Assembly (NCBI RefSeq): GCF_014647375.1 | Contig: NZ_BMPB01000022.1 | Span: forward strand, 1-64,000 | Source: Parabacteroides faecis | GTDB lineage: Bacteria; Bacteroidota; Bacteroidia; Bacteroidales; Tannerellaceae | DNA: 64,000 nucleotides | Reading direction: 5' to 3' | Part shown: piece by piece, positions 1 through 64,000 of the stretch | Layout of the letters: each line of letters starts with the position of its first letter | Position numbering within the stretch: position 1 is the stretch's first letter | Position numbers and translations under genes: made by a program | The notes under the pieces: model-generated | Database searches by the model: none | What the model saw: the letters and a program-made list of their open reading frames with translations, nothing else | Told to the model about the DNA's origin: nothing

Positions 1-48
1 CCGATCCCCGACCGATGAGCTTGAAAGAAAAACAGCGCATGACACAGT

Positions 49-474
49 TTATTTTACGCCCCCGGCTTGCATGATGACCTCCAGAGGGAGTTGCATTGTT
101 TTCATGTTGAGGGCGGTTTGACGGAGACCTTCGTTATGACCTTGTTTCAGTCCTTGTTTCATACCCTGCTCTTTGCCTTGCTTCATACCCTGTTTCAAAC
201 CTTTCTCTATACCTTGTTCAAAGCCTTTCTTTATTCCTCTCTCTTCGGCATAGTCGATCGTATTCTTATAGTCTCGGTAACGTTTCAGTGCTTCGTCGTA
301 CTGGATACGTTCTTCTTTGCTCAGGTTAGCCACGTCAGCAACCGCCAGAGTTTGTCGAATACGGCTTTTTGTGCCTTGAAAGGCATTCTGTCTAATGTAT
401 CCATATGCTTTAATAAATATAACCAACGTTCAAAATCTGTTTCACAATCATCTGCTTCTTTCGTGAACCACGGT
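49..474 (-). pseudogene. Rpn/PD-(D/E)XK nuclease transposase-type remnant (5'-truncated, frameshifted)
   Basis: C-terminal part of a Rpn-type (recombination-promoting nuclease, PD-(D/E)XK transposase family) protein. Reading leftward from about 474, one frame gives the family segment with TDFERWLYLLKHMDTLDRMPF and then KAVFDKL. The coding then moves to another frame that gives ADVANLSKEERIQYDEALKRYRD and the low-complexity tail. Deleting one CT from the CTCT near 343-346 would restore a continuous frame, so a 2-bp duplication is the likely lesion. An in-frame stop lies just upstream of 474, and the catalytic N-terminal two thirds of the usual roughly 300-residue protein is missing. The tail is a run of G-x-x-x tetrapeptides rich in K, E and Q, typical of this family. 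The remnant is inferred to be non-functional. Confidence 0.75.
130..245. repeat. Degenerate 12-bp tandem repeats inside the Rpn remnant
   Basis: This stretch is built of imperfect 12-base units resembling CTTGTTTCATAC. On the minus strand they encode the repeated GMKQ/GLKQ/GIEK tetrapeptides. Such tracts are common in the C-terminus of Rpn-family genes and are prone to slippage. Confidence 0.6.
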
Positions 475-591
475 AATTATTAGGATTTTGGATATTACCA
501 CCCAATAGCGGGTAGTGCGCAAATGTAAAGATTCTTTTTGAAACACGGAATATAGAAGAGTGGAAGGTAGTGGAGGGATAAGAATATTTTG

Positions 592-599
592 TAAGTTTG
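592..599 (+). promoter_or_regulatory. Candidate -7 element ahead of the ATPase fragment
   Basis: TAAGTTTG matches the Bacteroidetes -7 consensus TAnnTTTG and lies 19 bases before the ATG at 619. No clear -33 TTG is found at the expected distance, so the call rests on one element. Confidence 0.3.
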
Positions 600-618
600 C
601 AGTAAATACATACGATCC

Positions 619-1479
619 ATGAAAGTTGAATTAGCTGAATTTCAATCGTATATTGAATCTGAATTTCTAAATAATATCTGTTCTGTCAAAACAGACTATT
701 CATCCATCAAATATGATTCAGACAAAAGTTTTGTAAATATAAAACTCTCAGCAAATGAGGTTACAGATATTATTTATGAAATGAACTCTGAGTCTGTATT
801 AGATGATATAACATATGTGGAATCTCCTCTATATATACATTTATTAGATGCCTTATTAAGAACAACAACCTATCGGGAAGTTGAAAAAGAGCGGCTTACT
901 CCTTCTTTAATGTTTTCTCCTATGGTTGCAACCCATATTAAAGATATCGCAACAAAGTTGGATTATAGTAGTAAATACCTTAGAACAAAAGGTCAGAGGA
1001 ATGATATCTTTAATATAAAATCTATCACCGGTGGTTCTTTTGCATATGATAGTAATAGCCGTAGCCTTGTCTGGAAGAAAAAAAATCGATCTTTCTCTCC
1101 AATAAATGTTGCTTCCGGTATAAAAAGTTTCGGGATGATCCAGTTATTGTTAGAAGCTGATATGATCAATGAAAATAAAATGTTGATCTGGGATGAACCG
1201 GAAAACCATCTACATCCCAAATGGCAAGTTGAATTTGCTCATTTGCTTGTCAACCTGGCAAAAGCAGGTATTCCCGTTGTGGTTAGTTCACATAGTCCTT
1301 ACTTCATACAAGGTATACGTTATTTCTCCCGAAAAGAACAGATTGACAAATACGTTAATTATTATCTGGCAGAAGAAACGGAAGATGGTCTGGCAGATAT
1401 TAATGAAGTAACAAACGATCTGAACAGAGTATTTACCAAGCTAGCGGAACCATTGAATGAGATTATGAATCTGGAATAA
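619..1479 (+). CDS. AAA/OLD-like ATPase C-terminal region without Walker A
   Basis: A 286-residue protein resembling the C-terminal half of AAA_15/AAA_21-type ATPases, the ABC-like fold of OLD and SMC-related proteins. The Walker B segment is clear at about residues 190-198 (LIWDEPENHLHP), followed by the switch histidine context VVSSHSPYF near 220. No P-loop (GxxxxGKS/T) occurs in the protein, and none was seen in the 140 bases upstream in the same frame. The family normally carries it within the first 40 residues. Either this is a truncated, inactive gene, or the ATG at 619 served by the -7 motif at 592 marks a shortened but expressed form. It sits next to a transposase-type remnant, which fits an eroded accessory or defence-type island. 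Its function is not known. Confidence 0.6.
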   Translation: MKVELAEFQSYIESEFLNNICSVKTDYSSIKYDSDKSFVNIKLSANEVTDIIYEMNSESVLDDITYVESPLYIHLLDALLRTTTYREVEKERLTPSLMFSPMVATHIKDIATKLDYSSKYLRTKGQRNDIFNIKSITGGSFAYDSNSRSLVWKKKNRSFSPINVASGIKSFGMIQLLLEADMINENKMLIWDEPENHLHPKWQVEFAHLLVNLAKAGIPVVVSSHSPYFIQGIRYFSRKEQIDKYVNYYLAEETEDGLADINEVTNDLNRVFTKLAEPLNEIMNLE

Positions 1480-1505
1480 CTTGACAACTTAAACCGAACA
1501 CTAGT

Positions 1506-1760
1506 ATGACATCCAAAGAATTATATGATTTAATCTTATCTCAAAAATTATCAACCGAAACATGTATTTGCCGACTTCATCATCCATGTTCGGCAAGCGC
1601 GCTGTGCGGGTTGATGAGTCTGAATGTACTGGCAAATACGACTTCCCAATGGGATGTGGTTTCCACTCAATTAATGAAAAAAAAGATACAAGGCATTTCC
1701 GAAATGACTACCTATTATCTACATTGCGAAGATTTTGATAATTATTACCGAAACTTATAA
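1506..1760 (+). CDS. Small hypothetical ORF (84 aa), doubtful
   Basis: I do not recognise this product. It starts 26 bases after the ATPase fragment and ends inside the 3' end of the convergent LuxR-type gene, overlapping it by 6 bases. A second frame is open from about 1562 to 1736 and also gives plausible protein sequence (segment DESECTGKYDFPMGCGF). The original gene may therefore be frameshifted, with only part of it still readable. No good ribosome binding site is visible. It may be the degraded partner of the ATPase or spurious. Confidence 0.3.
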   Translation: MTSKELYDLILSQKLSTETCICRLHHPCSASALCGLMSLNVLANTTSQWDVVSTQLMKKKIQGISEMTTYYLHCEDFDNYYRNL

Positions 1761-2342
1761 CTCTATATCATCTCCCGAAATAATCCCGTTCATGATGGCG
1801 TAGAACGTTAAACCGGAAACGGTTTTGATACCTAATTTAGCAGTGATGTTCTTACGGTGGGTAAGGACTGTGTTGAGGCTGATGCTTAGTTTGTCCGCTA
1901 TCTCCTTGTTGGTGATACCTTTTACGATCAATTGGAGAACGTCGGTTTCGCGGGTGGAGAGGTCTTTGTTCGTATCGCCGGATAGATTGCCGGAATTGTC
2001 GTTGGCTAATAAGAGCTGCAACTGCTCGATGATGATCTCCTGGGAGGCTTTTACTGTAATATGGTTTGTAGTGGATATACCTCCGTCACCTTCTGCACCA
2101 TCGATCAACACGATTGTTTTACTACGGCGGGGCAGGAAAAAGTCGCCATTCATAACCTGGGTTTCGGGAGAGGTAAAATAGTAATCGAACGTATCGTTGC
2201 AACCGGCAGCATTAAAGGCTTCGAACGTTGGGAACCAACACACTTCCACCGGAGGGAAATAGTCGGTTAACAAGCTCTGAAGGCCAATGCTCTGTAAAGT
2301 ATCGGATAAAATGATCGCTATTTGCCTGGTTTTATGCATCAA
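1755..2342 (-). CDS. LuxR-type HTH regulator with degenerate receiver
   Basis: A 195-residue protein. The C-terminal 65 residues form a LuxR/GerE helix-turn-helix (LSTRETDVLQLIVKGITNKE, then ISLNTVLTHRKNI). The N-terminal 110 residues look like a worn receiver domain: the acidic pocket and phosphorylatable aspartate of true response regulators are not recognisable, so control by phosphorylation is unlikely. It is the last gene of a minus-strand operon, 6 bases after the hemerythrin-type gene, and presumably regulates that operon or a linked redox response. It converges on, and slightly overlaps, the small ORF ending at 1760. Confidence 0.8.
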   Translation of the reverse strand: MMHKTRQIAIILSDTLQSIGLQSLLTDYFPPVEVCWFPTFEAFNAAGCNDTFDYYFTSPETQVMNGDFFLPRRSKTIVLIDGAEGDGGISTTNHITVKASQEIIIEQLQLLLANDNSGNLSGDTNKDLSTRETDVLQLIVKGITNKEIADKLSISLNTVLTHRKNITAKLGIKTVSGLTFYAIMNGIISGDDIEL

Positions 2343-2348
2343 TACGGA

Positions 2349-3059
2349 CTATTTACATAATTTCTCCATGGCTGAAACCATCGGAGTCAGAATACGGTAA
2401 CGGATACGGTTATGCTGTTTGATGTCTTTTTCAAGGCTGCTGATACCGAAGATCACGGCATAACATAAATTCTCATTATAATCGCCCGAAAGATGTTTGA
2501 CCATGATGCCTTTCAAGTCGGAAAGCAGTGCTTCGATAGGATCCTCCAACCGCTGTTCACCACTAAGCTGGAGCACTCCGGTCTCGTCGGAAGCCTGGCA
2601 ACCGTTGATCTTTTCACTTAATGCCTGGCAATACGGGAACCATACCTTGTCGTCTTTCTCGATACGCGCTGTCAGTTCTTCTTTGAAAGAAGAGAAGAAC
2701 TTGCCGATCAGGTTCAACGTATTATTTCCCGGGGTACTCATAGAGATAAAAGAAGTAAGATGCCGCTCTATGTTCGGCAGTTGATAACGTAAATAATACT
2801 GGTTGGTCTTGGTCAGGTAATCGATAATCTGTGAAGTATGGAATGTCTGCAACTTCCTCTCCGGGAAATATTCCTCATTCAGAAAGGTGTTGATCACCGT
2901 CAGCAGGAAATCCGTATCCAGCTGATACTCGTCACAGATCGTTTTCACCGATTTATCCCCCAATCCGAGGCGGATACCGAACCGGTTGATTACAGGAATG
3001 AGTGAGGGATGTTCTTCCACCACCTCACTCATTTGCATATTAGGATATACTAAAGGCAT
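2349..3059 (-). CDS. Hemerythrin/RIC (ScdA, YtfE)-type protein
   Basis: A 236-residue protein related to the RIC di-iron proteins that repair iron-sulfur clusters after oxidative or nitrosative damage. Residues 10-45 resemble the ScdA N-terminal (DUF542) domain but lack its Cys-Cys pair. The following hemerythrin-like helices carry H74, H100, an acidic EKDDKVWFPY segment near 134-143, H189 and H216, the last in DIKQHNRIRYRIL. These are reasonable candidates for the di-iron ligands. The protein is predicted cytoplasmic. It lies 3 bases after the TIM-barrel gene and 6 bases before the LuxR-type gene, so it is translated from the same operon. A sensing role together with the regulator is possible but is only inferred. 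Confidence 0.75.
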   Translation of the reverse strand: MPLVYPNMQMSEVVEEHPSLIPVINRFGIRLGLGDKSVKTICDEYQLDTDFLLTVINTFLNEEYFPERKLQTFHTSQIIDYLTKTNQYYLRYQLPNIERHLTSFISMSTPGNNTLNLIGKFFSSFKEELTARIEKDDKVWFPYCQALSEKINGCQASDETGVLQLSGEQRLEDPIEALLSDLKGIMVKHLSGDYNENLCYAVIFGISSLEKDIKQHNRIRYRILTPMVSAMEKLCK

Positions 3060-3062
3060 AAT

Positions 3063-4004
3063 TTATGCTTCTTCCCATTGTTTGCGCAAGAGTTCCACTG
3101 CGGCAGGAACAACGATATTACGATCGCCCTGGCATCCGCATTCGAAACTTACGTATTTGTCATAACCCAGCATCTTCAATCCTTTGAAGCCGTCTACATA
3201 GTTATCTGCGTCACCGTCTTCACCCGGCATGCTACGACGTTTGCGGCTTGCCACATGCACGTGTTGCAGATAGTCGCCACCTGAAATGAACGCTCCCATA
3301 TCGGAAGTTTCTTCCCAGGTCATGTGCCAGAAGTCACCCATGCAACGCACACCCGGATTATTGATATCCCGGCATACGGAAGCAGCATCGGCCACCTGGC
3401 GCATATAGAAACATTCTTTGCGGTTCAGAGGTTCAAAAATTACTGTCGTTCCGTTCTGTGCAGCATGGTTACCCATCTCCGTGAACTGTTCGCACAGGAA
3501 GTCGCGGGTTTCCTGGTTATGAGGAAGCGCAGGAACCTGGCCGTTGAAAGCAGGAACGATAATAACACCAGTCGACCCCAGTTCGCCGGCAGCCGTGATG
3601 ATTTCCTTCATCGTATCCATACATTGCTTGCGGATAGCCGGATCGGTAGAAAGAATAAAACCGTCGAAACCGGCACAAATGGCACTGACTTTGATATCAC
3701 GACCACTCAGAGCTTGCTTGATCTCGCTTACACGGTCTTTCAAACCACGTCCGCCCGGCTCGAAACCGACAACACCCAGCTTCTCCATATAGTCCAGCTT
3801 CTGGTTCAGGTTTTCACCCGGCGCAATGCCTTCCTGGAAAGAGATGTTCAGTTTAGCCTTCGTGTTACAGCAAGACTTTGTCTCCGGACATTTCTCGTCC
3901 GAAGCAGCCTTACCGGCACAGGAAGCCAACGCACCGGTGCTAACGGCCGCTACCGCAGCACCGGACAAAGTTGTTCTTAAAAAGTTTCTTCTATTCAGAG
4001 TCAT
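3063..4004 (-). CDS. Tat-exported TIM-barrel sugar isomerase/epimerase family protein
   Basis: A 313-residue protein of the xylose isomerase-like TIM-barrel superfamily (hydroxypyruvate isomerase or sugar phosphate isomerase/epimerase type). The N-terminus has a twin-arginine motif (NRRNFLR), a hydrophobic stretch and a Cys (LASC) that could be lipidated, so it should work in the periplasm or on the membrane. Conserved metal-site features include IFEPLNRKE near 190, GVRCMGDFWHMTWEE near 218 and HVHVASRKR near 245. It lies 3 bases after the Tat-exported Gfo/Idh oxidoreductase. In Bacteroides such pairs act on oxidised (3-keto) glycosides; whether this pair does so is inference. Confidence 0.8.
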   Translation of the reverse strand: MTLNRRNFLRTTLSGAAVAAVSTGALASCAGKAASDEKCPETKSCCNTKAKLNISFQEGIAPGENLNQKLDYMEKLGVVGFEPGGRGLKDRVSEIKQALSGRDIKVSAICAGFDGFILSTDPAIRKQCMDTMKEIITAAGELGSTGVIIVPAFNGQVPALPHNQETRDFLCEQFTEMGNHAAQNGTTVIFEPLNRKECFYMRQVADAASVCRDINNPGVRCMGDFWHMTWEETSDMGAFISGGDYLQHVHVASRKRRSMPGEDGDADNYVDGFKGLKMLGYDKYVSFECGCQGDRNIVVPAAVELLRKQWEEA

Positions 4005-4007
4005 AAC

Positions 4008-5396
4008 TTATTTCTTTTGATCGAGAGGTTTACCCGGAACCGGAACAGTAAATGTGCTCATATCCATCTTACCCAGATTCAGGTCTTTCGGAGTATAATC
4101 CAATGGAGATGCAGTCATGGAATCCCATGTTGTTTCTGCACCGGAGTAAGCCGATTCACGTCCCATAATAGCAGCCATATTTGAAACAGCTGTTTCAGAT
4201 GCCTGCTGAAGCGGTTTGTTGCCACGGATGCTGTTAATCCAGTTTACATGTTCCAGTGTATACGGGTCAGTCTGCTTGAAGTTTGCTTTCTCTGCTTCGT
4301 AATCGTATTTCCAGATCACATTGCCTGCAAGGTCTTTAATCTCCATAGTAGAGCTGTCCCATGAGCCTTTCGTACCCTGGACAAATTCGCTTACATTGCT
4401 CACGCAACCGTCAATCTGACGACACATACTATGCATATGGATACCGTTCTCCATAGTGAAGTCGATACTGAAATTATCATACTGGTCACCGGTAATACGG
4501 CGCTGGCGAGAACCGAAACCGACAGCCTTAACAGGTTTCAGACCGCTAAACCAGGTAAATACGTCGATATTATGTACATGCTGCTCAACAATATGGTCGC
4601 CGGATAACCATTTCCAGTTCACCCAGTCTTTGATCATATATTCGCAATCGTTCCATTCTTTCTGACGTTCGCGGAACCATAACATACTCTGGTTCCAGTA
4701 AACCGTACCGCCAGTGATCTCACCGATCATACCTTCCATGATCTTTTTGTAAGATTCTACATAAGAACGCTGGTGATGACGTTGTGTACCTGTGATTACG
4801 CGAAGATTCTTAGCTTCTGCCTGTTTAGCTGTAGCCATAATCGTACGATAACCTGCCGGATCTACACAGATCGGTTTTTCCAGGAACGAATGCTTTCCTT
4901 TTTCTGTTGCATACTGGAAATGTACCGGACGGAATACGGGAGGAGTTGCAATAATCACAACATCTACCCCACTATCTATTACCTGTTTATAAGCATCCAG
5001 ACCTACAAAACGCTTATCGGCCGGTATATCGATATTCTTTTCTTTTTTCAGCTTGCCTGCCAAATCATCTACTCTTTCCTGAAAAGTATCGCCCAATGCT
5101 ATGATCGTTAGACCATTCGCTGCATTCAGGAAGTTGAAAGCTGCACCGGAACCGCGTCCGCCACAACCGATAACACCGGCTTTCAGTTCTTTTCCGTCTG
5201 TTGCCAGGTCGGGCAATTCAGGAATATAATAAGTACCCGGTTCTTTCAGCGGTTTCAAAGCATCTGCTTTTTCTCCTCCGCCACATGAGGTTAAAACCAC
5301 ACTTGCTGCGCTACCTGTACCGATTGCCCCCAGGGCACCGGCCATCGCTGAGCTCTTTAAAAATGATCTTCTACTGATACTGTTTTCCTTTTTCAT
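4008..5396 (-). CDS. Tat-exported Gfo/Idh/MocA family oxidoreductase
   Basis: A 462-residue NAD(P)-dependent oxidoreductase. A twin-arginine signal (SRRSFLK) and a Cys after the hydrophobic region (TSCGGG) indicate Tat export and perhaps lipidation. The Rossmann motif GVIGCGGRGSGAA is at about 73-86, followed by the FLEKPICVDPAGYR segment with the conserved EKP near 170 that usually positions the sugar and cofactor. The protein resembles glucose-fructose oxidoreductase-type enzymes that carry a tightly bound cofactor outside the cytoplasm. The gene follows the cytochrome c/SUMF1 fusion by 44 bases and precedes the TIM-barrel isomerase by 3, so the three likely form a periplasmic redox pathway. 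Confidence 0.85.
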   Translation of the reverse strand: MKKENSISRRSFLKSSAMAGALGAIGTGSAASVVLTSCGGGEKADALKPLKEPGTYYIPELPDLATDGKELKAGVIGCGGRGSGAAFNFLNAANGLTIIALGDTFQERVDDLAGKLKKEKNIDIPADKRFVGLDAYKQVIDSGVDVVIIATPPVFRPVHFQYATEKGKHSFLEKPICVDPAGYRTIMATAKQAEAKNLRVITGTQRHHQRSYVESYKKIMEGMIGEITGGTVYWNQSMLWFRERQKEWNDCEYMIKDWVNWKWLSGDHIVEQHVHNIDVFTWFSGLKPVKAVGFGSRQRRITGDQYDNFSIDFTMENGIHMHSMCRQIDGCVSNVSEFVQGTKGSWDSSTMEIKDLAGNVIWKYDYEAEKANFKQTDPYTLEHVNWINSIRGNKPLQQASETAVSNMAAIMGRESAYSGAETTWDSMTASPLDYTPKDLNLGKMDMSTFTVPVPGKPLDQKK

Positions 5397-5440
5397 GATA
5401 TAGCAAAATTTTAAAGAATTGATATTATTTTTACACTAGT

Positions 5441-7027
5441 CTACTTGATTGATGAATCCGGCTCGCAAACTACGCGGAAACCAATACCACGTATGTCAGA
5501 GTACCACCAGATACTTTTTGGCTGCTGCGGGTCGGTCTTTAACCACGCTTCATGTTTTGTATAATCACGGGCTGCCGAGCGCAGATCTGCAGCATCGGAA
5601 GTATAGTTACCTCCACGTACTACCCATTCTGTTCCATCGGTTACCAACGGATCTGTAACAGATTCGCCACCCTTGCTGTAAGCTTCAGGATCATACTTGT
5701 CTGCACAGTATTCCATGACATTACCCAACATATTTTTTAAACCGAACGGATTGGCTTTCACCATTTCCGGTTCTTGTGTCTTATTCTTACTGTTCTTGCT
5801 GTAAATAACGAACGAGCTGATGCTGTCGGTTTTTGCATCAAAGAACTTACGCCAGAATCCCTGATCAGAGAAATCTTTCGGGCTGCCGCTAAAGAAGTAA
5901 GGAGTTTCCGTACCGCCACGGGCTGCATATTCCCATTCGGCTTCAGTCGGCAAACGATATTTCTTACCTGTCTTCTTCGATAACCACTGACAGAATGTTT
6001 CTGCCGCATAATGTGTCATCGTGATAGCCGGACGGTCACCGCCACCCCAACCCTGGTCGGGGAATCCGAACGGAGGTGTCGGACCGGATATGGCATCTAC
6101 ATCGGGATTGCTGTTGTTTGCATATACAGTTTCGGGAGGAGTACGTCCTTCACTCATCGTACTTCCATAGAATGACCAGTATTGATCCCAGGTCACTTCC
6201 ACTTCTGCCATAAAGAACGGACTGACTGTCACATTACGGACAGGAGCTTCATCCGGCTGATGGAACGGTTCCTTGCTTGTACTACCCATTTTGAATGAAC
6301 CGCCGGGAACGGCAACCATTTTGAAAGACACCGGAGTTCCGGGTATCTGTTCTACATAGTCGGCGAAACTTGTTACCTGCGCAGGTGCTTTAAAATACAA
6401 ACTGGTATCGACAACCGAAGAGCCGGCAGCCAGTCCGGGAATACCAGTCAGCTTCGAATGGTTGTAATTCGGATTATAGTGTCCTGCATCCAGGTGACAG
6501 CTGATACATTGTAAGTCCAGTTTCTTTTCATTCTCATCATAATAAAGGTGCGCGGTAATCCCATCGTTTGTTATTCCTTCCGGGAACAAATTCTGGTGAC
6601 ACTCTTTACATGATTCGTTCGGGATATACTTAACGGCATGATCCAGTTCCGACTTTACGTCCCAGTCAAAATCGGCACTGTCTTTGGTCATATAAGACCA
6701 AACATCTTTCAAACCCAACTTAGCTTTTGCCGTATAATGGTTCCAGGTATCGTTTTTAGGCGGAAGGTGACAGTCCACGCAATGTACTTTCACACCGCTT
6801 CTGTTATTGACATGCTTTGATAACTTCCAGCTATTTTCCACATGCGGATGCACATGACACATCATACAGGATTCGTCGGAGGAAAAATAGACAGAAGTAT
6901 TATAAGCCAGGATCATTACCCCGGCACCAAAAACCACTCCTGCAAGAAGCATAAAGGTCTTTCCTTTAAAAAAACTCTTCTTCTTCTGGTCTGATGAATA
7001 TCGATTAGAATTTTTGTTAGTAGCCAT
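5441..7027 (-). CDS. NapC/NrfH-type tetraheme cytochrome c fused to a SUMF1/FGE-like domain
   Basis: A 528-residue membrane-anchored fusion. One transmembrane helix lies at about 24-45. Four CxxCH haem sites follow at about 54 (CMMCH), 83 (CVDCH), 140 (CKECH) and 174 (CISCH), the layout of NrfH/NapC quinol dehydrogenases. From about 230 to the end is a formylglycine-generating-enzyme-like (SUMF1/EgtB/PvdO) fold with RLPTEAEWEYAARGG, MLGNVMEYC and WVVRGG. The copper-binding Cys pair of true FGE is absent (NYTSDAADLRSAAR at that place), so it is unlikely to make formylglycine. The ATG at 7027 was chosen because the reading frame reaches 7084 with another ATG but only the shorter form gives a normal signal-anchor. 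No NrfA-type partner is nearby; the next gene is a Gfo/Idh oxidoreductase. Confidence 0.8.
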   Translation of the reverse strand: MATNKNSNRYSSDQKKKSFFKGKTFMLLAGVVFGAGVMILAYNTSVYFSSDESCMMCHVHPHVENSWKLSKHVNNRSGVKVHCVDCHLPPKNDTWNHYTAKAKLGLKDVWSYMTKDSADFDWDVKSELDHAVKYIPNESCKECHQNLFPEGITNDGITAHLYYDENEKKLDLQCISCHLDAGHYNPNYNHSKLTGIPGLAAGSSVVDTSLYFKAPAQVTSFADYVEQIPGTPVSFKMVAVPGGSFKMGSTSKEPFHQPDEAPVRNVTVSPFFMAEVEVTWDQYWSFYGSTMSEGRTPPETVYANNSNPDVDAISGPTPPFGFPDQGWGGGDRPAITMTHYAAETFCQWLSKKTGKKYRLPTEAEWEYAARGGTETPYFFSGSPKDFSDQGFWRKFFDAKTDSISSFVIYSKNSKNKTQEPEMVKANPFGLKNMLGNVMEYCADKYDPEAYSKGGESVTDPLVTDGTEWVVRGGNYTSDAADLRSAARDYTKHEAWLKTDPQQPKSIWWYSDIRGIGFRVVCEPDSSIK

Positions 7028-7128
7028 CTGTTTTATGGTATTCAATTTTACACTTAGTCTAAGATTAGATTTAAAAATCGGCAATAAAAGTAGTATTTTC
7101 CTTAATATAAAGAAAGCATACGAGGCGA

Positions 7129-7147
7129 TTTAACGTAATACGTAAAC
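7129..7147. promoter_or_regulatory. Palindromic site ahead of the cytochrome operon
   Basis: TTTAACGTAATACGTAAAC has matching ACGTA arms around a short centre and lies about 100 bases upstream of the cytochrome fusion, between it and the beta-galactosidase terminator. It could be an operator. No standard -7 element was found beside it. Confidence 0.25.
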
Positions 7148-7196
7148 GGATTATGCTTTTTTTAATTATTTTCAGGAATATGAAATAAAATCGAAA

Positions 7197-7234
7197 AGCT
7201 GGAAGAGTCGACATCCGTATCAACCCTTCCAGCT
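7197..7234 (-). terminator. Rho-independent terminator after the beta-galactosidase gene
   Basis: The arms AGCTGGAAG and CTTCCAGCT form a perfect 9-bp stem. On the minus strand it is followed by TTTT and a U-rich stretch. It separates the galactosidase unit from the cytochrome operon. Confidence 0.7.
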
Positions 7235-7246
7235 GTTATAATTATA

Positions 7247-10200
7247 TCAGAGATTCGATTGGATAGGTGTCATAATGAAAGTAAATTCATAATCACCATA
7301 AGGCAAACGATATTTCTCCAACGGAAGTGCCCCCCAACTGTTCACACAACCTAGTCCCATCTGTACCTTATCGATACAAAGATTGGTATAATCGACTTTC
7401 GGAACAAGTTCGGAGTGTCTCTGATCTTTCTGTACACCATCGTCCAGCGATTCGATCGAATAATTCAATGCAGAAGCAGAGAACGGAGCCTCGGCAACGA
7501 ACATCAAACCATTACCACCTTTATTCGTCTGTTTCCACCAACGGATATCTGTTTTCGTACCAGTTTCCTGCGGACGGATATAAGAATAAAACTGTTCATC
7601 AACTGTCTGGCAGAATTTACCCAGATCGGTCACATTGTTACGGTCAGAATAGTTTTCCCACGGACCACGTCCATAATATTTGATCAGCGACATTTCTTCC
7701 GGCATCTGCATTTGCATACCGAAACGGAACATATCGGATACTTTAGCCGACTTATCGGCAACCATCTTCTGGGATACTTTCACTGCACCTTCATTATTTA
7801 TAGTATAGGAAACGGATAATTTTGCCGATACGGCATCCATCGTATATTCCGCATTGACTACCGCCTGACCGTTTTCGATCTTATTCGTTAATGAAGTCAG
7901 TTTCAGCCCCGGTTCTTTCCAGGCCGCATATTTATTCTGCAAACCGGCTCCCATGTCGTTATCGGTCGGAGCACGCCAGAAATTCGGTGTCAGTTTACCG
8001 CCTTCATCGATCAAAGCCAACCCCTTCACATCGTATTTGCAAAGGAATCCGTCGTGTTTGCTAAATTCGATCAGGAAGTTTTCGCCGGAAACGATCAGAT
8101 AATTATAATCGTTTTCCCTGATCGTCGGAGTTACAGTGGCAATGTTCACTTTCTCCACATTAGCCAGTTTCAGTTCCGGCGCTTTGTACGGACGAACCAC
8201 CAGCTGATTCTTTGCGACTGTATATCCGGCAGGCAACATCGTTTCCGCCTTTTTCAGTTTGAATGCGACATTCAGCAGCAATTCTTTACATTTACAGATT
8301 CCCTCCGTACTGTAATTCAGTTTAACGGATTTTGTTTGCTGCGGAGCTACTTCCAGATCTTTGATCATACCGGTCTGTACAACTTCGCCGTCAGCCAGCA
8401 GTTCCCATTCAGCATAGTAGCCATCCAGATCACGGAAGAAGTTTTCATTATAAACATTCACAACGCCATTCGCCAGGTCCGAAGGAGTAACCCAGATCGA
8501 CTGGTAAATATGGCCTACTTCATGCATATGCGGATTCGGCTTACGATCCGGACTGATCAAACCGTTATCCAGGAAGTTATTATCGGTAGCGTCATAACGG
8601 TTAAAGTCACCCCCATAACCATAAAATTCAACGCCTTCTTTATTCTTTGTACGCAAAGACTGATCGACAAAGTCCCAGATAAAACCACCCTGATACTTCG
8701 GATACTTACGGACAAGATCCCAATATTCTTTGAATCCACCCTGCGAGTTACCCATTGCATGTGCGTATTCACACTGGATAAGCGGTTTATCTACATTGCT
8801 ATTGCAATACTCATCGCTTCTCTTATAATCCAGATACATCGGACAGTAGATATCGGTAAACTCATTCTTACCTGCCTGTTCGTACTGAACGGCACGGCTC
8901 TTGTCTTCATTCTTGATCCAGGTATAGCATGCTTCAAAGTTCGGCCCGAAACCAGCCTCATTACCCAGCGACCAGAAAATAATGGACGGATGGTTGAAAC
9001 CACGTTGTACATTGCGCTGGTTGCGTTCCATATGAGCTTTTGCATACGCCGGATTCTTAGCCAATGTTTCTTCGCCATATCCCATACCGTGAGACTCTAC
9101 GTTGGCTTCGGCAACGACATAGATACCATATTCATCGCACAGGTCATACCATAAGTTTGCATCCGGATAATGGCAGGTACGGACTGCATTGATGTTAAAC
9201 TCTTTCATTACTTTGATATCCTGCAGCATACGCTCGCGGGATACGACATAACCTCCGTCGGGGTCCATCTCATGGCGGTCCGCTCCTTTGAACAATACCG
9301 GCTGGCCATTCACCAGGATCTGGCTGTTCTTCAGTTCGATCTTACGGAAGCCGACTTTCACCGGAATTACTTCCAACTCTTTATTACCGTCTTTCAATGT
9401 GGCAACCAGCGTATACAGGTTCGGAGTTTCTGCGGTCCACTTCAGCGGATTGGCGACTGCGATATCAGTCGATACCTTACCAGCCCCCTTCAAAGATGCA
9501 GTAGCCACAGAATTGCCCTGTTTATCCAGCAGTTTCACATCTACAACGCCGCTACCTTTCAGGTTTACACTTACATTTAACGTAGCATCCTTATACTGGG
9601 CATCCAGATCCGGAGTTACACGGATATCCTGGATATGCTTCGGATTACGGGCATACAGATAGCAATCGCGCCCTACACCGCATAAACGCAGGAAGTCCTG
9701 GTCTTCCAGATAAGTACCGTCACACCAGCGGAAAGTCTGGAATGCGATCAGGTTCTTACCCGGTTTCAGATATTTCGTCAGGTCAAACTCAGCTTCCAGC
9801 TTACTGTCTTCGCTGTAACCGACATACTGGCCATTCACCCAAAGATACATATTGGAAGTCACCGAGCCGAAATGAGCGAATATTTCTTTTCCTTTCCAGT
9901 CTGCCGGAACTACGATTTCCTTACGGTAAGAACCGACATGATTATTTTCTACGGGAATTTCAGGCGGGTTGTTCTTGAACTGGTTCCGCCAGGCATATCC
10001 TATATTTACATACAACGGATCACCGAAACCATTCAGTTCCCATATCCCCGGAACCGGCATATTCGCCCAGCCTTTATCATTGAAACCGACCTGATAAAAA
10101 TCTGTCGGACGGGCATCGGCATCTTTCACCCAGTTAAATTTCCAGGTTCCGTTCAAAGTCATAAAATTACCTGACGATTCCTTACATCCCTTTAACGCTG

Positions 10201-10345
10201 CATCCTCTGTTTCGAACGCAAAATAGTTAGTATGCATCGGAGCACGGTTCACCGCATTCACGTTCGGATCTCTCCACTCATTTTTCTGAGCGAATGCTGT
10301 TATTCCAACGAGGGAACAACAGCAAACTAACATTTTTAATTTCAT
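7247..10345 (-). CDS. lacZ: GH2 beta-galactosidase (LacZ type)
   Basis: A 1032-residue secreted glycoside hydrolase family 2 enzyme, close to the length of E. coli LacZ. A signal peptide covers the first 19 residues. It is followed by the sugar-binding jelly roll, immunoglobulin-like domains, the catalytic TIM barrel and a C-terminal beta-sandwich domain (DUF4981 and Bgal_small_N type). The acid/base glutamate is in SLGNEAGFGPNF near residue 463 and the nucleophile in IQCEYAHAMGNS near 525. It probably hydrolyses terminal beta-galactosides in the periplasm. It starts 31 bases after the Gfo/Idh gene, and a terminator follows it. Activity on another beta-glycoside is possible within GH2, but the LacZ-like signature is strong. 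Confidence 0.88.
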   Translation of the reverse strand: MKLKMLVCCCSLVGITAFAQKNEWRDPNVNAVNRAPMHTNYFAFETEDAALKGCKESSGNFMTLNGTWKFNWVKDADARPTDFYQVGFNDKGWANMPVPGIWELNGFGDPLYVNIGYAWRNQFKNNPPEIPVENNHVGSYRKEIVVPADWKGKEIFAHFGSVTSNMYLWVNGQYVGYSEDSKLEAEFDLTKYLKPGKNLIAFQTFRWCDGTYLEDQDFLRLCGVGRDCYLYARNPKHIQDIRVTPDLDAQYKDATLNVSVNLKGSGVVDVKLLDKQGNSVATASLKGAGKVSTDIAVANPLKWTAETPNLYTLVATLKDGNKELEVIPVKVGFRKIELKNSQILVNGQPVLFKGADRHEMDPDGGYVVSRERMLQDIKVMKEFNINAVRTCHYPDANLWYDLCDEYGIYVVAEANVESHGMGYGEETLAKNPAYAKAHMERNQRNVQRGFNHPSIIFWSLGNEAGFGPNFEACYTWIKNEDKSRAVQYEQAGKNEFTDIYCPMYLDYKRSDEYCNSNVDKPLIQCEYAHAMGNSQGGFKEYWDLVRKYPKYQGGFIWDFVDQSLRTKNKEGVEFYGYGGDFNRYDATDNNFLDNGLISPDRKPNPHMHEVGHIYQSIWVTPSDLANGVVNVYNENFFRDLDGYYAEWELLADGEVVQTGMIKDLEVAPQQTKSVKLNYSTEGICKCKELLLNVAFKLKKAETMLPAGYTVAKNQLVVRPYKAPELKLANVEKVNIATVTPTIRENDYNYLIVSGENFLIEFSKHDGFLCKYDVKGLALIDEGGKLTPNFWRAPTDNDMGAGLQNKYAAWKEPGLKLTSLTNKIENGQAVVNAEYTMDAVSAKLSVSYTINNEGAVKVSQKMVADKSAKVSDMFRFGMQMQMPEEMSLIKYYGRGPWENYSDRNNVTDLGKFCQTVDEQFYSYIRPQETGTKTDIRWWKQTNKGGNGLMFVAEAPFSASALNYSIESLDDGVQKDQRHSELVPKVDYTNLCIDKVQMGLGCVNSWGALPLEKYRLPYGDYEFTFIMTPIQSNL

Positions 10346-10376
10346 TTCTATCTTTGATTTACTACTGTGGCGGTAA

Positions 10377-11543
10377 TCAATCCACCCATTTCTGCCATTT
10401 CACATTTTCATTGTATCCGGCTTCCACCATTGTTTCAATGAATTGCATACCTCTCACACCGTCATAAACAGTCGGGAAATCCAGACATTCTTCGCATGGA
10501 GTTTCTCCCTTCTTGATACTCATCACGGTATGGGCAAAATTCCGGTAGATATTAGCAAAAGCTTCGATGAAACCTTCCGGGTGACCACCCGGCGTACGTG
10601 TATTCATTTTAGCCGTATCGCCGATAAAACCGTTGTTTCCCATACGGATCACCTCAGTCGGCTTATTCGACCATTTGGCGTATAAAGTGTTCGGTTCCTG
10701 CTGCTGCCATTCCAGACCGCCTTTATCGCCGTAAATACGGATACGGATGTTATTTTCTTCCCCGGCAGCGATCTGCGATGCGGTAAGCGTTCCAACAACC
10801 CCGTTCTCATAACGCAGGAAAGCGGCGCCATCGTCATCGATCGGACGTCCGGGTACGAACGCATTCAGGTCGGCACAAACCTCCTGTACTTTCAGGCCGG
10901 TTATATATTCGCTCAAATGCCAGGCATGCGTACCGATATCACCGATACAACCCGCTTTTCCTGAACGTTTCGGGTCTGTACGCCATCCCGCATTATTTCC
11001 TCCCTGCAATTCGATGCGGTCGGAAAGCCAGCCCTGCAGATATTCCACATAAACACGGCGAAGCGTACCCAGATCGCCTCTGGCAATACGGGTTTTGGCC
11101 TCTTTCACAGCCGGGTAAGCAGAATATACATGTGTAAGTGCCAGGATCAGTCCTGTTTCTTCCACTTTTTTCTGAAGTTGTTTAGCTTCCTCCAGCGAGA
11201 ATGTCATCGGTTTATCCACTACGACATGGAACCCTCTTTGAAGAGCCATCATAGCAGGTTCGAAATGCCAGCGGTTAGGTGTCACGATGGTCACAAAATC
11301 CATCCGTTCACCTTCCGGCAAAGTCATTTCATGTTCGAACATTTCCTGATAAGTACTGTAAATACGATCTTCCGGAAGGAAATAAGAGAGTCCGGAACTC
11401 TTGGAAATTTCAGGGTCTACGCTGAAACATCCGCAAACTAATTCAATCTGATTGTCCATAAAGGCCGCACGACGATGGATAGCTCCAATAAAAGCATCGC
11501 TTCCACCACCTACCATGCCCATTCTTAGCTTTCTGTTTTTCAT
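10377..11543 (-). CDS. Gfo/Idh/MocA family oxidoreductase
   Basis: A 388-residue NAD(P)-binding sugar oxidoreductase without a signal peptide, so predicted cytoplasmic. The Rossmann region GMVGGGSDAFIGAIHR starts at residue 9. The VDKPMTFSLEEA segment, equivalent to the EKP motif, lies near 130, and a conserved GDIGTHAWHLSEY segment near 200 supplies a likely catalytic histidine. It starts its own transcript from a good promoter just upstream and leads into the beta-galactosidase gene 31 bases later. It is inferred to oxidise a sugar or sugar derivative released by the locus. Confidence 0.85.
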   Translation of the reverse strand: MKNRKLRMGMVGGGSDAFIGAIHRRAAFMDNQIELVCGCFSVDPEISKSSGLSYFLPEDRIYSTYQEMFEHEMTLPEGERMDFVTIVTPNRWHFEPAMMALQRGFHVVVDKPMTFSLEEAKQLQKKVEETGLILALTHVYSAYPAVKEAKTRIARGDLGTLRRVYVEYLQGWLSDRIELQGGNNAGWRTDPKRSGKAGCIGDIGTHAWHLSEYITGLKVQEVCADLNAFVPGRPIDDDGAAFLRYENGVVGTLTASQIAAGEENNIRIRIYGDKGGLEWQQQEPNTLYAKWSNKPTEVIRMGNNGFIGDTAKMNTRTPGGHPEGFIEAFANIYRNFAHTVMSIKKGETPCEECLDFPTVYDGVRGMQFIETMVEAGYNENVKWQKWVD

Positions 11544-11582
11544 GATAATACTATTTTACGAATTACGAATTGAGAGATTGCC

Positions 11583-11612
11583 CAAAGTTACAAAATGCTG
11601 TAATATGTACAA
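11583..11612 (-). promoter_or_regulatory. Bacteroidetes-type promoter for the Gfo/Idh-lacZ unit
   Basis: On the minus strand TTG (11612-11610), exactly 19 bases, then TAACTTTG (11590-11583) match the -33/-7 consensus. The start codon lies about 35 bases beyond the expected transcription start. Confidence 0.65.
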
Positions 11613-11692
11613 TAAATTTCGTAATATTAATATTTGATATTGATCTATAAACAGCTATTACTTCGCTTCCTTTACCTATTCAATTGTATACA

Positions 11693-11736
11693 TGGCACGC
11701 TGATACCACAGAGTAACCTGCGCGATCAACGTGCCA
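11693..11736. other. Long inverted repeat between susD and the Gfo/Idh gene
   Basis: The arms TGGCACG and CGTGCCA, extended by TGAT/ATCA after one mismatch, enclose a roughly 20-base loop. No U-tract follows on the minus strand. It may be an RNA end-stabilising or processing structure downstream of susD rather than a simple terminator. Confidence 0.5.
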
Positions 11737-11763
11737 TAATAATATTTATATATCTTTATGTTT

Positions 11764-13698
11764 CTATTTGAAACCCGGATTCTGCTCCAATGCCGGATTA
11801 CGTAATGTCTCCTCCAGTTTGATAGGAGCAAAATACATCTTGTTATCCCATTTACGTTTCTCTATGTAGTTCAGATTGAGGACGGTCCAGGTATAATTAT
11901 AAACGTCTTCATCATGTACATATGGTAACGTAGCAGTCTTACCCGGTTTCAAACGACCTACAATAGTGATACCCGTCAACTTTTTACTGCTTGTCTCCGG
12001 AGCTATCATCCAACGACGTACATCATAATAACGAGAATGCTCGTAAGTTAATTCTACACGACGTTCATGGCGCAAAAACTCACGTAGATTATTCTGATTG
12101 AAAGCCTGTCCCCGAACAGCCAAAGTAGCTCTTGTATCCGGACGTCCGATACGACCACGGAGGGCATCCAAATAAATAGCCGCTTCATCCAACTTATTCA
12201 GTTCAATACAAGCTTCGGCTGCAATCAGGTACATTTCGGCCAAACGAATATATGGCATCGGACAGATCTGGAAATTATGCTCGGTCGCAGAAACCGTACC
12301 ATCGATTAATTTCTTTTCCAGATAACCTGTGTACGTTCCGTTCCAGTTTTCGATATTAGACATACGGGAATCTACACCAACCATACCGTTGAATTGTTGC
12401 TTTTTGATAGCATTATTTTCATCATCCACTGATTGTATGGCATTGACTTCAGCACCACCGCTACTCAATTCATAATATCCGAACTGCAGGTTACCCAATG
12501 GAGTTGCATCGAACACAGCTCCATCAGAGGCTCTGGGACGTCCCCATTCTGCTCCGTCATAGCCGATTGTTGCATAGAAACGTGGTTCGCGGTTTGTATA
12601 CGGATTCACAGTTGTTTCTTCGCCGGCTTTCAGCAAGGTGTTCGGGATCTTTCCGTCTTCCGTCTCAAATGCCATGACCAAATCGTGAGTCGGAGCAGTA
12701 CCTGCCCAGTTGTGGTATCCATTCGGACCATGCAGTAAGGCTACGCGGTTACGAACCCAGTTGTCGGCATCCTTATCTTTGTTTACATACTGTTTGGACC
12801 AGATTGTTTCGTCATTATTCGTGATAATGATATTATGGAATTTTTCTGCAATATCCTTGATTGTACCTGCATTACAGTCGATAAGTGAATAATTACCATC
12901 GTTAATTACCTCTTTAGCTGCATCCAGTGCCTTTTGATATAAAGCTTGCCGGTCGCCTGTGTATTGATTACATGCCAAAGTGTTGACAGAACGGTCTGCA
13001 AACAACGGACTGGCAATATGCAGCAATAAACGAGCCTTCAACGCTTTAGCGGCTCCCCTCGTTGCACGGCCTAAGTTTGCACCGGTCTGTTGTTCCGGCA
13101 ATAAGCTAACAGCTTGTTCAATGTCTTTTAATATAAAATCCATAACATCAGCCACATTGGAACGTGGCAGTTCCATTTCTGAAGCCTCTTCGATGCTGTA
13201 CACATGGTCTACGATAGGCACGCCACCAAAGCCACGGAGCAGTTCCGTATAGATATACGCCCGAAGAAAATAAGTTTCACCTTTCAGGACATTCAAGTCT
13301 ACCCCTGTTTTCTGAGGAACGTTGTCTATATTTTCCAATACCAGATTGGCACGGTAGATCGCTTTAAACTGTTTGCTCCATCTAAACGGACAGTCGTCAC
13401 GATCGTAAGCGGCCAAGTTGCTAGGAGAGACGGTTGCTTCGTTTATATCACGACATCCATATACGTGTGTAAAGAACCCGTCATCTGTCCATGCTTCAGG
13501 ATTTACTTCTTGTGCGATGTCACATACATACGAATAAACATCGGTAACAACTGATTTTGTCAAATCGGCATCTGCCCAGACGGTTGCTTCGTCATACTGG
13601 TCTTCCGGTGTCAGATCCATAAAGTCGGAACAGGAGCTGAATGAAAATGTTAGTCCTGCGACAGCTGAAAGACAAATATATTTTAGTCTTGTTTTCAT
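11764..13698 (-). CDS. RagB/SusD family outer-membrane lipoprotein
   Basis: A 644-residue surface glycan-binding lipoprotein, full length for the family. The signal peptide ends in a lipobox-like SSC at residue 23, followed by SDFMDLTPEDQYDEATVW, a typical SusD N-terminus. The C-terminal RagB/SusD segment includes LAEMYLIAAEACIELNKLDE and LRHERRVELTYEHSRYYDVRRW. It lies 12 bases after the SusC partner. The pair should capture and import an oligosaccharide for the linked GH2 enzyme; the exact substrate cannot be read from sequence. Confidence 0.9.
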   Translation of the reverse strand: MKTRLKYICLSAVAGLTFSFSSCSDFMDLTPEDQYDEATVWADADLTKSVVTDVYSYVCDIAQEVNPEAWTDDGFFTHVYGCRDINEATVSPSNLAAYDRDDCPFRWSKQFKAIYRANLVLENIDNVPQKTGVDLNVLKGETYFLRAYIYTELLRGFGGVPIVDHVYSIEEASEMELPRSNVADVMDFILKDIEQAVSLLPEQQTGANLGRATRGAAKALKARLLLHIASPLFADRSVNTLACNQYTGDRQALYQKALDAAKEVINDGNYSLIDCNAGTIKDIAEKFHNIIITNNDETIWSKQYVNKDKDADNWVRNRVALLHGPNGYHNWAGTAPTHDLVMAFETEDGKIPNTLLKAGEETTVNPYTNREPRFYATIGYDGAEWGRPRASDGAVFDATPLGNLQFGYYELSSGGAEVNAIQSVDDENNAIKKQQFNGMVGVDSRMSNIENWNGTYTGYLEKKLIDGTVSATEHNFQICPMPYIRLAEMYLIAAEACIELNKLDEAAIYLDALRGRIGRPDTRATLAVRGQAFNQNNLREFLRHERRVELTYEHSRYYDVRRWMIAPETSSKKLTGITIVGRLKPGKTATLPYVHDEDVYNYTWTVLNLNYIEKRKWDNKMYFAPIKLEETLRNPALEQNPGFK

Positions 13699-13710
13699 AA
13701 TAATTACGTT

Positions 13711-16700
13711 TTAGAATGTTGCTTGAACTCCAAAATTGATGATTTGTCTCAGAGGATAATCTCCTAAGTCTTTACTGCGCTGTTCCGGGTCGGCATCTTT
13801 TACACCATCAATGGTAAACAGGTTACTACCGTTTGCATAGAGGCGTAAATTGGAAATACCTGCCTTCTTCAATCCTCCGAAATTAAAAGTATATCCGAGC
13901 TCGGCATTCTTCAAACGCAGGTAATCGGCATTTCGCAAGAAATAGGTGTTATCATTGTTAATCCAGTACTGATTCTCACGGTCCCATGCACGTGGCCCTT
14001 CCGAATACGGATTTTCCGGTGTCCACCGTTTATCGAAGTCACTCTTCAGGAAATTACCAACCAGACCGGACCATGTTTCGATGTATACCTGAGCCCCTGT
14101 TGCACCCTGGAATAATAACATGATATCCCAGCCTTTCCACCTGGCAGTAAGTGTCAAACCGGCAACGAAGCGCGGCTCCTGGTTCTTCTCCGGACGGACG
14201 CGATCCAAACCATCGATTTTACCATCACCGTTCATATCCTTAAAACGAATATCGCCCGGCACCGTGTTATCTGAATACAACAGACCTTTTGCCCGCGCCT
14301 CATCGATTTCTGCCTGGGTATGGAAAATACCGTCTGCTACATAAAACAACAAGTCGCGGCTACCCACTGCTTTACCTGTTGATAACTGGTATCCAGGAAC
14401 ATTTTGCACTTCATCCCAGAAGGTTATCTGGTTTCTTGCGTATGTCATATTCAAAGAGGCTCCATATTCTACCTGGCCGATTTTGTCTTGCCAACTTACC
14501 AAAGATTCAAAACCTCGATTTTTCATTTCCCCCAGGTTCTCACGAGGTAAGGTGATACCGGTAATTTCCGGCAGAGACGCATTACGTGAGATCAACATAT
14601 TCGTACGTTTGTGGTAGAATACATCTGTCTCCCAACTTAATCGGTTCTGTAAGAATTTGAGATCTAAACCTACGTTATAGGTCGTACCAACTTCCCATGT
14701 GATATTCGGGTTCGGAGTACGGCTTGGATACAATCGTTTATTTTCAACTCCACCAAATGCTATACCATTGTTGTTGAATGCATATGTTGTCAGATATTGG
14801 ATGGAATGGTCGTATTTGTTATCTGAATCTACGAGGGCATCATTACCAGTCTGAGACACGGAACCGCGCAACTTAAAATAGTCGATGAAACGAACATTTT
14901 CTTTCCACCATGATTCCTCAGACACACGCCAGGCTGCAGATACACCAGGGAAGAAACCGTAGCGTTGATCTTTCGGAAAGCGGTAGGAACCATCGACACG
15001 CCAAACGAATTCGAATAAATAACGTTCCAGATAGTTATAAGACACACGGCCGAAATAGTTCAGACGAGTCTCTTTCCAGGAGTAACCAGTTGCTTTCTGA
15101 CCTTCTTCACCACCTAAATTCAGTTCAGGTTTACTATCAGAGATGAACCCTTGACGATAAGCGAAGGTTTCTTCATATTGTTTTTTCTGACCTTCCATAC
15201 CGAATGTAACACCGAGCGTATGTTTCCCGAATGTACGGTTGTAGTCGATCAAACCGTTGAGCATCCAGCCGAGTTGTTCGGTATGTTTGCGTTCCAATGT
15301 CGGAGAATCTATCCATTGCTTGGAAGAGCTCAAGCCTTCACTGCTTTCGTTTACTCCATCCCAGGAATACAAATAAACCGGTTTTTCCATTTTTCTACGA
15401 TTCTGGAAATGGATATCATAAGAAGCGTTACCACGCAACATCAAACCTTCGATCCAGGGCACTTTTACATTTACGGAAAAGTTGTTCTGGATATACTGGT
15501 CTTTGTAGTGGTCGAAACCTGCAAGGTCTGTACTCGTCACAGCCGGGTTGTCACCACGTTCGATAGCCGGCCCCGGTTCACCTGTTGGCCACCATGCCGG
15601 TTGATCCGGACGGGTACGACGTGCATTACCAAAAATATCGCCAGATTGTTTAGCCGGATATTTGGTATCTTCCAAACGGGCAGCTACTCCAAGCTGAAAA
15701 TCTACGTATTGACTGGTCTTGACATCTAAATTTGTACGCAAGCTATACTGGTCATAGCGGTTGGCTGAATTTCTATACAAACCATCTTCCCCGTTCGCAC
15801 CGAAATTAGCATAATATTTTACTTTATCCGTACCGCCGGATATACCGATATCAGCGCGATAGATAGGAGAAACTGGTTTTATAATTTCATCAAACCAATC
15901 CGTATCCGGATATTTCCATGGATCAGCATGTGTACGGAAACCCTCGATTTGTTCATCTGAGAAAGAACCCGGAAGTACTTCGTTTAACATTGTTGCGTAC
16001 TCATACGAGTTTGTCATTTCCGGTATGCGGGTCGGCTTAGAGAATCCACCACTTGCATTGAACGAAACAACCGGTTTGCCTTCTTTACCGCGTTTGGTAG
16101 TAATCAAAACTACACCATTGGCAGCACGGGCACCATAAATAGCGGCAGCAGCATCTTTTAATACTGAAATAGATTCAATTTCAGTCGGATTCAAACGATT
16201 CATACCACCATCACGATCAGGTATACCATCAATTACAATCAACGGATCATTACTTCCCAAGGAGTTAGTACCACGTATACGAATTGTCGTACTACCGCCA
16301 CCCGGTTCGTCAGCAGTTTGAAAACCAATAACACCCGGCATACGACCGACCATAGCACTGGTCAAGTTACTCGTCGGAGACGCTTTCAGCTCCTCTCCCG
16401 ATACACTGGCAACAGCACCTGTTACCGTTACCTTTTTCTGTACTCCATAACCGACTACTATAACCTCGTCCAGTTTCTGAGTGTCTTCTTTTAATGTTAC
16501 ATTGATCGATGATTGAGAACCCACCACAGTCTCCTGCGTCTGGTAGCCTATATAAGAAAAGACAAGTATGGCATTGGCCGGTACTTCCAATTGATATTTA
16601 CCCTCCATATCGGTAATTATACCGATTGTCATTCCCTTTACTGAAACATTTACACCAATAAGAGGATCCCCTGAAGCATCAACAACCGTTCCCCTGACAT

Positions 16701-16821
16701 TTTTCTGCTGTGCAAATACATTTGTCGTACAAAAAGTTAAAAGCAATAAGGTTAACATTCTGAATAATTTACTTTTAACACGACATCCTTTTAAATGTAT
16801 GTCTAAAAAAGATTCTTTCAT
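13711..16821 (-). CDS. SusC/RagA TonB-dependent outer-membrane transporter
   Basis: A 1036-residue TonB-dependent receptor. An N-terminal signal peptide ends near FAQQ. A CarboxypepD_reg-like domain follows at about 42-115 (RGTVVDASGDPLIGVNVSVK), then the plug (VIVVGYGVQKKVTVTGAVAS) and the 22-strand barrel. The family box RAANGVVLITTKRG is at about 232-245. There is no STN domain, so anti-sigma signalling through a FecR partner is not expected. The start has AGAAGGA just before the ATG. A promoter about 390 bases upstream would give a long leader. It is inferred to import the glycan bound by the adjacent SusD. Confidence 0.92.
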   Translation of the reverse strand: MKESFLDIHLKGCRVKSKLFRMLTLLLLTFCTTNVFAQQKNVRGTVVDASGDPLIGVNVSVKGMTIGIITDMEGKYQLEVPANAILVFSYIGYQTQETVVGSQSSINVTLKEDTQKLDEVIVVGYGVQKKVTVTGAVASVSGEELKASPTSNLTSAMVGRMPGVIGFQTADEPGGGSTTIRIRGTNSLGSNDPLIVIDGIPDRDGGMNRLNPTEIESISVLKDAAAAIYGARAANGVVLITTKRGKEGKPVVSFNASGGFSKPTRIPEMTNSYEYATMLNEVLPGSFSDEQIEGFRTHADPWKYPDTDWFDEIIKPVSPIYRADIGISGGTDKVKYYANFGANGEDGLYRNSANRYDQYSLRTNLDVKTSQYVDFQLGVAARLEDTKYPAKQSGDIFGNARRTRPDQPAWWPTGEPGPAIERGDNPAVTSTDLAGFDHYKDQYIQNNFSVNVKVPWIEGLMLRGNASYDIHFQNRRKMEKPVYLYSWDGVNESSEGLSSSKQWIDSPTLERKHTEQLGWMLNGLIDYNRTFGKHTLGVTFGMEGQKKQYEETFAYRQGFISDSKPELNLGGEEGQKATGYSWKETRLNYFGRVSYNYLERYLFEFVWRVDGSYRFPKDQRYGFFPGVSAAWRVSEESWWKENVRFIDYFKLRGSVSQTGNDALVDSDNKYDHSIQYLTTYAFNNNGIAFGGVENKRLYPSRTPNPNITWEVGTTYNVGLDLKFLQNRLSWETDVFYHKRTNMLISRNASLPEITGITLPRENLGEMKNRGFESLVSWQDKIGQVEYGASLNMTYARNQITFWDEVQNVPGYQLSTGKAVGSRDLLFYVADGIFHTQAEIDEARAKGLLYSDNTVPGDIRFKDMNGDGKIDGLDRVRPEKNQEPRFVAGLTLTARWKGWDIMLLFQGATGAQVYIETWSGLVGNFLKSDFDKRWTPENPYSEGPRAWDRENQYWINNDNTYFLRNADYLRLKNAELGYTFNFGGLKKAGISNLRLYANGSNLFTIDGVKDADPEQRSKDLGDYPLRQIINFGVQATF

Positions 16822-17213
16822 TTCCTTCTGTTATTAAATGAATATAAGGTTAAAAAACACAATGGATATGACTACATATCCGAATAGAAAACATTGGAAT
16901 TAAAAATTCATAATCATAGGCAAGCAATATTAAAATGAATACTAGTGAATTATATAAACTTAAACTTTATCTTCTCCATTACTTAACAAAGTGCAATCTT
17001 TATTACAGAGAAGCAACTGGCATATGCCTTGGCAACCGTATTACTAAGGGAAACGGTCCCCTTCATACACATACCGGACACCTCGTTTGCCTACTAAGCA
17101 TAACTTTCTATACATCAACATTATCTTCAGACAAATTAGGTTAACTATTAGACTTAATAGCAAAATGTTTCAAAATGGGAACATAGGGTCTATTAAGAGA
17201 ATTAAGAAAATCA
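16822..17213 (-). promoter_or_regulatory. Long structured 5' leader of the susC transcript
   Basis: About 390 bases separate the candidate promoter from the susC start. No gene could be supported here. A locally GC-richer segment (about 17010-17095) contains several short inverted repeats, for example GGCATATGCC and AAGGG...CCCTT. Closer to the start a GGATATG/CATATCC hairpin lies at 16864-16881. This could be a regulatory leader or a separate small RNA. Confidence 0.4.
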
Positions 17214-17219
17214 CAGCAG

Positions 17220-17250
17220 CAAAGATATTACATTTTGTTATATTAGCAAA
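17220..17250 (-). promoter_or_regulatory. Bacteroidetes-type promoter for susC
   Basis: On the minus strand TTTG (17250-17247), 19 bases, then TATCTTTG (17227-17220) fit the -33/-7 consensus exactly. Transcription would start near 17213 and run left into the susC leader. Confidence 0.6.
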
Positions 17251-17316
17251 TATAAGTGCAATTTTTTATTACAAATATCATTTATTTATTCAAACCACAA
17301 ACACTAAATTGCTTGC

Positions 17317-17652
17317 ATGAACGATATATTGAGAAACATAGATGCAATTCGCAGGAACAAAGGATATTCGCAAGAATATCTAGCTAGTCAGATTGGCTTA
17401 AAACAAGCAGGATTAAGCCTTATCATGTCGGGAGAGCGGGAACTAAAATACAACACATTATTACAAATTGCAAATGCTCTACAAGAATCAGTAATAGATA
17501 TTATTGCATATCCGGATAAATATGTTCTGAGCAAGGAAAGTAATATATCAACAGAAACAATATTGCAAATCAAACTGGACAACGATAAAAAAGAACAGGT
17601 GCTAAAAATCGTTTTCGGAGATGAAGCAGCAGAATTGCTAAAAGGAAAGTGA
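17317..17652 (+). CDS. XRE-family helix-turn-helix regulator
   Basis: A 111-residue protein with a Cro/CI-type helix-turn-helix in residues 1-58 (IRRNKGYSQEYLASQIGLKQ followed by LSLIMSGERELKYNTLLQIA). The rest is a short charged tail. It is divergent from the susC operon and separated from it by the 495-base leader and promoter region, so it may regulate susC, but no operator was identified. There is no toxin-like neighbour. It ends at a strong hairpin shared with the convergent CCA-type gene. Confidence 0.8.
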   Translation: MNDILRNIDAIRRNKGYSQEYLASQIGLKQAGLSLIMSGERELKYNTLLQIANALQESVIDIIAYPDKYVLSKESNISTETILQIKLDNDKKEQVLKIVFGDEAAELLKGK

Positions 17653-17676
17653 TATTTTTATCTGTTGGAAAGATCA

Positions 17677-17706
17677 GATCCGGCTTATTGGACAATAAAC
17701 CGGATC
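17677..17706. terminator. Bidirectional hairpin between the XRE and CCA-type genes
   Basis: GATCCGG and CCGGATC form the base of the stem, extended by TTATT/AATAA after one mismatch, with the small loop GGAC. AT-rich sequence lies on both sides, but the U-runs are imperfect. It serves two convergent genes. Confidence 0.55.
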
Positions 17707-17762
17707 CTATTATTTATATTATGTTCTATAACTGTTTATACTAAGGTAAAAAACGTCGGAAA

Positions 17763-19196
17763 TTATTTCCCAACCGGCTTCAACCCCATCTTTGCCGCCC
17801 GTTCCAGCATGAATTGTTTGGCAGCCTCGTATTCATTGGGAATGACACCATCCAGGATAGCATTCTTTATGGCTTCTTTGATCACTCCTACAGGCTGTGA
17901 AGGAGGAAGGGCAAAAGTTTCCATGATTTCTTCTCCGGAAACAGGAGGCTGAAAATTACGGACCCGGTCTTTTTCTTCTATATCCGCCAGCTTTTCACGG
18001 ACCAGACGGAAGTTATTCAGGAAGCGACGGACTTTATCCGGATTTTTACTGGTAATATCCGCTTCACAAAGTTTCATCAGATCATCGATATCGTCACCGG
18101 CATCGAAAAGCAAACGGCGGATTGCAGAATCAGTCACCTCGTCATCGGCCAAAGCGATCGGACGCATGTGCAATGTAACCATCTTCTGCACATATTTCAT
18201 CTTTTCGTTCATCGGCAACTTCATACGACGGAAAATCCCCGGTAACATACGTTCACCGATGAAGTTGTGGTTGTGGAATGTCCAACCCAAACGAGGATCG
18301 AAACGTTTGGTGGCAGGTTTGCCGATGTCATGGAAAATAGCACTCCAGCGGAGCCACAAATTATCCGTTGTCTTGCTCAGACGATCCAGAACCATTAACG
18401 TATGGGCAAAGTTATCCTTATGCCCGATACCTTCTTTTGTCTCCGCACCTTTCAACGCACAAAGTTCCGGGAAAATAAGTTGCAGTAAACCGCTTTTATC
18501 CAATAATTCAAAACCGATGGAAGGCTTCGGGGAAAGCACGATTTTGTTCAACTCATCAACGATCCGTTCCTTAGATATAATAGAGATCCGCTCCTTGTTA
18601 CGTTCGATCGCCTCAAACGTATCGGGATGGATAAAGAAGCCCAGTTGTGAAGCAAAACGGACAGCACGCATCATACGCAAGGGGTCATCGCTGAACGTTA
18701 TATCAGGGTCGAGCGGTGTACGGATAATCAAGTTATCCATATCTTCCAAACCACCGAAAGGATCTACCAGTTCTCCATAACGGTCTTTATTCAGACACAG
18801 AGCCAGGGCATTGATGGTAAAATCGCGCCGGTTCTGATCGTCTTCAAGCGTACCGTCTTCCACGATTGGTTTCCGGCTGTCATGGCTGTACGACTCTTTC
18901 CGGGCACCCACGAATTCAATCTCCAGGTCACCAGATTTCACCTGTGCCGTTCCGAAGTTCTTGAAAACGGACAAGTGCGTCTTTTTACCCAACTTATTGG
19001 CTACTGCTTTTGCTAATTCTATCCCGCTGCCTACCGCAACGACATCAATATCTTTTGACGGACGGTATAAAAAAATATCCCTGACGTAACCGCCAATCAC
19101 GTAAGCTTCAACACCCAATTCGTCTGCAGCCTCTGAAATTATGCGGAACGGCTTTGCCGATATATGATTTAAAATATCTTCCTGATCTATATACAT
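17763..19196 (-). CDS. cca: CCA-adding/poly(A) polymerase-type tRNA nucleotidyltransferase with HD domain
   Basis: A 477-residue protein of the nucleotidyltransferase class that adds or repairs CCA at tRNA 3' ends. The NTP-binding motif [19 protein letters not shown] is at about 35-53 with the catalytic DxD, the second motif [11 protein letters not shown] near 127, and [14 protein letters not shown] near 173. A C-terminal HD phosphohydrolase-like domain ([13 protein letters not shown]) is near 290. The tRNA gene in this window does not encode its CCA end, which fits a need for this enzyme. A poly(A) polymerase function cannot be excluded from sequence alone, since the two share the same fold. 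Confidence 0.85.
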
Positions 19197-19217
19197 TCGC
19201 TTTATTTATCTCACTCA

Positions 19218-19249
19218 TTGAGACTGCAAAGATAAAAAATATATCTTTG
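19218..19249 (+). promoter_or_regulatory. Promoter of the lipoprotein gene within an inverted -7 pair
   Basis: TTG (19218-19220), 21 bases, then TATCTTTG (19242-19249) form a plus-strand promoter. CAAAGATA at 19227-19234 is the mirror -7 for the divergent CCA-type gene, so the two -7 boxes make an inverted repeat GCAAAGATA/TATCTTTGC. No good -33 is seen for the minus direction. Confidence 0.55.
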
Positions 19250-19275
19250 CACACAGAACGAATAAGATAAACAAC

Positions 19276-20112
19276 ATGAAGAAGTCAGCAATATGTATCG
19301 CACTTGCCGCTGTAACACTGGCAGCCTGCAACAATGCAGAGAAAGAAGCCCAGGCCCGGTTGAACAATGCAAAAAGCATGTATGAACGAAATGAACTCTT
19401 CGCCGCAAAGAGTGAAATAGACAGTATCCGCACACTCTATCCGAAAGAATTCAAAGTTTTGAAAGAAGGTCTTTCCCTTATGAGGCTCGTTGAAGTAAAA
19501 GAAGCGGAAAGAAATATCGCCTTCTGCGACAGCCTTATTCCTATTAAGACAGAAGAGGCCGAAGGTTTGAAAAAAGGATTCGTTTTTGAAAAAGACAGTG
19601 TCTACGAAGAGATCGGTAATTATATATGGAAACAGCAAACGGTAGAACGAAACGTACAGCGTTGCTATATCCGTAGCGGGGTTAACGAAAAAGGAGAGAT
19701 CTACCTTGCCAGCGTCTTTTACGGCGGTGCCCCGATCAACCATACAGGAATAAAGGTCAGTACACAGGACGGACAGTTCGCAGAAACGGCTTCTATCCCA
19801 TATGACGGCGGCGTGAATTATCGTTTCAAAGACCTGGGTAAAACAACAGAAGTTGTCACTTACAAAGGCGAAAAAGGTCTCGATGCCGCCAAATTCATTG
19901 CTGCAAATGTAAAAGAGCGTGTCAAAGCCGAATACACAGGCGGTAAACCCTATACATTATATATTGCCGATGGAGATAAAAAAGCCATTGCCGCTACTTT
20001 TGAACTGGCAATGGTTTTAAGCGACCTGGAAAATCTCCAGAAAGAAAAAGAAAAAGCAACCAAGCGAATTGCTTATTTGAAAAGCAAACTGGATAGTAAT
20101 ACGGAAGAATAA
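19276..20112 (+). CDS. Predicted lipoprotein of unknown function (278 aa)
   Basis: The signal peptide ends in a lipobox (LAAC, Cys18), so the protein is probably membrane-anchored in the periplasm. Residues 20-65 are helical and resemble the start of a TPR-like or coiled segment (AQARLNNAKSMYERNELFAA). The middle part is beta-rich. The last 35 residues are a charged coiled coil (LENLQKEKEKATKRIAYLKS). I do not recognise a named domain; related uncharacterised proteins seem common in Bacteroidales. It has its own promoter and ends at a bidirectional terminator. Confidence 0.8.
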   Translation: MKKSAICIALAAVTLAACNNAEKEAQARLNNAKSMYERNELFAAKSEIDSIRTLYPKEFKVLKEGLSLMRLVEVKEAERNIAFCDSLIPIKTEEAEGLKKGFVFEKDSVYEEIGNYIWKQQTVERNVQRCYIRSGVNEKGEIYLASVFYGGAPINHTGIKVSTQDGQFAETASIPYDGGVNYRFKDLGKTTEVVTYKGEKGLDAAKFIAANVKERVKAEYTGGKPYTLYIADGDKKAIAATFELAMVLSDLENLQKEKEKATKRIAYLKSKLDSNTEE

Positions 20113-20130
20113 AATTCATTTTACTTCATA

Positions 20131-20168
20131 AAAAAACCGGTCCCCACTAAAATAGGAACCGGTTTTTT
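20131..20168. terminator. Bidirectional terminator
   Basis: A tract of As, ACCGG, a loop, CCGGT and a tract of Ts form a hairpin that works in both directions, between the lipoprotein gene and the convergent DUF6383-type gene. Confidence 0.75.
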
Positions 20169-20191
20169 ATTGGTTATATCTTTCGATCTTT

Positions 20192-22711
20192 TTACTTCAC
20201 GATCACCTTGTAAGCTTTGTCACCTTCAACCGATACAATCACAACACCTCTGGATGTTTGAACTGATTCATTATCGGATGATACAAGACGAGAACCGATC
20301 GTCTGACCCAGAATATTCGATAAAGTGATCTTCTTACCTCTGGCATTACGAATCTGGAATTCACCGGTACTACCGATTACCTTAATTGTATTCGGTGCTT
20401 CGATCTCTTCGTTAGCCACAGGAGCGGGAGCGTTCTCGATCGTAAACTCAGCCATCGGAACAGGCTGCATCACAGCAAACCCATTCACCATACCGACATA
20501 CGGTTTAGCATCATTCTTTTTGAACTCACTCTGGTTTTCCAGATAATAAGTGCCACCTTCCACAATTTTTAAAGCAAAAAGAGTCGGACTATTTTCCATC
20601 GTTTTAACAGATTCATCGGAAGTAAACACGGCACGTCCGCCCAAAGTATCACTGGCTGCCAGATAATAGCGGGTTTCGTCACCAGCTTTCGTTCCTATAG
20701 CCTCACAAGAGATGTAATACAACTGTTTACCCAACGGACTATTTTCTGCTTTCTCAACCCAGAGACTAAAATTATCTTCCGTATAACCGGATTTCGTAAT
20801 CTCATTACCTTCGATCTTCAATTCAGCCAGGAATGTATTCGGGTTCATCACCAACGAATTATTAGCAGTAGAAAAACGCTTATGGCCTGCTTCCATAGTT
20901 GCATACTCAGGAGCATCGGCAGACAAGATTGTAACATAAGCCGGATTCTTTGTCAATTGAAGACAGCCAGTATTCTGTAGATCCATTCCAACGTAACGAC
21001 TCTCACTATCACCCACAACTTTCATTGTACACCATTGTCTTGTCTCATTAAAAACAAAACGGAATGAAAGAGGCTCGCCTGTCGCAGACAATTTCAAACT
21101 ATCACTTTGAGCTGCAATCTTATCTGTTCCGAACAATGTCCGCAACTGATACGATATAACAGAGATTTCATCGCCTAACTGTTTTGCGCCAGCTACTACT
21201 TGCGTACCATTCGGTACCAGTTTGAACACAATCTGGTTAGAGGCACCACTTCCATCTATTACTTTCAAGATAGAATCGTTAGTAAATGTATTCAGATAAG
21301 CAGGACCTATCGGAACTCCGGGTATCATATGAAGCGTAAATCCTTTCTCGGCCAATTCTTTCTCTGTATAAGCCAGTGAACCAAGATATTTATCATTCAA
21401 ATCGACTGACACTGCAGTAACTGTTACAGAGTCTCCATCAAATAAATAGGTATCCTCCATTCCTGCCACTTCAAATATTTCCTGATTCAATATAAAAGCA
21501 TTATCCGATTCACGGTCGACAACAGAATATTTACCATTTTCAGTCTTTATATACCATTGTCCTCTCGGCAAGTTCACAGAAGGAACACTGTCTCCACCCA
21601 TAAAAGAGTTTTTCTTAACATAATATTTACCGCCATTGGCTCCTTTGCTTGCACTCTGGAGGAAATAAACACCTGAACCTGTCGGTATATCAGCATGAGT
21701 ACCTTTAGAAAGTGCCACATAAGGAACAGCTCCTTGCAATACTTTGCCAGACTCGTCAATCTTTGATACTGTCAAAACCTGCTTTGTATCTACACTGGCA
21801 ACTACAACCTGAACGGTGTCAGCATCTAACGGGGTTTCAGCAGCCAATGGAGTAGCTGCAACGAACATAGCCAACGAATCATTTTTCAAATCGATTGTAA
21901 ATTTAAATTGTTGCCATGCAGCATTCGGCCTCTGTACCGTACGAGTAGAATCTAAAGAAAACCTATATCCGAAAACATCTTTCGCTCCGGAAATGGTTGT
22001 TTTCAATGTATCGATTCCAAAATATTTGGCAACTCCATTCGGATAGGCTCTATCTTCTTTAGACTGCAAAGCGACGTAGCCAGCTTTTCCAGGAACATCT
22101 TTTGCTATCAGATCTTTACCTGAAAAGATATCTCCCTCATAAGTTGCACCGAATTCTAATTGAAAAGTTGTAAAGCCACCACCTAATTGATCAGCTTTCA
22201 AAACAAACTTCTCAGTAGGAGCTATTACTGAAAAATCTTCACCTGATTTAGAATCAAGAATAGACAAATCTGTATTAGTAATAGAGAATGACAAATACTT
22301 ATCTCCACTATAATAAGCCTTTAAACCATCTTTTTCATCAAAAATCCATCTATGAGCCACTCCATCTACTACCGAAACCAAATTTGGAACAGGTTTTTCT
22401 GCCGATGCAAAAGCCAGATATTGTAAAGTAACTTTATTCCTAATTGAATATGTAGTAACACCTAAGCTCGTTTGTTTTTCCATGATTTGCCACAAGGCAG
22501 AATCTAAAGCAGCTTTAGTCATTGATGTTTCATCAATCGGTTTCACCACAACGGAGTCCGATTTGATACCAGACAGTGACAGATAACCTCCTTCAGACTT
22601 CAAATAATAGAAATTATCTGTAGACCCTAAATCTGTGACTTCTGCAGCATTTATAGTGAATGAACTTACTGCCATCAAAGCAGCAGCCAATAAAGTAGAT
22701 TTTTTATTCAT
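20192..22711 (-). CDS. Large secreted protein with DUF6383-like C-terminus
   Basis: An 839-residue protein with a signal peptide (residues 1-22). The long middle is made of repeated beta-rich segments in which patterns such as YYLKSEGGYLSLSG, YVALSKGTH and YYLAASDT recur; these look like lectin-type or ricin-like units but are too diverged to name. The last 70 residues (FQIRNARGKKITLSNILGQT, ending in DKAYKVIVK) resemble DUF6383 and the C-terminal sorting-type domains that follow the GQ/R pattern of secreted Bacteroidetes proteins. A cell-surface or secreted role is likely; the ligand is unknown. It is monocistronic with a terminator at its end. Confidence 0.7.
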   Translation of the reverse strand: MNKKSTLLAAALMAVSSFTINAAEVTDLGSTDNFYYLKSEGGYLSLSGIKSDSVVVKPIDETSMTKAALDSALWQIMEKQTSLGVTTYSIRNKVTLQYLAFASAEKPVPNLVSVVDGVAHRWIFDEKDGLKAYYSGDKYLSFSITNTDLSILDSKSGEDFSVIAPTEKFVLKADQLGGGFTTFQLEFGATYEGDIFSGKDLIAKDVPGKAGYVALQSKEDRAYPNGVAKYFGIDTLKTTISGAKDVFGYRFSLDSTRTVQRPNAAWQQFKFTIDLKNDSLAMFVAATPLAAETPLDADTVQVVVASVDTKQVLTVSKIDESGKVLQGAVPYVALSKGTHADIPTGSGVYFLQSASKGANGGKYYVKKNSFMGGDSVPSVNLPRGQWYIKTENGKYSVVDRESDNAFILNQEIFEVAGMEDTYLFDGDSVTVTAVSVDLNDKYLGSLAYTEKELAEKGFTLHMIPGVPIGPAYLNTFTNDSILKVIDGSGASNQIVFKLVPNGTQVVAGAKQLGDEISVISYQLRTLFGTDKIAAQSDSLKLSATGEPLSFRFVFNETRQWCTMKVVGDSESRYVGMDLQNTGCLQLTKNPAYVTILSADAPEYATMEAGHKRFSTANNSLVMNPNTFLAELKIEGNEITKSGYTEDNFSLWVEKAENSPLGKQLYYISCEAIGTKAGDETRYYLAASDTLGGRAVFTSDESVKTMENSPTLFALKIVEGGTYYLENQSEFKKNDAKPYVGMVNGFAVMQPVPMAEFTIENAPAPVANEEIEAPNTIKVIGSTGEFQIRNARGKKITLSNILGQTIGSRLVSSDNESVQTSRGVVIVSVEGDKAYKVIVK

Positions 22712-22755
22712 ATATTATTTCATTCTTGGTTTATACTTCCATATAATACTAGCTA

Positions 22756-22763
22756 CAAAGATA
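22756..22763 (-). promoter_or_regulatory. Candidate -7 element of the DUF6383-type gene
   Basis: TATCTTTG on the minus strand, 44 bases before the start codon. No -33 TTG lies at the canonical distance. Confidence 0.35.
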
Positions 22764-23025
22764 AATTATTTTAAATATCAAACAGCTATAAAAACACTAA
22801 AAGATGCTTACAATCATCTATATTGTACAAAACCAGTTCTTTTTATGTCAACCTATTCCAGTCATTATTAAAGCCTTCTTTATACAAACATTATACATAA
22901 ATAAAAAAACTTTTTTCAAGGAAGCCGGAAACAAGCAAAAAAACTACCGTTTTCAGTGACAAAACTGCCTGATATTGTGTACCTTTCCACCCATACTCTT
23001 TTCATTTTCATCCCATACTTTTCAG
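22764..23025. other. Intergenic AT-rich stretch without a supported gene
   Basis: The 546 bases between the DUF6383-type gene and the AmgK-like gene hold no ORF with protein-like features. The first part is AT-rich. CCCATACT occurs twice (about 22990 and 23012) before the palindromic array at 23026. Confidence 0.5.
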
Positions 23026-23113
23026 CGGCTGATAATTGTCAGCCATACGGCCGATAATTATCAACCATACGGTTGATATTTGTGAACCGATCGGTTGATG
23101 GTTATCAACCACT
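23026..23113. repeat. Four tandem 22-bp palindromic units
   Basis: Four consecutive 22-base units begin at 23026, 23048, 23070 and 23092, each starting with CGG. Each is itself an imperfect inverted repeat: GGCTGA/TCAGCC, GGCCGAT/ATCAACC, GGTTGA/TGAACC and GGTTGAT/ATCAACC around an AT-rich centre. The array ends about 145 bases upstream of the AmgK-like gene. Spacing of two helical turns fits cooperative binding of a dimeric regulator. No translation through it is open. Confidence 0.7.
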
Positions 23114-23257
23114 GATTAGTACGGCATGTAATTTTATTTACCACGTATACTAATTCAAATTACATCGTAACAAAAACCAAATACAATAGCGAATGTCTTT
23201 GATAAGTTTCCTCCCCTGACAAAAAACACTTACCTTAGTGCCGTAATTCAAAAAATT

Positions 23258-24688
23258 ATGGTAACAGAAGAATTAAAAAGACTCTACTACGGATACACAG
23301 GTTCACAGGCCGAAGATATAACTGAACTTCCTTCATCAGGCTCTAACCGCCGGTATTTCAGAATATCCGGACCGAAGACACTGATCGGGGTCAGCGGCTC
23401 TTCCCAGGAAGAGAATAAAGCTTTTATTTATATGGCCGGATTTTTCAAAGGAAAAGGTATCAACGTTCCGGAGGTACATTTCCATTCGGACGATTATTCC
23501 TTTTATCTGCAGGAAGACCTGGGAGATACCATGCTCTTCAACGCCATAGAAAAAGGACGTAAAAGCTGTGTGTTCGATGAAGAAGAACGTCGTCTGTTAC
23601 ACAAGACAATCACGAAGCTCCCTTCTATCCAGTATGCAGGAGCCGACGGATTCGATTACAGTAATTGTTACCCTCAACCGGAATTCAACGAGCGTTCCAT
23701 TCTCTGGGACTTGAATTACTTCAAATATTGTTTCCTGAAAGCAACAGGCATGGAGTTTCAGGAAGACCGTCTGGAAGATGATTTCCAGAAAATGAGCGAT
23801 GTCTTATTACAAGACGCCTCTCCTACTTTCCTGTATCGGGATTTTCAGTCACGTAACGTGATGATCAAAGAAGGCGAACCCTGGTTTATTGATTTCCAGG
23901 GAGGACGGAAAGGGCCGGTCTATTATGATGTAGCCTCTTTCCTCTGGCAGGCCAAAGCCAATTACCCGGAAGATTTAAGGAATGAATTGCTAGCCGATTA
24001 TTTGCAGGCATTACGAAAATATACGGACGTAGACGAAGAATATTTTTTCCGTCAACTACGTCATTTTGTCTTATTCCGCACCTTACAGGTGCTGGGCGCT
24101 TACGGATTCAGAGGATACTTTGAAAAGAAACCACATTTTATCCAAAGCGTCCCTTTTGCCATCAACAACCTGCGACAGTTATTAAAGAACGATTATCCGG
24201 AATATCCGTATCTGTGTTCCGTCCTGAGAGAATTGACCGGTCTGACTCAATTCAGGGACGATATACAAAAACGGATGCTGGAAGTCAAGATCGTCAGTTT
24301 CGCATATAAAAAAGGGATACCGAACGACCCGAGTGGAAACGGCGGTGGTTTCGTCTTCGATTGCCGGGCAATCAATAACCCCGGGAAATATGAACGATAC
24401 AACCACTTTACGGGGCTGGACGAGCCGGTGATCCGTTTTCTGGAAGAAGACGGAGAGATTACTCAGTTCCTCGAACATGTATATACGATTGTCGATGCTT
24501 CGGTAAAACGTTATCTGGATCGCGGATTCACGAACCTGATGATCTCTTTCGGTTGTACCGGCGGACAACATCGTTCCGTCTATTCGGCACAGCATCTGGC
24601 AGAGCATCTGCATGCGAAATTCGGAGTAAAAGTAGACCTGACCCACAGGGAACAGAATATAGAACAAATCTTTGACGCAATATTATGA
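23258..24688 (+). CDS. AmgK-like sugar kinase fused to a RapZ C-terminal domain
   Basis: A 476-residue two-domain protein. Residues about 1-330 are an aminoglycoside-phosphotransferase-fold kinase: the catalytic loop LYRDFQSRNVMI has D195, and the metal-binding WFIDFQGGRKGP has D212. This matches the AmgK type, which phosphorylates MurNAc or GlcNAc at C1 for peptidoglycan recycling. Residues about 344-476 match the C-terminal domain of RapZ (COG1660), with FGCTGGQHRSV holding the GlcN6P-site residues. The KKGIP segment has Lys where E. coli RapZ has His190. There is no RapZ kinase domain. The stop codon overlaps the next start (ATGA) at 24685-24688, so it is translationally coupled to the MurU-like gene. 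Cytoplasmic. Confidence 0.85.
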   Translation: MVTEELKRLYYGYTGSQAEDITELPSSGSNRRYFRISGPKTLIGVSGSSQEENKAFIYMAGFFKGKGINVPEVHFHSDDYSFYLQEDLGDTMLFNAIEKGRKSCVFDEEERRLLHKTITKLPSIQYAGADGFDYSNCYPQPEFNERSILWDLNYFKYCFLKATGMEFQEDRLEDDFQKMSDVLLQDASPTFLYRDFQSRNVMIKEGEPWFIDFQGGRKGPVYYDVASFLWQAKANYPEDLRNELLADYLQALRKYTDVDEEYFFRQLRHFVLFRTLQVLGAYGFRGYFEKKPHFIQSVPFAINNLRQLLKNDYPEYPYLCSVLRELTGLTQFRDDIQKRMLEVKIVSFAYKKGIPNDPSGNGGGFVFDCRAINNPGKYERYNHFTGLDEPVIRFLEEDGEITQFLEHVYTIVDASVKRYLDRGFTNLMISFGCTGGQHRSVYSAQHLAEHLHAKFGVKVDLTHREQNIEQIFDAIL

Positions 24689-25419
24689 AAGCTATGATTT
24701 TTGCAGCCGGTATGGGGTCCCGCCTCAAGCCGATGACTGACAATACCCCAAAAGCATTGATACCAATAAATGGAAGACCAATGTTGGAGCATGTGATCCT
24801 GAGACTAAAGGATGCAGGGTTTCATCAAATCGTTATCAACGTTCACCACCTGGGAGACCAGATCATTGATTTCCTGGCCGCCAATAACAATTTTGGCGTT
24901 CAGATCCATATTTCCGATGAACGGGATTATCTGCTCGACACCGGAGGAGGAATAAAAAAGGCTGCCAAATTTCTCCAGGGAAACGAACCGTTCCTGGTAC
25001 ACAATGTCGATATCATGTCGAATGTCGACCTGAAAAAGTTATATGATCGTCACCTGGAAACCAATCCGCTTGCCACCTTGCTGGTCAGTAAACGCAATAC
25101 ATCACGTTATCTCCTGTTCAATGAAAAGAACCGATTATGCGGATGGCGTAACCACGAAACCGGAGAAGTTAAATCTTTCTATCCGGATTTCGACCCTAAT
25201 CAGTACAACGAATATGCTTTTAGCGGTATCCATGTCTTATCGCCTAAAATATTCGACTGGATGGAAGAATGGACGGGAAAATTTCCGATCATCAATTTTT
25301 ATCTCTCGATCTGTGCCAAGACGAATATCCACGCTTATGCAGCCGAAAACCTGCGGTTACTGGATATAGGAAAACCGGATGCGCTGGCTAAAGCGGAAGA
25401 ATGGATGAAAAATCAATAA
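24685..25419 (+). CDS. murU: MurU-like sugar-1-phosphate nucleotidyltransferase
   Basis: A 244-residue nucleotidyltransferase with the pyrophosphorylase signature AAGMGSRLKPMTDNTPKAL at residues 7-25 and the metal-binding aspartate in HNVDIMSNVD near 108. In the AmgK-MurU route MurU makes UDP-MurNAc from MurNAc-1-phosphate and UTP and so bypasses de novo UDP-MurNAc synthesis. The assignment rests on family resemblance plus the four-base overlap with the AmgK-like kinase gene. Mannose-1-phosphate guanylyltransferase-like enzymes share the fold and remain an alternative. Confidence 0.75.
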   Translation: MKAMIFAAGMGSRLKPMTDNTPKALIPINGRPMLEHVILRLKDAGFHQIVINVHHLGDQIIDFLAANNNFGVQIHISDERDYLLDTGGGIKKAAKFLQGNEPFLVHNVDIMSNVDLKKLYDRHLETNPLATLLVSKRNTSRYLLFNEKNRLCGWRNHETGEVKSFYPDFDPNQYNEYAFSGIHVLSPKIFDWMEEWTGKFPIINFYLSICAKTNIHAYAAENLRLLDIGKPDALAKAEEWMKNQ

Positions 25420-25449
25420 AAAGGTAGGTGGCTTTAGCTGGAAATGTAT

Positions 25450-26034
25450 TCAAACAATTCTGACTAAGGCCATCAACAATGGCAAATAATCTTTCAGTTC
25501 GGTACGAAGAAGTTTCAATGCCTGTTGAATACGGTAATCGACTGTTTTAGACGAAACATTCAGTTTTTCTGCAATCTCGCTATAAGTCATATTCTGGAAC
25601 CGGTTCATTTCAAAAGCTTCCCGATAGCTTGCCGGCAAGCGGGACAAGGCTGTTTCAATATTTCTTGCCAGTTCTTCCACGATGTAAAAATCAGGATCCT
25701 CATACTGAGCCTGCATATTTACAGAGATAGTATCGACTATCCGCTGTTTCAGCTCGTTACGATTAATCAATGTAAGACATCTGTTCTTTACGGCCCTAAA
25801 CAGATAATTTTTAGGAGAAGACTCGATCACCTGCATGGAACTATTCTCCCAGAACCAAACCATCACATCCTGTACTATCTCCTGTCCGTCATCAAAATCG
25901 ACAAATCGTTTAGCATACGCACATAACAAAGGATAGTAACGCATAAACAAAATATCGAATGCTTTCACATCACCAACCTGGATCCTTTGAAAAAGAATCT
26001 CGTCGTTTGTTTTGTCTGTTACAGTAGAAAGCAT
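25450..26034 (-). CDS. ECF sigma-70 factor (Bacteroidales PUL type)
   Basis: A 194-residue extracytoplasmic-function sigma factor. Region 2 lies at about 20-90 (FDILFMRYYPLLCAYAKRFV, then EIVQDVMVWFWEN) and region 4 at about 125-185 (LPASYREAFEMNRFQNMTYS, then TVDYRIQQALKLLR). It is divergent from the fecR gene, the classic partner, and a downstream SusC with an STN domain completes the trans-envelope pathway. Its start codon lies 13 bases from the left arm of a 15-bp inverted repeat that may bound an invertible promoter segment. Confidence 0.9.
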   Translation of the reverse strand: MLSTVTDKTNDEILFQRIQVGDVKAFDILFMRYYPLLCAYAKRFVDFDDGQEIVQDVMVWFWENSSMQVIESSPKNYLFRAVKNRCLTLINRNELKQRIVDTISVNMQAQYEDPDFYIVEELARNIETALSRLPASYREAFEMNRFQNMTYSEIAEKLNVSSKTVDYRIQQALKLLRTELKDYLPLLMALVRIV

Positions 26035-26047
26035 ATAAAAAGTATTT

Positions 26048-26062
26048 AGTTCTAGTAAGACT
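26048..26062 (-). repeat. Left arm of a 15-bp perfect inverted repeat
   Basis: AGTTCTAGTAAGACT on the plus strand is the exact reverse complement of the arm at 26195-26209. The matching sequence breaks sharply on both sides, as expected for recombination sites. Confidence 0.85.
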
Positions 26063-26194
26063 ATGGTTAATATGGTTGATTTTGTGGGCGTTGATATATC
26101 TAAAAGCTTGTATTTTTTAACATTATAAAAACTTAATCGGAATGTAATAGGTCAATGTGTTGAAAAATGTTATTTTTGCACAACTATATACATG
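26063..26194. promoter_or_regulatory. Candidate invertible promoter segment (132 bp)
   Basis: This AT-rich DNA, bounded by the 15-bp inverted repeats, lies between divergent sigma and fecR genes. It contains the only strong -7 motif of the region. In the present orientation the promoter would point to fecR-susC-susD; inverted it would point to the sigma gene with a leader of about 38 bases. Invertible promoters flanked by short inverted repeats are known in Bacteroides. That this one flips is inferred, and no invertase gene is in the window. Confidence 0.55.
26171..26178 (+). promoter_or_regulatory. Candidate -7 element facing fecR
   Basis: TATTTTTG followed by CA matches TAnnTTTG and lies inside the inverted-repeat segment. 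The -33 position shows no TTG, so the promoter may be weak or need an activator or the ECF sigma. Confidence 0.4.
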
Positions 26195-26209
26195 AGTCTT
26201 ACTAGAACT
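26195..26209 (+). repeat. Right arm of the 15-bp perfect inverted repeat
   Basis: AGTCTTACTAGAACT pairs exactly with the arm at 26048-26062. The same sequence therefore lies in sense orientation in the leaders of both divergent genes. Confidence 0.85.
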
Positions 26210-26300
26210 CTTTCAGTAATCAAAAAAAATTATCACAAAAAAACACTTTTTCGTTTAGGAGGTTTCCCTGTTCATTAGTCTTAATTATAAAAGAGACAAA

Positions 26301-27323
26301 ATGGACACACAAAAACATATAGACGAACAAGCATTATTGGACTATTTTTCCGGTACTCTTTCCCCTGTCCAAAAACAGGAGGTGGAAGCCTGGATACAGG
26401 AAACTGAAGAAAACCGGAAAATAGCCCGGGATATCGAATACATCTACTTTGCCACAGATACGATCAATACGATCAAATCCATCGATTCGACCAAAGCATT
26501 AAAGGAGGTAAAAGTCAGATTCAGCAAAAAAGAGAATAATAAACGATCTTTCATTCTCCAATTACAACGGATCGCGGCGATTCTTGTTATACCCTTATTA
26601 ATCAGCACACTCTATTATGCAACAAAAGAAGAACCGGTCGAATTCATAGAAATCAGGACTAATCCGGGAATGGTTGCAACCGTTAATCTCCCTGACGGCA
26701 GCAAGGTATGGCTCAACTCCCGCTCTTACCTGAAGCATCCGCAGAAATTCACAGGAGACACACGAAACGTTGAAATGGAGGGTGAAGCTTATTTTTCCGT
26801 ACAAAAAGATAAATCGAAAAAATTCATAGTAAACACTCCTTTTAATCTGAAAGCGGAAGTGTTGGGTACAGAATTCAATATGGAAGCTTATAAAGAGAGT
26901 AATAAGGTGGTCACGACGCTGATCTCCGGCTCTGTAAGACTCTCATTCCAAAACAAAAACAATACAGAAGAGACGATGATCATGAAACCCAATGATGAAA
27001 TCTCCTATAACTCAAAAACCAGAGGAGTCAGCCTGAGCAAACCTTATCTTCCTACGCTAACAGCCTGGAAAGACGGTTTGGTTATTTTCAGAAACACTCC
27101 ATTTGAAGACGCATTAAATGTATTAAGTAAACGATTCAATGTTGAATTCATCGTAAAGAATGATCTTCTATATGAAAACTCATTTACGGGACCTTTCGAC
27201 GGGCAACATCTGCATCTTATACTTGAACACTTCCGCTTATCATCCGGCATTCATTATAAGTTCGTTGATCCGGAAACAGGAACAGATAAAATATCAGAAA
27301 AAACAATTGTTGAACTATATTAA
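26301..27323 (+). CDS. FecR family anti-sigma regulator
   Basis: A 340-residue inner-membrane regulator. The N-terminal cytoplasmic anti-sigma part covers residues 1-80. One transmembrane helix (IAAILVIPLLISTLYYA) is at about 86-104. The periplasmic FecR domain (VNLPDGSKVWLNSRSYLKHP, FIVNTPFNLKAEVLGTEFN) is followed by a C-terminal STN-like DUF4974 segment (LVIFRNTPFEDALNVLSKRF). It should hold the divergent ECF sigma inactive until signalled by the SusC partner. GAGACAAA before the ATG is a weak ribosome binding site, as usual here. Confidence 0.92.
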   Translation: MDTQKHIDEQALLDYFSGTLSPVQKQEVEAWIQETEENRKIARDIEYIYFATDTINTIKSIDSTKALKEVKVRFSKKENNKRSFILQLQRIAAILVIPLLISTLYYATKEEPVEFIEIRTNPGMVATVNLPDGSKVWLNSRSYLKHPQKFTGDTRNVEMEGEAYFSVQKDKSKKFIVNTPFNLKAEVLGTEFNMEAYKESNKVVTTLISGSVRLSFQNKNNTEETMIMKPNDEISYNSKTRGVSLSKPYLPTLTAWKDGLVIFRNTPFEDALNVLSKRFNVEFIVKNDLLYENSFTGPFDGQHLHLILEHFRLSSGIHYKFVDPETGTDKISEKTIVELY

Positions 27324-27390
27324 ATGTATAGAAGTATGAACAACCTAAATTCAAGTACTAAAATGAAAACATTCGAACCTCCTTAAAAAA

Positions 27391-27424
27391 CATACGGGAA
27401 AATATTGGCGTATTTCCCCGTATG
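27391..27424 (+). other. Stem-loop 1 ahead of susC, loop TTGGCG
   Basis: CATACGGGAAAATA pairs with TATTTCCCCGTATG in 13 of 14 positions around the six-base loop TTGGCG at 27405-27410. There is no U-tract downstream, so it does not look like a terminator. Confidence 0.75.
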
Positions 27425-27437
27425 AAAAACAACTGAA

Positions 27438-27457
27438 AGCTTGTTTGGCGACAAGCT
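27438..27457 (+). other. Stem-loop 2 ahead of susC, same loop TTGGCG
   Basis: AGCTTGT and ACAAGCT form a perfect 7-bp stem around TTGGCG (27445-27450), the same loop as the preceding hairpin. It lies between fecR and the susC start, 13 bases after stem-loop 1. Confidence 0.7.
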
Positions 27458-27500
27458 CCAGCAAATGAATTTTTTTAACTCTAAAATCACTTACAAATCT

Positions 27501-30500
27501 ATGACAAATTATTTTAGCATCCAACATTTCAGGATGGTGAATTCATCGTTTATTGTCCTGAAAAAAATACCATTATGTATGAGACTCACCGCAATAATGT
27601 TATTTGTATGCATCGGACTGGCATATGCTTCCGAAAGTTACAGTCAATCTGCAACATTAACTCTGAACGTTAACAACAAAACGGTACAAGAGGTCCTGGA
27701 TGAAATTGAGAAACAATCTGAGTTTCATTTCTTCTACAACAACAAACAGGTAAATACGAATCGTGTTGTTTCTATTAAAAGTAAAAAAAAGGATGTATTC
27801 AACGTCCTTGAACAATTATTTAACGGAACGGATATCAGTTATAAGGTTCTGGATAAAAGTATTATCCTCTCACCCAAAGAGATGCTGATGAGTGCTGTCG
27901 TACAGCAAGCCATAAAAAACATATCCGGTACTATTACCGATAGCAAGGGCGAACCGATCATCGGAGCAAATGTATTGGAGAAAGGATCTACAAACGGTAC
28001 CGTAACCGATATCAACGGTAAATTCAGTTTATCCGTGCCCAATAAATCGACATTGGTAATCTCCTATATCGGATACGTATCCAAGGCTATTATCGTAGGA
28101 AACCAGACAGTCTTCAACATACAATTGACAGAAGACACTCAAAACTTAAATGAAGTAGTTGTAACGGCGTTAGGTATCAAACGTGAAGAAAAAGCCTTGG
28201 GATATGCAGTTCAAAAAGTAGATGCGAAAGCATTAACCTCTGCAAAAAGCATCGATGTCGGAACTTCATTAACCGGAAAAGTGGCAGGTTTAAATGTTAA
28301 GAACAGTACCGAATTCAATGAAGCTCCCTCTTTGAAATTAAGAGGAGAAACTCCCATATTGATCATCGACGGTATCCCATATGGAAATATGACATTGAAC
28401 GAAATTGCACCTGACGATATCGAATCCATCGATGTTTTAAAAGGCGCCACCGCTTCTGCTTTGTACGGAGCACGCGGTACAACAGGTGCGATCATGATCA
28501 CTACCAAGAGAGGTTCACAAAATGAAGGTATCAATGTAGAGATCAACAGTAACACAATGTTTTTCGCAGGATATCTGGCATTTCCGGAAGTACAATCATC
28601 TTATAGTAGAGGTTATGGTGGAAAATACAATAGCGATTATGTATGGGGAGACAAATTGGATATCGGAAGAACGGCTATTCAATACGATCCGGAAACATTC
28701 GAGTGGAGGGAAATGGAGTTAACATCCAAAGGAAAAAATAACTTTAAAAACTTCCTCCAATTCAGTGCGATCACAAACAACAATGTCAGTGTCTCGCAAA
28801 AAGGGAAATACGGCTCGTTCAGAACATCATTGACCCACGTATTCAACAAGGGACAATATCCGAACCAGAAACTGAACAAAATAACTTATACAGCCGGAGG
28901 TGAAATGAGTTACAAAAACTTCAAACTGGAAGGATCAGCGTCATACAACAAACGTGTGTCATCAAACGACAACGGTTCCGGTTATAGCGGTAGCTATATT
29001 TACGACATGGTAATTTGGGGTGGCACAGAATACGACGTACGTGATTATAAAAACTATTGGGTTGAAGGCAAAGAAGATGAACAGCAAAACTGGTACGATA
29101 ACAGTTGGTATGATAATCCCTGGTTTAAAGCGAATGAAGTAGTCGATGCTTATGACACCGATATATTGAATGTGTATATGAACTCATCCTATGAAATTAC
29201 TCCGTGGTTAAAAGCCATGTTAAGGGGAGGCCTTGATTTTTATTCTAAGAAAAATCAATGGAGAAACGCAAAAAGCGCAAACTACGCATGGGACAAAAAC
29301 GGTTTCTTCGGAATCAGCAGAAATTCGGGGTATAGTATTAACACCGATGCTATGTTGATGGCTGATAAAACATGGGGTAAACTAAATATGAATGTTTTAG
29401 CCGGAGGAAATATCTACTTCTATTCTGATGACAAATTAAGAAGTACAACAGCCGGAGGACTCACTATTCCTGGATTTTACTCTCTGAAAGCCAGCGTCGA
29501 TCCTATTTCTGCCAGCAGTGAATTAAAGAGGAAAAGAGTAAACAGTCTATATGGCAAACTTTCATTGTCATGGGCTAGCACTTATTTTCTGGACGTAACC
29601 GGACGTAACGACTGGTCTTCCACACTATCCAAAGAGACGCGTTCTTATTTCTATCCTTCCTTAGCTGGAAGTATAGTACTTTCAGAGATTATCACATTAC
29701 CTGAAGTTTGGAATTTCTGGAAAATAAGAGGTTCATGGACAACCTCCAAACAAGATGCTGCAGTTTACGATAATAATAATGTTTACTCTGTCTCTACCAA
29801 TGTTTGGGATGGATTAGGTACGGCTTCTTATCCTTCATCTGTTATCGGAGGTAATGTACGTCCTAAAAAATCTATGGTATATGAAGTCGGTACAGCTGTT
29901 AATTTCTTCAATAACAGATTATACGCAGACTTTGCATATTTCAGAAAACTTGAATCAGACTTTATCATTTCCGGCGGTATAAGTTCTGCAACAGGTTTCA
30001 GCTCCGTTCAGGTCAACTTTAAAGAAGAAAGATTGAGAAACGGTTATGAATTGACCATAGGGGGAAGTCCTATAAAAAATAAAGATTTCCAGTGGGACAT
30101 TCTTACAAACTGGGGACATGATAAATATTCTTACTTCAAAATCGACCCAGATTATTCAACTAAAAAACCCTGGGTAAAAAAAGGTGAAAGCTGGGATTGG
30201 TTCGATATATATGACTGGGACAGAGATCCGGACGGAAATATCATACATAACGGAGGTATTCCGGTAAAACAAAACTTCAAAACCAAAGTAGGAAATCTGA
30301 CTCCCGACCTGGTTTGGGGTATCACCAATACTTTCAGATATAAAAACTTTACACTCAACTTCACTATCGACGGACGTATTGGAGGCATGTCATACTCACG
30401 CACCCATCAAATGTTATGGAACTCCGGTGCACATAAAGACTCCGACAATCAATGGCGATATGAAGAAGTGGTCAATGGAAACAAAACATTCATCGGAGAA

Positions 30501-30896
30501 GGTGTCAAAGTTGTATCCGGTAGTGTTGAACGTGACCCGGATGGAAACATCCTCAGCGATACCCGCGTTTTCGCTCCTAATGATGTTGTAGTATCTTATG
30601 AAGCATATATTTCAAAATACCATGACTCAACCAGTCGTCCCAGCCGCCAGAATGTATTAGATGAAACATTCTTCAAACTAAGAAATCTGACATTTACTTA
30701 TGACATACCTCAATTGTGGTGTGGAAAAATAGGAATGAAAGCGGCATCGGTCAGCCTGACAGGCCAGAATTTATTCTTATGGGCCAAAGAATACAAATAC
30801 GCAGACCCTGACAAAGGAGGAGATAGCAGTGGTTACGAAAGTTTGAATTCACCTTCTCAACGATACATCGGTTTTAACATAAAAGCAAACTTCTAA
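27501..30896 (+). CDS. SusC/RagA TonB-dependent transporter with STN domain
   Basis: About 1131 residues from the ATG at 27501; an alternative ATG is at 27465, and the frame is open further up to a TTG inside stem-loop 2. A signal sequence (MRLTAIMLFVCIGLAYA) precedes the STN domain (LTLNVNNKTVQEVLDEIEKQ), which contacts the FecR anti-sigma. Then follow a CarboxypepD_reg-like domain (GTITDSKGEPIIGANVLEKG), the plug (VVVTALGIKREEKALGYAVQ) and the barrel. The family box RGTTGAIMITTKRG is present. It leads the susD-like gene by 11 bases. The import substrate is inferred to be phosphorus-containing from the downstream phosphoesterases. Confidence 0.9.
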   Translation: MTNYFSIQHFRMVNSSFIVLKKIPLCMRLTAIMLFVCIGLAYASESYSQSATLTLNVNNKTVQEVLDEIEKQSEFHFFYNNKQVNTNRVVSIKSKKKDVFNVLEQLFNGTDISYKVLDKSIILSPKEMLMSAVVQQAIKNISGTITDSKGEPIIGANVLEKGSTNGTVTDINGKFSLSVPNKSTLVISYIGYVSKAIIVGNQTVFNIQLTEDTQNLNEVVVTALGIKREEKALGYAVQKVDAKALTSAKSIDVGTSLTGKVAGLNVKNSTEFNEAPSLKLRGETPILIIDGIPYGNMTLNEIAPDDIESIDVLKGATASALYGARGTTGAIMITTKRGSQNEGINVEINSNTMFFAGYLAFPEVQSSYSRGYGGKYNSDYVWGDKLDIGRTAIQYDPETFEWREMELTSKGKNNFKNFLQFSAITNNNVSVSQKGKYGSFRTSLTHVFNKGQYPNQKLNKITYTAGGEMSYKNFKLEGSASYNKRVSSNDNGSGYSGSYIYDMVIWGGTEYDVRDYKNYWVEGKEDEQQNWYDNSWYDNPWFKANEVVDAYDTDILNVYMNSSYEITPWLKAMLRGGLDFYSKKNQWRNAKSANYAWDKNGFFGISRNSGYSINTDAMLMADKTWGKLNMNVLAGGNIYFYSDDKLRSTTAGGLTIPGFYSLKASVDPISASSELKRKRVNSLYGKLSLSWASTYFLDVTGRNDWSSTLSKETRSYFYPSLAGSIVLSEIITLPEVWNFWKIRGSWTTSKQDAAVYDNNNVYSVSTNVWDGLGTASYPSSVIGGNVRPKKSMVYEVGTAVNFFNNRLYADFAYFRKLESDFIISGGISSATGFSSVQVNFKEERLRNGYELTIGGSPIKNKDFQWDILTNWGHDKYSYFKIDPDYSTKKPWVKKGESWDWFDIYDWDRDPDGNIIHNGGIPVKQNFKTKVGNLTPDLVWGITNTFRYKNFTLNFTIDGRIGGMSYSRTHQMLWNSGAHKDSDNQWRYEEVVNGNKTFIGEGVKVVSGSVERDPDGNILSDTRVFAPNDVVVSYEAYISKYHDSTSRPSRQNVLDETFFKLRNLTFTYDIPQLWCGKIGMKAASVSLTGQNLFLWAKEYKYADPDKGGDSSGYESLNSPSQRYIGFNIKANF

Positions 30897-30907
30897 AGGT
30901 AGAATAT

Positions 30908-32470
30908 ATGAAAACAACGAAATATATAAAGCAATCTCTATTTGCTTTCAGTGCAATAGGAATATCTATGATCTGGAATGGCTGCACATCTTCTTTTGAT
31001 GATCTGAATACCAATCCGGATGCAACAACAAAAGTGTCCCCGGCAATGCTTGCAACTAAAGTGATACTGGATCATGTAAAATCAGCGAGCAGTGATAATG
31101 GTGAATTCATGTGCAAACGCATGTTCTGGGGAGAACAAATGGATAATTATCAATACAATCGTGTGGAAAAAGGGAGCTTCAGTGCCATACAGGGACTTAC
31201 CAATGCACAAAAAATGGTTGAATTATCCTCCGAATCCAATAAAGATGCTTATACAGGTCTCTATTATTATTTAAAGGGCTGGGCATTTTACCGGACAACA
31301 ATGGATATGGGAGACATTCCCTATAGCGAAGCGCTTCAGGTCAATGAGTTCAGATATCCTAAATATGATGAACAAAAAGAGGTATTCAAAGGGATACTCG
31401 ACGATCTGGAACAGGCAGACAGTCATTTTGCCAAAGCGACGGAAGGTATCAGCGGTGATCCGTTTTACAACGGCGATCCTGCTAAATGGAGAAAAGCGAC
31501 CAATGTGCTCCGCCTGAAAGTATTAATGGCTTTACAGAAAAGAGCGGATGACACACCGGAGTTACAGATCAAAGAAAAATTTGCACAAATTGTAAAAGAA
31601 GGGAATCTTTTTGAAGGGAATGATGATAACCTCCAGGTTACTTATTCCAATAAAGATGGCCAGAAAAATCCTTTTCATCAGGATCTAACAAGAAGTATCA
31701 ATGTGTATGCAGGAACAACCACTTTGATCGATCCGCTGAAAAAGTACAAAGATTATCGGTTATTCTCTTACTTTGCCCCGATGCAGGCTCTGACAGATCC
31801 AATATATCTGCCGAAAGGTGAAACCTTGTTGGAAAAAAACGATTGGAATGCCTATCAGGGAGTTGAAGCCGCAGGATTATTCAACACGGAACAGAAAAAG
31901 ATCTCTAACAAAATGCATTGCCGCCCCAACGATATTTATCGCACAGATTATGTCGGAGTTCCTTCTATACGATTGGGATATGCTGATATGAATTTTGTAT
32001 TGGCCGAAGCTGTTGAAAGAGGATGGATCAGCGGATCTGCTCAAAATTATTATGAAGAAGGTATCCGCGCCTCGTTTGAATTCGTACGTACGACGGTTTC
32101 TTCTCCGGAATATAATCAGGGAATGACCATCACAGACGAGTATATCACCCAATATCTAAAGGGAGAAGATGTAGCCTATGCTACAAACGGGACATCACTC
32201 GACCGGCTGAAACAAATATGGATGCAGGCATTCTTAGCCTCTTATTTCCACCTGGCCTGGGACTCTTATTATGATTACAGACGTACCGGTTATCCGGAAT
32301 TACCGATCAACCCGGAAACAAACCTGAATGACGATAAGTACAAAATTCCGGTAAGATGGTTATATCCTGAATCAGAAACGAATTACAATAAGGAACAACT
32401 GATCAATGCAGTTAACCGCCAATGGGGAGGAGCCGAAGACGTGAATAAAATTATGTGGGTATTAAAATAA
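30908..32470 (+). CDS. SusD/RagB-like outer-membrane lipoprotein
   Basis: A 520-residue lipoprotein of the shorter SusD-like_2 group. The lipobox Cys is near residue 26 (WNGCTSSFDDLNTNPDATTK). Typical features are YYLKGWAFYRTTMDMGDIPY and the C-terminal WDSYYDYRRTGYPELP. This subgroup is often found with SusC proteins in loci that take up non-glycan or unusual ligands. It forms the outer-membrane pair with the SusC 11 bases upstream. Two hairpins follow before the hydrolase genes. Confidence 0.9.
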   Translation: MKTTKYIKQSLFAFSAIGISMIWNGCTSSFDDLNTNPDATTKVSPAMLATKVILDHVKSASSDNGEFMCKRMFWGEQMDNYQYNRVEKGSFSAIQGLTNAQKMVELSSESNKDAYTGLYYYLKGWAFYRTTMDMGDIPYSEALQVNEFRYPKYDEQKEVFKGILDDLEQADSHFAKATEGISGDPFYNGDPAKWRKATNVLRLKVLMALQKRADDTPELQIKEKFAQIVKEGNLFEGNDDNLQVTYSNKDGQKNPFHQDLTRSINVYAGTTTLIDPLKKYKDYRLFSYFAPMQALTDPIYLPKGETLLEKNDWNAYQGVEAAGLFNTEQKKISNKMHCRPNDIYRTDYVGVPSIRLGYADMNFVLAEAVERGWISGSAQNYYEEGIRASFEFVRTTVSSPEYNQGMTITDEYITQYLKGEDVAYATNGTSLDRLKQIWMQAFLASYFHLAWDSYYDYRRTGYPELPINPETNLNDDKYKIPVRWLYPESETNYNKEQLINAVNRQWGGAEDVNKIMWVLK

Positions 32471-32491
32471 TATAGTTCACTGTTACTTTTG

Positions 32492-32536
32492 AATTTACCG
32501 AATAGAATGGATGAACAACCTACTATTCGGTAAATT
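32492..32536 (+). other. Strong stem-loop after the susD-like gene
   Basis: AATTTACCGAATAG and CTATTCGGTAAATT are perfect 14-base arms with a 17-base loop. The 3' side reads TGTTTCT, so termination would be partial. It may set the ratio of outer-membrane proteins to the downstream hydrolases. Confidence 0.65.
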
Positions 32537-32557
32537 TGTTTCTAAAAATAAACACTT

Positions 32558-32594
32558 AAAAGCAGTTGCTTATTGTATAAAATCAACTACTTTT
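32558..32594 (+). other. Second stem-loop after the susD-like gene
   Basis: AAAAGCAGTTG and CAACTACTTTT pair except for one C-A mismatch, ahead of the LamG-EEP gene. Confidence 0.5.
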
Positions 32595-32618
32595 AGATGA
32601 TCAAAAAAACACATCACC

Positions 32619-34664
32619 ATGAAACATATTATCATTTTTCTTTTTGCTTATTTATTTGTTATTCCGGTCACAGCCCAACAATCCTCTCAAAACCTGGCCC
32701 TTCATCTGGACGGCAAAGACAATAATGTCCGCACCGGTATCGGATATCTCAATGGCTCATGGACCCTCGAAGCATGGGTCAAAGGCGATGACAATTCCTG
32801 GAAAGAACAGGAAGTTCTTTTTGGCGGAGGCGAATATAGCCTGACAAACAGGGCAGATTATCTGCCTCTGGTTATCGAGAACGGAAGACTTCACAGTACA
32901 TGGCCCGATCTGTGGTCAAAAGAAGTACTGGACGACCAATGGCATCATGTAGCACTAAGTTGTGACGGTGTTGCCACCCGGCTTTATCTGGACGGAGAAG
33001 TCATCGATAGTAAAATAACAGCCATGTCTGTTCTTCCCGGAGCATTAGGAGTAAATGAAGACGATCTTACAACCTTCGGAGGATTAATGGATGAAGTCCG
33101 TATCTGGAATTCCGCCGTGCCGACTGAAACACTCAAAGAATGGATGGGCAAACCTTTGGAACCCACTCACCCGCAATTTAAAACACTGGTCGCATACTAT
33201 AACTTTGACGACGGCATAGAAGATGTTTCGACAAACTGGGTCGGTAAGGGAGACCAGGCATACCATATCAGAAACGGAAGGCTCCAATATAAAGGTAGCA
33301 TTCCAATGGCATACACAGTTCCCAATGACAATCCAAAATTCATAAAACCTGCTAAACAGCAAGAATTATTCAATGCAATCGTAATAGATAGCGAATGGGA
33401 TGCAGATCAGGGTAGTTCGGACGACCAGATCCTTAAACTCCGAATCGCCGTAACCGGAGACCGAAATCCATTACGCCTGACAGAACTTGAACTCGACCTG
33501 TCTGATGTCACAACACTGTCCGACATATCGCAGATCCATATCTATCATACCGGGAAAACCGCCCGGTCAAACATTAAAACAGAACTATTCGGTCAGGGGG
33601 AAATACCTAAAAAGAAAATGATATTTAAAGATGAACAAGGAGTTCTGACATTAACACCGGGTATCAATTACCTGCTAGTAACAGCTGACATAGCCGAAAA
33701 AGCCACCGTTGGTAACAAGATCAAAATATCCGTCCCCTCTTTCAAGCTGGGAGAGACGACCTATATACCGGAGACAAGTGAAAGGAATATCGATAAAAGG
33801 ATCAGCGAAAACAGCCAGAACAATCCCAACATCATAAAAGTACTGCAATGGAATATCTGGCATGGAGGTAACCACGTCGGAGACGACGGTCAGGCACGTG
33901 TCATCGATCTGGTAAAAGCGACAAATGCCGACATTATCACGATGCAGGAAGGTTACGGTAGCCAGAAACGTATTCAGGATTCACTGGGATATTATATGCA
34001 AACACCATCGCTCCAGGATAATCTGGTTCTTTTCAGCCGGTATCCTATAATAGACATACCGACAAAGAAAACATTCAATTCCAATCCTGTCAAATTAACA
34101 CTGCCAGGCAATCGCCCCTTGTTAGTCAACGCCTGTTGGTTACGTTATGCCTATCAACCGGAATATTCCTGCAATTATCCTTGCATAGGACATAATACTT
34201 CTACCTGGGTAGCAGAAGATGCCGCCCGAGGATTAGAAGACATGAAATATATTCTGGAAAAGGATACAAAACCTTATCTGACAGAAGGTGAAGATACTCC
34301 AATCATCATAGGAGGCGATTTCAATTCTTGCAGCCATCTGGATTGGACAAAAAAAGCAGCGCCGATCCATTTCGGTTACGGACCTGTCCCCTTCCCTATT
34401 TCCCAATATATGCTCAACCAAGGTTATAAAGATAGTTTCAGGGAAATAAATCCGGATGAAATAGCTCGCCCGGAAGGGACCTTTGCTGTTATTTACGGAC
34501 ACTTGCAGGTTAGCCGGATCGACTTTCTCTACTATAAAGGAAATAATATCCGGGCCGTTTCTTCCAAAATTGTAAAAACAACTCCGGAGATCGACGATGT
34601 ATGGGCATCAGACCATGCCGCTGTACTGACAACATTTGAACTGACGCCTCTTTCAGGCAAATAA
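32619..34664 (+). CDS. Secreted LamG / BNR-associated / endonuclease-exonuclease-phosphatase protein
   Basis: A 681-residue modular enzyme. A signal peptide ends near residue 20. A laminin-G/concanavalin-like domain (about 25-200) is followed by a domain resembling BNR_assoc_N (about 250-390), and then by an endonuclease/exonuclease/phosphatase (EEP) catalytic domain (about 405-681). Catalytic positions are all visible: WNIWHGG near 411, QEGYG near 442, GGDFNS near 566 and ASDHAAV near 664. The fold cleaves phosphodiesters, as in DNase I, sphingomyelinase and inositol phosphatases. The lectin-like modules suggest a glycan- or lipid-linked substrate. It is the first of four consecutive phosphoesterase genes; the exact substrate is not readable. 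Confidence 0.8.
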   Translation: MKHIIIFLFAYLFVIPVTAQQSSQNLALHLDGKDNNVRTGIGYLNGSWTLEAWVKGDDNSWKEQEVLFGGGEYSLTNRADYLPLVIENGRLHSTWPDLWSKEVLDDQWHHVALSCDGVATRLYLDGEVIDSKITAMSVLPGALGVNEDDLTTFGGLMDEVRIWNSAVPTETLKEWMGKPLEPTHPQFKTLVAYYNFDDGIEDVSTNWVGKGDQAYHIRNGRLQYKGSIPMAYTVPNDNPKFIKPAKQQELFNAIVIDSEWDADQGSSDDQILKLRIAVTGDRNPLRLTELELDLSDVTTLSDISQIHIYHTGKTARSNIKTELFGQGEIPKKKMIFKDEQGVLTLTPGINYLLVTADIAEKATVGNKIKISVPSFKLGETTYIPETSERNIDKRISENSQNNPNIIKVLQWNIWHGGNHVGDDGQARVIDLVKATNADIITMQEGYGSQKRIQDSLGYYMQTPSLQDNLVLFSRYPIIDIPTKKTFNSNPVKLTLPGNRPLLVNACWLRYAYQPEYSCNYPCIGHNTSTWVAEDAARGLEDMKYILEKDTKPYLTEGEDTPIIIGGDFNSCSHLDWTKKAAPIHFGYGPVPFPISQYMLNQGYKDSFREINPDEIARPEGTFAVIYGHLQVSRIDFLYYKGNNIRAVSSKIVKTTPEIDDVWASDHAAVLTTFELTPLSGK

Positions 34665-34683
34665 TACATTAAACTAAATACGC

Positions 34684-35754
34684 ATGAAAAAAGGATTATT
34701 TTTATCAGTCATCGCTTTACTGAACCTGATGACAATGAATGCACAGGTGCAGCCTGTGCAACCCAAGTTGACAGACGACAGATCATTCTCCATGATCTTG
34801 TTGCCCGACCCCCAGAGTTACACCAAATTCGATGTAAACCAGCCACTATTCGAACTGATGACGGCATGGACCGCCAACAACAAAGAGAGACTGAATATCG
34901 AGGCCGTTCTTTGTACCGGCGACCTGGTAGAACAAAACGAAATCCGTATTCCTGACGGAGTGAACGGAAACCAGACCAGCGAAGAACAATGGAAAGCTGC
35001 CTCACAGGCATTTGCCCGGCTGGATAATAAATTGCCTTATGTGGTCTGCACCGGAAACCATGATTACGGATATGAAAAAGCAGAGAACCGTCTGTGCCGT
35101 CTACCGGAGTATTTCCCGTCAGAAAGAAATTCCTGCTGGAGAAATTCGCTGGTTGAAGTAGGTAACAATTATCAGGGAATCCCGACACTCGAAAACGCAG
35201 CTTATGAATTTAACACTGAAACATGGGGTAAAATACTGGTGGTCTCTCTGGAATTCGCGCCACGCGACGAAGCCATCGAATGGGCTAAAGCTGTGACAGA
35301 GAAACCCAAATATGCCAATCACAAAGTGATCCTGCTGACCCACTCCTTCCTGACTGCAGACGGAAAACGGCGCCTGAAAGAAAACTATAAGATATCTCCA
35401 GCAAACTATGGAGAAGCCATTTGGCAAAAGCTGGTTTATCCGTCGAAGAATATCTGCCTGGTTGTTTGCGGACATGAATGTGAAATCGCTCCGCATAAAG
35501 ACAATGTCGGTTTCAGCATCGAAAAGAATGCAGCCGGAAAGGATATCCCGCAAATGATGTTCAACGCCCAGACTGCCGATGGCTTCTGGCATGGCAACGG
35601 TGGCGACGGCTGGCTCCGTATCATGGAATTTATGCCTGACGGACAGACAATCAAGATCAAAACATTTTCTCCACTTTTCGCCATTTCGCCGACAACAGCC
35701 GACAAATCCTGGAGAACGGAATCGTATGACCAATTCGATATTACTATAAAATAA
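34684..35754 (+). CDS. Secreted calcineurin-like metallophosphoesterase
   Basis: A 356-residue protein with a signal peptide (residues 1-20). Metal-site motifs are LLPDPQSYTKF (a D-x-Q variant of the first motif), CTGDLVEQNE, CTGNHDYGY, LLTHSFL and CGHECEIAPH. The family includes periplasmic phosphomonoesterases and phosphodiesterases of the purple acid phosphatase fold. It follows the LamG-EEP gene by 19 bases and should act on a product of that enzyme. Confidence 0.85.
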   Translation: MKKGLFLSVIALLNLMTMNAQVQPVQPKLTDDRSFSMILLPDPQSYTKFDVNQPLFELMTAWTANNKERLNIEAVLCTGDLVEQNEIRIPDGVNGNQTSEEQWKAASQAFARLDNKLPYVVCTGNHDYGYEKAENRLCRLPEYFPSERNSCWRNSLVEVGNNYQGIPTLENAAYEFNTETWGKILVVSLEFAPRDEAIEWAKAVTEKPKYANHKVILLTHSFLTADGKRRLKENYKISPANYGEAIWQKLVYPSKNICLVVCGHECEIAPHKDNVGFSIEKNAAGKDIPQMMFNAQTADGFWHGNGGDGWLRIMEFMPDGQTIKIKTFSPLFAISPTTADKSWRTESYDQFDITIK

Positions 35755-35799
35755 TAATAAAAGAACTTATGATAATTAGGGAGTAGCTCCAATTATACA

Positions 35800-35807
35800 T
35801 ACCTTTG
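35800..35807 (+). promoter_or_regulatory. Possible internal promoter before the alkaline-phosphatase-type gene
   Basis: TACCTTTG matches TAnnTTTG 30 bases ahead of the start codon. A small GGAG/CTCC inverted repeat lies upstream and no TTG is at -33. It could allow separate expression of the last two genes. Confidence 0.3.
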
Positions 35808-35836
35808 GTGAACTAATACAAAATTAAACACATATC

Positions 35837-36739
35837 ATGAAAAAAAGAAACTTACTTCTTATTTTGGTTTTAACCATTGTAACGATCAGTTCGGCTTTTG
35901 CTGCCAAACCAAAAGCAAAACATGTAATCTGGATCGGTCTCGACGGCTGGGGGGCTTACAGCGTAGAAAAAGCAGAGATGCCGGTGACCAAACAATTAAT
36001 GAAAGACGGTTCTTACACATTGAAAAAACGTTCCGTTCTGCCTTCTTCCAGTGCTGTGAACTGGGCTTCTATGTTTATGGGTGCGGGACCGGAGCTTCAC
36101 GGATACACCGAATGGGGATCAAAAACACCTGAACTTCCTTCACGTGAATTGAATCAACATGGTATTTTCCCAACAGTTTTCCAACTGTACCGCGACGCTG
36201 CCCCGAAAGCAGAAATCGGTTGTGTCTATGACTGGGACGGCATCAAATATCTGGTAGATACACTGGCACTCAGCTATCATGCCCAGGGACCGGATTATAA
36301 TAAATATCCAACCGTTTTGACAGAAATGGCGGTGAAGTATATCACAGAGAAAAAGCCGAACCTGTTTGCCGTTATCTTCGACAATCCGGATCATGTAGGT
36401 CATGCCGACGGACACGACACACCTTCTTATTACAATACGCTGAAAGAGTTGGATAAAAACATCGGAAAAATCGTCGACGCCGTTAAACAGGCCGGTATGC
36501 TGGACGAAACAATCTTTGTTATCACAGCAGACCACGGTGGGATCAATAAGGGACACGGAGGCAAGACCATGCTGGAAATGGAGACTCCGTTCATCATCTC
36601 CGGAAAGAACGTAAAGAAAGGTTATTGCTTTGACAATGTCAGCATGATGCAGTTCGACTGCGCCTCTACCCTTGCAGCTTTATTAGGTCTGACCCAGCCT
36701 CAGGTTTGGATCGGTCGTCCAATGCCGGTATTCAAATAA
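35837..36739 (+). CDS. Alkaline-phosphatase superfamily phosphodiesterase (NPP type)
   Basis: A 300-residue secreted protein, signal peptide residues 1-22. It shows alkaline phosphatase/nucleotide pyrophosphatase features: IGLDGWG at the first metal site, a Ser nucleophile in LPSSSAVNWASM near residue 75, DNPDHVGHADGHD near 190 and TADHGG near 232. It is shorter than most NPP enzymes, lacking extra domains. It fits cleavage of nucleotide or other phosphodiester bonds. It is 12 bases upstream of another metallophosphoesterase. Confidence 0.82.
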   Translation: MKKRNLLLILVLTIVTISSAFAAKPKAKHVIWIGLDGWGAYSVEKAEMPVTKQLMKDGSYTLKKRSVLPSSSAVNWASMFMGAGPELHGYTEWGSKTPELPSRELNQHGIFPTVFQLYRDAAPKAEIGCVYDWDGIKYLVDTLALSYHAQGPDYNKYPTVLTEMAVKYITEKKPNLFAVIFDNPDHVGHADGHDTPSYYNTLKELDKNIGKIVDAVKQAGMLDETIFVITADHGGINKGHGGKTMLEMETPFIISGKNVKKGYCFDNVSMMQFDCASTLAALLGLTQPQVWIGRPMPVFK

Positions 36740-36751
36740 TATAGAAAAGAG

Positions 36752-37747
36752 ATGAAAAGATTATTTATAAGTATCTTATGCCTGTTAGGTGGTCTGTTAA
36801 ATGCAAACGCCCAGCAACCAGCACTTCAATTCAATAAGGACGGAAAATTCAAGATCGTTCAGTTTACCGACGTACATTATATTCATAATAACCCGAAATC
36901 GGCTATCTCGATTGAAAGGATCAATGAAGTGTTGGATGCTGAAAAACCGGACCTGGTCCTTTTTACCGGCGATGTCATTTATGGTAAACCGGCGGAAGAA
37001 GGAATGAGAACCATTCTCAACCTGGCCTCTAAACGCAAAATACCTTTCGGTATGACATTCGGTAACCATGACAATGAACAGGGGCTGACACGTACGGAGT
37101 TGTTCGATATCATCAAAACGATCCCTTACAACCTGACCGATTCCGTTGCAGGCGTATCAGGTGCCAGCAATTATATCCTGCCGGTCAAATCATCCGACGG
37201 AAAGAAGGATGCAACCGTCCTCTATTGCATGGACTCTCATTCTTATTCACAGATCGGAGGAATCGGCGGATACGATTACATCAAGTTCGACCAGATACAA
37301 TGGTATCGTGAGAACAGTGCCCAATATACAAAACAGAACGGCGGAACACCTGTTCCATCTCTGGCATTCTTCCACATCGCCTTGCCGGAATACAACCAGG
37401 CTGCATCCGACGAAACCGCGATTCTGGTAGGAACACGTAAGGAAAAGGCTTGCGCTCCGCAACTGAATTCCGGCCTGTTCGCTTCCATGAAAGAGATGGG
37501 TGATATCCAGGGTGTATTTGTCGGACACGACCACGATGACGATTATGCCGTTTATTGGAAAGGCATCTTACTGGCTTACGGTCGTTATACAGGTGGCGAC
37601 ACGGTTTATAACAACCTGACCAACGGTGCACGTGTGATCGAAATGACAGAAGGTGAAAATGGCTTCAAGACCTGGATCCGCCTGAAAGACAATGAAATCA
37701 TCAATAAGGTGAATTATCCTTCGGACTTTATTAAGAAAAAAGACTGA
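36752..37747 (+). CDS. Secreted metallophosphoesterase (Icc/PhoD-like)
   Basis: A 331-residue protein with signal peptide residues 1-20. It has the standard calcineurin-like motifs: QFTDVHYIHN, LFTGDVIYGK, TFGNHDNE, FFHIALPEY and VGHDHDDDYAV. It is the last gene of the locus and ends at a terminator. It is probably a periplasmic phosphatase that releases phosphate from products of the earlier enzymes. It is distinct from the gene at 34684, which has a variant first motif. Confidence 0.87.
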   Translation: MKRLFISILCLLGGLLNANAQQPALQFNKDGKFKIVQFTDVHYIHNNPKSAISIERINEVLDAEKPDLVLFTGDVIYGKPAEEGMRTILNLASKRKIPFGMTFGNHDNEQGLTRTELFDIIKTIPYNLTDSVAGVSGASNYILPVKSSDGKKDATVLYCMDSHSYSQIGGIGGYDYIKFDQIQWYRENSAQYTKQNGGTPVPSLAFFHIALPEYNQAASDETAILVGTRKEKACAPQLNSGLFASMKEMGDIQGVFVGHDHDDDYAVYWKGILLAYGRYTGGDTVYNNLTNGARVIEMTEGENGFKTWIRLKDNEIINKVNYPSDFIKKKD

Positions 37748-37772
37748 TCGATTATTGTATCATCAAACAATA

Positions 37773-37804
37773 AAGTCCTCTCTGCCTAGTGCATGAGAGG
37801 ACTT
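37773..37804 (+). terminator. Terminator of the phosphoesterase locus
   Basis: AAGTCCTCTC and GAGAGGACTT form a perfect 10-bp stem with a 12-base loop, followed by ATTTATAT. Confidence 0.65.
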
Positions 37805-37869
37805 ATTTATATAATAGATATTCCAAAAGATATACAGAAATGAGAAATGTATTAATATAGTTGGTTACC

Positions 37870-37891
37870 AATATATCTGATATGATATATT
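37870..37891. promoter_or_regulatory. Possible operator of the mntA-hepT operon
   Basis: AATATATC and GATATATT are perfect 8-base arms around TGATAT, placed where the -33 region of the mntA promoter would be. Toxin-antitoxin operons are commonly autoregulated, so this is a candidate operator. Confidence 0.35.
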
Positions 37892-37903
37892 CCAGAATAT
37901 TTT

Positions 37904-37911
37904 TATCTTTG
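37904..37911 (+). promoter_or_regulatory. Candidate -7 element of mntA-hepT
   Basis: TATCTTTG lies 17 bases before the mntA start codon. The -33 region is AT-rich and palindromic, with no TTG. Confidence 0.45.
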
Positions 37912-37928
37912 TCCTAAAACAAGATAAT

Positions 37929-38222
37929 ATGAAAACAACAGCAGAATACCTCGCCATATTAAAGAACTATAAAACTCAGCATGCCGGGAATTATGGTATA
38001 ACCCGTATGGGGATTTTTGGCTCAGTAGCACGGGGAGAACAAAAAGAAGGTAGTGATGTTGATATTTGTTATGAGGGGAAAGCACCGTCCTTACTTACTT
38101 TAGACAAAATACAGTCTGAATTGAGAAACCTGTTCGGATGTCCAGTAGATTTAATCCGCATCCGCGAACATATGAATGATTATTTGAAAGAACGCATCAG
38201 TAAAGAAGCTATCTATGTCTAA
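37929..38222 (+). CDS. mntA: MntA-type nucleotidyltransferase antitoxin
   Basis: A 97-residue minimal nucleotidyltransferase. The active-site motif GSVARGEQKEGSDVD (G31, S32, D43, D45) is intact. In the HepT-MntA system this enzyme adds AMP to a tyrosine of HepT and so neutralises it. Its end overlaps the hepT start by 8 bases, which supports coupled translation. The length is normal for the family. Confidence 0.88.
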   Translation: MKTTAEYLAILKNYKTQHAGNYGITRMGIFGSVARGEQKEGSDVDICYEGKAPSLLTLDKIQSELRNLFGCPVDLIRIREHMNDYLKERISKEAIYV

Positions 38223-38589
38223 TAAAGAACTACATATCCAATGTTTGAATAATATAAGGAAAGCTTTATTAATGATCGAAGAACGTGCTAACGTGATTTC
38301 TTGTATGGACGATTTTCTACAGACTCCGGACGGGATGCTTCGATTAGACGCTATTTGCATGAATCTGATAGCCTTGGGAGAATCAGTTAAAAACTTTGAT
38401 AAAATAACGGAAGGGAAGATACTACCCCTATATCCCAATATTTACTGGAAAGGTGTAATGCAAATCCGTGATAAAATAGCACATCACTATTTCGACATTG
38501 ATGCAGGCATTGTTTACACCACAATAAAAGAAGACATTCCATCTTTACTTCCAACAATTGAGACAATGATTAAAGATATATCTAAATAA
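38215..38589 (+). CDS. hepT: HepT-type (DUF86) toxin, HEPN ribonuclease
   Basis: A 124-residue all-alpha HEPN protein. The Rx4HxY active motif reads RDKIAHHY (R85, H90, Y92) and is intact. HepT toxins cleave RNA, and the tyrosine is AMPylated by MntA. The gene overlaps mntA by 8 bases and ends at a bidirectional terminator. Both parts look functional, so the module is probably active. Confidence 0.88.
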   Translation: MSNKELHIQCLNNIRKALLMIEERANVISCMDDFLQTPDGMLRLDAICMNLIALGESVKNFDKITEGKILPLYPNIYWKGVMQIRDKIAHHYFDIDAGIVYTTIKEDIPSLLPTIETMIKDISK

Positions 38590-38620
38590 AAACGGAGCCT
38601 GTAATACAGACCCCGTTTTT
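38588..38620. terminator. Bidirectional terminator
   Basis: AAAAACGG and CCGTTTTT with an inner CTGT/ACAG form a hairpin between hepT and the convergent PPDK_N gene. Confidence 0.7.
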
Positions 38621-38624
38621 ATTC

Positions 38625-41582
38625 TTATTCCGGTTTAAGCACCACCCCTAAACTCTTTTTCCCATCCATCTTTATGACGATCGGTTTGTCGAAACGGACA
38701 TGGCGCAGATACTCGGTATCTTCCACAGCGGGCAAAGCATTCAGGTAAGCCTCATCGAACCAGCCGTCGCCTTTGAACGGGTTGATCGTGAAATAACCGA
38801 CACCGAAAGAGGTCAGGTTCTGGAAGAAATGCGTTCCCTGGCTCGGGTCGACACGATAGTTCTCCAATCCGCACTCCACGATAACACGGGCGTTACTGAT
38901 ATGTGGCCACTTCACCGGAATACCCAGCCAGGAGTCGCTGCTGCCCCAACGTCCGGGACCAACCAGCACATAATTCTTTTCCTCTTCCGTAAAACGGCGG
39001 TTCAGCTTCTCTATCTCGTAAGCGATCAACTGATTGTTAGACGAGTTGAAAGCACCGCTCTTTACATAGATAATATCCTGTACGTCCGTCACGATACCAT
39101 GCCCCAGGACACTGGTAGAGGAAAGGATCGTTTCTTCATTTTCAATCTGCGTCAGGTCTTCATCCATGATCTCTTTGTTATCAACGATCGGGCGGATCTG
39201 AAGCAGATAGAAAGTAGCCTTGTCGTGATTGGCGGGATCGACATTCACGGCAAACTCGATCTCTACGGGACGCCCCATCTCTTCCTGGCCGATACGAAGC
39301 AATTCATCCAGCGTCTTTGCCAGCGGGAATACATCATGTTGCAGGATATTGACGAAAGACAAGATCTTCCGCCCACCGGGATAGTAACCGTCACGAATGA
39401 TCTGATCGTAGGGGTCGTAAGTAGAAACGATATATTTCAAAGAACCATCCGCATCGGCATCTTTCAGGTTCAGACGCAGAAGGTTAAAAGAATCGTCGAT
39501 AGAGAACTGTTCTGCCAGGTTCTTCAGGTCGAGCGCATAGAAACGGGTCTGCGTCTCACGAAGAGCGAAATCCATCGAACTCATCTGCAGGATACTGTGC
39601 GGATGGCGCGGAGAGAAACGTAATGTCTGACCGCCGTCCACAATATATTTACCCAATCCCAGGGCAATATTAGCTATGCCGTCTTCCGCCTTCTCATTAC
39701 CGATCGGATAAAAATTAAGCGAACGTGCCACACCGGAGATGGTCGGGTAGAAATGATCGTTGTAACGGTTACCGACCACTTCCTGCAGAACAATCGCCAT
39801 CTTCTCCTGGTCGATCAGATTCGACGTGGCAGTCATATATCCCTTGCTGTCCCGGTAAAAGACAGATGCATAGACAGCCTTGATCGCATCGCTCAACAAG
39901 CGAAGCATCTCATATTTATCATCCAGCCGCGGAATCATATAAGTAGAGTAAATTCCGGCAAACGGCTGGTAATGCGAATCCTCCAGCAGACTGGACGAAC
40001 GGACAGCAATCGGGCTTTTCACCACATCGAAGAAAGCCATCAGGTCATCTATCAGGCTGGCAGGCAGACTGGCACGAAGGAAATATTTCAGGATCGTCTC
40101 GTCATCCGCATCGCTCAACGCAACAGGCAGCAACTCGTTCGTCTCCATAAATTCATCAAAGATATCCGTACAAATTACTACCGTCTTCGGGATATTCGTA
40201 TTGAAGTTCTCCGTCTCCAACTTGGGATAGCGTTTAACCATCGCCCCCATAAAGGCAAGACCTCTACCCTTTCCTCCCAGCGAACCGTCACCGATACGGG
40301 CAAAATTGCTATACTCGTCGAAACGATCTTTCTGATAAATAGCTACCACTCCGGAGTTCTTCATACGGCGATACTGGACGATCAGGTCGAAAATAAGTTT
40401 ACGGGCCTCATCCATATCTTTATAATCGCTTACATCGACCCGCTTCAACACTTCGGCTGGCGGGAACATGGCACGCGAATAGAAGAAACGGGAGAAATGG
40501 TTGCGCGAAAGATGGTAAACCAGCGAATCGTCGGGGATCTGGAATACTTTCCTCTGCAGATCCTTCAAATCCTTGATACGCATAATCTCTTCCTTCGTCT
40601 GCGGATTCAGTATCACGAAATCACCGAAGCCGAAACGCTGCATGATCTTCTTACGCAGATCCTGCGGGTAGCTCTTTGAATTCTTGTCGATAAACGAGGC
40701 ACCCAATTCTTTGGCATACACTTTATTGTTCGACTCGGAAGACTCGAGCACAAAAGGAATGATCAGCCCTGTCTTACGGACATATTGCCCGAACTTATAC
40801 CCGGCATAAGGGTCTTTCACCCCATCATGCATAAAGCTCATATCCGATACGATACCGAGCATATTGTCCCGGTACTGATTAAAGATACGGACAGCTTCCT
40901 CATAAGTACGTGCCAGTTTGATCTTGGGACGTCCGCGCATCCGGAGCGTCTGCTGGTGGCCGTTCAGCGCCTCTTTGGCAAACATCTGGCTCTGCTCCAG
41001 CACGAATTTATATAAGTGGGGCAATGCTGACGAATAAAAGCGGATGGAGTCTTCCACCAGCAGGATGATCTGTACGCCGACACTCGCCGTATCGTCGGGC
41101 GCATTCATCTTATCCTCTATCAGTTTGATAATGGCCAGCAGCAACTCGGCATTACCCAACCAACTGAATACATAGTCAATCGCACTCAGGTCTTCATTGG
41201 CGATACGCTTGGAAACCTCCTTCGAGAAGGGGGTAAGCACTACGATAGGGATATTCGGATAATGTATCTTGATCTCCTTTGCCGCCGCAAAAATATCGCG
41301 GTTATCCATATTCGGCATGCAGATGATCAACTCAAAATTACGATTCTTTAATTCGGCAAGCGCCTCTTCTTCCGTTGTCACCTGGGTAAAACGGGGAGGA
41401 TAACGAAGACTGAGTGAAGTATATTCATTAAATATCTGCTCGTCCACACGTCCATCGTCCTCCAGCATGAAGGCGTCGTATTTTGTGGCAATAAGCAGTA
41501 CATTATATATACGCTTATTCATTAGATTGGCGAATGATGTGTCTTTAAACACAAGGTTCTGAAAGTCCGGTATTCCGCTCAT
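38625..41582 (-). CDS. Receiver-like plus PEP/pyruvate-binding (PPDK_N) domain protein
   Basis: A 985-residue protein. Two receiver-like segments fill about residues 25-330: NVLLIATKYDAFML... then ELIICMPNMDNRD, and later QIILLVEDSIRFYSSALPHL with GIVSDMSF. The ATP-binding PPDK_N domain follows, with GSLGGKGRGLAFMG near 430 and PIAVRSSSLLEDSHYQPFAG near 525. The phosphohistidine domain (TSGGxTCH type) and the C-terminal PEP barrel of PEP synthase are absent, so it cannot be an ordinary PEP synthase. The C-terminus has the conserved VGPGRWGSSDSWLGIPV segment of unknown role. Predicted cytoplasmic. It may phosphorylate a separate partner in response to a signal; this is inference. Confidence 0.75.
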   Translation of the reverse strand: MSGIPDFQNLVFKDTSFANLMNKRIYNVLLIATKYDAFMLEDDGRVDEQIFNEYTSLSLRYPPRFTQVTTEEEALAELKNRNFELIICMPNMDNRDIFAAAKEIKIHYPNIPIVVLTPFSKEVSKRIANEDLSAIDYVFSWLGNAELLLAIIKLIEDKMNAPDDTASVGVQIILLVEDSIRFYSSALPHLYKFVLEQSQMFAKEALNGHQQTLRMRGRPKIKLARTYEEAVRIFNQYRDNMLGIVSDMSFMHDGVKDPYAGYKFGQYVRKTGLIIPFVLESSESNNKVYAKELGASFIDKNSKSYPQDLRKKIMQRFGFGDFVILNPQTKEEIMRIKDLKDLQRKVFQIPDDSLVYHLSRNHFSRFFYSRAMFPPAEVLKRVDVSDYKDMDEARKLIFDLIVQYRRMKNSGVVAIYQKDRFDEYSNFARIGDGSLGGKGRGLAFMGAMVKRYPKLETENFNTNIPKTVVICTDIFDEFMETNELLPVALSDADDETILKYFLRASLPASLIDDLMAFFDVVKSPIAVRSSSLLEDSHYQPFAGIYSTYMIPRLDDKYEMLRLLSDAIKAVYASVFYRDSKGYMTATSNLIDQEKMAIVLQEVVGNRYNDHFYPTISGVARSLNFYPIGNEKAEDGIANIALGLGKYIVDGGQTLRFSPRHPHSILQMSSMDFALRETQTRFYALDLKNLAEQFSIDDSFNLLRLNLKDADADGSLKYIVSTYDPYDQIIRDGYYPGGRKILSFVNILQHDVFPLAKTLDELLRIGQEEMGRPVEIEFAVNVDPANHDKATFYLLQIRPIVDNKEIMDEDLTQIENEETILSSTSVLGHGIVTDVQDIIYVKSGAFNSSNNQLIAYEIEKLNRRFTEEEKNYVLVGPGRWGSSDSWLGIPVKWPHISNARVIVECGLENYRVDPSQGTHFFQNLTSFGVGYFTINPFKGDGWFDEAYLNALPAVEDTEYLRHVRFDKPIVIKMDGKKSLGVVLKPE

Positions 41583-41898
41583 AACGATTTCATAGAATTA
41601 TATGCGCCCAAATGTAAGGAAAAAATCAGTTTGGATGCCGCCAATTAGTATTTTTCTCCCTATATTCTATTATTTCCCTACTTACTTTTTAATATTTTCC
41701 TCCCTTTGGTCCTTATACTTTCCGGTATGCCCGTATTTAATCGGGCGTTAGAGAGACGGCAAAAAAACAGTATCGGCACAAAGACATGCATCAAAAACAT
41801 ATAATCCGCTATCAAAAAGAAAGCAAAACTCTTGGTCAATCCATAGGATTCGCTACATTTGCCTACACATTGTTATTCCTAAAAAAGCAAGAAACGCT
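41583..41898. other. Divergent intergenic region PPDK_N/gdhA
   Basis: 316 bases without a gene. On the minus strand TACATTTG (41616-41609) is a possible -7 for the PPDK_N gene, but no -33 fits. The middle is AT-rich. A small GCCCG/CGGGC hairpin lies at 41729-41746. The gdhA promoter is at the right end. Confidence 0.5.
41832..41861 (+). promoter_or_regulatory. Bacteroidetes-type promoter of gdhA
   Basis: TTG (41832-41834), exactly 19 bases, then TACATTTG (41854-41861) match the -33/-7 consensus. The gdhA ATG lies about 30 bases after the expected start of transcription. Confidence 0.7.
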
Positions 41899-43233
41899 AT
41901 GAAGACAGAAGTTATTTTATCTGCACTGGAAGCAAAGCACCCGGGCGAAAAAGAGTACTTGCAAGCCGTGAAAGAAGTTCTTTTATCAATAGAAGAGGTT
42001 TACAACCAGCATCCGGAATTCGAGAAAGCCAAAATCATCGAACGGCTGGTCGAACCGGAACGTATCTTTACTTTCCGTGTGCCCTGGGTAGACGATAAAG
42101 GTGAAGTACAAGTCAATTTAGGATACCGCGTACAATTTAATAATGCGATCGGCCCGTATAAAGGAGGAATTCGTTTCCACCCGTCCGTAAATCTGTCCAT
42201 CCTGAAGTTCCTGGGATTTGAACAAACATTCAAGAATGCCCTGACTACCCTGCCGATGGGTGGCGGTAAAGGCGGTTCCGACTTCGCCCCCCGTGGTAAA
42301 AGCGATGCGGAGATCATGCGCTTCTGCCAGGCTTTCATTATGGAACTGTGGCGTAATTTGGGGCCGGACCGCGACGTACCGGCAGGCGATATAGGCGTTG
42401 GCGGACGTGAAGTAGGTTATATGTACGGCATGTACAAAAAGCTGGCCCGCGAAAACACAGGTACTTTCACCGGCAAAGGCATGGAGTTCGGAGGTTCTAT
42501 CCTTCGTCCGGAAGCAACCGGCTACGGTGCTCTCTATTTCGTACATCAGATGCTCGAAACCCATGGTATAGATATAAAAGGTAAGACAGTTGCCGTTTCT
42601 GGTTTCGGGAACGTGGCTTGGGGAGCGACAAAGAAGGCAACCGAACTGGGCGCCAAAGTCGTAACGATCTCCGGTCCGGACGGATATGTGTACGATCCGG
42701 ACGGTATCTCGGGCGACAAGATCGAATATATGCTGGAACTACGTAACAGCGGTAACGATATCGTGGCACCTTATGCCGACGAATATCCCGGCGCAACTTT
42801 CTATCTAGGCAAGAAGCCCTGGGAACAGAAAGTGGATATTGCCCTGCCCTGCGCTACACAAAACGAGCTGGATGCCGACGATGCCCGCAAGCTGATAGAG
42901 AACAAGACTTTATGCGTTGCCGAAGTCTCCAACATGGGATGTACGGCAGAAGCTGTCGATCTGTTCATCGAACACAAACAGTTGTTTGCACCGGGTAAAG
43001 CCGTTAATGCAGGCGGTGTCGCTACTTCCGGACTGGAAATGACGCAGAATGCCATGCATATCTCCTGGACTGCCGATGAAGTGGATGCCAGACTGCATCA
43101 GATCATGGGCGCTATCCACGAGCAATGTCTTGCTCATGGTAAAGATGGTAATTATGTGAACTATGTGAAAGGTGCCAACATTGCCGGCTTCATGAAAGTA
43201 GCCAAAGCCATGATGGCGCAAGGTATTGTATAA
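41899..43233 (+). CDS. gdhA: NADP-type glutamate dehydrogenase
   Basis: A 444-residue hexameric glutamate dehydrogenase, the normal length. It makes glutamate from 2-oxoglutarate and ammonium. The catalytic region PMGGGKGGSDF contains K124, with GPYKGGIRFHPSV just before. The Rossmann domain has GFGNVAWGATKKATELGAKV near 236, and NAGGVATSGLEMTQNA near 375 closes the active site. The cofactor preference (NADP) is inferred from resemblance to bacterial GdhA. It is a single-gene unit with its own promoter, followed by ftnA. Confidence 0.95.
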   Translation: MKTEVILSALEAKHPGEKEYLQAVKEVLLSIEEVYNQHPEFEKAKIIERLVEPERIFTFRVPWVDDKGEVQVNLGYRVQFNNAIGPYKGGIRFHPSVNLSILKFLGFEQTFKNALTTLPMGGGKGGSDFAPRGKSDAEIMRFCQAFIMELWRNLGPDRDVPAGDIGVGGREVGYMYGMYKKLARENTGTFTGKGMEFGGSILRPEATGYGALYFVHQMLETHGIDIKGKTVAVSGFGNVAWGATKKATELGAKVVTISGPDGYVYDPDGISGDKIEYMLELRNSGNDIVAPYADEYPGATFYLGKKPWEQKVDIALPCATQNELDADDARKLIENKTLCVAEVSNMGCTAEAVDLFIEHKQLFAPGKAVNAGGVATSGLEMTQNAMHISWTADEVDARLHQIMGAIHEQCLAHGKDGNYVNYVKGANIAGFMKVAKAMMAQGIV

Positions 43234-43296
43234 AAGAGTCTGGCATGCTTTTTGTAATTACTTTTATACAAATACAACTCAATAAAAGTAAACATT

Positions 43297-43779
43297 ATGA
43301 TCTTAAGTAGGAACTTATCAAAAGCTTTCAATGAACAGGTAGAAGCAGAAATGTGGTCTTCAAACCTGTACCTGTCAATGTCGATCTATTTCCAGAAAGC
43401 AGGCCTGAACGGTTGTGCACACTGGATGAGGAAACAGGCAGAAGAAGAAATGGAACATGCCCACAAGATGATCGATTTCGCTATCGACCGCGGGGGTGAC
43501 ATCGAAATTAACCAGATCAATGTTGTTCCGACTGCATGGGGCACTCCGCTGGAAGTATTCGAACATGTCTACAAACACGAAGTACATGTATCAGAGTTGA
43601 TCGACAAGATGGTTGACATCGCTGAAGCAGATAACGATCACGCAGCAAAAGACTTCTTATATGGTTTCGTTCGTGAACAGGTAGAAGAAGAATCATCGGC
43701 AAAGGCAATCGTAGATCAGCTGAAAATGTATGGAGAACATCATGCTATTCTTCTGGATCACAAGCTTGGCAAAAGATAA
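43297..43779 (+). CDS. ftnA: Ferritin (FtnA type)
   Basis: A 160-residue non-haem ferritin. The ferroxidase ligands are in place: E18 in EQVEAEMWSSNLYLS, and E51 and H54 in EEEMEHAHKM, with later helix residues near 94-130. Twenty-four subunits store iron and protect from peroxide. The gene follows gdhA by 63 bases without a clear promoter of its own and ends at a strong terminator. Confidence 0.93.
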   Translation: MILSRNLSKAFNEQVEAEMWSSNLYLSMSIYFQKAGLNGCAHWMRKQAEEEMEHAHKMIDFAIDRGGDIEINQINVVPTAWGTPLEVFEHVYKHEVHVSELIDKMVDIAEADNDHAAKDFLYGFVREQVEEESSAKAIVDQLKMYGEHHAILLDHKLGKR

Positions 43780-43797
43780 TTTCTTTCCATAATAAAG

Positions 43798-43836
43798 AAA
43801 CTCCGGTCTCTGTTAAATCAGGAACCGGAGTTTTTT
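43798..43836. terminator. Bidirectional terminator between ftnA and ruvC
   Basis: AAACTCCGGT and ACCGGAGTTT make a perfect 10-bp stem, followed by a run of Ts after ftnA and by As on the other side. Confidence 0.8.
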
Positions 43837-44395
43837 ATTTTCTTACTTTACCGGGATTCTTTGCCATAAAGTCTTTCCAACCGGTATACTTCTTCTCCGA
43901 GATCGGATTATTTGTCTGGAAATAATGACATACAGCGGCTGCCAATCCGTCGGTCGCATCCAACTGCGGCAACATCGACTCTTCCGGAATATGCAGGAAA
44001 CGTTGTAACATGCCTGCTACCTGTTCTTTTGCAGCGTTACCGTTACCGGTAATAGACATTTTGATCTTCAACGGTGCGTATTCGAAGATAGGAATTTCCC
44101 GTTCCAAAGCTGCCGCCATCGCGACGCCTTGTGCTCTTCCCAGTTTCAGCATACTCTGTACGTTCTTCCCGAAAAACGGTGCCTCGATTGCCAATTCGTC
44201 AGGATGATACTGGTCGATAAGCGCCAGCACCCGTTCAAATATCTTCTTCAGACGCAGGTAATGGTCTTCGTACTTGTTCAACTGCAGTACGCCCATCGCT
44301 TCGAGTTTCGGTTTATTCCCTTCGATCTTCAGTACGCCGTATCCCATCACGATCGTTCCGGGGTCTATACCTAATATAATGCGGTCTTTAGTCAT
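43835..44395 (-). CDS. ruvC: Holliday-junction resolvase RuvC
   Basis: A 186-residue endonuclease that cleaves Holliday junctions with RuvAB. The four acidic catalytic residues are visible: D11 (GIDPGT), E71 (LAIEAPF), D146 and D149 ([13 protein letters not shown]). Length is normal. It overlaps the upstream DUF4286 gene by 8 bases, so the two are cotranscribed. RuvA and RuvB are not in the window. Confidence 0.95.
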
Positions 44396-44720
44396 TCTCC
44401 CAGTCTATTTCTTCGAGTAAGGTACTGAAACCAACGATCTTGGTTCCGAAACGTGTAATCAATTCTTCCTGCAGGGCACGGCCTTCCGATTGCATCCAGT
44501 ATTCCAGCGTTTCCGGATTCTTTACATGGAACTGTACAGAGTAACTGCTTGCATCCTCCGATTCATCTTGTAAGATACGGCGCAGATAAGGCGTTCTCAA
44601 AAATCCGCTCGCCGAGGCACGGGGTATATAGCTCTTTTTCAGATATTCTATGCACTCGGTAAGGATATCATTCTCTATATTGAATGTTGTATTATAAACG
44701 ATCATATTCTTTTTCTCCAA
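44388..44720 (-). CDS. DUF4286 family protein
   Basis: A 110-residue small protein of the DUF4286 family ([14 protein letters not shown] at the true start near residue 6, then [20 protein letters not shown]). The ATG inside the first six codons gives the usual family start, so the real gene may begin at 44705. It probably adopts a dimeric alpha-beta barrel-like fold. Its function is unknown, and it is often next to ruvC in Bacteroidetes. A -7 element (TATCTTTG on the minus strand) lies 11 bases ahead. Confidence 0.8.
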
Positions 44721-44730
44721 AATTCTTATA

Positions 44731-44738
44731 CAAAGATA
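44731..44738 (-). promoter_or_regulatory. -7 element for DUF4286-ruvC
   Basis: TATCTTTG on the minus strand. The predicted start of transcription is very close to the 44720 start codon, which also favours the internal ATG at 44705. Confidence 0.4.
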
Positions 44739-44760
44739 GCGAATATCTCAGGAAAACCTC

Positions 44761-44768
44761 TATATTTG
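44761..44768 (+). promoter_or_regulatory. -7 element for tRNA-Ala
   Basis: TATATTTG followed by CA, 18 bases before the tRNA 5' end, is a good -7 match. No -33 TTG is evident. Confidence 0.45.
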
Positions 44769-44786
44769 CAACCGAAAACCACACAC

Positions 44787-44860
44787 GGGGCATTAGCTCA
44801 TCTGGCTAGAGCGTCAGACTGGCAGTCTGAAGGTGATCGGTTCGAGTCCGATATGCTCCA
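44787..44860 (+). tRNA. tRNA-Ala (anticodon GGC)
   Basis: A 74-base cloverleaf: acceptor GGGGCAT/ATGCTCC with one G-U pair, D arm GCTC/GAGC, anticodon arm TCAGA/TCTGA with loop CTGGCAG (anticodon GGC, reading GCC), and T arm ATCGG/CCGAT with loop TTCGAGT. The 3' CCA is not encoded. A terminator follows 15 bases later. Confidence 0.95.
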
Positions 44861-44875
44861 CGGAAACACACTCAC

Positions 44876-44909
44876 AGAGGTTCACCAATAAAGTGAACCT
44901 CTTTTTTTA
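44876..44909 (+). terminator. Terminator after tRNA-Ala
   Basis: AGAGGTTCAC and GTGAACCTCT make a perfect 10-bp stem with a 7-base loop, followed by seven Ts. Confidence 0.9.
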
Positions 44910-44965
44910 TATTTTAATTCGACCATCCCCTCTTTTTTACGTATCATATAATAAAGGAACAGAAT

Positions 44966-45532
44966 ATGATGAATGAAAGGGAAATACAAATACTTATCGA
45001 CAAATGCAAAAAGCAGGACACGGCCGCCTTTGCCGCATTGGTTGCAGAATACCGGCAACTTGTATTTCGCCTGGCTTTCCGCTTACTCTGCGACGAAGAA
45101 GAGGCAAGAGATATGGTACAGGAAACATTTGTAAAAGTGTGGTTGAGCCTTGACAAGTATAACCGGGAATACCGCTTCTCCACCTGGATCTATACAATTG
45201 CCGGAAACGTTTGTTATGACCGCCTGCGCTCTTTACAGCATTCCCCTTCGGGGAGTATGCAAGGAATCTCTCTCGCCAATATCTCCCTTTCTTCCGGGGA
45301 GGATATGGAACAAAGCCTGATAAATAAGGAACTGAAAGAGCTGATACTCCGGTTTACCCATGAACTGACCCCAAAGCAAAAGCTGGTATTCATGCTGAGG
45401 GAAATAGAAGGACTTGAAGTATCCGAAGTAGAAGCTATCACCGGAATGTCTGCCGAAAAGATCAAGAGCAATCTTTACCTGGCACGCAAACAGATACGAA
45501 TAAAAATAAACCTGATGGAGGACAATTTATGA
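44966..45532 (+). CDS. ECF sigma-70 factor
   Basis: A 188-residue ECF sigma. Region 2 is at about 20-90 (RQLVFRLAFRLLCDEEEARD, then YRFSTWIYTIAGNVCYDRLR) and region 4 at about 125-180 (LTPKQKLVFMLREIEGLEVS). AAAGGAAC sits before the ATG. Its gene overlaps the next, a small membrane protein that is a likely anti-sigma factor, by four bases (ATGA). It belongs to a different ECF group from the two PUL-linked sigmas: no FecR or SusC follows. Confidence 0.9.
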   Translation: MMNEREIQILIDKCKKQDTAAFAALVAEYRQLVFRLAFRLLCDEEEARDMVQETFVKVWLSLDKYNREYRFSTWIYTIAGNVCYDRLRSLQHSPSGSMQGISLANISLSSGEDMEQSLINKELKELILRFTHELTPKQKLVFMLREIEGLEVSEVEAITGMSAEKIKSNLYLARKQIRIKINLMEDNL

Positions 45533-45963
45533 CAAAAAAAGAAGATACATACGAACAATGGTTGGAGAAGATAAAAACAACCGAACCATTTCTGGACAAC
45601 CCGGAAGAACTGACAAACGATATCCTGAACAGGATAGACGCATTACCATCCGGAAATCCCTCACGGATACTGCTTTTAGTCAGTAGAATCTCCGGTATTG
45701 CCGCAGCTTTTCTACTTTGCTTCCTGATCAGCGAAACGGTACTATTTCCGCAAGACAAACAGTTTACGGAACAACCATCCACTGCTAACGCCGTCTGGCA
45801 AGGAAAGGCATCCTTCCTGCCCGATGACTGGAACACTGAAAGTTCTTTCCTTGAAAAGAGCCGTTATCTATCCGAACAATGGAAGGAATACAAGAAGGAA
45901 CTATCGAAAAGAAAGACCTTCTTCCTGTCCAAAAAAAATTCCGTAGAAAACATCATCCACTAA
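45529..45963 (+). CDS. Small membrane protein, probable anti-sigma factor
   Basis: A 144-residue protein with an N-terminal soluble part of about 43 residues, one transmembrane helix at about 48-66 (RISGIAAAFLLCFLISET) and a C-terminal periplasmic part rich in charged residues. I see no named domain. Translational coupling (ATGA overlap) to the ECF sigma gene and the topology of a cytoplasmic head with one membrane helix suggest an anti-sigma factor. This is inferred from context only. Confidence 0.65.
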   Translation: MTKKEDTYEQWLEKIKTTEPFLDNPEELTNDILNRIDALPSGNPSRILLLVSRISGIAAAFLLCFLISETVLFPQDKQFTEQPSTANAVWQGKASFLPDDWNTESSFLEKSRYLSEQWKEYKKELSKRKTFFLSKKNSVENIIH

Positions 45964-45975
45964 AACGAAGAAAAC

Positions 45976-47067
45976 ATGAAAACTATAGGATACTTATTTA
46001 CCATTTCCGGATTGCTTCTTATGGCATCCTGTTCATCCAATCATCGAATGGTGACTCAGATCTATCCGGACGGACAGATCAGCCGTGAAGTATATGCTTA
46101 TGGCGATTCTGCCTTTATGGCTGGCGATAATACTCATTCGCCTTTCCTGTTCTCTATCCGGGGCTGGCAGCAGATCCCTTTGGATGCCAGTATCCCTTTT
46201 GTCATTCTGGGTGAGAAAAGCAATTCACTCGGTAAAGAAGACAAATTGAATGTGAAAGTCAAACGCACATGGAATATATGGGAAAATCCTCCTCTCCTTA
46301 CCCCCGAAAAAAAGTGGCTGGAGCCATTGGCCGTTCCGCAGGAAAAGCTGGAAAAACATTTCAGATGGTTTTATACTTATTATACATTTACATGTAGTTA
46401 CCGTCAAATCGAAGAGAAAGGACCTATCCCTATCGAACAGTTCCTGAACAAGTCAGAACAAAGACTGCTCTTTCAAGGTGACCTGACCGACTATCAGGGT
46501 ATGAATGGGTTGGAACTGAACGATAAACTGAATGACTTAACAGAACGTTTCATGAAATGGTACGATGAGAGTTTGTACGAACTTCGCTTTGAAACCATCG
46601 AAGAGTGGGAAAGCAAATCAGGCAACAAAGTCTTTATTTCAAAATTGAAAGCGGATAAAGATGCGATCAAAAGAGCTGCCATGGACAAGGCCAAAGATAC
46701 AGACCTGGAATCGATAGATATGGGTGAATTACTCGATGCTTTCTACCAGACAACTTATTTCTCCACAGCATATCAAAAGGACAAAAATCATATAAACCAG
46801 TTGTTTGAAGAGAAATGCCGGCCAATAGAATTATTCGGCCACCAGATTAAGTATGAGCTCAATATGCCCGGCCGGTTGATCACAGCCAATACTTCTTTGC
46901 GGGAAGGAGATACTCCTTACTGGAAGGTAGATGCCTACCGGCTGTTACCGGGCGATTATATACTGGAAGCCCAGTCACGAGTCCCAAATATCTGGGCTTT
47001 TGTTATCACTGGATTCCTCGCTCTGCTTGCAATCTGCGGGATGCTATATGCCAGGTGGCAAAGGTAA
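45976..47067 (+). CDS. Membrane lipoprotein of unknown function (363 aa)
   Basis: I do not recognise the family. A lipobox (LLMASC, Cys19) marks the N-terminus, and a single transmembrane helix (FVITGFLALLAICGMLYA) is at the very C-terminus, giving two membrane contacts. The stretch between is mostly soluble and helical, with aromatic-rich FRWFYTYYTFTCSYRQ near 127. It is the third gene of the ECF operon, 12 bases after the putative anti-sigma gene, and is likely its sensor or main target. Confidence 0.7.
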   Translation: MKTIGYLFTISGLLLMASCSSNHRMVTQIYPDGQISREVYAYGDSAFMAGDNTHSPFLFSIRGWQQIPLDASIPFVILGEKSNSLGKEDKLNVKVKRTWNIWENPPLLTPEKKWLEPLAVPQEKLEKHFRWFYTYYTFTCSYRQIEEKGPIPIEQFLNKSEQRLLFQGDLTDYQGMNGLELNDKLNDLTERFMKWYDESLYELRFETIEEWESKSGNKVFISKLKADKDAIKRAAMDKAKDTDLESIDMGELLDAFYQTTYFSTAYQKDKNHINQLFEEKCRPIELFGHQIKYELNMPGRLITANTSLREGDTPYWKVDAYRLLPGDYILEAQSRVPNIWAFVITGFLALLAICGMLYARWQR

Positions 47068-47120
47068 AGCCAGCTTGATCTTTATTTTTATTAAATACAC
47101 TAATGAATAAAGTTTTTATG

Positions 47121-47128
47121 TAAGTTTG
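47121..47128 (+). promoter_or_regulatory. Candidate -7 element of the second PUL sigma
   Basis: TAAGTTTG followed by CA lies 37 bases before the TTG start of the sigma gene; no -33 TTG is at the usual distance. Confidence 0.4.
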
Positions 47129-47164
47129 CAGAAGGAAAAAGGAGACATACTAGGATTTATCTAA

Positions 47165-47755
47165 TTGAGTATTTTGGAAAAACAAGTGCAATATAATGAA
47201 CCACAACTTATCCTTTCATTGAAAAACGGCTCTTATAAAGCCTTCGAGAGGATATACGAGATGTACGCAAAACGTCTATTTGCGTATAGCATACAATTTA
47301 CGAAATCTCAGGAAGAGTCAGAAGAAATTGTACAGGATGTATTTATGAGGCTTTGGACAAACCGGACGAAGATACGACAGGAAGATACACTTCGCTCGCT
47401 TCTTTTTATTATGACAAAACATTACCTTATCAATGCATTCCGCACAAAGATCAATCAACCTGAATACGAAGAATATATTCAGTATATAAATGAACGGTCA
47501 GTAGATGACGCTTCATGTCAACTGGAATATCAGGAATTTGTAGCAAAGTTCCGTGCTATATTAAAAACATTGCCGGAGACGCAACAAAAGGTAATTACTT
47601 TGTCTAAAATAGAACAATTCTCGAATAAAGAGATAGCAGACAAACTATCACTGAGTGAACAGACGGTAAAGAACCAGCTTTCCCTCGGACTTAAAACTCT
47701 TAAAGAGAAATTGGGAAGCTTGGGAGTATATCTTATGTTATTATTTATTAATTAA
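47165..47755 (+). CDS. ECF sigma-70 factor (PUL type), non-ATG start
   Basis: A 196-residue sigma factor. Region 2 contains AFERIYEMYAKRLFAYSIQF and EEIVQDVFMRLW; region 4 contains LPETQQKVITLSKIEQFSNK and LSEQTVKNQLSLGLKTL. The frame is closed by TAA directly before codon TTG at 47165, and no ATG occurs until well inside region 2. The start must therefore be TTG (47165 or 47174) or GTG at 47186. It heads the fecR-susC-susD rhamnosidase PUL and lies 54 bases before fecR. Confidence 0.85.
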   Translation: MSILEKQVQYNEPQLILSLKNGSYKAFERIYEMYAKRLFAYSIQFTKSQEESEEIVQDVFMRLWTNRTKIRQEDTLRSLLFIMTKHYLINAFRTKINQPEYEEYIQYINERSVDDASCQLEYQEFVAKFRAILKTLPETQQKVITLSKIEQFSNKEIADKLSLSEQTVKNQLSLGLKTLKEKLGSLGVYLMLLFIN

Positions 47756-47809
47756 ATCGATTCAATTAGTACAAATCAGATAATTGTTTGTCTTAACATA
47801 CAGAATAGA

Positions 47810-48778
47810 ATGAATGACTTGATAAAAAAATATAGAATAAACGAACTGAGTCCTGAAGATCTGTCGGTACTTAGAGGAAATGCAAACGCGATGGATAATC
47901 AGGACCTGGAAAACCTGATTCTTGACGACTGGCTGCATGAAGAGATCGACACGTCTTCTGTCGACGACAAACTGTTACAGAAAATAAAAGGTAAAATCGA
48001 TCAGAAAGTTAAACCCGAAAGTAATCGTTTTTCTCTGATACTTCGTTGGACGCAGTTAGCCGCGGCTGTCCTATTACCGGTCTTTGTCGTACTAAGTTTC
48101 TATTTATATCATGAAAATACAGCTTTACTATCTAATGAGATTGTTGTGGAAACAGGGCTAGGGGAACGTGCCAGTGTCACATTGCCTGACGGAAGCATAG
48201 CATCACTCAATTCCGAATCCAGACTCGTTTATCTCCCCAAAGATTACAACAAAAAAGAACGAAACATTCACTTTGGAGGAGAAGGTTATTTCCAGGTCAA
48301 ACACGATATGAATATTCCTTTCCTGATCGATGCACAAGGACTCCAAGTAAAAGTATTGGGTACTAAATTCAATCTGCTCGTCCGGAAAACAGATCGGACA
48401 GCCGAATTAGCATTAGAAGAAGGACGTGTTTCCTTGCTGTCTACCCATACCAATAAACAGGTGATCTTAAATAAGAACCAAAAAGCTATATTGGATTACG
48501 CAACCGGGAATATAACAGTCATATACGACGAACATATAAAAGATATATCAGCCTGGAGGCGCGGTGATATGGTATTCCGCAACACTCCCCTGTCACAGGT
48601 GATTCGTACTATAGAAGAAAATTATAATGTACGCATAAAAATAGAAAGTGAGGAATATCTCAATGATCCCTTCACCAGCACTCTACCTGTTAGCAATCTG
48701 AATGAAGTACTTGAAGTACTTGAACACTCGTATCATCTGAAAGCTGTTATCAACGGTAAAGAAATCTTTTTGAAATAA
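47810..48778 (+). CDS. FecR family anti-sigma regulator
   Basis: A 322-residue inner-membrane protein. A cytoplasmic anti-sigma part (residues 1-70) is followed by a transmembrane helix at about 76-97 (AAAVLLPVFVVLSFYLYH). The periplasmic FecR domain contains VTLPDGSIASLNSESRLVYL and VKVLGTKFNL, and the C-terminal DUF4974 segment contains MVFRNTPLSQVIRTIEENYN. It should bind the sigma factor encoded just upstream and receive the signal from the STN domain of the following SusC. A terminator lies between this gene and susC. Confidence 0.92.
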   Translation: MNDLIKKYRINELSPEDLSVLRGNANAMDNQDLENLILDDWLHEEIDTSSVDDKLLQKIKGKIDQKVKPESNRFSLILRWTQLAAAVLLPVFVVLSFYLYHENTALLSNEIVVETGLGERASVTLPDGSIASLNSESRLVYLPKDYNKKERNIHFGGEGYFQVKHDMNIPFLIDAQGLQVKVLGTKFNLLVRKTDRTAELALEEGRVSLLSTHTNKQVILNKNQKAILDYATGNITVIYDEHIKDISAWRRGDMVFRNTPLSQVIRTIEENYNVRIKIESEEYLNDPFTSTLPVSNLNEVLEVLEHSYHLKAVINGKEIFLK

Positions 48779-48805
48779 AATCAGGCATCATCCCAATTCA
48801 TATAG

Positions 48806-48836
48806 AACCGCTTTCTTTTAAGGAGGCGGTTTTTTT
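48806..48836 (+). terminator. Terminator between fecR and susC
   Basis: AACCGCTTTC and GGAGGCGGTT (with G-U pairs) around TTTTAA, then seven Ts. It isolates regulator expression from susC, which then needs its own, probably sigma-dependent, promoter. Confidence 0.8.
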
Positions 48837-48914
48837 AATAAACATATTTTATGTTCTTTAGCATATATTTTTTTCGGTACTAAATAAAATAACCCCTGTC
48901 ATTACTCTTGAGAA

Positions 48915-48927
48915 CGCTTATTAAGCG
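48915..48927. promoter_or_regulatory. Palindrome in the susC upstream region
   Basis: CGCTTATTAAGCG is a perfect 6-bp inverted repeat around one base, about 33 bases before the susC start. It could be an operator or a small leader hairpin. Confidence 0.35.
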
Positions 48928-48960
48928 AACCCATTAAGTGTAATTCTAAAAACTATTAAG

Positions 48961-51900
48961 ATGAACAAACATTTAAGACTAAGAATGTTAACTTTGTTTT
49001 CGTTACTATTCTTTTTTTCTGTTTCTCTCTTTGCACAGGAAAAGCTAGTAACGATACATCTGGAAAATGTTTCTCTAAGGGAGATATTTTCTTCTATTGA
49101 AAAGCAAACCACTTATCGCTTTTCTTATCGAAATGTAGTGATAGACGCTACAAAAGACATCACCATTTCCAAAACAAAAGTCCCGGTTTCTTCTGTACTT
49201 AATGAAGCATTGGCGGGAAAAAATCTGGAGTACAATATTGTATCTGCCAAATCGATCGTGATCTCCGACAAACAAAAGAAAACAGCCTCCGGTAAAAAAG
49301 AAATTTCCGGTATTATTAAAGACAGCAACGGAGAACCTATTACCGGTGCTACGATCATAGAAAAAGGGACAACCAACGGAGCCATATCCGATATGGATGG
49401 TAATTTCTCCCTCAGTATCGCAGAGAATGGGATATTACAGATATCCTATGTCGGTTATGCAGAACAAACAATCCCTACCAGCAACCAAACGATCTTTAAC
49501 ATCATCTTGAAAGAAGATTCACGATTGCTGGACGAAGTGGTAGTAGTCGGATACGGTAGCATGAAAAAGAAAGACTTAACAGGAGCTATCAGTCACGTGG
49601 ATGCCAATAAATTAGCTAATGAAAGACCTACCACAGTACAGGATATTCTTCGTGGAACAGCTCCTGGCTTAATTGTTGCACCTTCTTCCAGTGATGCAAA
49701 AGAGGGACCTACGTTTCTTATTCGTGGAAAACGCTCCCTGACAGGAGGGACAGCACCTCTCGTAGTATTAAACGGCGTACCATTCAACGGAGACCTTTCC
49801 GAAATAAATCCGACTGATATCGAATCTGTCGATATTTTAAAAGATGCTTCATCAGCTGCTATTTACGGAGCTAAATCGGCCAATGGAGTAGTTATTATAA
49901 CTACCAAGAAAGGTAAAGGAGAAAAACCTACCGTGCAGTTTGATGGTAGTGTAGGATTTGCGACAATGGGAGTAAGCCGCAAATACTATGAACCCGATGA
50001 ATATCTGCAATACCGGTCGGATTATGCAACCAGCAGTAACGGGTTCGAAAATAAAGGATATTACAGCAAGCCTACAGCTGAAAATCTACAGAAATACAAC
50101 TTAACCGAAGAACAATGGCGTAACTATGATGCTATCGGTCAAGGCTCCACAAATATGGAAGATGTATGGTTACAACGTATTGGCCTGGGAGATGTTGAGC
50201 GCCGCAATTATTTTGCAAACACTCCATATGACTGGTATGATGCAACCTGGCAGACAGGATTACGACAGAACTATAATGTCAGTTTGTCCGGACAAACATC
50301 CCGCGTAAACTATTATTGGTCATTGGGCTATCAGGACAATGAAGGTAATCAGGTTGGAGACCGGTTTAAAAACTATAGGACAAACTTACGCATAGATGCC
50401 AAAGCTACCGACTTCCTGGAAGTAGGTGCAAATCTGATTTTACAAAGTCGCGATGAAGGGTACCAAAAAGTAGACTGGGAAGGAATGTGTCAAAACTCAC
50501 CTTATTCCACCCCTTATTACGAAGATGGTTCCCTGAATCCCTGGCCAATGGGAGAAGGCCACCAGGCACCTGGTACAAATAGTTTCTATAACTTGTCCAT
50601 GTCTTCCAAAAGTGCAGGAACACAGACTGTCAATAGTAATTTCTTTGCTAAACTTACTTTGCCGTTCAATATTACTTATCAATTTACTTTTGCACCCCGT
50701 TATAGCTGGGGACAAAACAGAAACTGGAGTAGTTCAGAAAGCGTTTTTGATACAACTCACGGTTCAGCAACCAGAGAGAGTTCACGCTCTGTTGTTTGGA
50801 CACTGGATAATATAATAAAATGGAACTATACATTTGCCCAAAAACATCTGGTAGATATTACTTTGTTACAGAGTGCAGAACAAAGTCAGTACTGGAGTGA
50901 GTCAATGACCGGTAAACAGTTCTCACCGACAGACATCCTGGAATGGCATAACATGCAAAGTGCAAATGAAAAAACGTTCAGTTCAAATGACGAAAAATAC
51001 ACAGGAGATGCCCTGATGGCACGTTTATTCTATTCCTATGATAATCGTTACATGCTCACAGCTTCTGTACGTCGGGACGGATTTTCAGCCTTTGGACGTT
51101 CTAACCCCCGTGCTACTTTCCCATCATTGGCTTTAGCCTGGAGTTTTATTAATGAGAACTTTTTTAACTGGGAGCCTATGAGTAATGGTAAACTTCGTCT
51201 CTCTTGGGGTAAAAACGGTAACCGCGAAATTGGTATTTATCAGGCATTATCTCAATTAACTACCGGTAGCGGTATCAGTAAATATACATATGCAACTTCT
51301 ACAGGTTCATTATATGAGCTTTCCACTTTACAAATTGAACGTATGGCTAATAATGACCTAAAATGGGAAAGTACAGCTTCATGGAATGTCGGACTCGATT
51401 TAGGCTTCCTCAATAATCGCATCAATGGTAGCCTAGAATGGTATTACATGCCGACAACAGATTTATTGATGGACCGTACACTCCCTAATATCAGCGGTTA
51501 TAGTTCTGTTGTAACAAACCTGGGAAGAGTCGTTAACAGTGGTTTTGAATTATCATTACACTCTGTAAACATCGAGAATGAGAACTTCAGTTGGAATACT
51601 ACATTCAATTTATCTCATAATAAAAACCGTATTAAGCATTTATATTATACTTATGAAGATGTCTTAGACCAAAATGGCAATATAGTTGGCTCAAAAGAAG
51701 TCGATGATATAAACAAAAGTTGGTTTATCGATAAACCTATGGGTACTATCTGGGATTATGAAATGATCGGTATCTGGCAAGAAAATGAAGCTGAAGAGGC
51801 AGCTAAATACGGACAGAAACCAGGTGATGCTAAAGCACGGGATGTGAATAATGACTATCGGATATCTCAGGACGATAAAGTATTCCTGGGACAAGAGGAT

Positions 51901-52365
51901 CCTAAAGTCAGATTAGCGTTAAGGAATGATTTCGTTCTGTTTAAAGACTTCGACATATCTTTTAACCTGTACTCTTATTTAGGACACAAAGCTGCAACAA
52001 CTGATTATTTAAACTACTTCGATTTTAAGGGGGATTATTTGAATAGCCCGGTACGGAAATATTGGACACCCGAAAATCAGTCTAATTCTTATGCACGTCT
52101 GAAATCTACACTACCTTCAAACGTAGAACCTAAAAAAATAATCAGTAGAGATTTTATCCGTTTGGAGAATATCTCTGTCGGATATAGAGTTCCGAAGAAA
52201 ATAACAAATTTATTACGCACCCAGGATATCAGGGTATATGCAACTATCCGTAACGTTGCGATATGGGCATTCTCTAAAGAATGGTCAAAAGCCAACTATT
52301 GGGATATTGAAACGACAGGCTCTATGCCTCGGACATATACATTAGGTGCTAGTATAACATTTTAA
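48961..52365 (+). CDS. SusC/RagA TonB-dependent transporter with STN domain
   Basis: A 1134-residue transporter. Signal peptide residues 1-25 (ending in LFAQE) are followed by the STN domain at about 30-95 (VTIHLENVSLREIFSSIEKQ), which contacts the FecR partner. Then come a CarboxypepD_reg-like domain (GIIKDSNGEPITGATIIEKG), the plug (VVVVGYGSMKKKDLTGAISH) and the barrel. The box KSANGVVIITTKKG is near 315. It is inferred to import rhamnose-containing oligosaccharides given the downstream rhamnosidases. The susD gene follows 11 bases later. Confidence 0.93.
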   Translation: MNKHLRLRMLTLFSLLFFFSVSLFAQEKLVTIHLENVSLREIFSSIEKQTTYRFSYRNVVIDATKDITISKTKVPVSSVLNEALAGKNLEYNIVSAKSIVISDKQKKTASGKKEISGIIKDSNGEPITGATIIEKGTTNGAISDMDGNFSLSIAENGILQISYVGYAEQTIPTSNQTIFNIILKEDSRLLDEVVVVGYGSMKKKDLTGAISHVDANKLANERPTTVQDILRGTAPGLIVAPSSSDAKEGPTFLIRGKRSLTGGTAPLVVLNGVPFNGDLSEINPTDIESVDILKDASSAAIYGAKSANGVVIITTKKGKGEKPTVQFDGSVGFATMGVSRKYYEPDEYLQYRSDYATSSNGFENKGYYSKPTAENLQKYNLTEEQWRNYDAIGQGSTNMEDVWLQRIGLGDVERRNYFANTPYDWYDATWQTGLRQNYNVSLSGQTSRVNYYWSLGYQDNEGNQVGDRFKNYRTNLRIDAKATDFLEVGANLILQSRDEGYQKVDWEGMCQNSPYSTPYYEDGSLNPWPMGEGHQAPGTNSFYNLSMSSKSAGTQTVNSNFFAKLTLPFNITYQFTFAPRYSWGQNRNWSSSESVFDTTHGSATRESSRSVVWTLDNIIKWNYTFAQKHLVDITLLQSAEQSQYWSESMTGKQFSPTDILEWHNMQSANEKTFSSNDEKYTGDALMARLFYSYDNRYMLTASVRRDGFSAFGRSNPRATFPSLALAWSFINENFFNWEPMSNGKLRLSWGKNGNREIGIYQALSQLTTGSGISKYTYATSTGSLYELSTLQIERMANNDLKWESTASWNVGLDLGFLNNRINGSLEWYYMPTTDLLMDRTLPNISGYSSVVTNLGRVVNSGFELSLHSVNIENENFSWNTTFNLSHNKNRIKHLYYTYEDVLDQNGNIVGSKEVDDINKSWFIDKPMGTIWDYEMIGIWQENEAEEAAKYGQKPGDAKARDVNNDYRISQDDKVFLGQEDPKVRLALRNDFVLFKDFDISFNLYSYLGHKAATTDYLNYFDFKGDYLNSPVRKYWTPENQSNSYARLKSTLPSNVEPKKIISRDFIRLENISVGYRVPKKITNLLRTQDIRVYATIRNVAIWAFSKEWSKANYWDIETTGSMPRTYTLGASITF

Positions 52366-52376
52366 TCCATTTTATT

Positions 52377-54314
52377 ATGAAAAATAATTTATTCAAATCA
52401 GTATCTCTTACGCTCGTTCTATCGACATTAGCTTCTTGTTCCGAAAGTTGGCTGGAGCCGGAACCTCTGTCCTTTTACGAGCCCAATATCACATTTTCTA
52501 CTGTAGAAGGTCTTGAAGGGGCTCTTACCCGTTGTAGAAGTGATATGCTTTATTATTTCTTGGGATCCAATGGCACTGCGGTATCAACTGAATTAATTTT
52601 TTCAGATGTAGCCGTTTCTGCAATTACAGATTTAAGTGGTTCACAAAATTTCGCTTCTGATATTACTCCAACATCTAGTAATAGTTATATTGGAACCAAT
52701 CTTTCTAATGCATTTTGGACTAGCGGAGTATCGGGTAGTAGTTTTGCCAATGCAGTCATATCGCGTCTTCCTGAACTGGATTTGGACGAAACGACCAAAA
52801 ATCAGATGCTTTCCAGAGCTTACTTTCATCGTGCATGGCGTTATTACCATCTTACATTCCAATTTGGAGACGTTCCTCTGGTAACGAAAGAAATAACAAC
52901 CCCTAAATTGGACTTCCGTTCAGTAAAGATGGAAGTGATTATTGAAAAAATGATCAAAGACCTGGAGTTTGCAGTAGAAAATATCCCGGAAAGAGATGAT
53001 TGGGGAAAAGAGAATAAAGGTACATGCCTGATGTTGCTCACCAAATATTACCTGGCGGCAGGCGAATTTGAGAAAGCCCTTACCGCCGTAAATACGCTGA
53101 TAAATAACTGTGGTTATGAATTGATGGAAGAACCTTTTGGCACATTTGAAAATCCTTTCCCGGATGTTCGTCCGATGACACGGAATGTCTTATGGGATTT
53201 ACACAGACCTGTCAATAAATCTATTTCGGCAAATAAAGAAAGTATTATGACTATCATCAGCCGTTATGAAAATCAGGACAGTAGAGTTAATACAATGTTT
53301 TTATACAACTTTACCCCATTCTGGAGTATGACAGATGTTAACAGGGGTATTTTAACTCCAAGTAAGCAAAATATCGGAATCGGCAGACAAGCCGGTACTT
53401 CTGAATTCATGGCACAATATCCTGATTATATAGACCAAAGAGCCGTATGCGGACGAGGTGAATGCTTCATAAGACCTACTTACTTTGCTGAAAAAAGTAT
53501 GTGGACAGACGAGAATGACCTTCGACATGACAGGAAAACTGGAAACTGGATGGCAATGGAAGATTTGAAGTATAACAATGTAAACCTGTTGGGAACTGAT
53601 GATGAAAAATATTATTTAAAACCTCTTCAGAAATATGCTGATGACGGAACATTATTGTGTAAAGATACTATACGCTGCTGGTACGGTTATCCTTATTACA
53701 AATTATGGGTAGATGATGTTGAACGTGATGTTGCCAACGGATACAGAGGTGTCGATTATCAGGGAGGACCTGGTGATACATACCTATATAGATTAGCAGA
53801 AGCATACTTGCTGAGGGCTGAAGCATATTATTGGCTGAACGATTATGCAAAAGCTGCAGAAGATGTGAACAGGATCAGAAAACGTGCTCATTGTACAACA
53901 TTCTTTAGTGCAGCCGATATGAACGGTCTGGATGGTCTGGATGTCATTATGGACGAAAGGGCCCGTGAATTGATGTATGAAGAATTCCGTCATGTGGAAC
54001 TGGTACGTGTCTCGTATATTAAAGCAAACGAAGAAGGAACATATCAGTCCCCGAAAAGCCTGGCAGACGAAGGCAGTAACAGTTATTGGTGGCATCGTAT
54101 CGTAAAGTACAATAATTACTATAACAAAGGTGTAACTACTTTACATGGAGATGAATATAAAATCGGGAAACATAATATATTCTGGCCTATTACGCAAAGT
54201 AACATTGATCCGAACTTATACGGACGTATAAACCAGAATTACGGATACGCCGGTTATGAGAAAAATGAACCGCCTATCAGTTCTCTTGAAGAATTAGAAG
54301 CATCCGGTCAGTAA
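52377..54314 (+). CDS. RagB/SusD family outer-membrane lipoprotein
   Basis: A 645-residue glycan-binding lipoprotein. The lipobox is LASC (Cys near residue 21), followed by SESWLEPEPLSFYEPNITFS. The C-terminal SusD segment contains YRLAEAYLLRAEAYYWLNDY and MDERARELMYEEFRHVELVR. The length is typical of full-size SusD proteins. It works with the SusC encoded 11 bases upstream, and a hairpin follows before the GH106-like gene. Confidence 0.92.
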   Translation: MKNNLFKSVSLTLVLSTLASCSESWLEPEPLSFYEPNITFSTVEGLEGALTRCRSDMLYYFLGSNGTAVSTELIFSDVAVSAITDLSGSQNFASDITPTSSNSYIGTNLSNAFWTSGVSGSSFANAVISRLPELDLDETTKNQMLSRAYFHRAWRYYHLTFQFGDVPLVTKEITTPKLDFRSVKMEVIIEKMIKDLEFAVENIPERDDWGKENKGTCLMLLTKYYLAAGEFEKALTAVNTLINNCGYELMEEPFGTFENPFPDVRPMTRNVLWDLHRPVNKSISANKESIMTIISRYENQDSRVNTMFLYNFTPFWSMTDVNRGILTPSKQNIGIGRQAGTSEFMAQYPDYIDQRAVCGRGECFIRPTYFAEKSMWTDENDLRHDRKTGNWMAMEDLKYNNVNLLGTDDEKYYLKPLQKYADDGTLLCKDTIRCWYGYPYYKLWVDDVERDVANGYRGVDYQGGPGDTYLYRLAEAYLLRAEAYYWLNDYAKAAEDVNRIRKRAHCTTFFSAADMNGLDGLDVIMDERARELMYEEFRHVELVRVSYIKANEEGTYQSPKSLADEGSNSYWWHRIVKYNNYYNKGVTTLHGDEYKIGKHNIFWPITQSNIDPNLYGRINQNYGYAGYEKNEPPISSLEELEASGQ

Positions 54315-54331
54315 AACTCATCGTATGAAAC

Positions 54332-54362
54332 ATAGTGCTCACTATAACTTAGTGGGCACTAT
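54332..54362 (+). other. Stem-loop between susD and the GH106-like gene
   Basis: ATAGTGCTCACTA and TAGTGGGCACTAT pair with one G-U. The following sequence (TTGATAATAATAATTTT) is only partly U-rich, so read-through with reduced expression of the enzymes is plausible. Confidence 0.6.
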
Positions 54363-54406
54363 TTGATAATAATAATTTTACTCACGAATCAAATAGAAGT
54401 ATATCC

Positions 54407-57400
54407 ATGAATATATCAAAGAAAAACACACTCCTTGTTACAACATGCAGCCTATTGATTTCTTCGATAGTAGTAGCCCAGGATAAAGAAGAAAAAAACA
54501 TTCAGCCCGAATGGTTGAAAAAATACAGCGACAAGGAAATCCATGACATGTTTGATAATCCTCCCATGTTCTATGCACCTCACACTTTTTGGTTTTGGGA
54601 CGATGTGATCAAAGACGAACAGGCTGCAGCCTCGATGGCTGAAGAGATGGCCAAACAGAAACTGAATCCCGGTTATGCACATCCCCGCTCCGGATTTGAC
54701 AACACGGTAACAGCGCTTCCTGTCGAACAATACCTCGCAGAACCCTGGTTCAACAGTTTCAGCAACGCACTGCAAAAAACAAAGGAAAACGGATTCACAC
54801 TCGGATATTGTGATGACTATAACTGGCCAAGCGGGCAAGTAGCCGGAAAAGTCCTCCAGAAACATCCGGAACTTGAAGCCACCTATCTTGCTCCTAGACG
54901 TTATTATGTAAACGGAAAAACAGAAGTGAAGTACGATTCGGTTGACTTTGCTGTTGCCGGAAAACTGATCAATAACCAGCTCGATGCCTCATCTCTGCGT
55001 GTTATCGGTGAAGGGAATACGATCAAATGGACAGTTCCTTCCGGTAACTGGATGATCTATACATACACTATCAAAACTCATCCGGGTATCGATGGCGGAA
55101 AAGTTAATTATCTGGACCCGAAACTAATGGAAGTATTCATCCCAATGGTCCATGAACAATACGACAAACATTTCAAAAAAGATATGGGTCGTAGTATACC
55201 GGGCGTATTCGTCGATAATGAAGGTGATTACGGATGGAAAATGGCGTGGTCCGAACACCTTGCAACCCAATATCAGAAAAAGAAGAAACGTGATATAAGA
55301 GAATGGTTACCTTTATTAACCGAAAAAGACAAAGACGGTTTATTTGTTGTCGCCCGATGTGACTGGTTCGACGTCGTATCAGATGTATATAATGAATGTT
55401 ACTTCAAACCATTGGTTAAATGGCTGAAGGAACGTAATATGTATTACATCTCCAATTTATGGGAAGAATCGTTACAGCTTCAGACAATCGCAGTAGGCGA
55501 TCTGATGAGAACGACACGCTGTGTAACAATGCCAGGCAACGACTGTCTGGAAATGAAATCTCAGGATGTACATGACTTCAAGGAAGTACAGTCTGTTGCC
55601 GAATTTGAAGACCGTCCTTTCATGAGTGAGATCATGGGAGTAGCGGGATGGATACAATCTCCGGAAATGATGAAAATGACCATAAATTCAGTCACTTCAT
55701 TCGGTGTTAATCATGTTGTACCTCATGGTATTTATATGAACAGACAATTGGAGACAGTTCCTTTTCCCAGTGACTGGTTCACCGAAAATCCATATTGGAA
55801 CTATTTACACCAATGGACTGATTTTGCCAGACGTGCCGCCTTTATTACCCGGCAAAGCAGCCTGGTTGCAGATGTTTTGCTGGTCCACCCGGTTGAAACC
55901 GCCTGGTCTTTTTCAGAAAACTATTTTTCAGAAGAAAAAGGTGTACAGAATGCACCGTGGGACCCTCGTGTAGTTGAAACGGACCAGGTCTATTCGGATG
56001 CCATGAGAAAAATGAATCAGGAAAATATCGACTTCTTAATAGCCGACAAATATTATTTGTCAAAAGGAACGATACAAAACTCAGGTAAAAATGCCACAAT
56101 AACGATCAATAATCATAATTTCCAGGCAATCGTACTTCCGGCAACGTATATTATCTCCCAGTCATCATTCAAAAAAATCTTTGAATTTGCCAAACAGGGA
56201 GGATTAGTCGTTTTATTAGGCGAATTACCTCAGGGCTCTCCCGAAAAAGGGCTGAACGATAAAACGATTATGACACAGGCAAAAGCATTAAAACAGTTTC
56301 CGAACGTGATTAATTTAGCATCCGATAAAGACAGAATGGAATCAATGATCACAGTCCTGAACGAAAAGATGAAGCCTCAGATACGTCTTGAAAACTCCGG
56401 CAGATTATATACGGCTCAAAGAAAGACCGGTAATACCAATTTATACTGGTTTGCAAACAATACCGATACATTGAAACATTTCACCGCCTGGTTGAGAGAT
56501 GGAAAAGGAGCTGCTGAAATATGGGATTGTGAGACAGGTCAGAAAAAGAATATTCCGTCGGAAACAGAGAATGGATATCAGAAAGTATCTCTGACATTGA
56601 ATCCGTTTGAAGCTTATTGGCTGGCTTTTGATCCTGATAAAACAAATTCAATAGAGGTAAAATCGGATATTGCCACCAGAGAAAGAACAATCGATACCAC
56701 ATGGAAAATAAGTTATCCGGACGAAAACACAATCTATAAAACAACCGCAAAAGTATTATATTCAGATAGCCGGTTGAAAGAAAATGAGTTTTTACGATTA
56801 GGATATGATGACTCCAACTGGAAATATTATTCCCGCCAGGATGAAAACGAGATTAAATGTACCTATGGCTATTGGAGGATGAATATTCCTGTAGGAGCAA
56901 AATCGGTTATAGTCCCTTCCTATATGTTAGGTAAAGAGATCTGGCTAAATGACAAAAAAATAAAGGTAACAGATTCTTTAATCAACCTGGCACCGGAATC
57001 AAAATTGCTGTCGTTTGTATTAAACCGGAAGGATGAAAAAGTAACTGTCGCTCCTTTTAAATTTACTGTTGGCACGGAAGAGAATAAAAAACTAGCTTCC
57101 TGGTACACTTACGGGCTTCAACAATACACCGGATTTTTAGAATATGAAACTTCCATTACGATAGACGATGCATCTTCATCAGTCTTCCTCGATTTAGGTG
57201 AAGTAAAATACATGGCTGAAGTTTTTGTTAATGACCAATCTGTAGGAGCTCGTTTATGGCCTCCTTTCAAATTTGACATTTCCAACACATTAAAACGGGG
57301 AGAGAATAAAATCAAGATTAAAATAGGAAATCTGATAGCCAATGAAATGTGGATGAAAGAAGATCTGGGAAAACTCCGGACCTGGGGATGGAAAGGGATA

Positions 57401-57466
57401 CCTGATCTAAACCAATACGATGCGGGACTGTTCGGACCGGTGAAACTAATTACTACTATTAAATGA
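54407..57466 (+). CDS. GH106-like glycoside hydrolase (probable alpha-L-rhamnosidase)
   Basis: A 1019-residue secreted enzyme with a signal peptide ending near VVAQD. The start of the mature protein (PHTFWFWDDV) and YAHPRSGFDN near 86 with LGYCDDYNWPSG near 134 are typical of GH106-related enzymes. The TIM barrel includes VFVDNEGDYGWKMAWS near 270 and MYYISNLWEES near 350. The C-terminal 130 residues are a galactose-binding-like beta-sandwich (VFVNDQSVGARLWPPFKFDI). GH106 enzymes cleave alpha-L-rhamnosides, as in rhamnogalacturonan or plant glycosides. It is 10 bases upstream of the GH78 gene. Confidence 0.82.
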   Translation: MNISKKNTLLVTTCSLLISSIVVAQDKEEKNIQPEWLKKYSDKEIHDMFDNPPMFYAPHTFWFWDDVIKDEQAAASMAEEMAKQKLNPGYAHPRSGFDNTVTALPVEQYLAEPWFNSFSNALQKTKENGFTLGYCDDYNWPSGQVAGKVLQKHPELEATYLAPRRYYVNGKTEVKYDSVDFAVAGKLINNQLDASSLRVIGEGNTIKWTVPSGNWMIYTYTIKTHPGIDGGKVNYLDPKLMEVFIPMVHEQYDKHFKKDMGRSIPGVFVDNEGDYGWKMAWSEHLATQYQKKKKRDIREWLPLLTEKDKDGLFVVARCDWFDVVSDVYNECYFKPLVKWLKERNMYYISNLWEESLQLQTIAVGDLMRTTRCVTMPGNDCLEMKSQDVHDFKEVQSVAEFEDRPFMSEIMGVAGWIQSPEMMKMTINSVTSFGVNHVVPHGIYMNRQLETVPFPSDWFTENPYWNYLHQWTDFARRAAFITRQSSLVADVLLVHPVETAWSFSENYFSEEKGVQNAPWDPRVVETDQVYSDAMRKMNQENIDFLIADKYYLSKGTIQNSGKNATITINNHNFQAIVLPATYIISQSSFKKIFEFAKQGGLVVLLGELPQGSPEKGLNDKTIMTQAKALKQFPNVINLASDKDRMESMITVLNEKMKPQIRLENSGRLYTAQRKTGNTNLYWFANNTDTLKHFTAWLRDGKGAAEIWDCETGQKKNIPSETENGYQKVSLTLNPFEAYWLAFDPDKTNSIEVKSDIATRERTIDTTWKISYPDENTIYKTTAKVLYSDSRLKENEFLRLGYDDSNWKYYSRQDENEIKCTYGYWRMNIPVGAKSVIVPSYMLGKEIWLNDKKIKVTDSLINLAPESKLLSFVLNRKDEKVTVAPFKFTVGTEENKKLASWYTYGLQQYTGFLEYETSITIDDASSSVFLDLGEVKYMAEVFVNDQSVGARLWPPFKFDISNTLKRGENKIKIKIGNLIANEMWMKEDLGKLRTWGWKGIPDLNQYDAGLFGPVKLITTIK

Positions 57467-57476
57467 TTTTATACAA

Positions 57477-59780
57477 ATGAAAAAATACATTCTTTTAACC
57501 CTGTTTATCTTTACGGCTTTACACCTATCTGCCGTCGACTTGAATGGAGTAAAATGGATATCCATTGAAAAAACATTGACTAAGCCCAATCAATGGATCT
57601 GTTACCGAAAAGCGTTTACACTTGAAAAAGCTGAAAAAACAGCCATGCTTACTATTTCAGTCGATTCAAAATACTGGCTTTGGGTAAATGGAAAATTAGT
57701 TGTTTTCGAAGGAGGTTTGAAACGCGGTCCCAACCCTGATGACACTTATTTTGACAGCTTGGATATTGCTTCTTACCTGAAAAAGGGAAATAACACAATT
57801 GCAATACTTATGTGGTATTGGGGAAAAGACGGTTTCTGCCATAAAAATAGCGGCAGTCCGGGACTACTGGCTAAATTACAATCAGGTAATCGTGAAATAA
57901 TTTCGGATGCCAGCTGGAAAGTTAAAGTACATCCGGCATACGGAGAGTCGCAGGAACCTCTCCCCAATTATCGGTTACCTGAATCAAATATTCATTTCGA
58001 TGCCCGGAAAGATATTCCCGACTGGATGAAACCGGAATATGATGACTCCAATTGGCAGCAAGCAACCATTGCCGGTAGTTATCCTTGCCAACCGTGGAAC
58101 CAGATACATCCGCGCCCTTTCCCTAACTGGTATGATTCCGGTCTGACAGAATATGTTTCGGTCGAACGCTCTTTTAAATCGGATACATTAATAATTAAAG
58201 CCAAACTCCCACGAAATATCAGTGTAACACCCTACTTTGAAATAGAAGCCAATGAAGGTCTGTTCATCGATATCCGTTCTGACAACTATAAAGGAGGAAG
58301 TGAATATAATGTTCGTGCAGAGTATGTAACCAAAAAGGGAAAGCAGTCCTTTGAAGCGTTTAATTACGTAAATGGACACGCAATAATATATACTATACCT
58401 CCCGGAGTAAAAGTGAATAAGGTTGCTTATCGTGAAACCCGGTTCAATACGGAACATGTCGGTTCATTCGAGTGTGACGACATATTTCTGAATACACTTT
58501 GGCAAAAATCCTTGAACACGATGAATCTAAATATGCGTGATGCGATACAGGACCCGGACAGAGAACGGTCTCAATGGTGGGGAGACGCAGTTATCGTTTC
58601 AGGAGAAATACTATATTCCTGTGATAGTAATGCACATGGACTTATACAAAAAGCGATCCGGAATCTGGTTGACTGGCAAAGGAAAGACAGTGTATTATAT
58701 TCACCGGTTCCTGCTGGTTCCTGGGCCAGAGAACTTCCGCTGCAAATGCTTGCTTCTATCGGAAAATTCGGGATGTGGAATTACTATCTTTATACAGGAG
58801 ATACAGAAACGATCCGGCATGCATATCCGGCAGTGAAACGCTACTTGGCCAAGTGGAAAACCGATGAACGTAATTTGGTCATTCATCGTCCCGGAGATTG
58901 GGACTGGGGAGATTGGGGAGAAAATATAGATCTGCCTATTTTGGATAACGCATGGTATTGCCTCGCTTTAGAAGGAGCACAAAACATGGCTTCACTACTT
59001 GGTTATAAAGAAGATGCCAGCGTTTATCATCAACAAATAAAAACAATCAAACAGGCAGTAAATACATTTTATTGGAATGGGAAGGTCTATTGTTCTTCGG
59101 ATTTTCAGGAATCACCGGATGATCGCGCTAATGGACTGGCTGTACTTGCCGGTTTTGCCGATTCCGATAAATGGAAATCAATAAAGACTTTTCTAACTGA
59201 TAATTTCCATGCGAGCCCTTATATGGAAAAATATATATTAGAAGCTTTCTTTGTTAGTGGCGACGTTCAGGGAGGTCTCGATCGCATGAAAAAACGCTAT
59301 AAATACATGGTCGATCATCCTCTCACCACATTGTGGGAAGACTGGCAAATAGGTGGAGCTGGCGGAGGAAGTATCAATCACGGCTGGGCAGGAGGTCCTT
59401 TATCTTTACTATCCCAGTATATAGCAGGAATCTCTCCACTTGAAGCTGAATGGAATAAAATTCTTATAAAACCGACGTTAGGAAATTTGAAGCAAGTGGT
59501 ATGTACTGTTCCTACAAAAACGGGAACTATCACAGCAACGATAAAAAATCAAACAGGACATCTATATTCCATCGATGTGACCAATACGGATAATAAAATC
59601 ATTCATATTGCATTTCCTAAAGATAAAATAAAGCAATCTCTAGTTATAAACGGGAGAAAATATGAAAATAACCAATTGAGCAGTATTAATCAACATTCTG
59701 TAAAGTATCTGAAATCTGATGAATCTTACCATTATTTCGAGATAAAGAATCCGACGATCAATATTTCTGCAACTCATTAA
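57477..59780 (+). CDS. GH78 alpha-L-rhamnosidase
   Basis: A 767-residue secreted enzyme with signal peptide residues 1-19. N-terminal beta-sandwich domains (about 20-330) include WLWVNGKLVVFEGG. The (alpha/alpha)6 barrel catalytic domain has AIQDPDRERSQWWGDA near 355, corresponding to the general-acid region of GH78, and LTTLWEDWQIGGAGGG near 620, with the second catalytic glutamate and substrate residues. The C-terminal sandwich ends at 767. It should remove terminal alpha-L-rhamnose. It ends at a strong bidirectional terminator. Confidence 0.85.
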   Translation: MKKYILLTLFIFTALHLSAVDLNGVKWISIEKTLTKPNQWICYRKAFTLEKAEKTAMLTISVDSKYWLWVNGKLVVFEGGLKRGPNPDDTYFDSLDIASYLKKGNNTIAILMWYWGKDGFCHKNSGSPGLLAKLQSGNREIISDASWKVKVHPAYGESQEPLPNYRLPESNIHFDARKDIPDWMKPEYDDSNWQQATIAGSYPCQPWNQIHPRPFPNWYDSGLTEYVSVERSFKSDTLIIKAKLPRNISVTPYFEIEANEGLFIDIRSDNYKGGSEYNVRAEYVTKKGKQSFEAFNYVNGHAIIYTIPPGVKVNKVAYRETRFNTEHVGSFECDDIFLNTLWQKSLNTMNLNMRDAIQDPDRERSQWWGDAVIVSGEILYSCDSNAHGLIQKAIRNLVDWQRKDSVLYSPVPAGSWARELPLQMLASIGKFGMWNYYLYTGDTETIRHAYPAVKRYLAKWKTDERNLVIHRPGDWDWGDWGENIDLPILDNAWYCLALEGAQNMASLLGYKEDASVYHQQIKTIKQAVNTFYWNGKVYCSSDFQESPDDRANGLAVLAGFADSDKWKSIKTFLTDNFHASPYMEKYILEAFFVSGDVQGGLDRMKKRYKYMVDHPLTTLWEDWQIGGAGGGSINHGWAGGPLSLLSQYIAGISPLEAEWNKILIKPTLGNLKQVVCTVPTKTGTITATIKNQTGHLYSIDVTNTDNKIIHIAFPKDKIKQSLVINGRKYENNQLSSINQHSVKYLKSDESYHYFEIKNPTINISATH

Positions 59781-59790
59781 GGTTTATAAC

Positions 59791-59834
59791 AAAAAAGAAC
59801 TACGGTATTCGTAACGAAACCGTAGTTCTTTTTT
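59791..59834. terminator. Bidirectional terminator between convergent rhamnosidase genes
   Basis: AAAAAAGAACTACGGT and ACCGTAGTTCTTTTTT are perfect 16-base arms, with a further TTCGT/ACGAA pairing inside. It is the longest simple hairpin seen in the window. Confidence 0.9.
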
Positions 59835-59847
59835 ATTTCAACTTAAA

Positions 59848-62307
59848 TCAATCCAGGAACAACGCAGAACAAGCTGCATTTGCTCCACGCACCTGGCATA
59901 TACGGATACGCACAGGCTGGTTCACTTCAAATGTCACATAACGTCCCATTTCATAATTGCGGACCATATGGACCGGAGACAAAATACGTTTATCTTGTAA
60001 ATCAAACAATTCGATCGCACTCCGTCGTCCGTTATTATCCCAATCCACAAAGTAAAGAGATATTTTATACGGTTTATCGTGCCGGTAATCCACATCTATT
60101 GTTATTGTCTGACGACAGACCTGAGGATCGAACGTCGTTATAGCTCCCAGACTACGACTCTCGTCATTTTCAAGATTTGAGACCAATGCCCGTTTGTCAG
60201 AAGCCGTATTCATATATCTGGAATTCTCTTCTCGCTGGCAAATGATGCTTTGACATTGTTTCGGTAGTTTAGTCCGGTGTGCACCTTCCCCGTCGTAACT
60301 GAACAAAACATATCCTTTCGAACCATATACACCTTTCCAATTTCCCTGAGTCAGGGTATCTTCCTTTACCGTTGAAGCCGGATAACAGTAGTTGATATCT
60401 TCTTCAACCACCGGACTTTCAGCAGGACGGTCATAAGAAAAACTAAATGTATGCAATCCATCATTCAATACAGGCAAATAAACGTGAGTGGCATTTTTCT
60501 TTTCCGGCTGTACTGTTTGTCCGTCCATTTTGATTTCTATATTTCCTGCCCCCATAAGAGGTATAGCCAGCCGCCCGGTTGTTCCGGCAGGAACAGACAA
60601 AGAACCTTTTCCTTCCTTTACATCCATATAAACCCGTATTTTCCCATGAGGAGTAGGAACAGTCCCATCGATACGGGTCAATCCGGAAGTCAGATGCGGA
60701 CAAACGGTAAAAGTTTTAAATCCCGGAGTCTCCGGTTTTACACCTAAAATCTCTTCACTCAACCATTTCGCTACACCGGCACTCCAGGGATGAGTAAAGC
60801 TGGTGTATCCGCACTGATTATTGACCGGAGCATCATTATCCTCCAGCTTGCAGAGATTCCACGAAGGACGGAATACTTCAAAGAATGTAGTCGCACCATA
60901 CCGCAACTGTCCTCCCCAACAATCATCGATCGTATTCATCGCCTCCCCATAACGTCCCAGACGAGCCAATGCATTGATCACAAAATACTGGTTAAAAGGA
61001 GAATAAGAAACACGCTGCAAACGATCGCTATATACATTCTTCCACAAAGAAGATACATCTTCTGGAGATACAACACCGGCATTCACCGCATCGGAAGCAG
61101 CAAATATATCCAACCCTTCCTGCCAGTCCGGACTACATTGTAACTGCTGTTGTTTTTCATCGGCATACGTTTCATATTTCCGGGAGAGGTCCTGTCGGCC
61201 ACAGTCATTCATCGCCTTTGCAAATCTCTTCCAGGTCTGGATAGACAACATTTTATATGCCGTATGTGTCTCTTTACAGTTCGGATTCTCAAAACCGGCT
61301 CCTAACCGTTCGTCCCATCCGTAAAAAGAGACTGACGGACTATGTTCATAATGCTGGTAAGCGATATCCAGTTTATTACAGGCGTTATTGCATAAGGAAT
61401 CCAAAAGAGACTGATCACCGGTATACTGGTAATAATCCAATAAGCTCTGTACCCAATAAAGAGAATAACTCAGGATACCATTAAACTGCTCGGCCGTGTA
61501 AAGAATGTTCTTACGGACAAAATCATAATTACCAAAAGCAACAAGAGCAGCAGCCTGAGAAGTATGTGCATCCCCGGTCCAGGAATGACGGTCACTCCGC
61601 TCCATAAGAATAGCACCGAAATAATCTTTCAGTAAATTAAGCCGGACAGTATAAGCAGCCGTATACCAGATGCGATTCAACTCGTCATTGTTGCTGTTGA
61701 AACTTCCCTCATAATTAACCGGCTTTGTCTGGCAAACCAACCGGACATTCCGTATCCTGAATTTCCTGGATACATCTTTCAAATGAATCCAGGCAAAACG
61801 TACCCCTTCATACAATTGTTTATTTAACTCTAAACGATAAGTCTTACCGTATTGCTTAGGTTCTGCCGTTTTTACCGGATGTTCGGAACCCAGATTAAAT
61901 ACAGCCGGTTCGTTGAACTCACTGATACTGCATTCGACCGTTGCCGGCATATCATCGCATTCAAATTCCAACCAACCCGCATTTACCTGACCAAAATCAA
62001 ACATGATATTACATGCTCCTGTAATTGTCAGATCAGAATTACCTTTAGCTTTCATATTCACCGGCTCATCGCACGTTACAGAAACCGGTTTCTGCGTATA
62101 CACTTCCAGATCATCGTCGGCATCCGGGCTTTTCCACCGGTAATTGACCAAAGGGTCCGGTGAACAAGTGACCTTCTCTCCTGTCGGAATACCCTTCAAA
62201 GAAGGATAAGATAACTTCTTCAAGTCTTTTCCATCCGGACCATTGGCTAATGCAAATAAAGGTGTCAACAATAATATTTTCGTGAACAGAATTAAGTTTT
62301 TAGACAT
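59848..62307 (-). CDS. GH78-like alpha-L-rhamnosidase
   Basis: An 819-residue secreted protein with signal peptide residues 1-21. N-terminal sandwich domains precede an (alpha/alpha)6 barrel: LMERSDRHSWTGDAHTSQAA near 235 and YGATTFFEVFRPSW near 475, with the catalytic glutamate in FFEVF. The last 160 residues form an extra beta domain (ending in QVRGANAACSALFLD) not usual in GH78. The gene is on the minus strand, 61 bases after the UroD-type gene, and opposes the GH78 gene of the PUL. The combination suggests processing of a modified rhamnoside. Confidence 0.75.
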   Translation of the reverse strand: MSKNLILFTKILLLTPLFALANGPDGKDLKKLSYPSLKGIPTGEKVTCSPDPLVNYRWKSPDADDDLEVYTQKPVSVTCDEPVNMKAKGNSDLTITGACNIMFDFGQVNAGWLEFECDDMPATVECSISEFNEPAVFNLGSEHPVKTAEPKQYGKTYRLELNKQLYEGVRFAWIHLKDVSRKFRIRNVRLVCQTKPVNYEGSFNSNNDELNRIWYTAAYTVRLNLLKDYFGAILMERSDRHSWTGDAHTSQAAALVAFGNYDFVRKNILYTAEQFNGILSYSLYWVQSLLDYYQYTGDQSLLDSLCNNACNKLDIAYQHYEHSPSVSFYGWDERLGAGFENPNCKETHTAYKMLSIQTWKRFAKAMNDCGRQDLSRKYETYADEKQQQLQCSPDWQEGLDIFAASDAVNAGVVSPEDVSSLWKNVYSDRLQRVSYSPFNQYFVINALARLGRYGEAMNTIDDCWGGQLRYGATTFFEVFRPSWNLCKLEDNDAPVNNQCGYTSFTHPWSAGVAKWLSEEILGVKPETPGFKTFTVCPHLTSGLTRIDGTVPTPHGKIRVYMDVKEGKGSLSVPAGTTGRLAIPLMGAGNIEIKMDGQTVQPEKKNATHVYLPVLNDGLHTFSFSYDRPAESPVVEEDINYCYPASTVKEDTLTQGNWKGVYGSKGYVLFSYDGEGAHRTKLPKQCQSIICQREENSRYMNTASDKRALVSNLENDESRSLGAITTFDPQVCRQTITIDVDYRHDKPYKISLYFVDWDNNGRRSAIELFDLQDKRILSPVHMVRNYEMGRYVTFEVNQPVRIRICQVRGANAACSALFLD

Positions 62308-62368
62308 AACTACATCTTTAATTTATAAATAATTATTCTGCACTCAGAATTTCAATTGCAAGATAACA

Positions 62369-63436
62369 TTATTTCCTATATGTTTTCACCGTATCTATCA
62401 TTGCCAATATATTTTCCACCGGCGTTCCTGCCTGTGCGTTATGGCATGAGCAACAGATATAGCCTCCGTCCTTCCCCAATGTTTCAAGGCATTTACGGGT
62501 TTCATCGATCACTTCACCGACTGTCCCCATCGGTAACGTTCGTTGATTCTCGACCCCTCCATGAAAAATAAGATCTTTTCCGTATTGTTCTTTCAGATTG
62601 GCTCTGTCCATACCCGGGCAGACATGCTGTATCGGATTCAGGATATCGATGCCACATTCTATCAATCCCGGGATCAAAGGAAGGACAGCTCCATCCGTAT
62701 GATACAGCACCTTCTTCCCATAACTATGGATAAGGTCGCACCAATTTTTCAGCCTGTGTTTGAAATGCGTTTCCCATGAATCCAATGAGATCAGCATGCT
62801 ATCCTGCATTCCCATATCATCACTGATAAACACGATATCGAGTTCATCTTTCAATTCAGTCAGCATCCGTTCCAGCATGACGGTTTGAATGGCATCGATA
62901 CGTTCTACCGTTGCATCCAGAAAATCCGGATTTGCCAACGTATCCATCAGGGCATTTTCCAATCCGCGCATCTGGCAATAGATCTCAAAATGAGATATCC
63001 AGGGACCTATAGTTGCAAAATTCCAAGAACGAGCTTCTTTTGCCAATGCTTTCGCACCTGCATAATCAAATTTATCAGGGTCAGGCCAGGAATGATAACC
63101 AAGCAATTCAGACGGATCCATATAATCGGCAATCGGCGGATCGATATACTCCTGATAAGTTGCCAGACCGGCCTTTACCATCCGGGTCGGAACACCCCAC
63201 ATCGTAATTTCTCCACTATCGTTCGGGTCGAAGAAACGTCCTCCGTAACCGGGGAATATCCAAACGATCTTATCTATTCCCAGCTTATTATAAACAGCCA
63301 TTTCATCTTGCAGTGAAGTGTATTTGCGAAGTGAATCGAGTACTTCGGGTGTACACCAGAGGTCGACCGGCGGACGATCGACCGGCTGACGGTTTATAGT
63401 TGCCCAAATACGTTCTTTGGGAGTCATGTTATCCAT
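62369..63436 (-). CDS. UroD-family corrinoid methyltransferase (MtaA/CmuA-like)
   Basis: A 355-residue protein of the uroporphyrinogen decarboxylase superfamily: MTPKERIWATINRQPVDRPP at the start, FISDDMGMQDSMLIS near 205 and LYHTDGAVLPLIPGLIECGI near 245. The Cys-containing C-terminus (GGYICCSCHNAQAGTP) provides possible zinc ligands of the methyltransferase type. True HemE proteins lack this. These relatives move methyl groups to or from corrinoid proteins. The neighbour upstream encodes a B12-dependent methionine-synthase activation domain, which supports that role. The methyl donor is unknown. Confidence 0.78.
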   Translation of the reverse strand: MDNMTPKERIWATINRQPVDRPPVDLWCTPEVLDSLRKYTSLQDEMAVYNKLGIDKIVWIFPGYGGRFFDPNDSGEITMWGVPTRMVKAGLATYQEYIDPPIADYMDPSELLGYHSWPDPDKFDYAGAKALAKEARSWNFATIGPWISHFEIYCQMRGLENALMDTLANPDFLDATVERIDAIQTVMLERMLTELKDELDIVFISDDMGMQDSMLISLDSWETHFKHRLKNWCDLIHSYGKKVLYHTDGAVLPLIPGLIECGIDILNPIQHVCPGMDRANLKEQYGKDLIFHGGVENQRTLPMGTVGEVIDETRKCLETLGKDGGYICCSCHNAQAGTPVENILAMIDTVKTYRK

Positions 63437-63464
63437 ATCTATTAAAAGTTTATTTATTACTTGT

Positions 63465-64000
63465 TCAATGTTGATTATTTTTACTTTTTACCTTCCGGTA
63501 AATACAGGTGAGATTGTTACAGATATCACACGAATAACTACTTTTCCGGACATTCTTACCGATACCGATAATACCGCTTACCGACTTGATAGGAACCATC
63601 AGGCAACTGGCTGAAAGCGAGATGTCACATGCATTAGCAGGCAATAATGAGAAAAGCTGCTTCTGATCGTCAACAGGCCAGTTACAATAGCCCGGACTGT
63701 ATCGATTGGTTATTTTCATACCTTCCGGTAGTACTTGCTTCTCCAGTTCAGACTGAATAAAATCCATAGACTTTTCGGCAACAAGACTTCCCATAGTATC
63801 CACAATATACCCTTTCAGATACTCACCTTCTTTATTGTACTTCCCGGAATAATCGGAAAATCCCTGTCCGGCCGTACAGATAAAAACGGCGATCTTTTCT
63901 GCACCCTCCATTAGTCTGCAGATTTTACGGGACGTTTTTATAGTTTGTCCTGCTATCCGTATCTCCCCCGTTTCCGGAAACCGCTCTATGTCCTCAAAAA
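63465..64000 (-). CDS. B12-dependent methionine synthase activation-domain protein (partial)
   Basis: The 3' part of a gene that continues past the window end; the frame is open through 64000. The visible 178 residues match the reactivation domain of MetH (Met_synt_B12): KITNRYSPGYCNWPVDDQ and SCLMVPIKSVSGIIGIGKN. The C-terminus has a Cys cluster (YSCDICNNLTCIYRK) that could bind a metal or an Fe-S cluster. Stand-alone forms reactivate corrinoid proteins in methyltransferase systems, and the UroD-type gene is 28 bases downstream. The start of the gene lies beyond the window; the methionine at 63911 is internal to this frame. Confidence 0.75.
   Translation of the reverse strand, partial: FEDIERFPETGEIRIAGQTIKTSRKICRLMEGAEKIAVFICTAGQGFSDYSGKYNKEGEYLKGYIVDTMGSLVAEKSMDFIQSELEKQVLPEGMKITNRYSPGYCNWPVDDQKQLFSLLPANACDISLSASCLMVPIKSVSGIIGIGKNVRKSSYSCDICNNLTCIYRKVKSKNNQH

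Follow-up and report, generated by a model that had tools for sequence, protein, structure and literature searches.

A putative promoter inverton between divergent ECF sigma factor and fecR genes in Parabacteroides faecis

Among the closest described systems are the Mpi capsule (CPS) invertons and the SusC/SusD promoter invertons of Bacteroidales, the Tsr0667-controlled set of Bacteroides fragilis included: in the account given in PMC4747536, 13 regions are inverted by Mpi, and the targets of Tsr0667 comprise three SusC/SusD clusters plus nine further regions, its shufflon being mentioned also in PMC11852207. The -7 consensus TAnnTTTG is given in PMC4747536 and PMC12632263, the latter listing the kinds of invertible loci as well. 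Inversions have further been tied to SusC/SusD and capsule loci (PMC10939037), many inversion sites have been reported in P. distasonis (PMC5903667), and repeat-motif groups have been described in a defined community (PMC11892184), in a main text in which the terms Parabacteroides, sigma factor and SusC occur 0 times. Passages of PMC13114119 deal separately with sigma/anti-sigma pairs and with a capsule inverton. In the passages of this literature drawn on here, Bacteroidales invertons are discussed mostly as switches of surface genes, capsule and SusC/SusD (PMC10939037, PMC12632263); at the locus described below it is a regulator that would be switched. An inverton between divergent ECF sigma and fecR genes was not found in the titles and abstract openings searched, and the tables of earlier studies may list one.

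The locus belongs to a stretch of 64,000 nt of Parabacteroides faecis (GCF_014647375.1, NZ_BMPB01000022.1, here contig C22, positions 1-64,000, forward strand), hereafter the window. An ECF sigma factor gene (25450-26034, minus strand; 194 aa; TIGR02985, 160 bits) is divergent from fecR, which encodes an anti-sigma factor or signal transducer of 340 aa with FecR and FecR_C domains (26301-27323, plus strand). On the same strand follow genes for a susC-like TonB-dependent transporter with an STN signalling domain (27441-30896, start codon provisional), a susD-like lipoprotein (30908-32470) and four phosphoesterase-type proteins (32619-37747), namely an Exo_endo_phos protein with laminin-G (32619-34664), two Metallophos proteins (34684-35754 and 36752-37747) and a Phosphodiest/Sulfatase protein (35837-36739). 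With ECF sigma factor, FecR and STN-bearing TonB-dependent receptor all present, the locus is thus of the FecI/FecR signalling type, as its FecR_C domain and the STN domain of its SusC also indicate; it departs from that type in the divergent placement of sigma gene and fecR and in the putative invertibility of the sigma promoter.

Between the two genes, 13 nt from the sigma gene, lies the left arm AGTTCTAGTAAGACT (26048-26062, plus strand) of an inverted repeat, a putative recombination site; the right arm AGTCTTACTAGAACT (26195-26209, minus strand) is the same putative site in reverse orientation. The preliminary description had reported a perfect 15-bp repeat around 132 bp, and complementarity is indeed exact (15 bp, 100%), with 132 nt between the arms (26063-26194) and 147 nt from start to start. 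A perfect inverted repeat of at least 15 within 400 nt arose in 1 of 2000 dinucleotide shuffles of positions 25700-26600, and this pair is the sole one of at least 15 with a spacing of 20-600 nt in the window. The arms are of the size and perfection usual for invertons (10-40 nt, perfect or near-perfect), and, to judge by its sequence, an inner promoter near one arm reads outwards: the -7 box TATTTTTG (26171-26178, plus strand) follows the TAnnTTTG consensus, leaves 16 nt between its end and the right arm, and stands about 120 nt from the fecR ATG. It is the sole TAnnTTTG of the sigma/fecR intergenic region and points toward fecR, as had also been noted, so that the segment appears to be in its sigma-OFF state here. 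No -33 element was recognised for this promoter, a Sigma-70 type promoter scan gave no excess (6 found, 6.1 expected from shuffles), and scanning the window with the Rfam models, gathering thresholds applied, returned a tRNA at 44787-44860 and nothing else. Between the -7 box and fecR no terminator-like site was found on the plus strand; the fecR-facing state may therefore not be a plain OFF.

With the Mpi capsule invertons (PMC4747536, PMC12632263) the element has in common the TAnnTTTG box and would share the ON/OFF flip of one promoter and a trans-acting master invertase (of serine type for Mpi), yet its output would be a sigma factor gene and not a capsule operon. With the SusC/SusD invertons, including the Tsr0667 set (PMC4747536), it shares short inverted repeats, a -7 promoter and SusC/SusD genes nearby, and, as in the Tsr0667 set, one recombinase may serve many distant loci; its promoter, however, stands between a divergent ECF sigma gene and an anti-sigma operon, not directly before susC. 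The device is of a known kind, then, the variant being a proposed sigma gate that a divergent anti-sigma operon shares.

To place the repeat, site patterns were counted in the P. faecis genome against reversed-pattern controls. The general site AGTTCTNNNNGAACT had 90 matches against 1 in the control, many of them on both strands, and AGTTCN5RRACT had 186 against 50. The window arm, AGTTC(N5)AGACT, deviates from the strict palindrome AGTTC(N5)GAACT, which we take to be the repeat class named in older B. fragilis literature; its 5-bp centre is identical within the pair and locus-specific, as is the rule in the AGTTC(N5)GAACT family. The narrower class that includes it, AGTTC(N5)RGACT, shows no enrichment in number (40 sites, with 39 for the reversed control), but 16 of its 40 sites form 8 close inverted pairs. 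The AGACT end recurs in two other close inverted pairs (C3:301196/301375 and C5:83041/83509). In the 6.66-Mb genome no exact copy of the 15-mer exists besides the two arms, and a search with 2 mismatches leads to the first of these pairs.

Inverted AGTYY(N5)RRACT pairs, taken from the window and from stretches picked by eye for closely spaced inverted sites, number at least 36, later ones having possibly been missed, for the places of AGTTCN5RRACT are known up to contig C9 and those of the two narrower patterns throughout. The 36 distinct pairs are 141-1652 nt apart, 30 of them with perfect arms; an alternative right arm of one element (L131 5065/5246) was dropped, which reduced 37 pairs to 36. 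The distance from the end of a -7 box to an arm is 14-19 nt in 23 of the 36 pairs listed (shuffled segments: mean 0.41, maximum 3), and the spacing and box position of the window element match this anatomy. Among the same 36 listed pairs, a SusC gene starts within 350 nt in 20 and an ECF sigma gene in 6, the gene classes being assigned by phmmer against the window proteins. Together with four pairs in which one arm has a mismatch (L170-L173), these six, window included, raise the sigma-gene pairs to at least ten; the nine further ECF sigma genes of P. faecis with an AGTTC pair directly upstream are those of L114, L116, L120, L124, L134 and L170-L173. The design had at first been called unusual, but the window switch does not stand alone: it is one of at least 36 such pairs, six of those listed being at an ECF sigma gene, and the four pairs with an arm mismatch stand before further sigma genes. 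With an inverted pair before so many sigma genes, a chance flip would decide the capacity for nutrient response, and the window locus adds to this a promoter common to a sigma gene and its anti-sigma operon. The exact inverton pattern had 0 matches in viral contigs. In B. fragilis Q1F2 the AGTTC(N5)GAACT-type site had 27 matches against 2 reversed controls, and it is found also inside a SusC/SusD cluster (L161).

Relatives were compared with one assembly per species, both orientations being therefore seen between species only. In a search of the genus the region was present in 10 of 39 genomes, that of P. faecis included, and of 124 family genomes 3 hold the exact arm pair at a spacing of 118-148 nt: P. 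faecis, G009 and G013, the segments of the latter two being those of P. gordonii (L036) and P. goldsteinii (L038). In both species the arms are unchanged and the inner segment has diverged. The P. goldsteinii segment aligns forward with that of the window (score 63, reached in 0 of 1000 shuffles; reverse 11). That of P. gordonii aligns in reverse, with a modest score, to the window (25, 1/1000 shuffles; forward 18, 82/1000) and in reverse also to P. goldsteinii (23, 0/1000; forward 19, 21/1000). Two relatives lacking the repeat, G038 (reverse 45, 0/400; forward 13) and P. massiliensis (reverse 28, 0/400; forward 13), are likewise reversed relative to the window, and of the 12 repeat-less relatives aligned with the segment they alone beat all shuffles, the other ten not clearly doing so. 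A single orientation in all relatives would have spoken against inversion; instead, P. goldsteinii is forward, and P. gordonii and G038 are reversed. Since the P. gordonii segment holds no TAnnTTTG on either strand, its promoter is weak or different, and the comparison supports inversion but not equal promoter strength. Among seven other P. gordonii pairs compared with their P. faecis counterparts, two are opposite, the sigma inverton L114/L183 (opposite 63, same 20) and L131/L185 (each 0/500 shuffles), and five are in the same orientation, three clearly (L130/L184, L119/L186 and L124/L188, each 0/500) and two weakly (L138/L189, 1/500; L121/L187, 9/500). As site family, -7-to-arm anatomy and opposite orientations in relatives agree, we consider the 132-bp segment very probably an invertible promoter.

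Which gene the promoter serves can be judged from relatives without the repeat. From one set of 75 loci 17 were taken up and 14 kept. No fecR match was obtained for L041, L043, L044 or L023, and L025 is remote, with a sigma factor at 36%. The repeat-less relatives, 14 in number, are L019, L022, L037, L039, L040, L042, L045-L049, L101, L105 and L107, with identical intergenic sequences counted once (L017/L038, L018/L036, L020/L037, L021/L105 and L024/L101). In 12 of these 14 divergent sigma/fecR loci TAnnTTTG points toward sigma, L045 having none and L046 having it toward fecR. Flipped in silico, the window segment would bring its -7 box to 44 nt from the sigma ATG, the short leader that had been foreseen, against 43 nt in G038 and P. 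massiliensis; the P. goldsteinii segment, flipped likewise, gives 49 nt, as in L037 and G015. These distances match those of the nearest repeat-less relatives, so a flip would restore the sigma promoter at the place it has there. In more distant relatives the distance varies (27 nt in L039, 40 in L040, 16 in L048), and it was left unused where the set sigma start misses the ATG (L042, L045, L046, L047, L049, L101 and L107). The ancestral direction of the promoter is thus toward sigma, and with an ancestral role in driving sigma an ON/OFF switch of sigma is a better reading than a symmetrical alternation.

Overall, we suggest, with a probability of roughly 0.7, that the segment is a promoter inverton of the Bacteroidales type, through which a trans-acting recombinase brings about phase variation of an ECF sigma gene; the element would most likely gate sigma, which would be off in the P. 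faecis assembly. A recombinase acting in trans, probably of tyrosine type, would flip the 132-bp segment at the two 15-bp sites. In the left-facing state a housekeeping promoter 44 nt upstream of the sigma ATG would allow sigma to be made, which in turn would transcribe fecR-susC-susD and the phosphoesterase genes from an ECF promoter at 26254-26280, under the control of FecR and the SusC STN domain. In the right-facing state, that of the P. faecis assembly, sigma would have no visible promoter and the uptake system would be off or basal, and read-through into fecR would add anti-sigma. Flipping within a strain, the transcription states, the recombinase and the use of the 26254-26280 promoter by sigma are what we infer here. 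Repeat-less relatives with a sigma-facing promoter are natural material for comparing a switching with a non-switching form of the same circuit.

The predicted ECF-type promoter core, TTTAGGAGGTTT...TTAGTC (26254-26280, plus strand), lies upstream of fecR and outside the segment. Its TTTAGGA does not vary among the 14 loci aligned, those of the window and 13 relatives, and the second block, AGTC, is present in 12 of the 14, B519 and T. forsythia differing; the alignment covers 14 of 17 distinct divergent loci, L046, L049 and L107 being left out with TTTAGGA readable in all three. The combined pattern has a single match in the genome, at 26254-26280. Its position and conservation suggest a promoter of the cognate ECF sigma factor. 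With this promoter outside the segment, fecR-susCD need not depend directly on the inverton, and a strict alternation of sigma and fecR-susCD by the segment promoter, as first proposed, is rejected; that the segment promoter drives fecR-susCD directly in the fecR-facing state is possible. Of the original reading, therefore, the invertible promoter very probably stands and the symmetrical switch between sigma and anti-sigma/transporter does not.

A looser form of the same idea gives the segment two outputs: facing left it would drive sigma and a signal-dependent transporter, facing right it would drive fecR-susC-susD directly, independently of sigma and constitutively, with an excess of anti-sigma. 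If true, cells could switch heritably between an inducible and a constitutive mode of one operon, and some points are consistent with it: the box faces fecR both in the window and in P. goldsteinii, the way of about 120 nt to the fecR ATG is free of terminator-like sites on the plus strand, and among the ten sigma invertons found it is only in the window that a divergent fecR lies across the segment from sigma. At eight of the nine others fecR lies behind sigma in the same orientation, and L124 has no adjacent fecR. These other loci are also what weakens the proposal. A -7 box stands 14-19 nt from an arm in 8 of the 10 (L120 and L172 are without), and of these eight boxes two point toward sigma (L134 and L170) and six away, the window included; L114 and L124 have an extra sigma-facing box, 44 and 152 nt from the arm, respectively. 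The promoters so parked elsewhere face either the ends of convergent genes or genes assigned to neither fecR nor susC, so that facing fecR may be a by-product of the layout. As fecR moreover has a conserved ECF-type promoter of its own, we regard direct drive from the segment as unlikely, if still the strongest competitor of the sigma gate.

More improbable in our judgement is that the inverton is a fossil, its inversion past and its deviant arms now without an acting recombinase, so that each strain is fixed. The departure of the arms from the strict palindrome would fit this, as would two loci in which the right arm is missing and the box points toward sigma: G038, whose placement in the sigma plus FecR tree is weak (66), and L037, which keeps an arm-like sequence by sigma and falls inside the P. 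goldsteinii/P. gordonii group, nested among repeat-bearing species with support 98. For L037 the simplest reading is a loss of the repeat that left the promoter toward sigma. Decaying arms, however, would be expected to differ, and both are unchanged in three species in which the segment has diverged; two other P. faecis pairs are, besides, opposite in P. gordonii. Least credible of all appears a non-inverting dyad to which a regulator binds, part of the left arm then being older leader sequence. An arm-like sequence does occupy the equivalent place upstream of sigma in the repeat-less G038, P. massiliensis and L037, and the arm has the 7-mer AGTCTTA in common with the ECF-type promoter region (26254-26290); the repeat may thus derive from an earlier leader sequence. 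A mere binding site, though, would explain neither the differing orientation of the inner segment between relatives nor the membership of the site in a paired, genome-wide family.

For the sigma gate, a recombinase must be sought outside the window. In a profile search of the genome PF00589 had 23 matches, 22 over the cut-off and none on contig C22, in agreement with the earlier remark that the window holds no recombinase, at least of this tyrosine family; a trans-acting invertase would indeed be needed, and the 22 PF00589 proteins encoded elsewhere are the candidates. In 18 regions around their genes no AGTTC-type site was found beside a recombinase. One candidate of 311 aa (C1:630543-631475, in L148) combines PF13102 and PF00589 and has orthologues at 75-76% in G009, G013 and G038 only, the next best genomes reaching 51-55%; these three are also the only other genomes of the 39 with at least 60 AGTTCTNNNNGAACT matches, a coincidence that close kinship could explain. 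In B. fragilis, no open reading frame of L161-L168 had a recombinase as best match among our own query proteins. The tyrosine recombinase genes of L149, L151 and L160 each lie near a DUF3575 protein gene, and that of L150 has a neighbour of like size, with no AGTTC site nearby.

Several other loci have an invertible look. At L130:5040-5610 (C10:57039-57609) an AGTTC inverton lies inside fecR, its segment carrying the FecR N-terminus: of two divergent fecR-susC operons one encodes a FecR of full length (314 aa), the N-terminal part being absent from that of the other, and a flip in silico swaps them. The same inverton is present in P. gordonii (L184) in unchanged orientation. A similar putative intragenic anti-sigma inverton is seen in another genus, in B. 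fragilis Q1F2 (L165:5479-5939, at about 2.6 Mb): there an ECF sigma gene and a fecR-susC-susD operon diverge from a perfect AGTTC pair, which encloses a 5' reading frame taken for a fecR N-terminus. At L177:4019 and L178:3689 (C1:100518 and C1:135688) identical inverted sites, 35 kb apart, each separate a fecR-susC operon from a sigma gene, and recombination between them would swap fecR-susC cassettes between sigma genes. Possibly another cassette switch is L137:5021-6687 (C12), where an inverted AGTTC pair 1.65 kb apart, by a susC-susD operon, encloses fecR and, at one arm, a short SusC-like frame. Finally, L161:5544-18973 of B. fragilis Q1F2 holds five AGTTC-type sites, three susC-susD pairs and a sigma/fecR pair, in a layout resembling a SusC/SusD shufflon.
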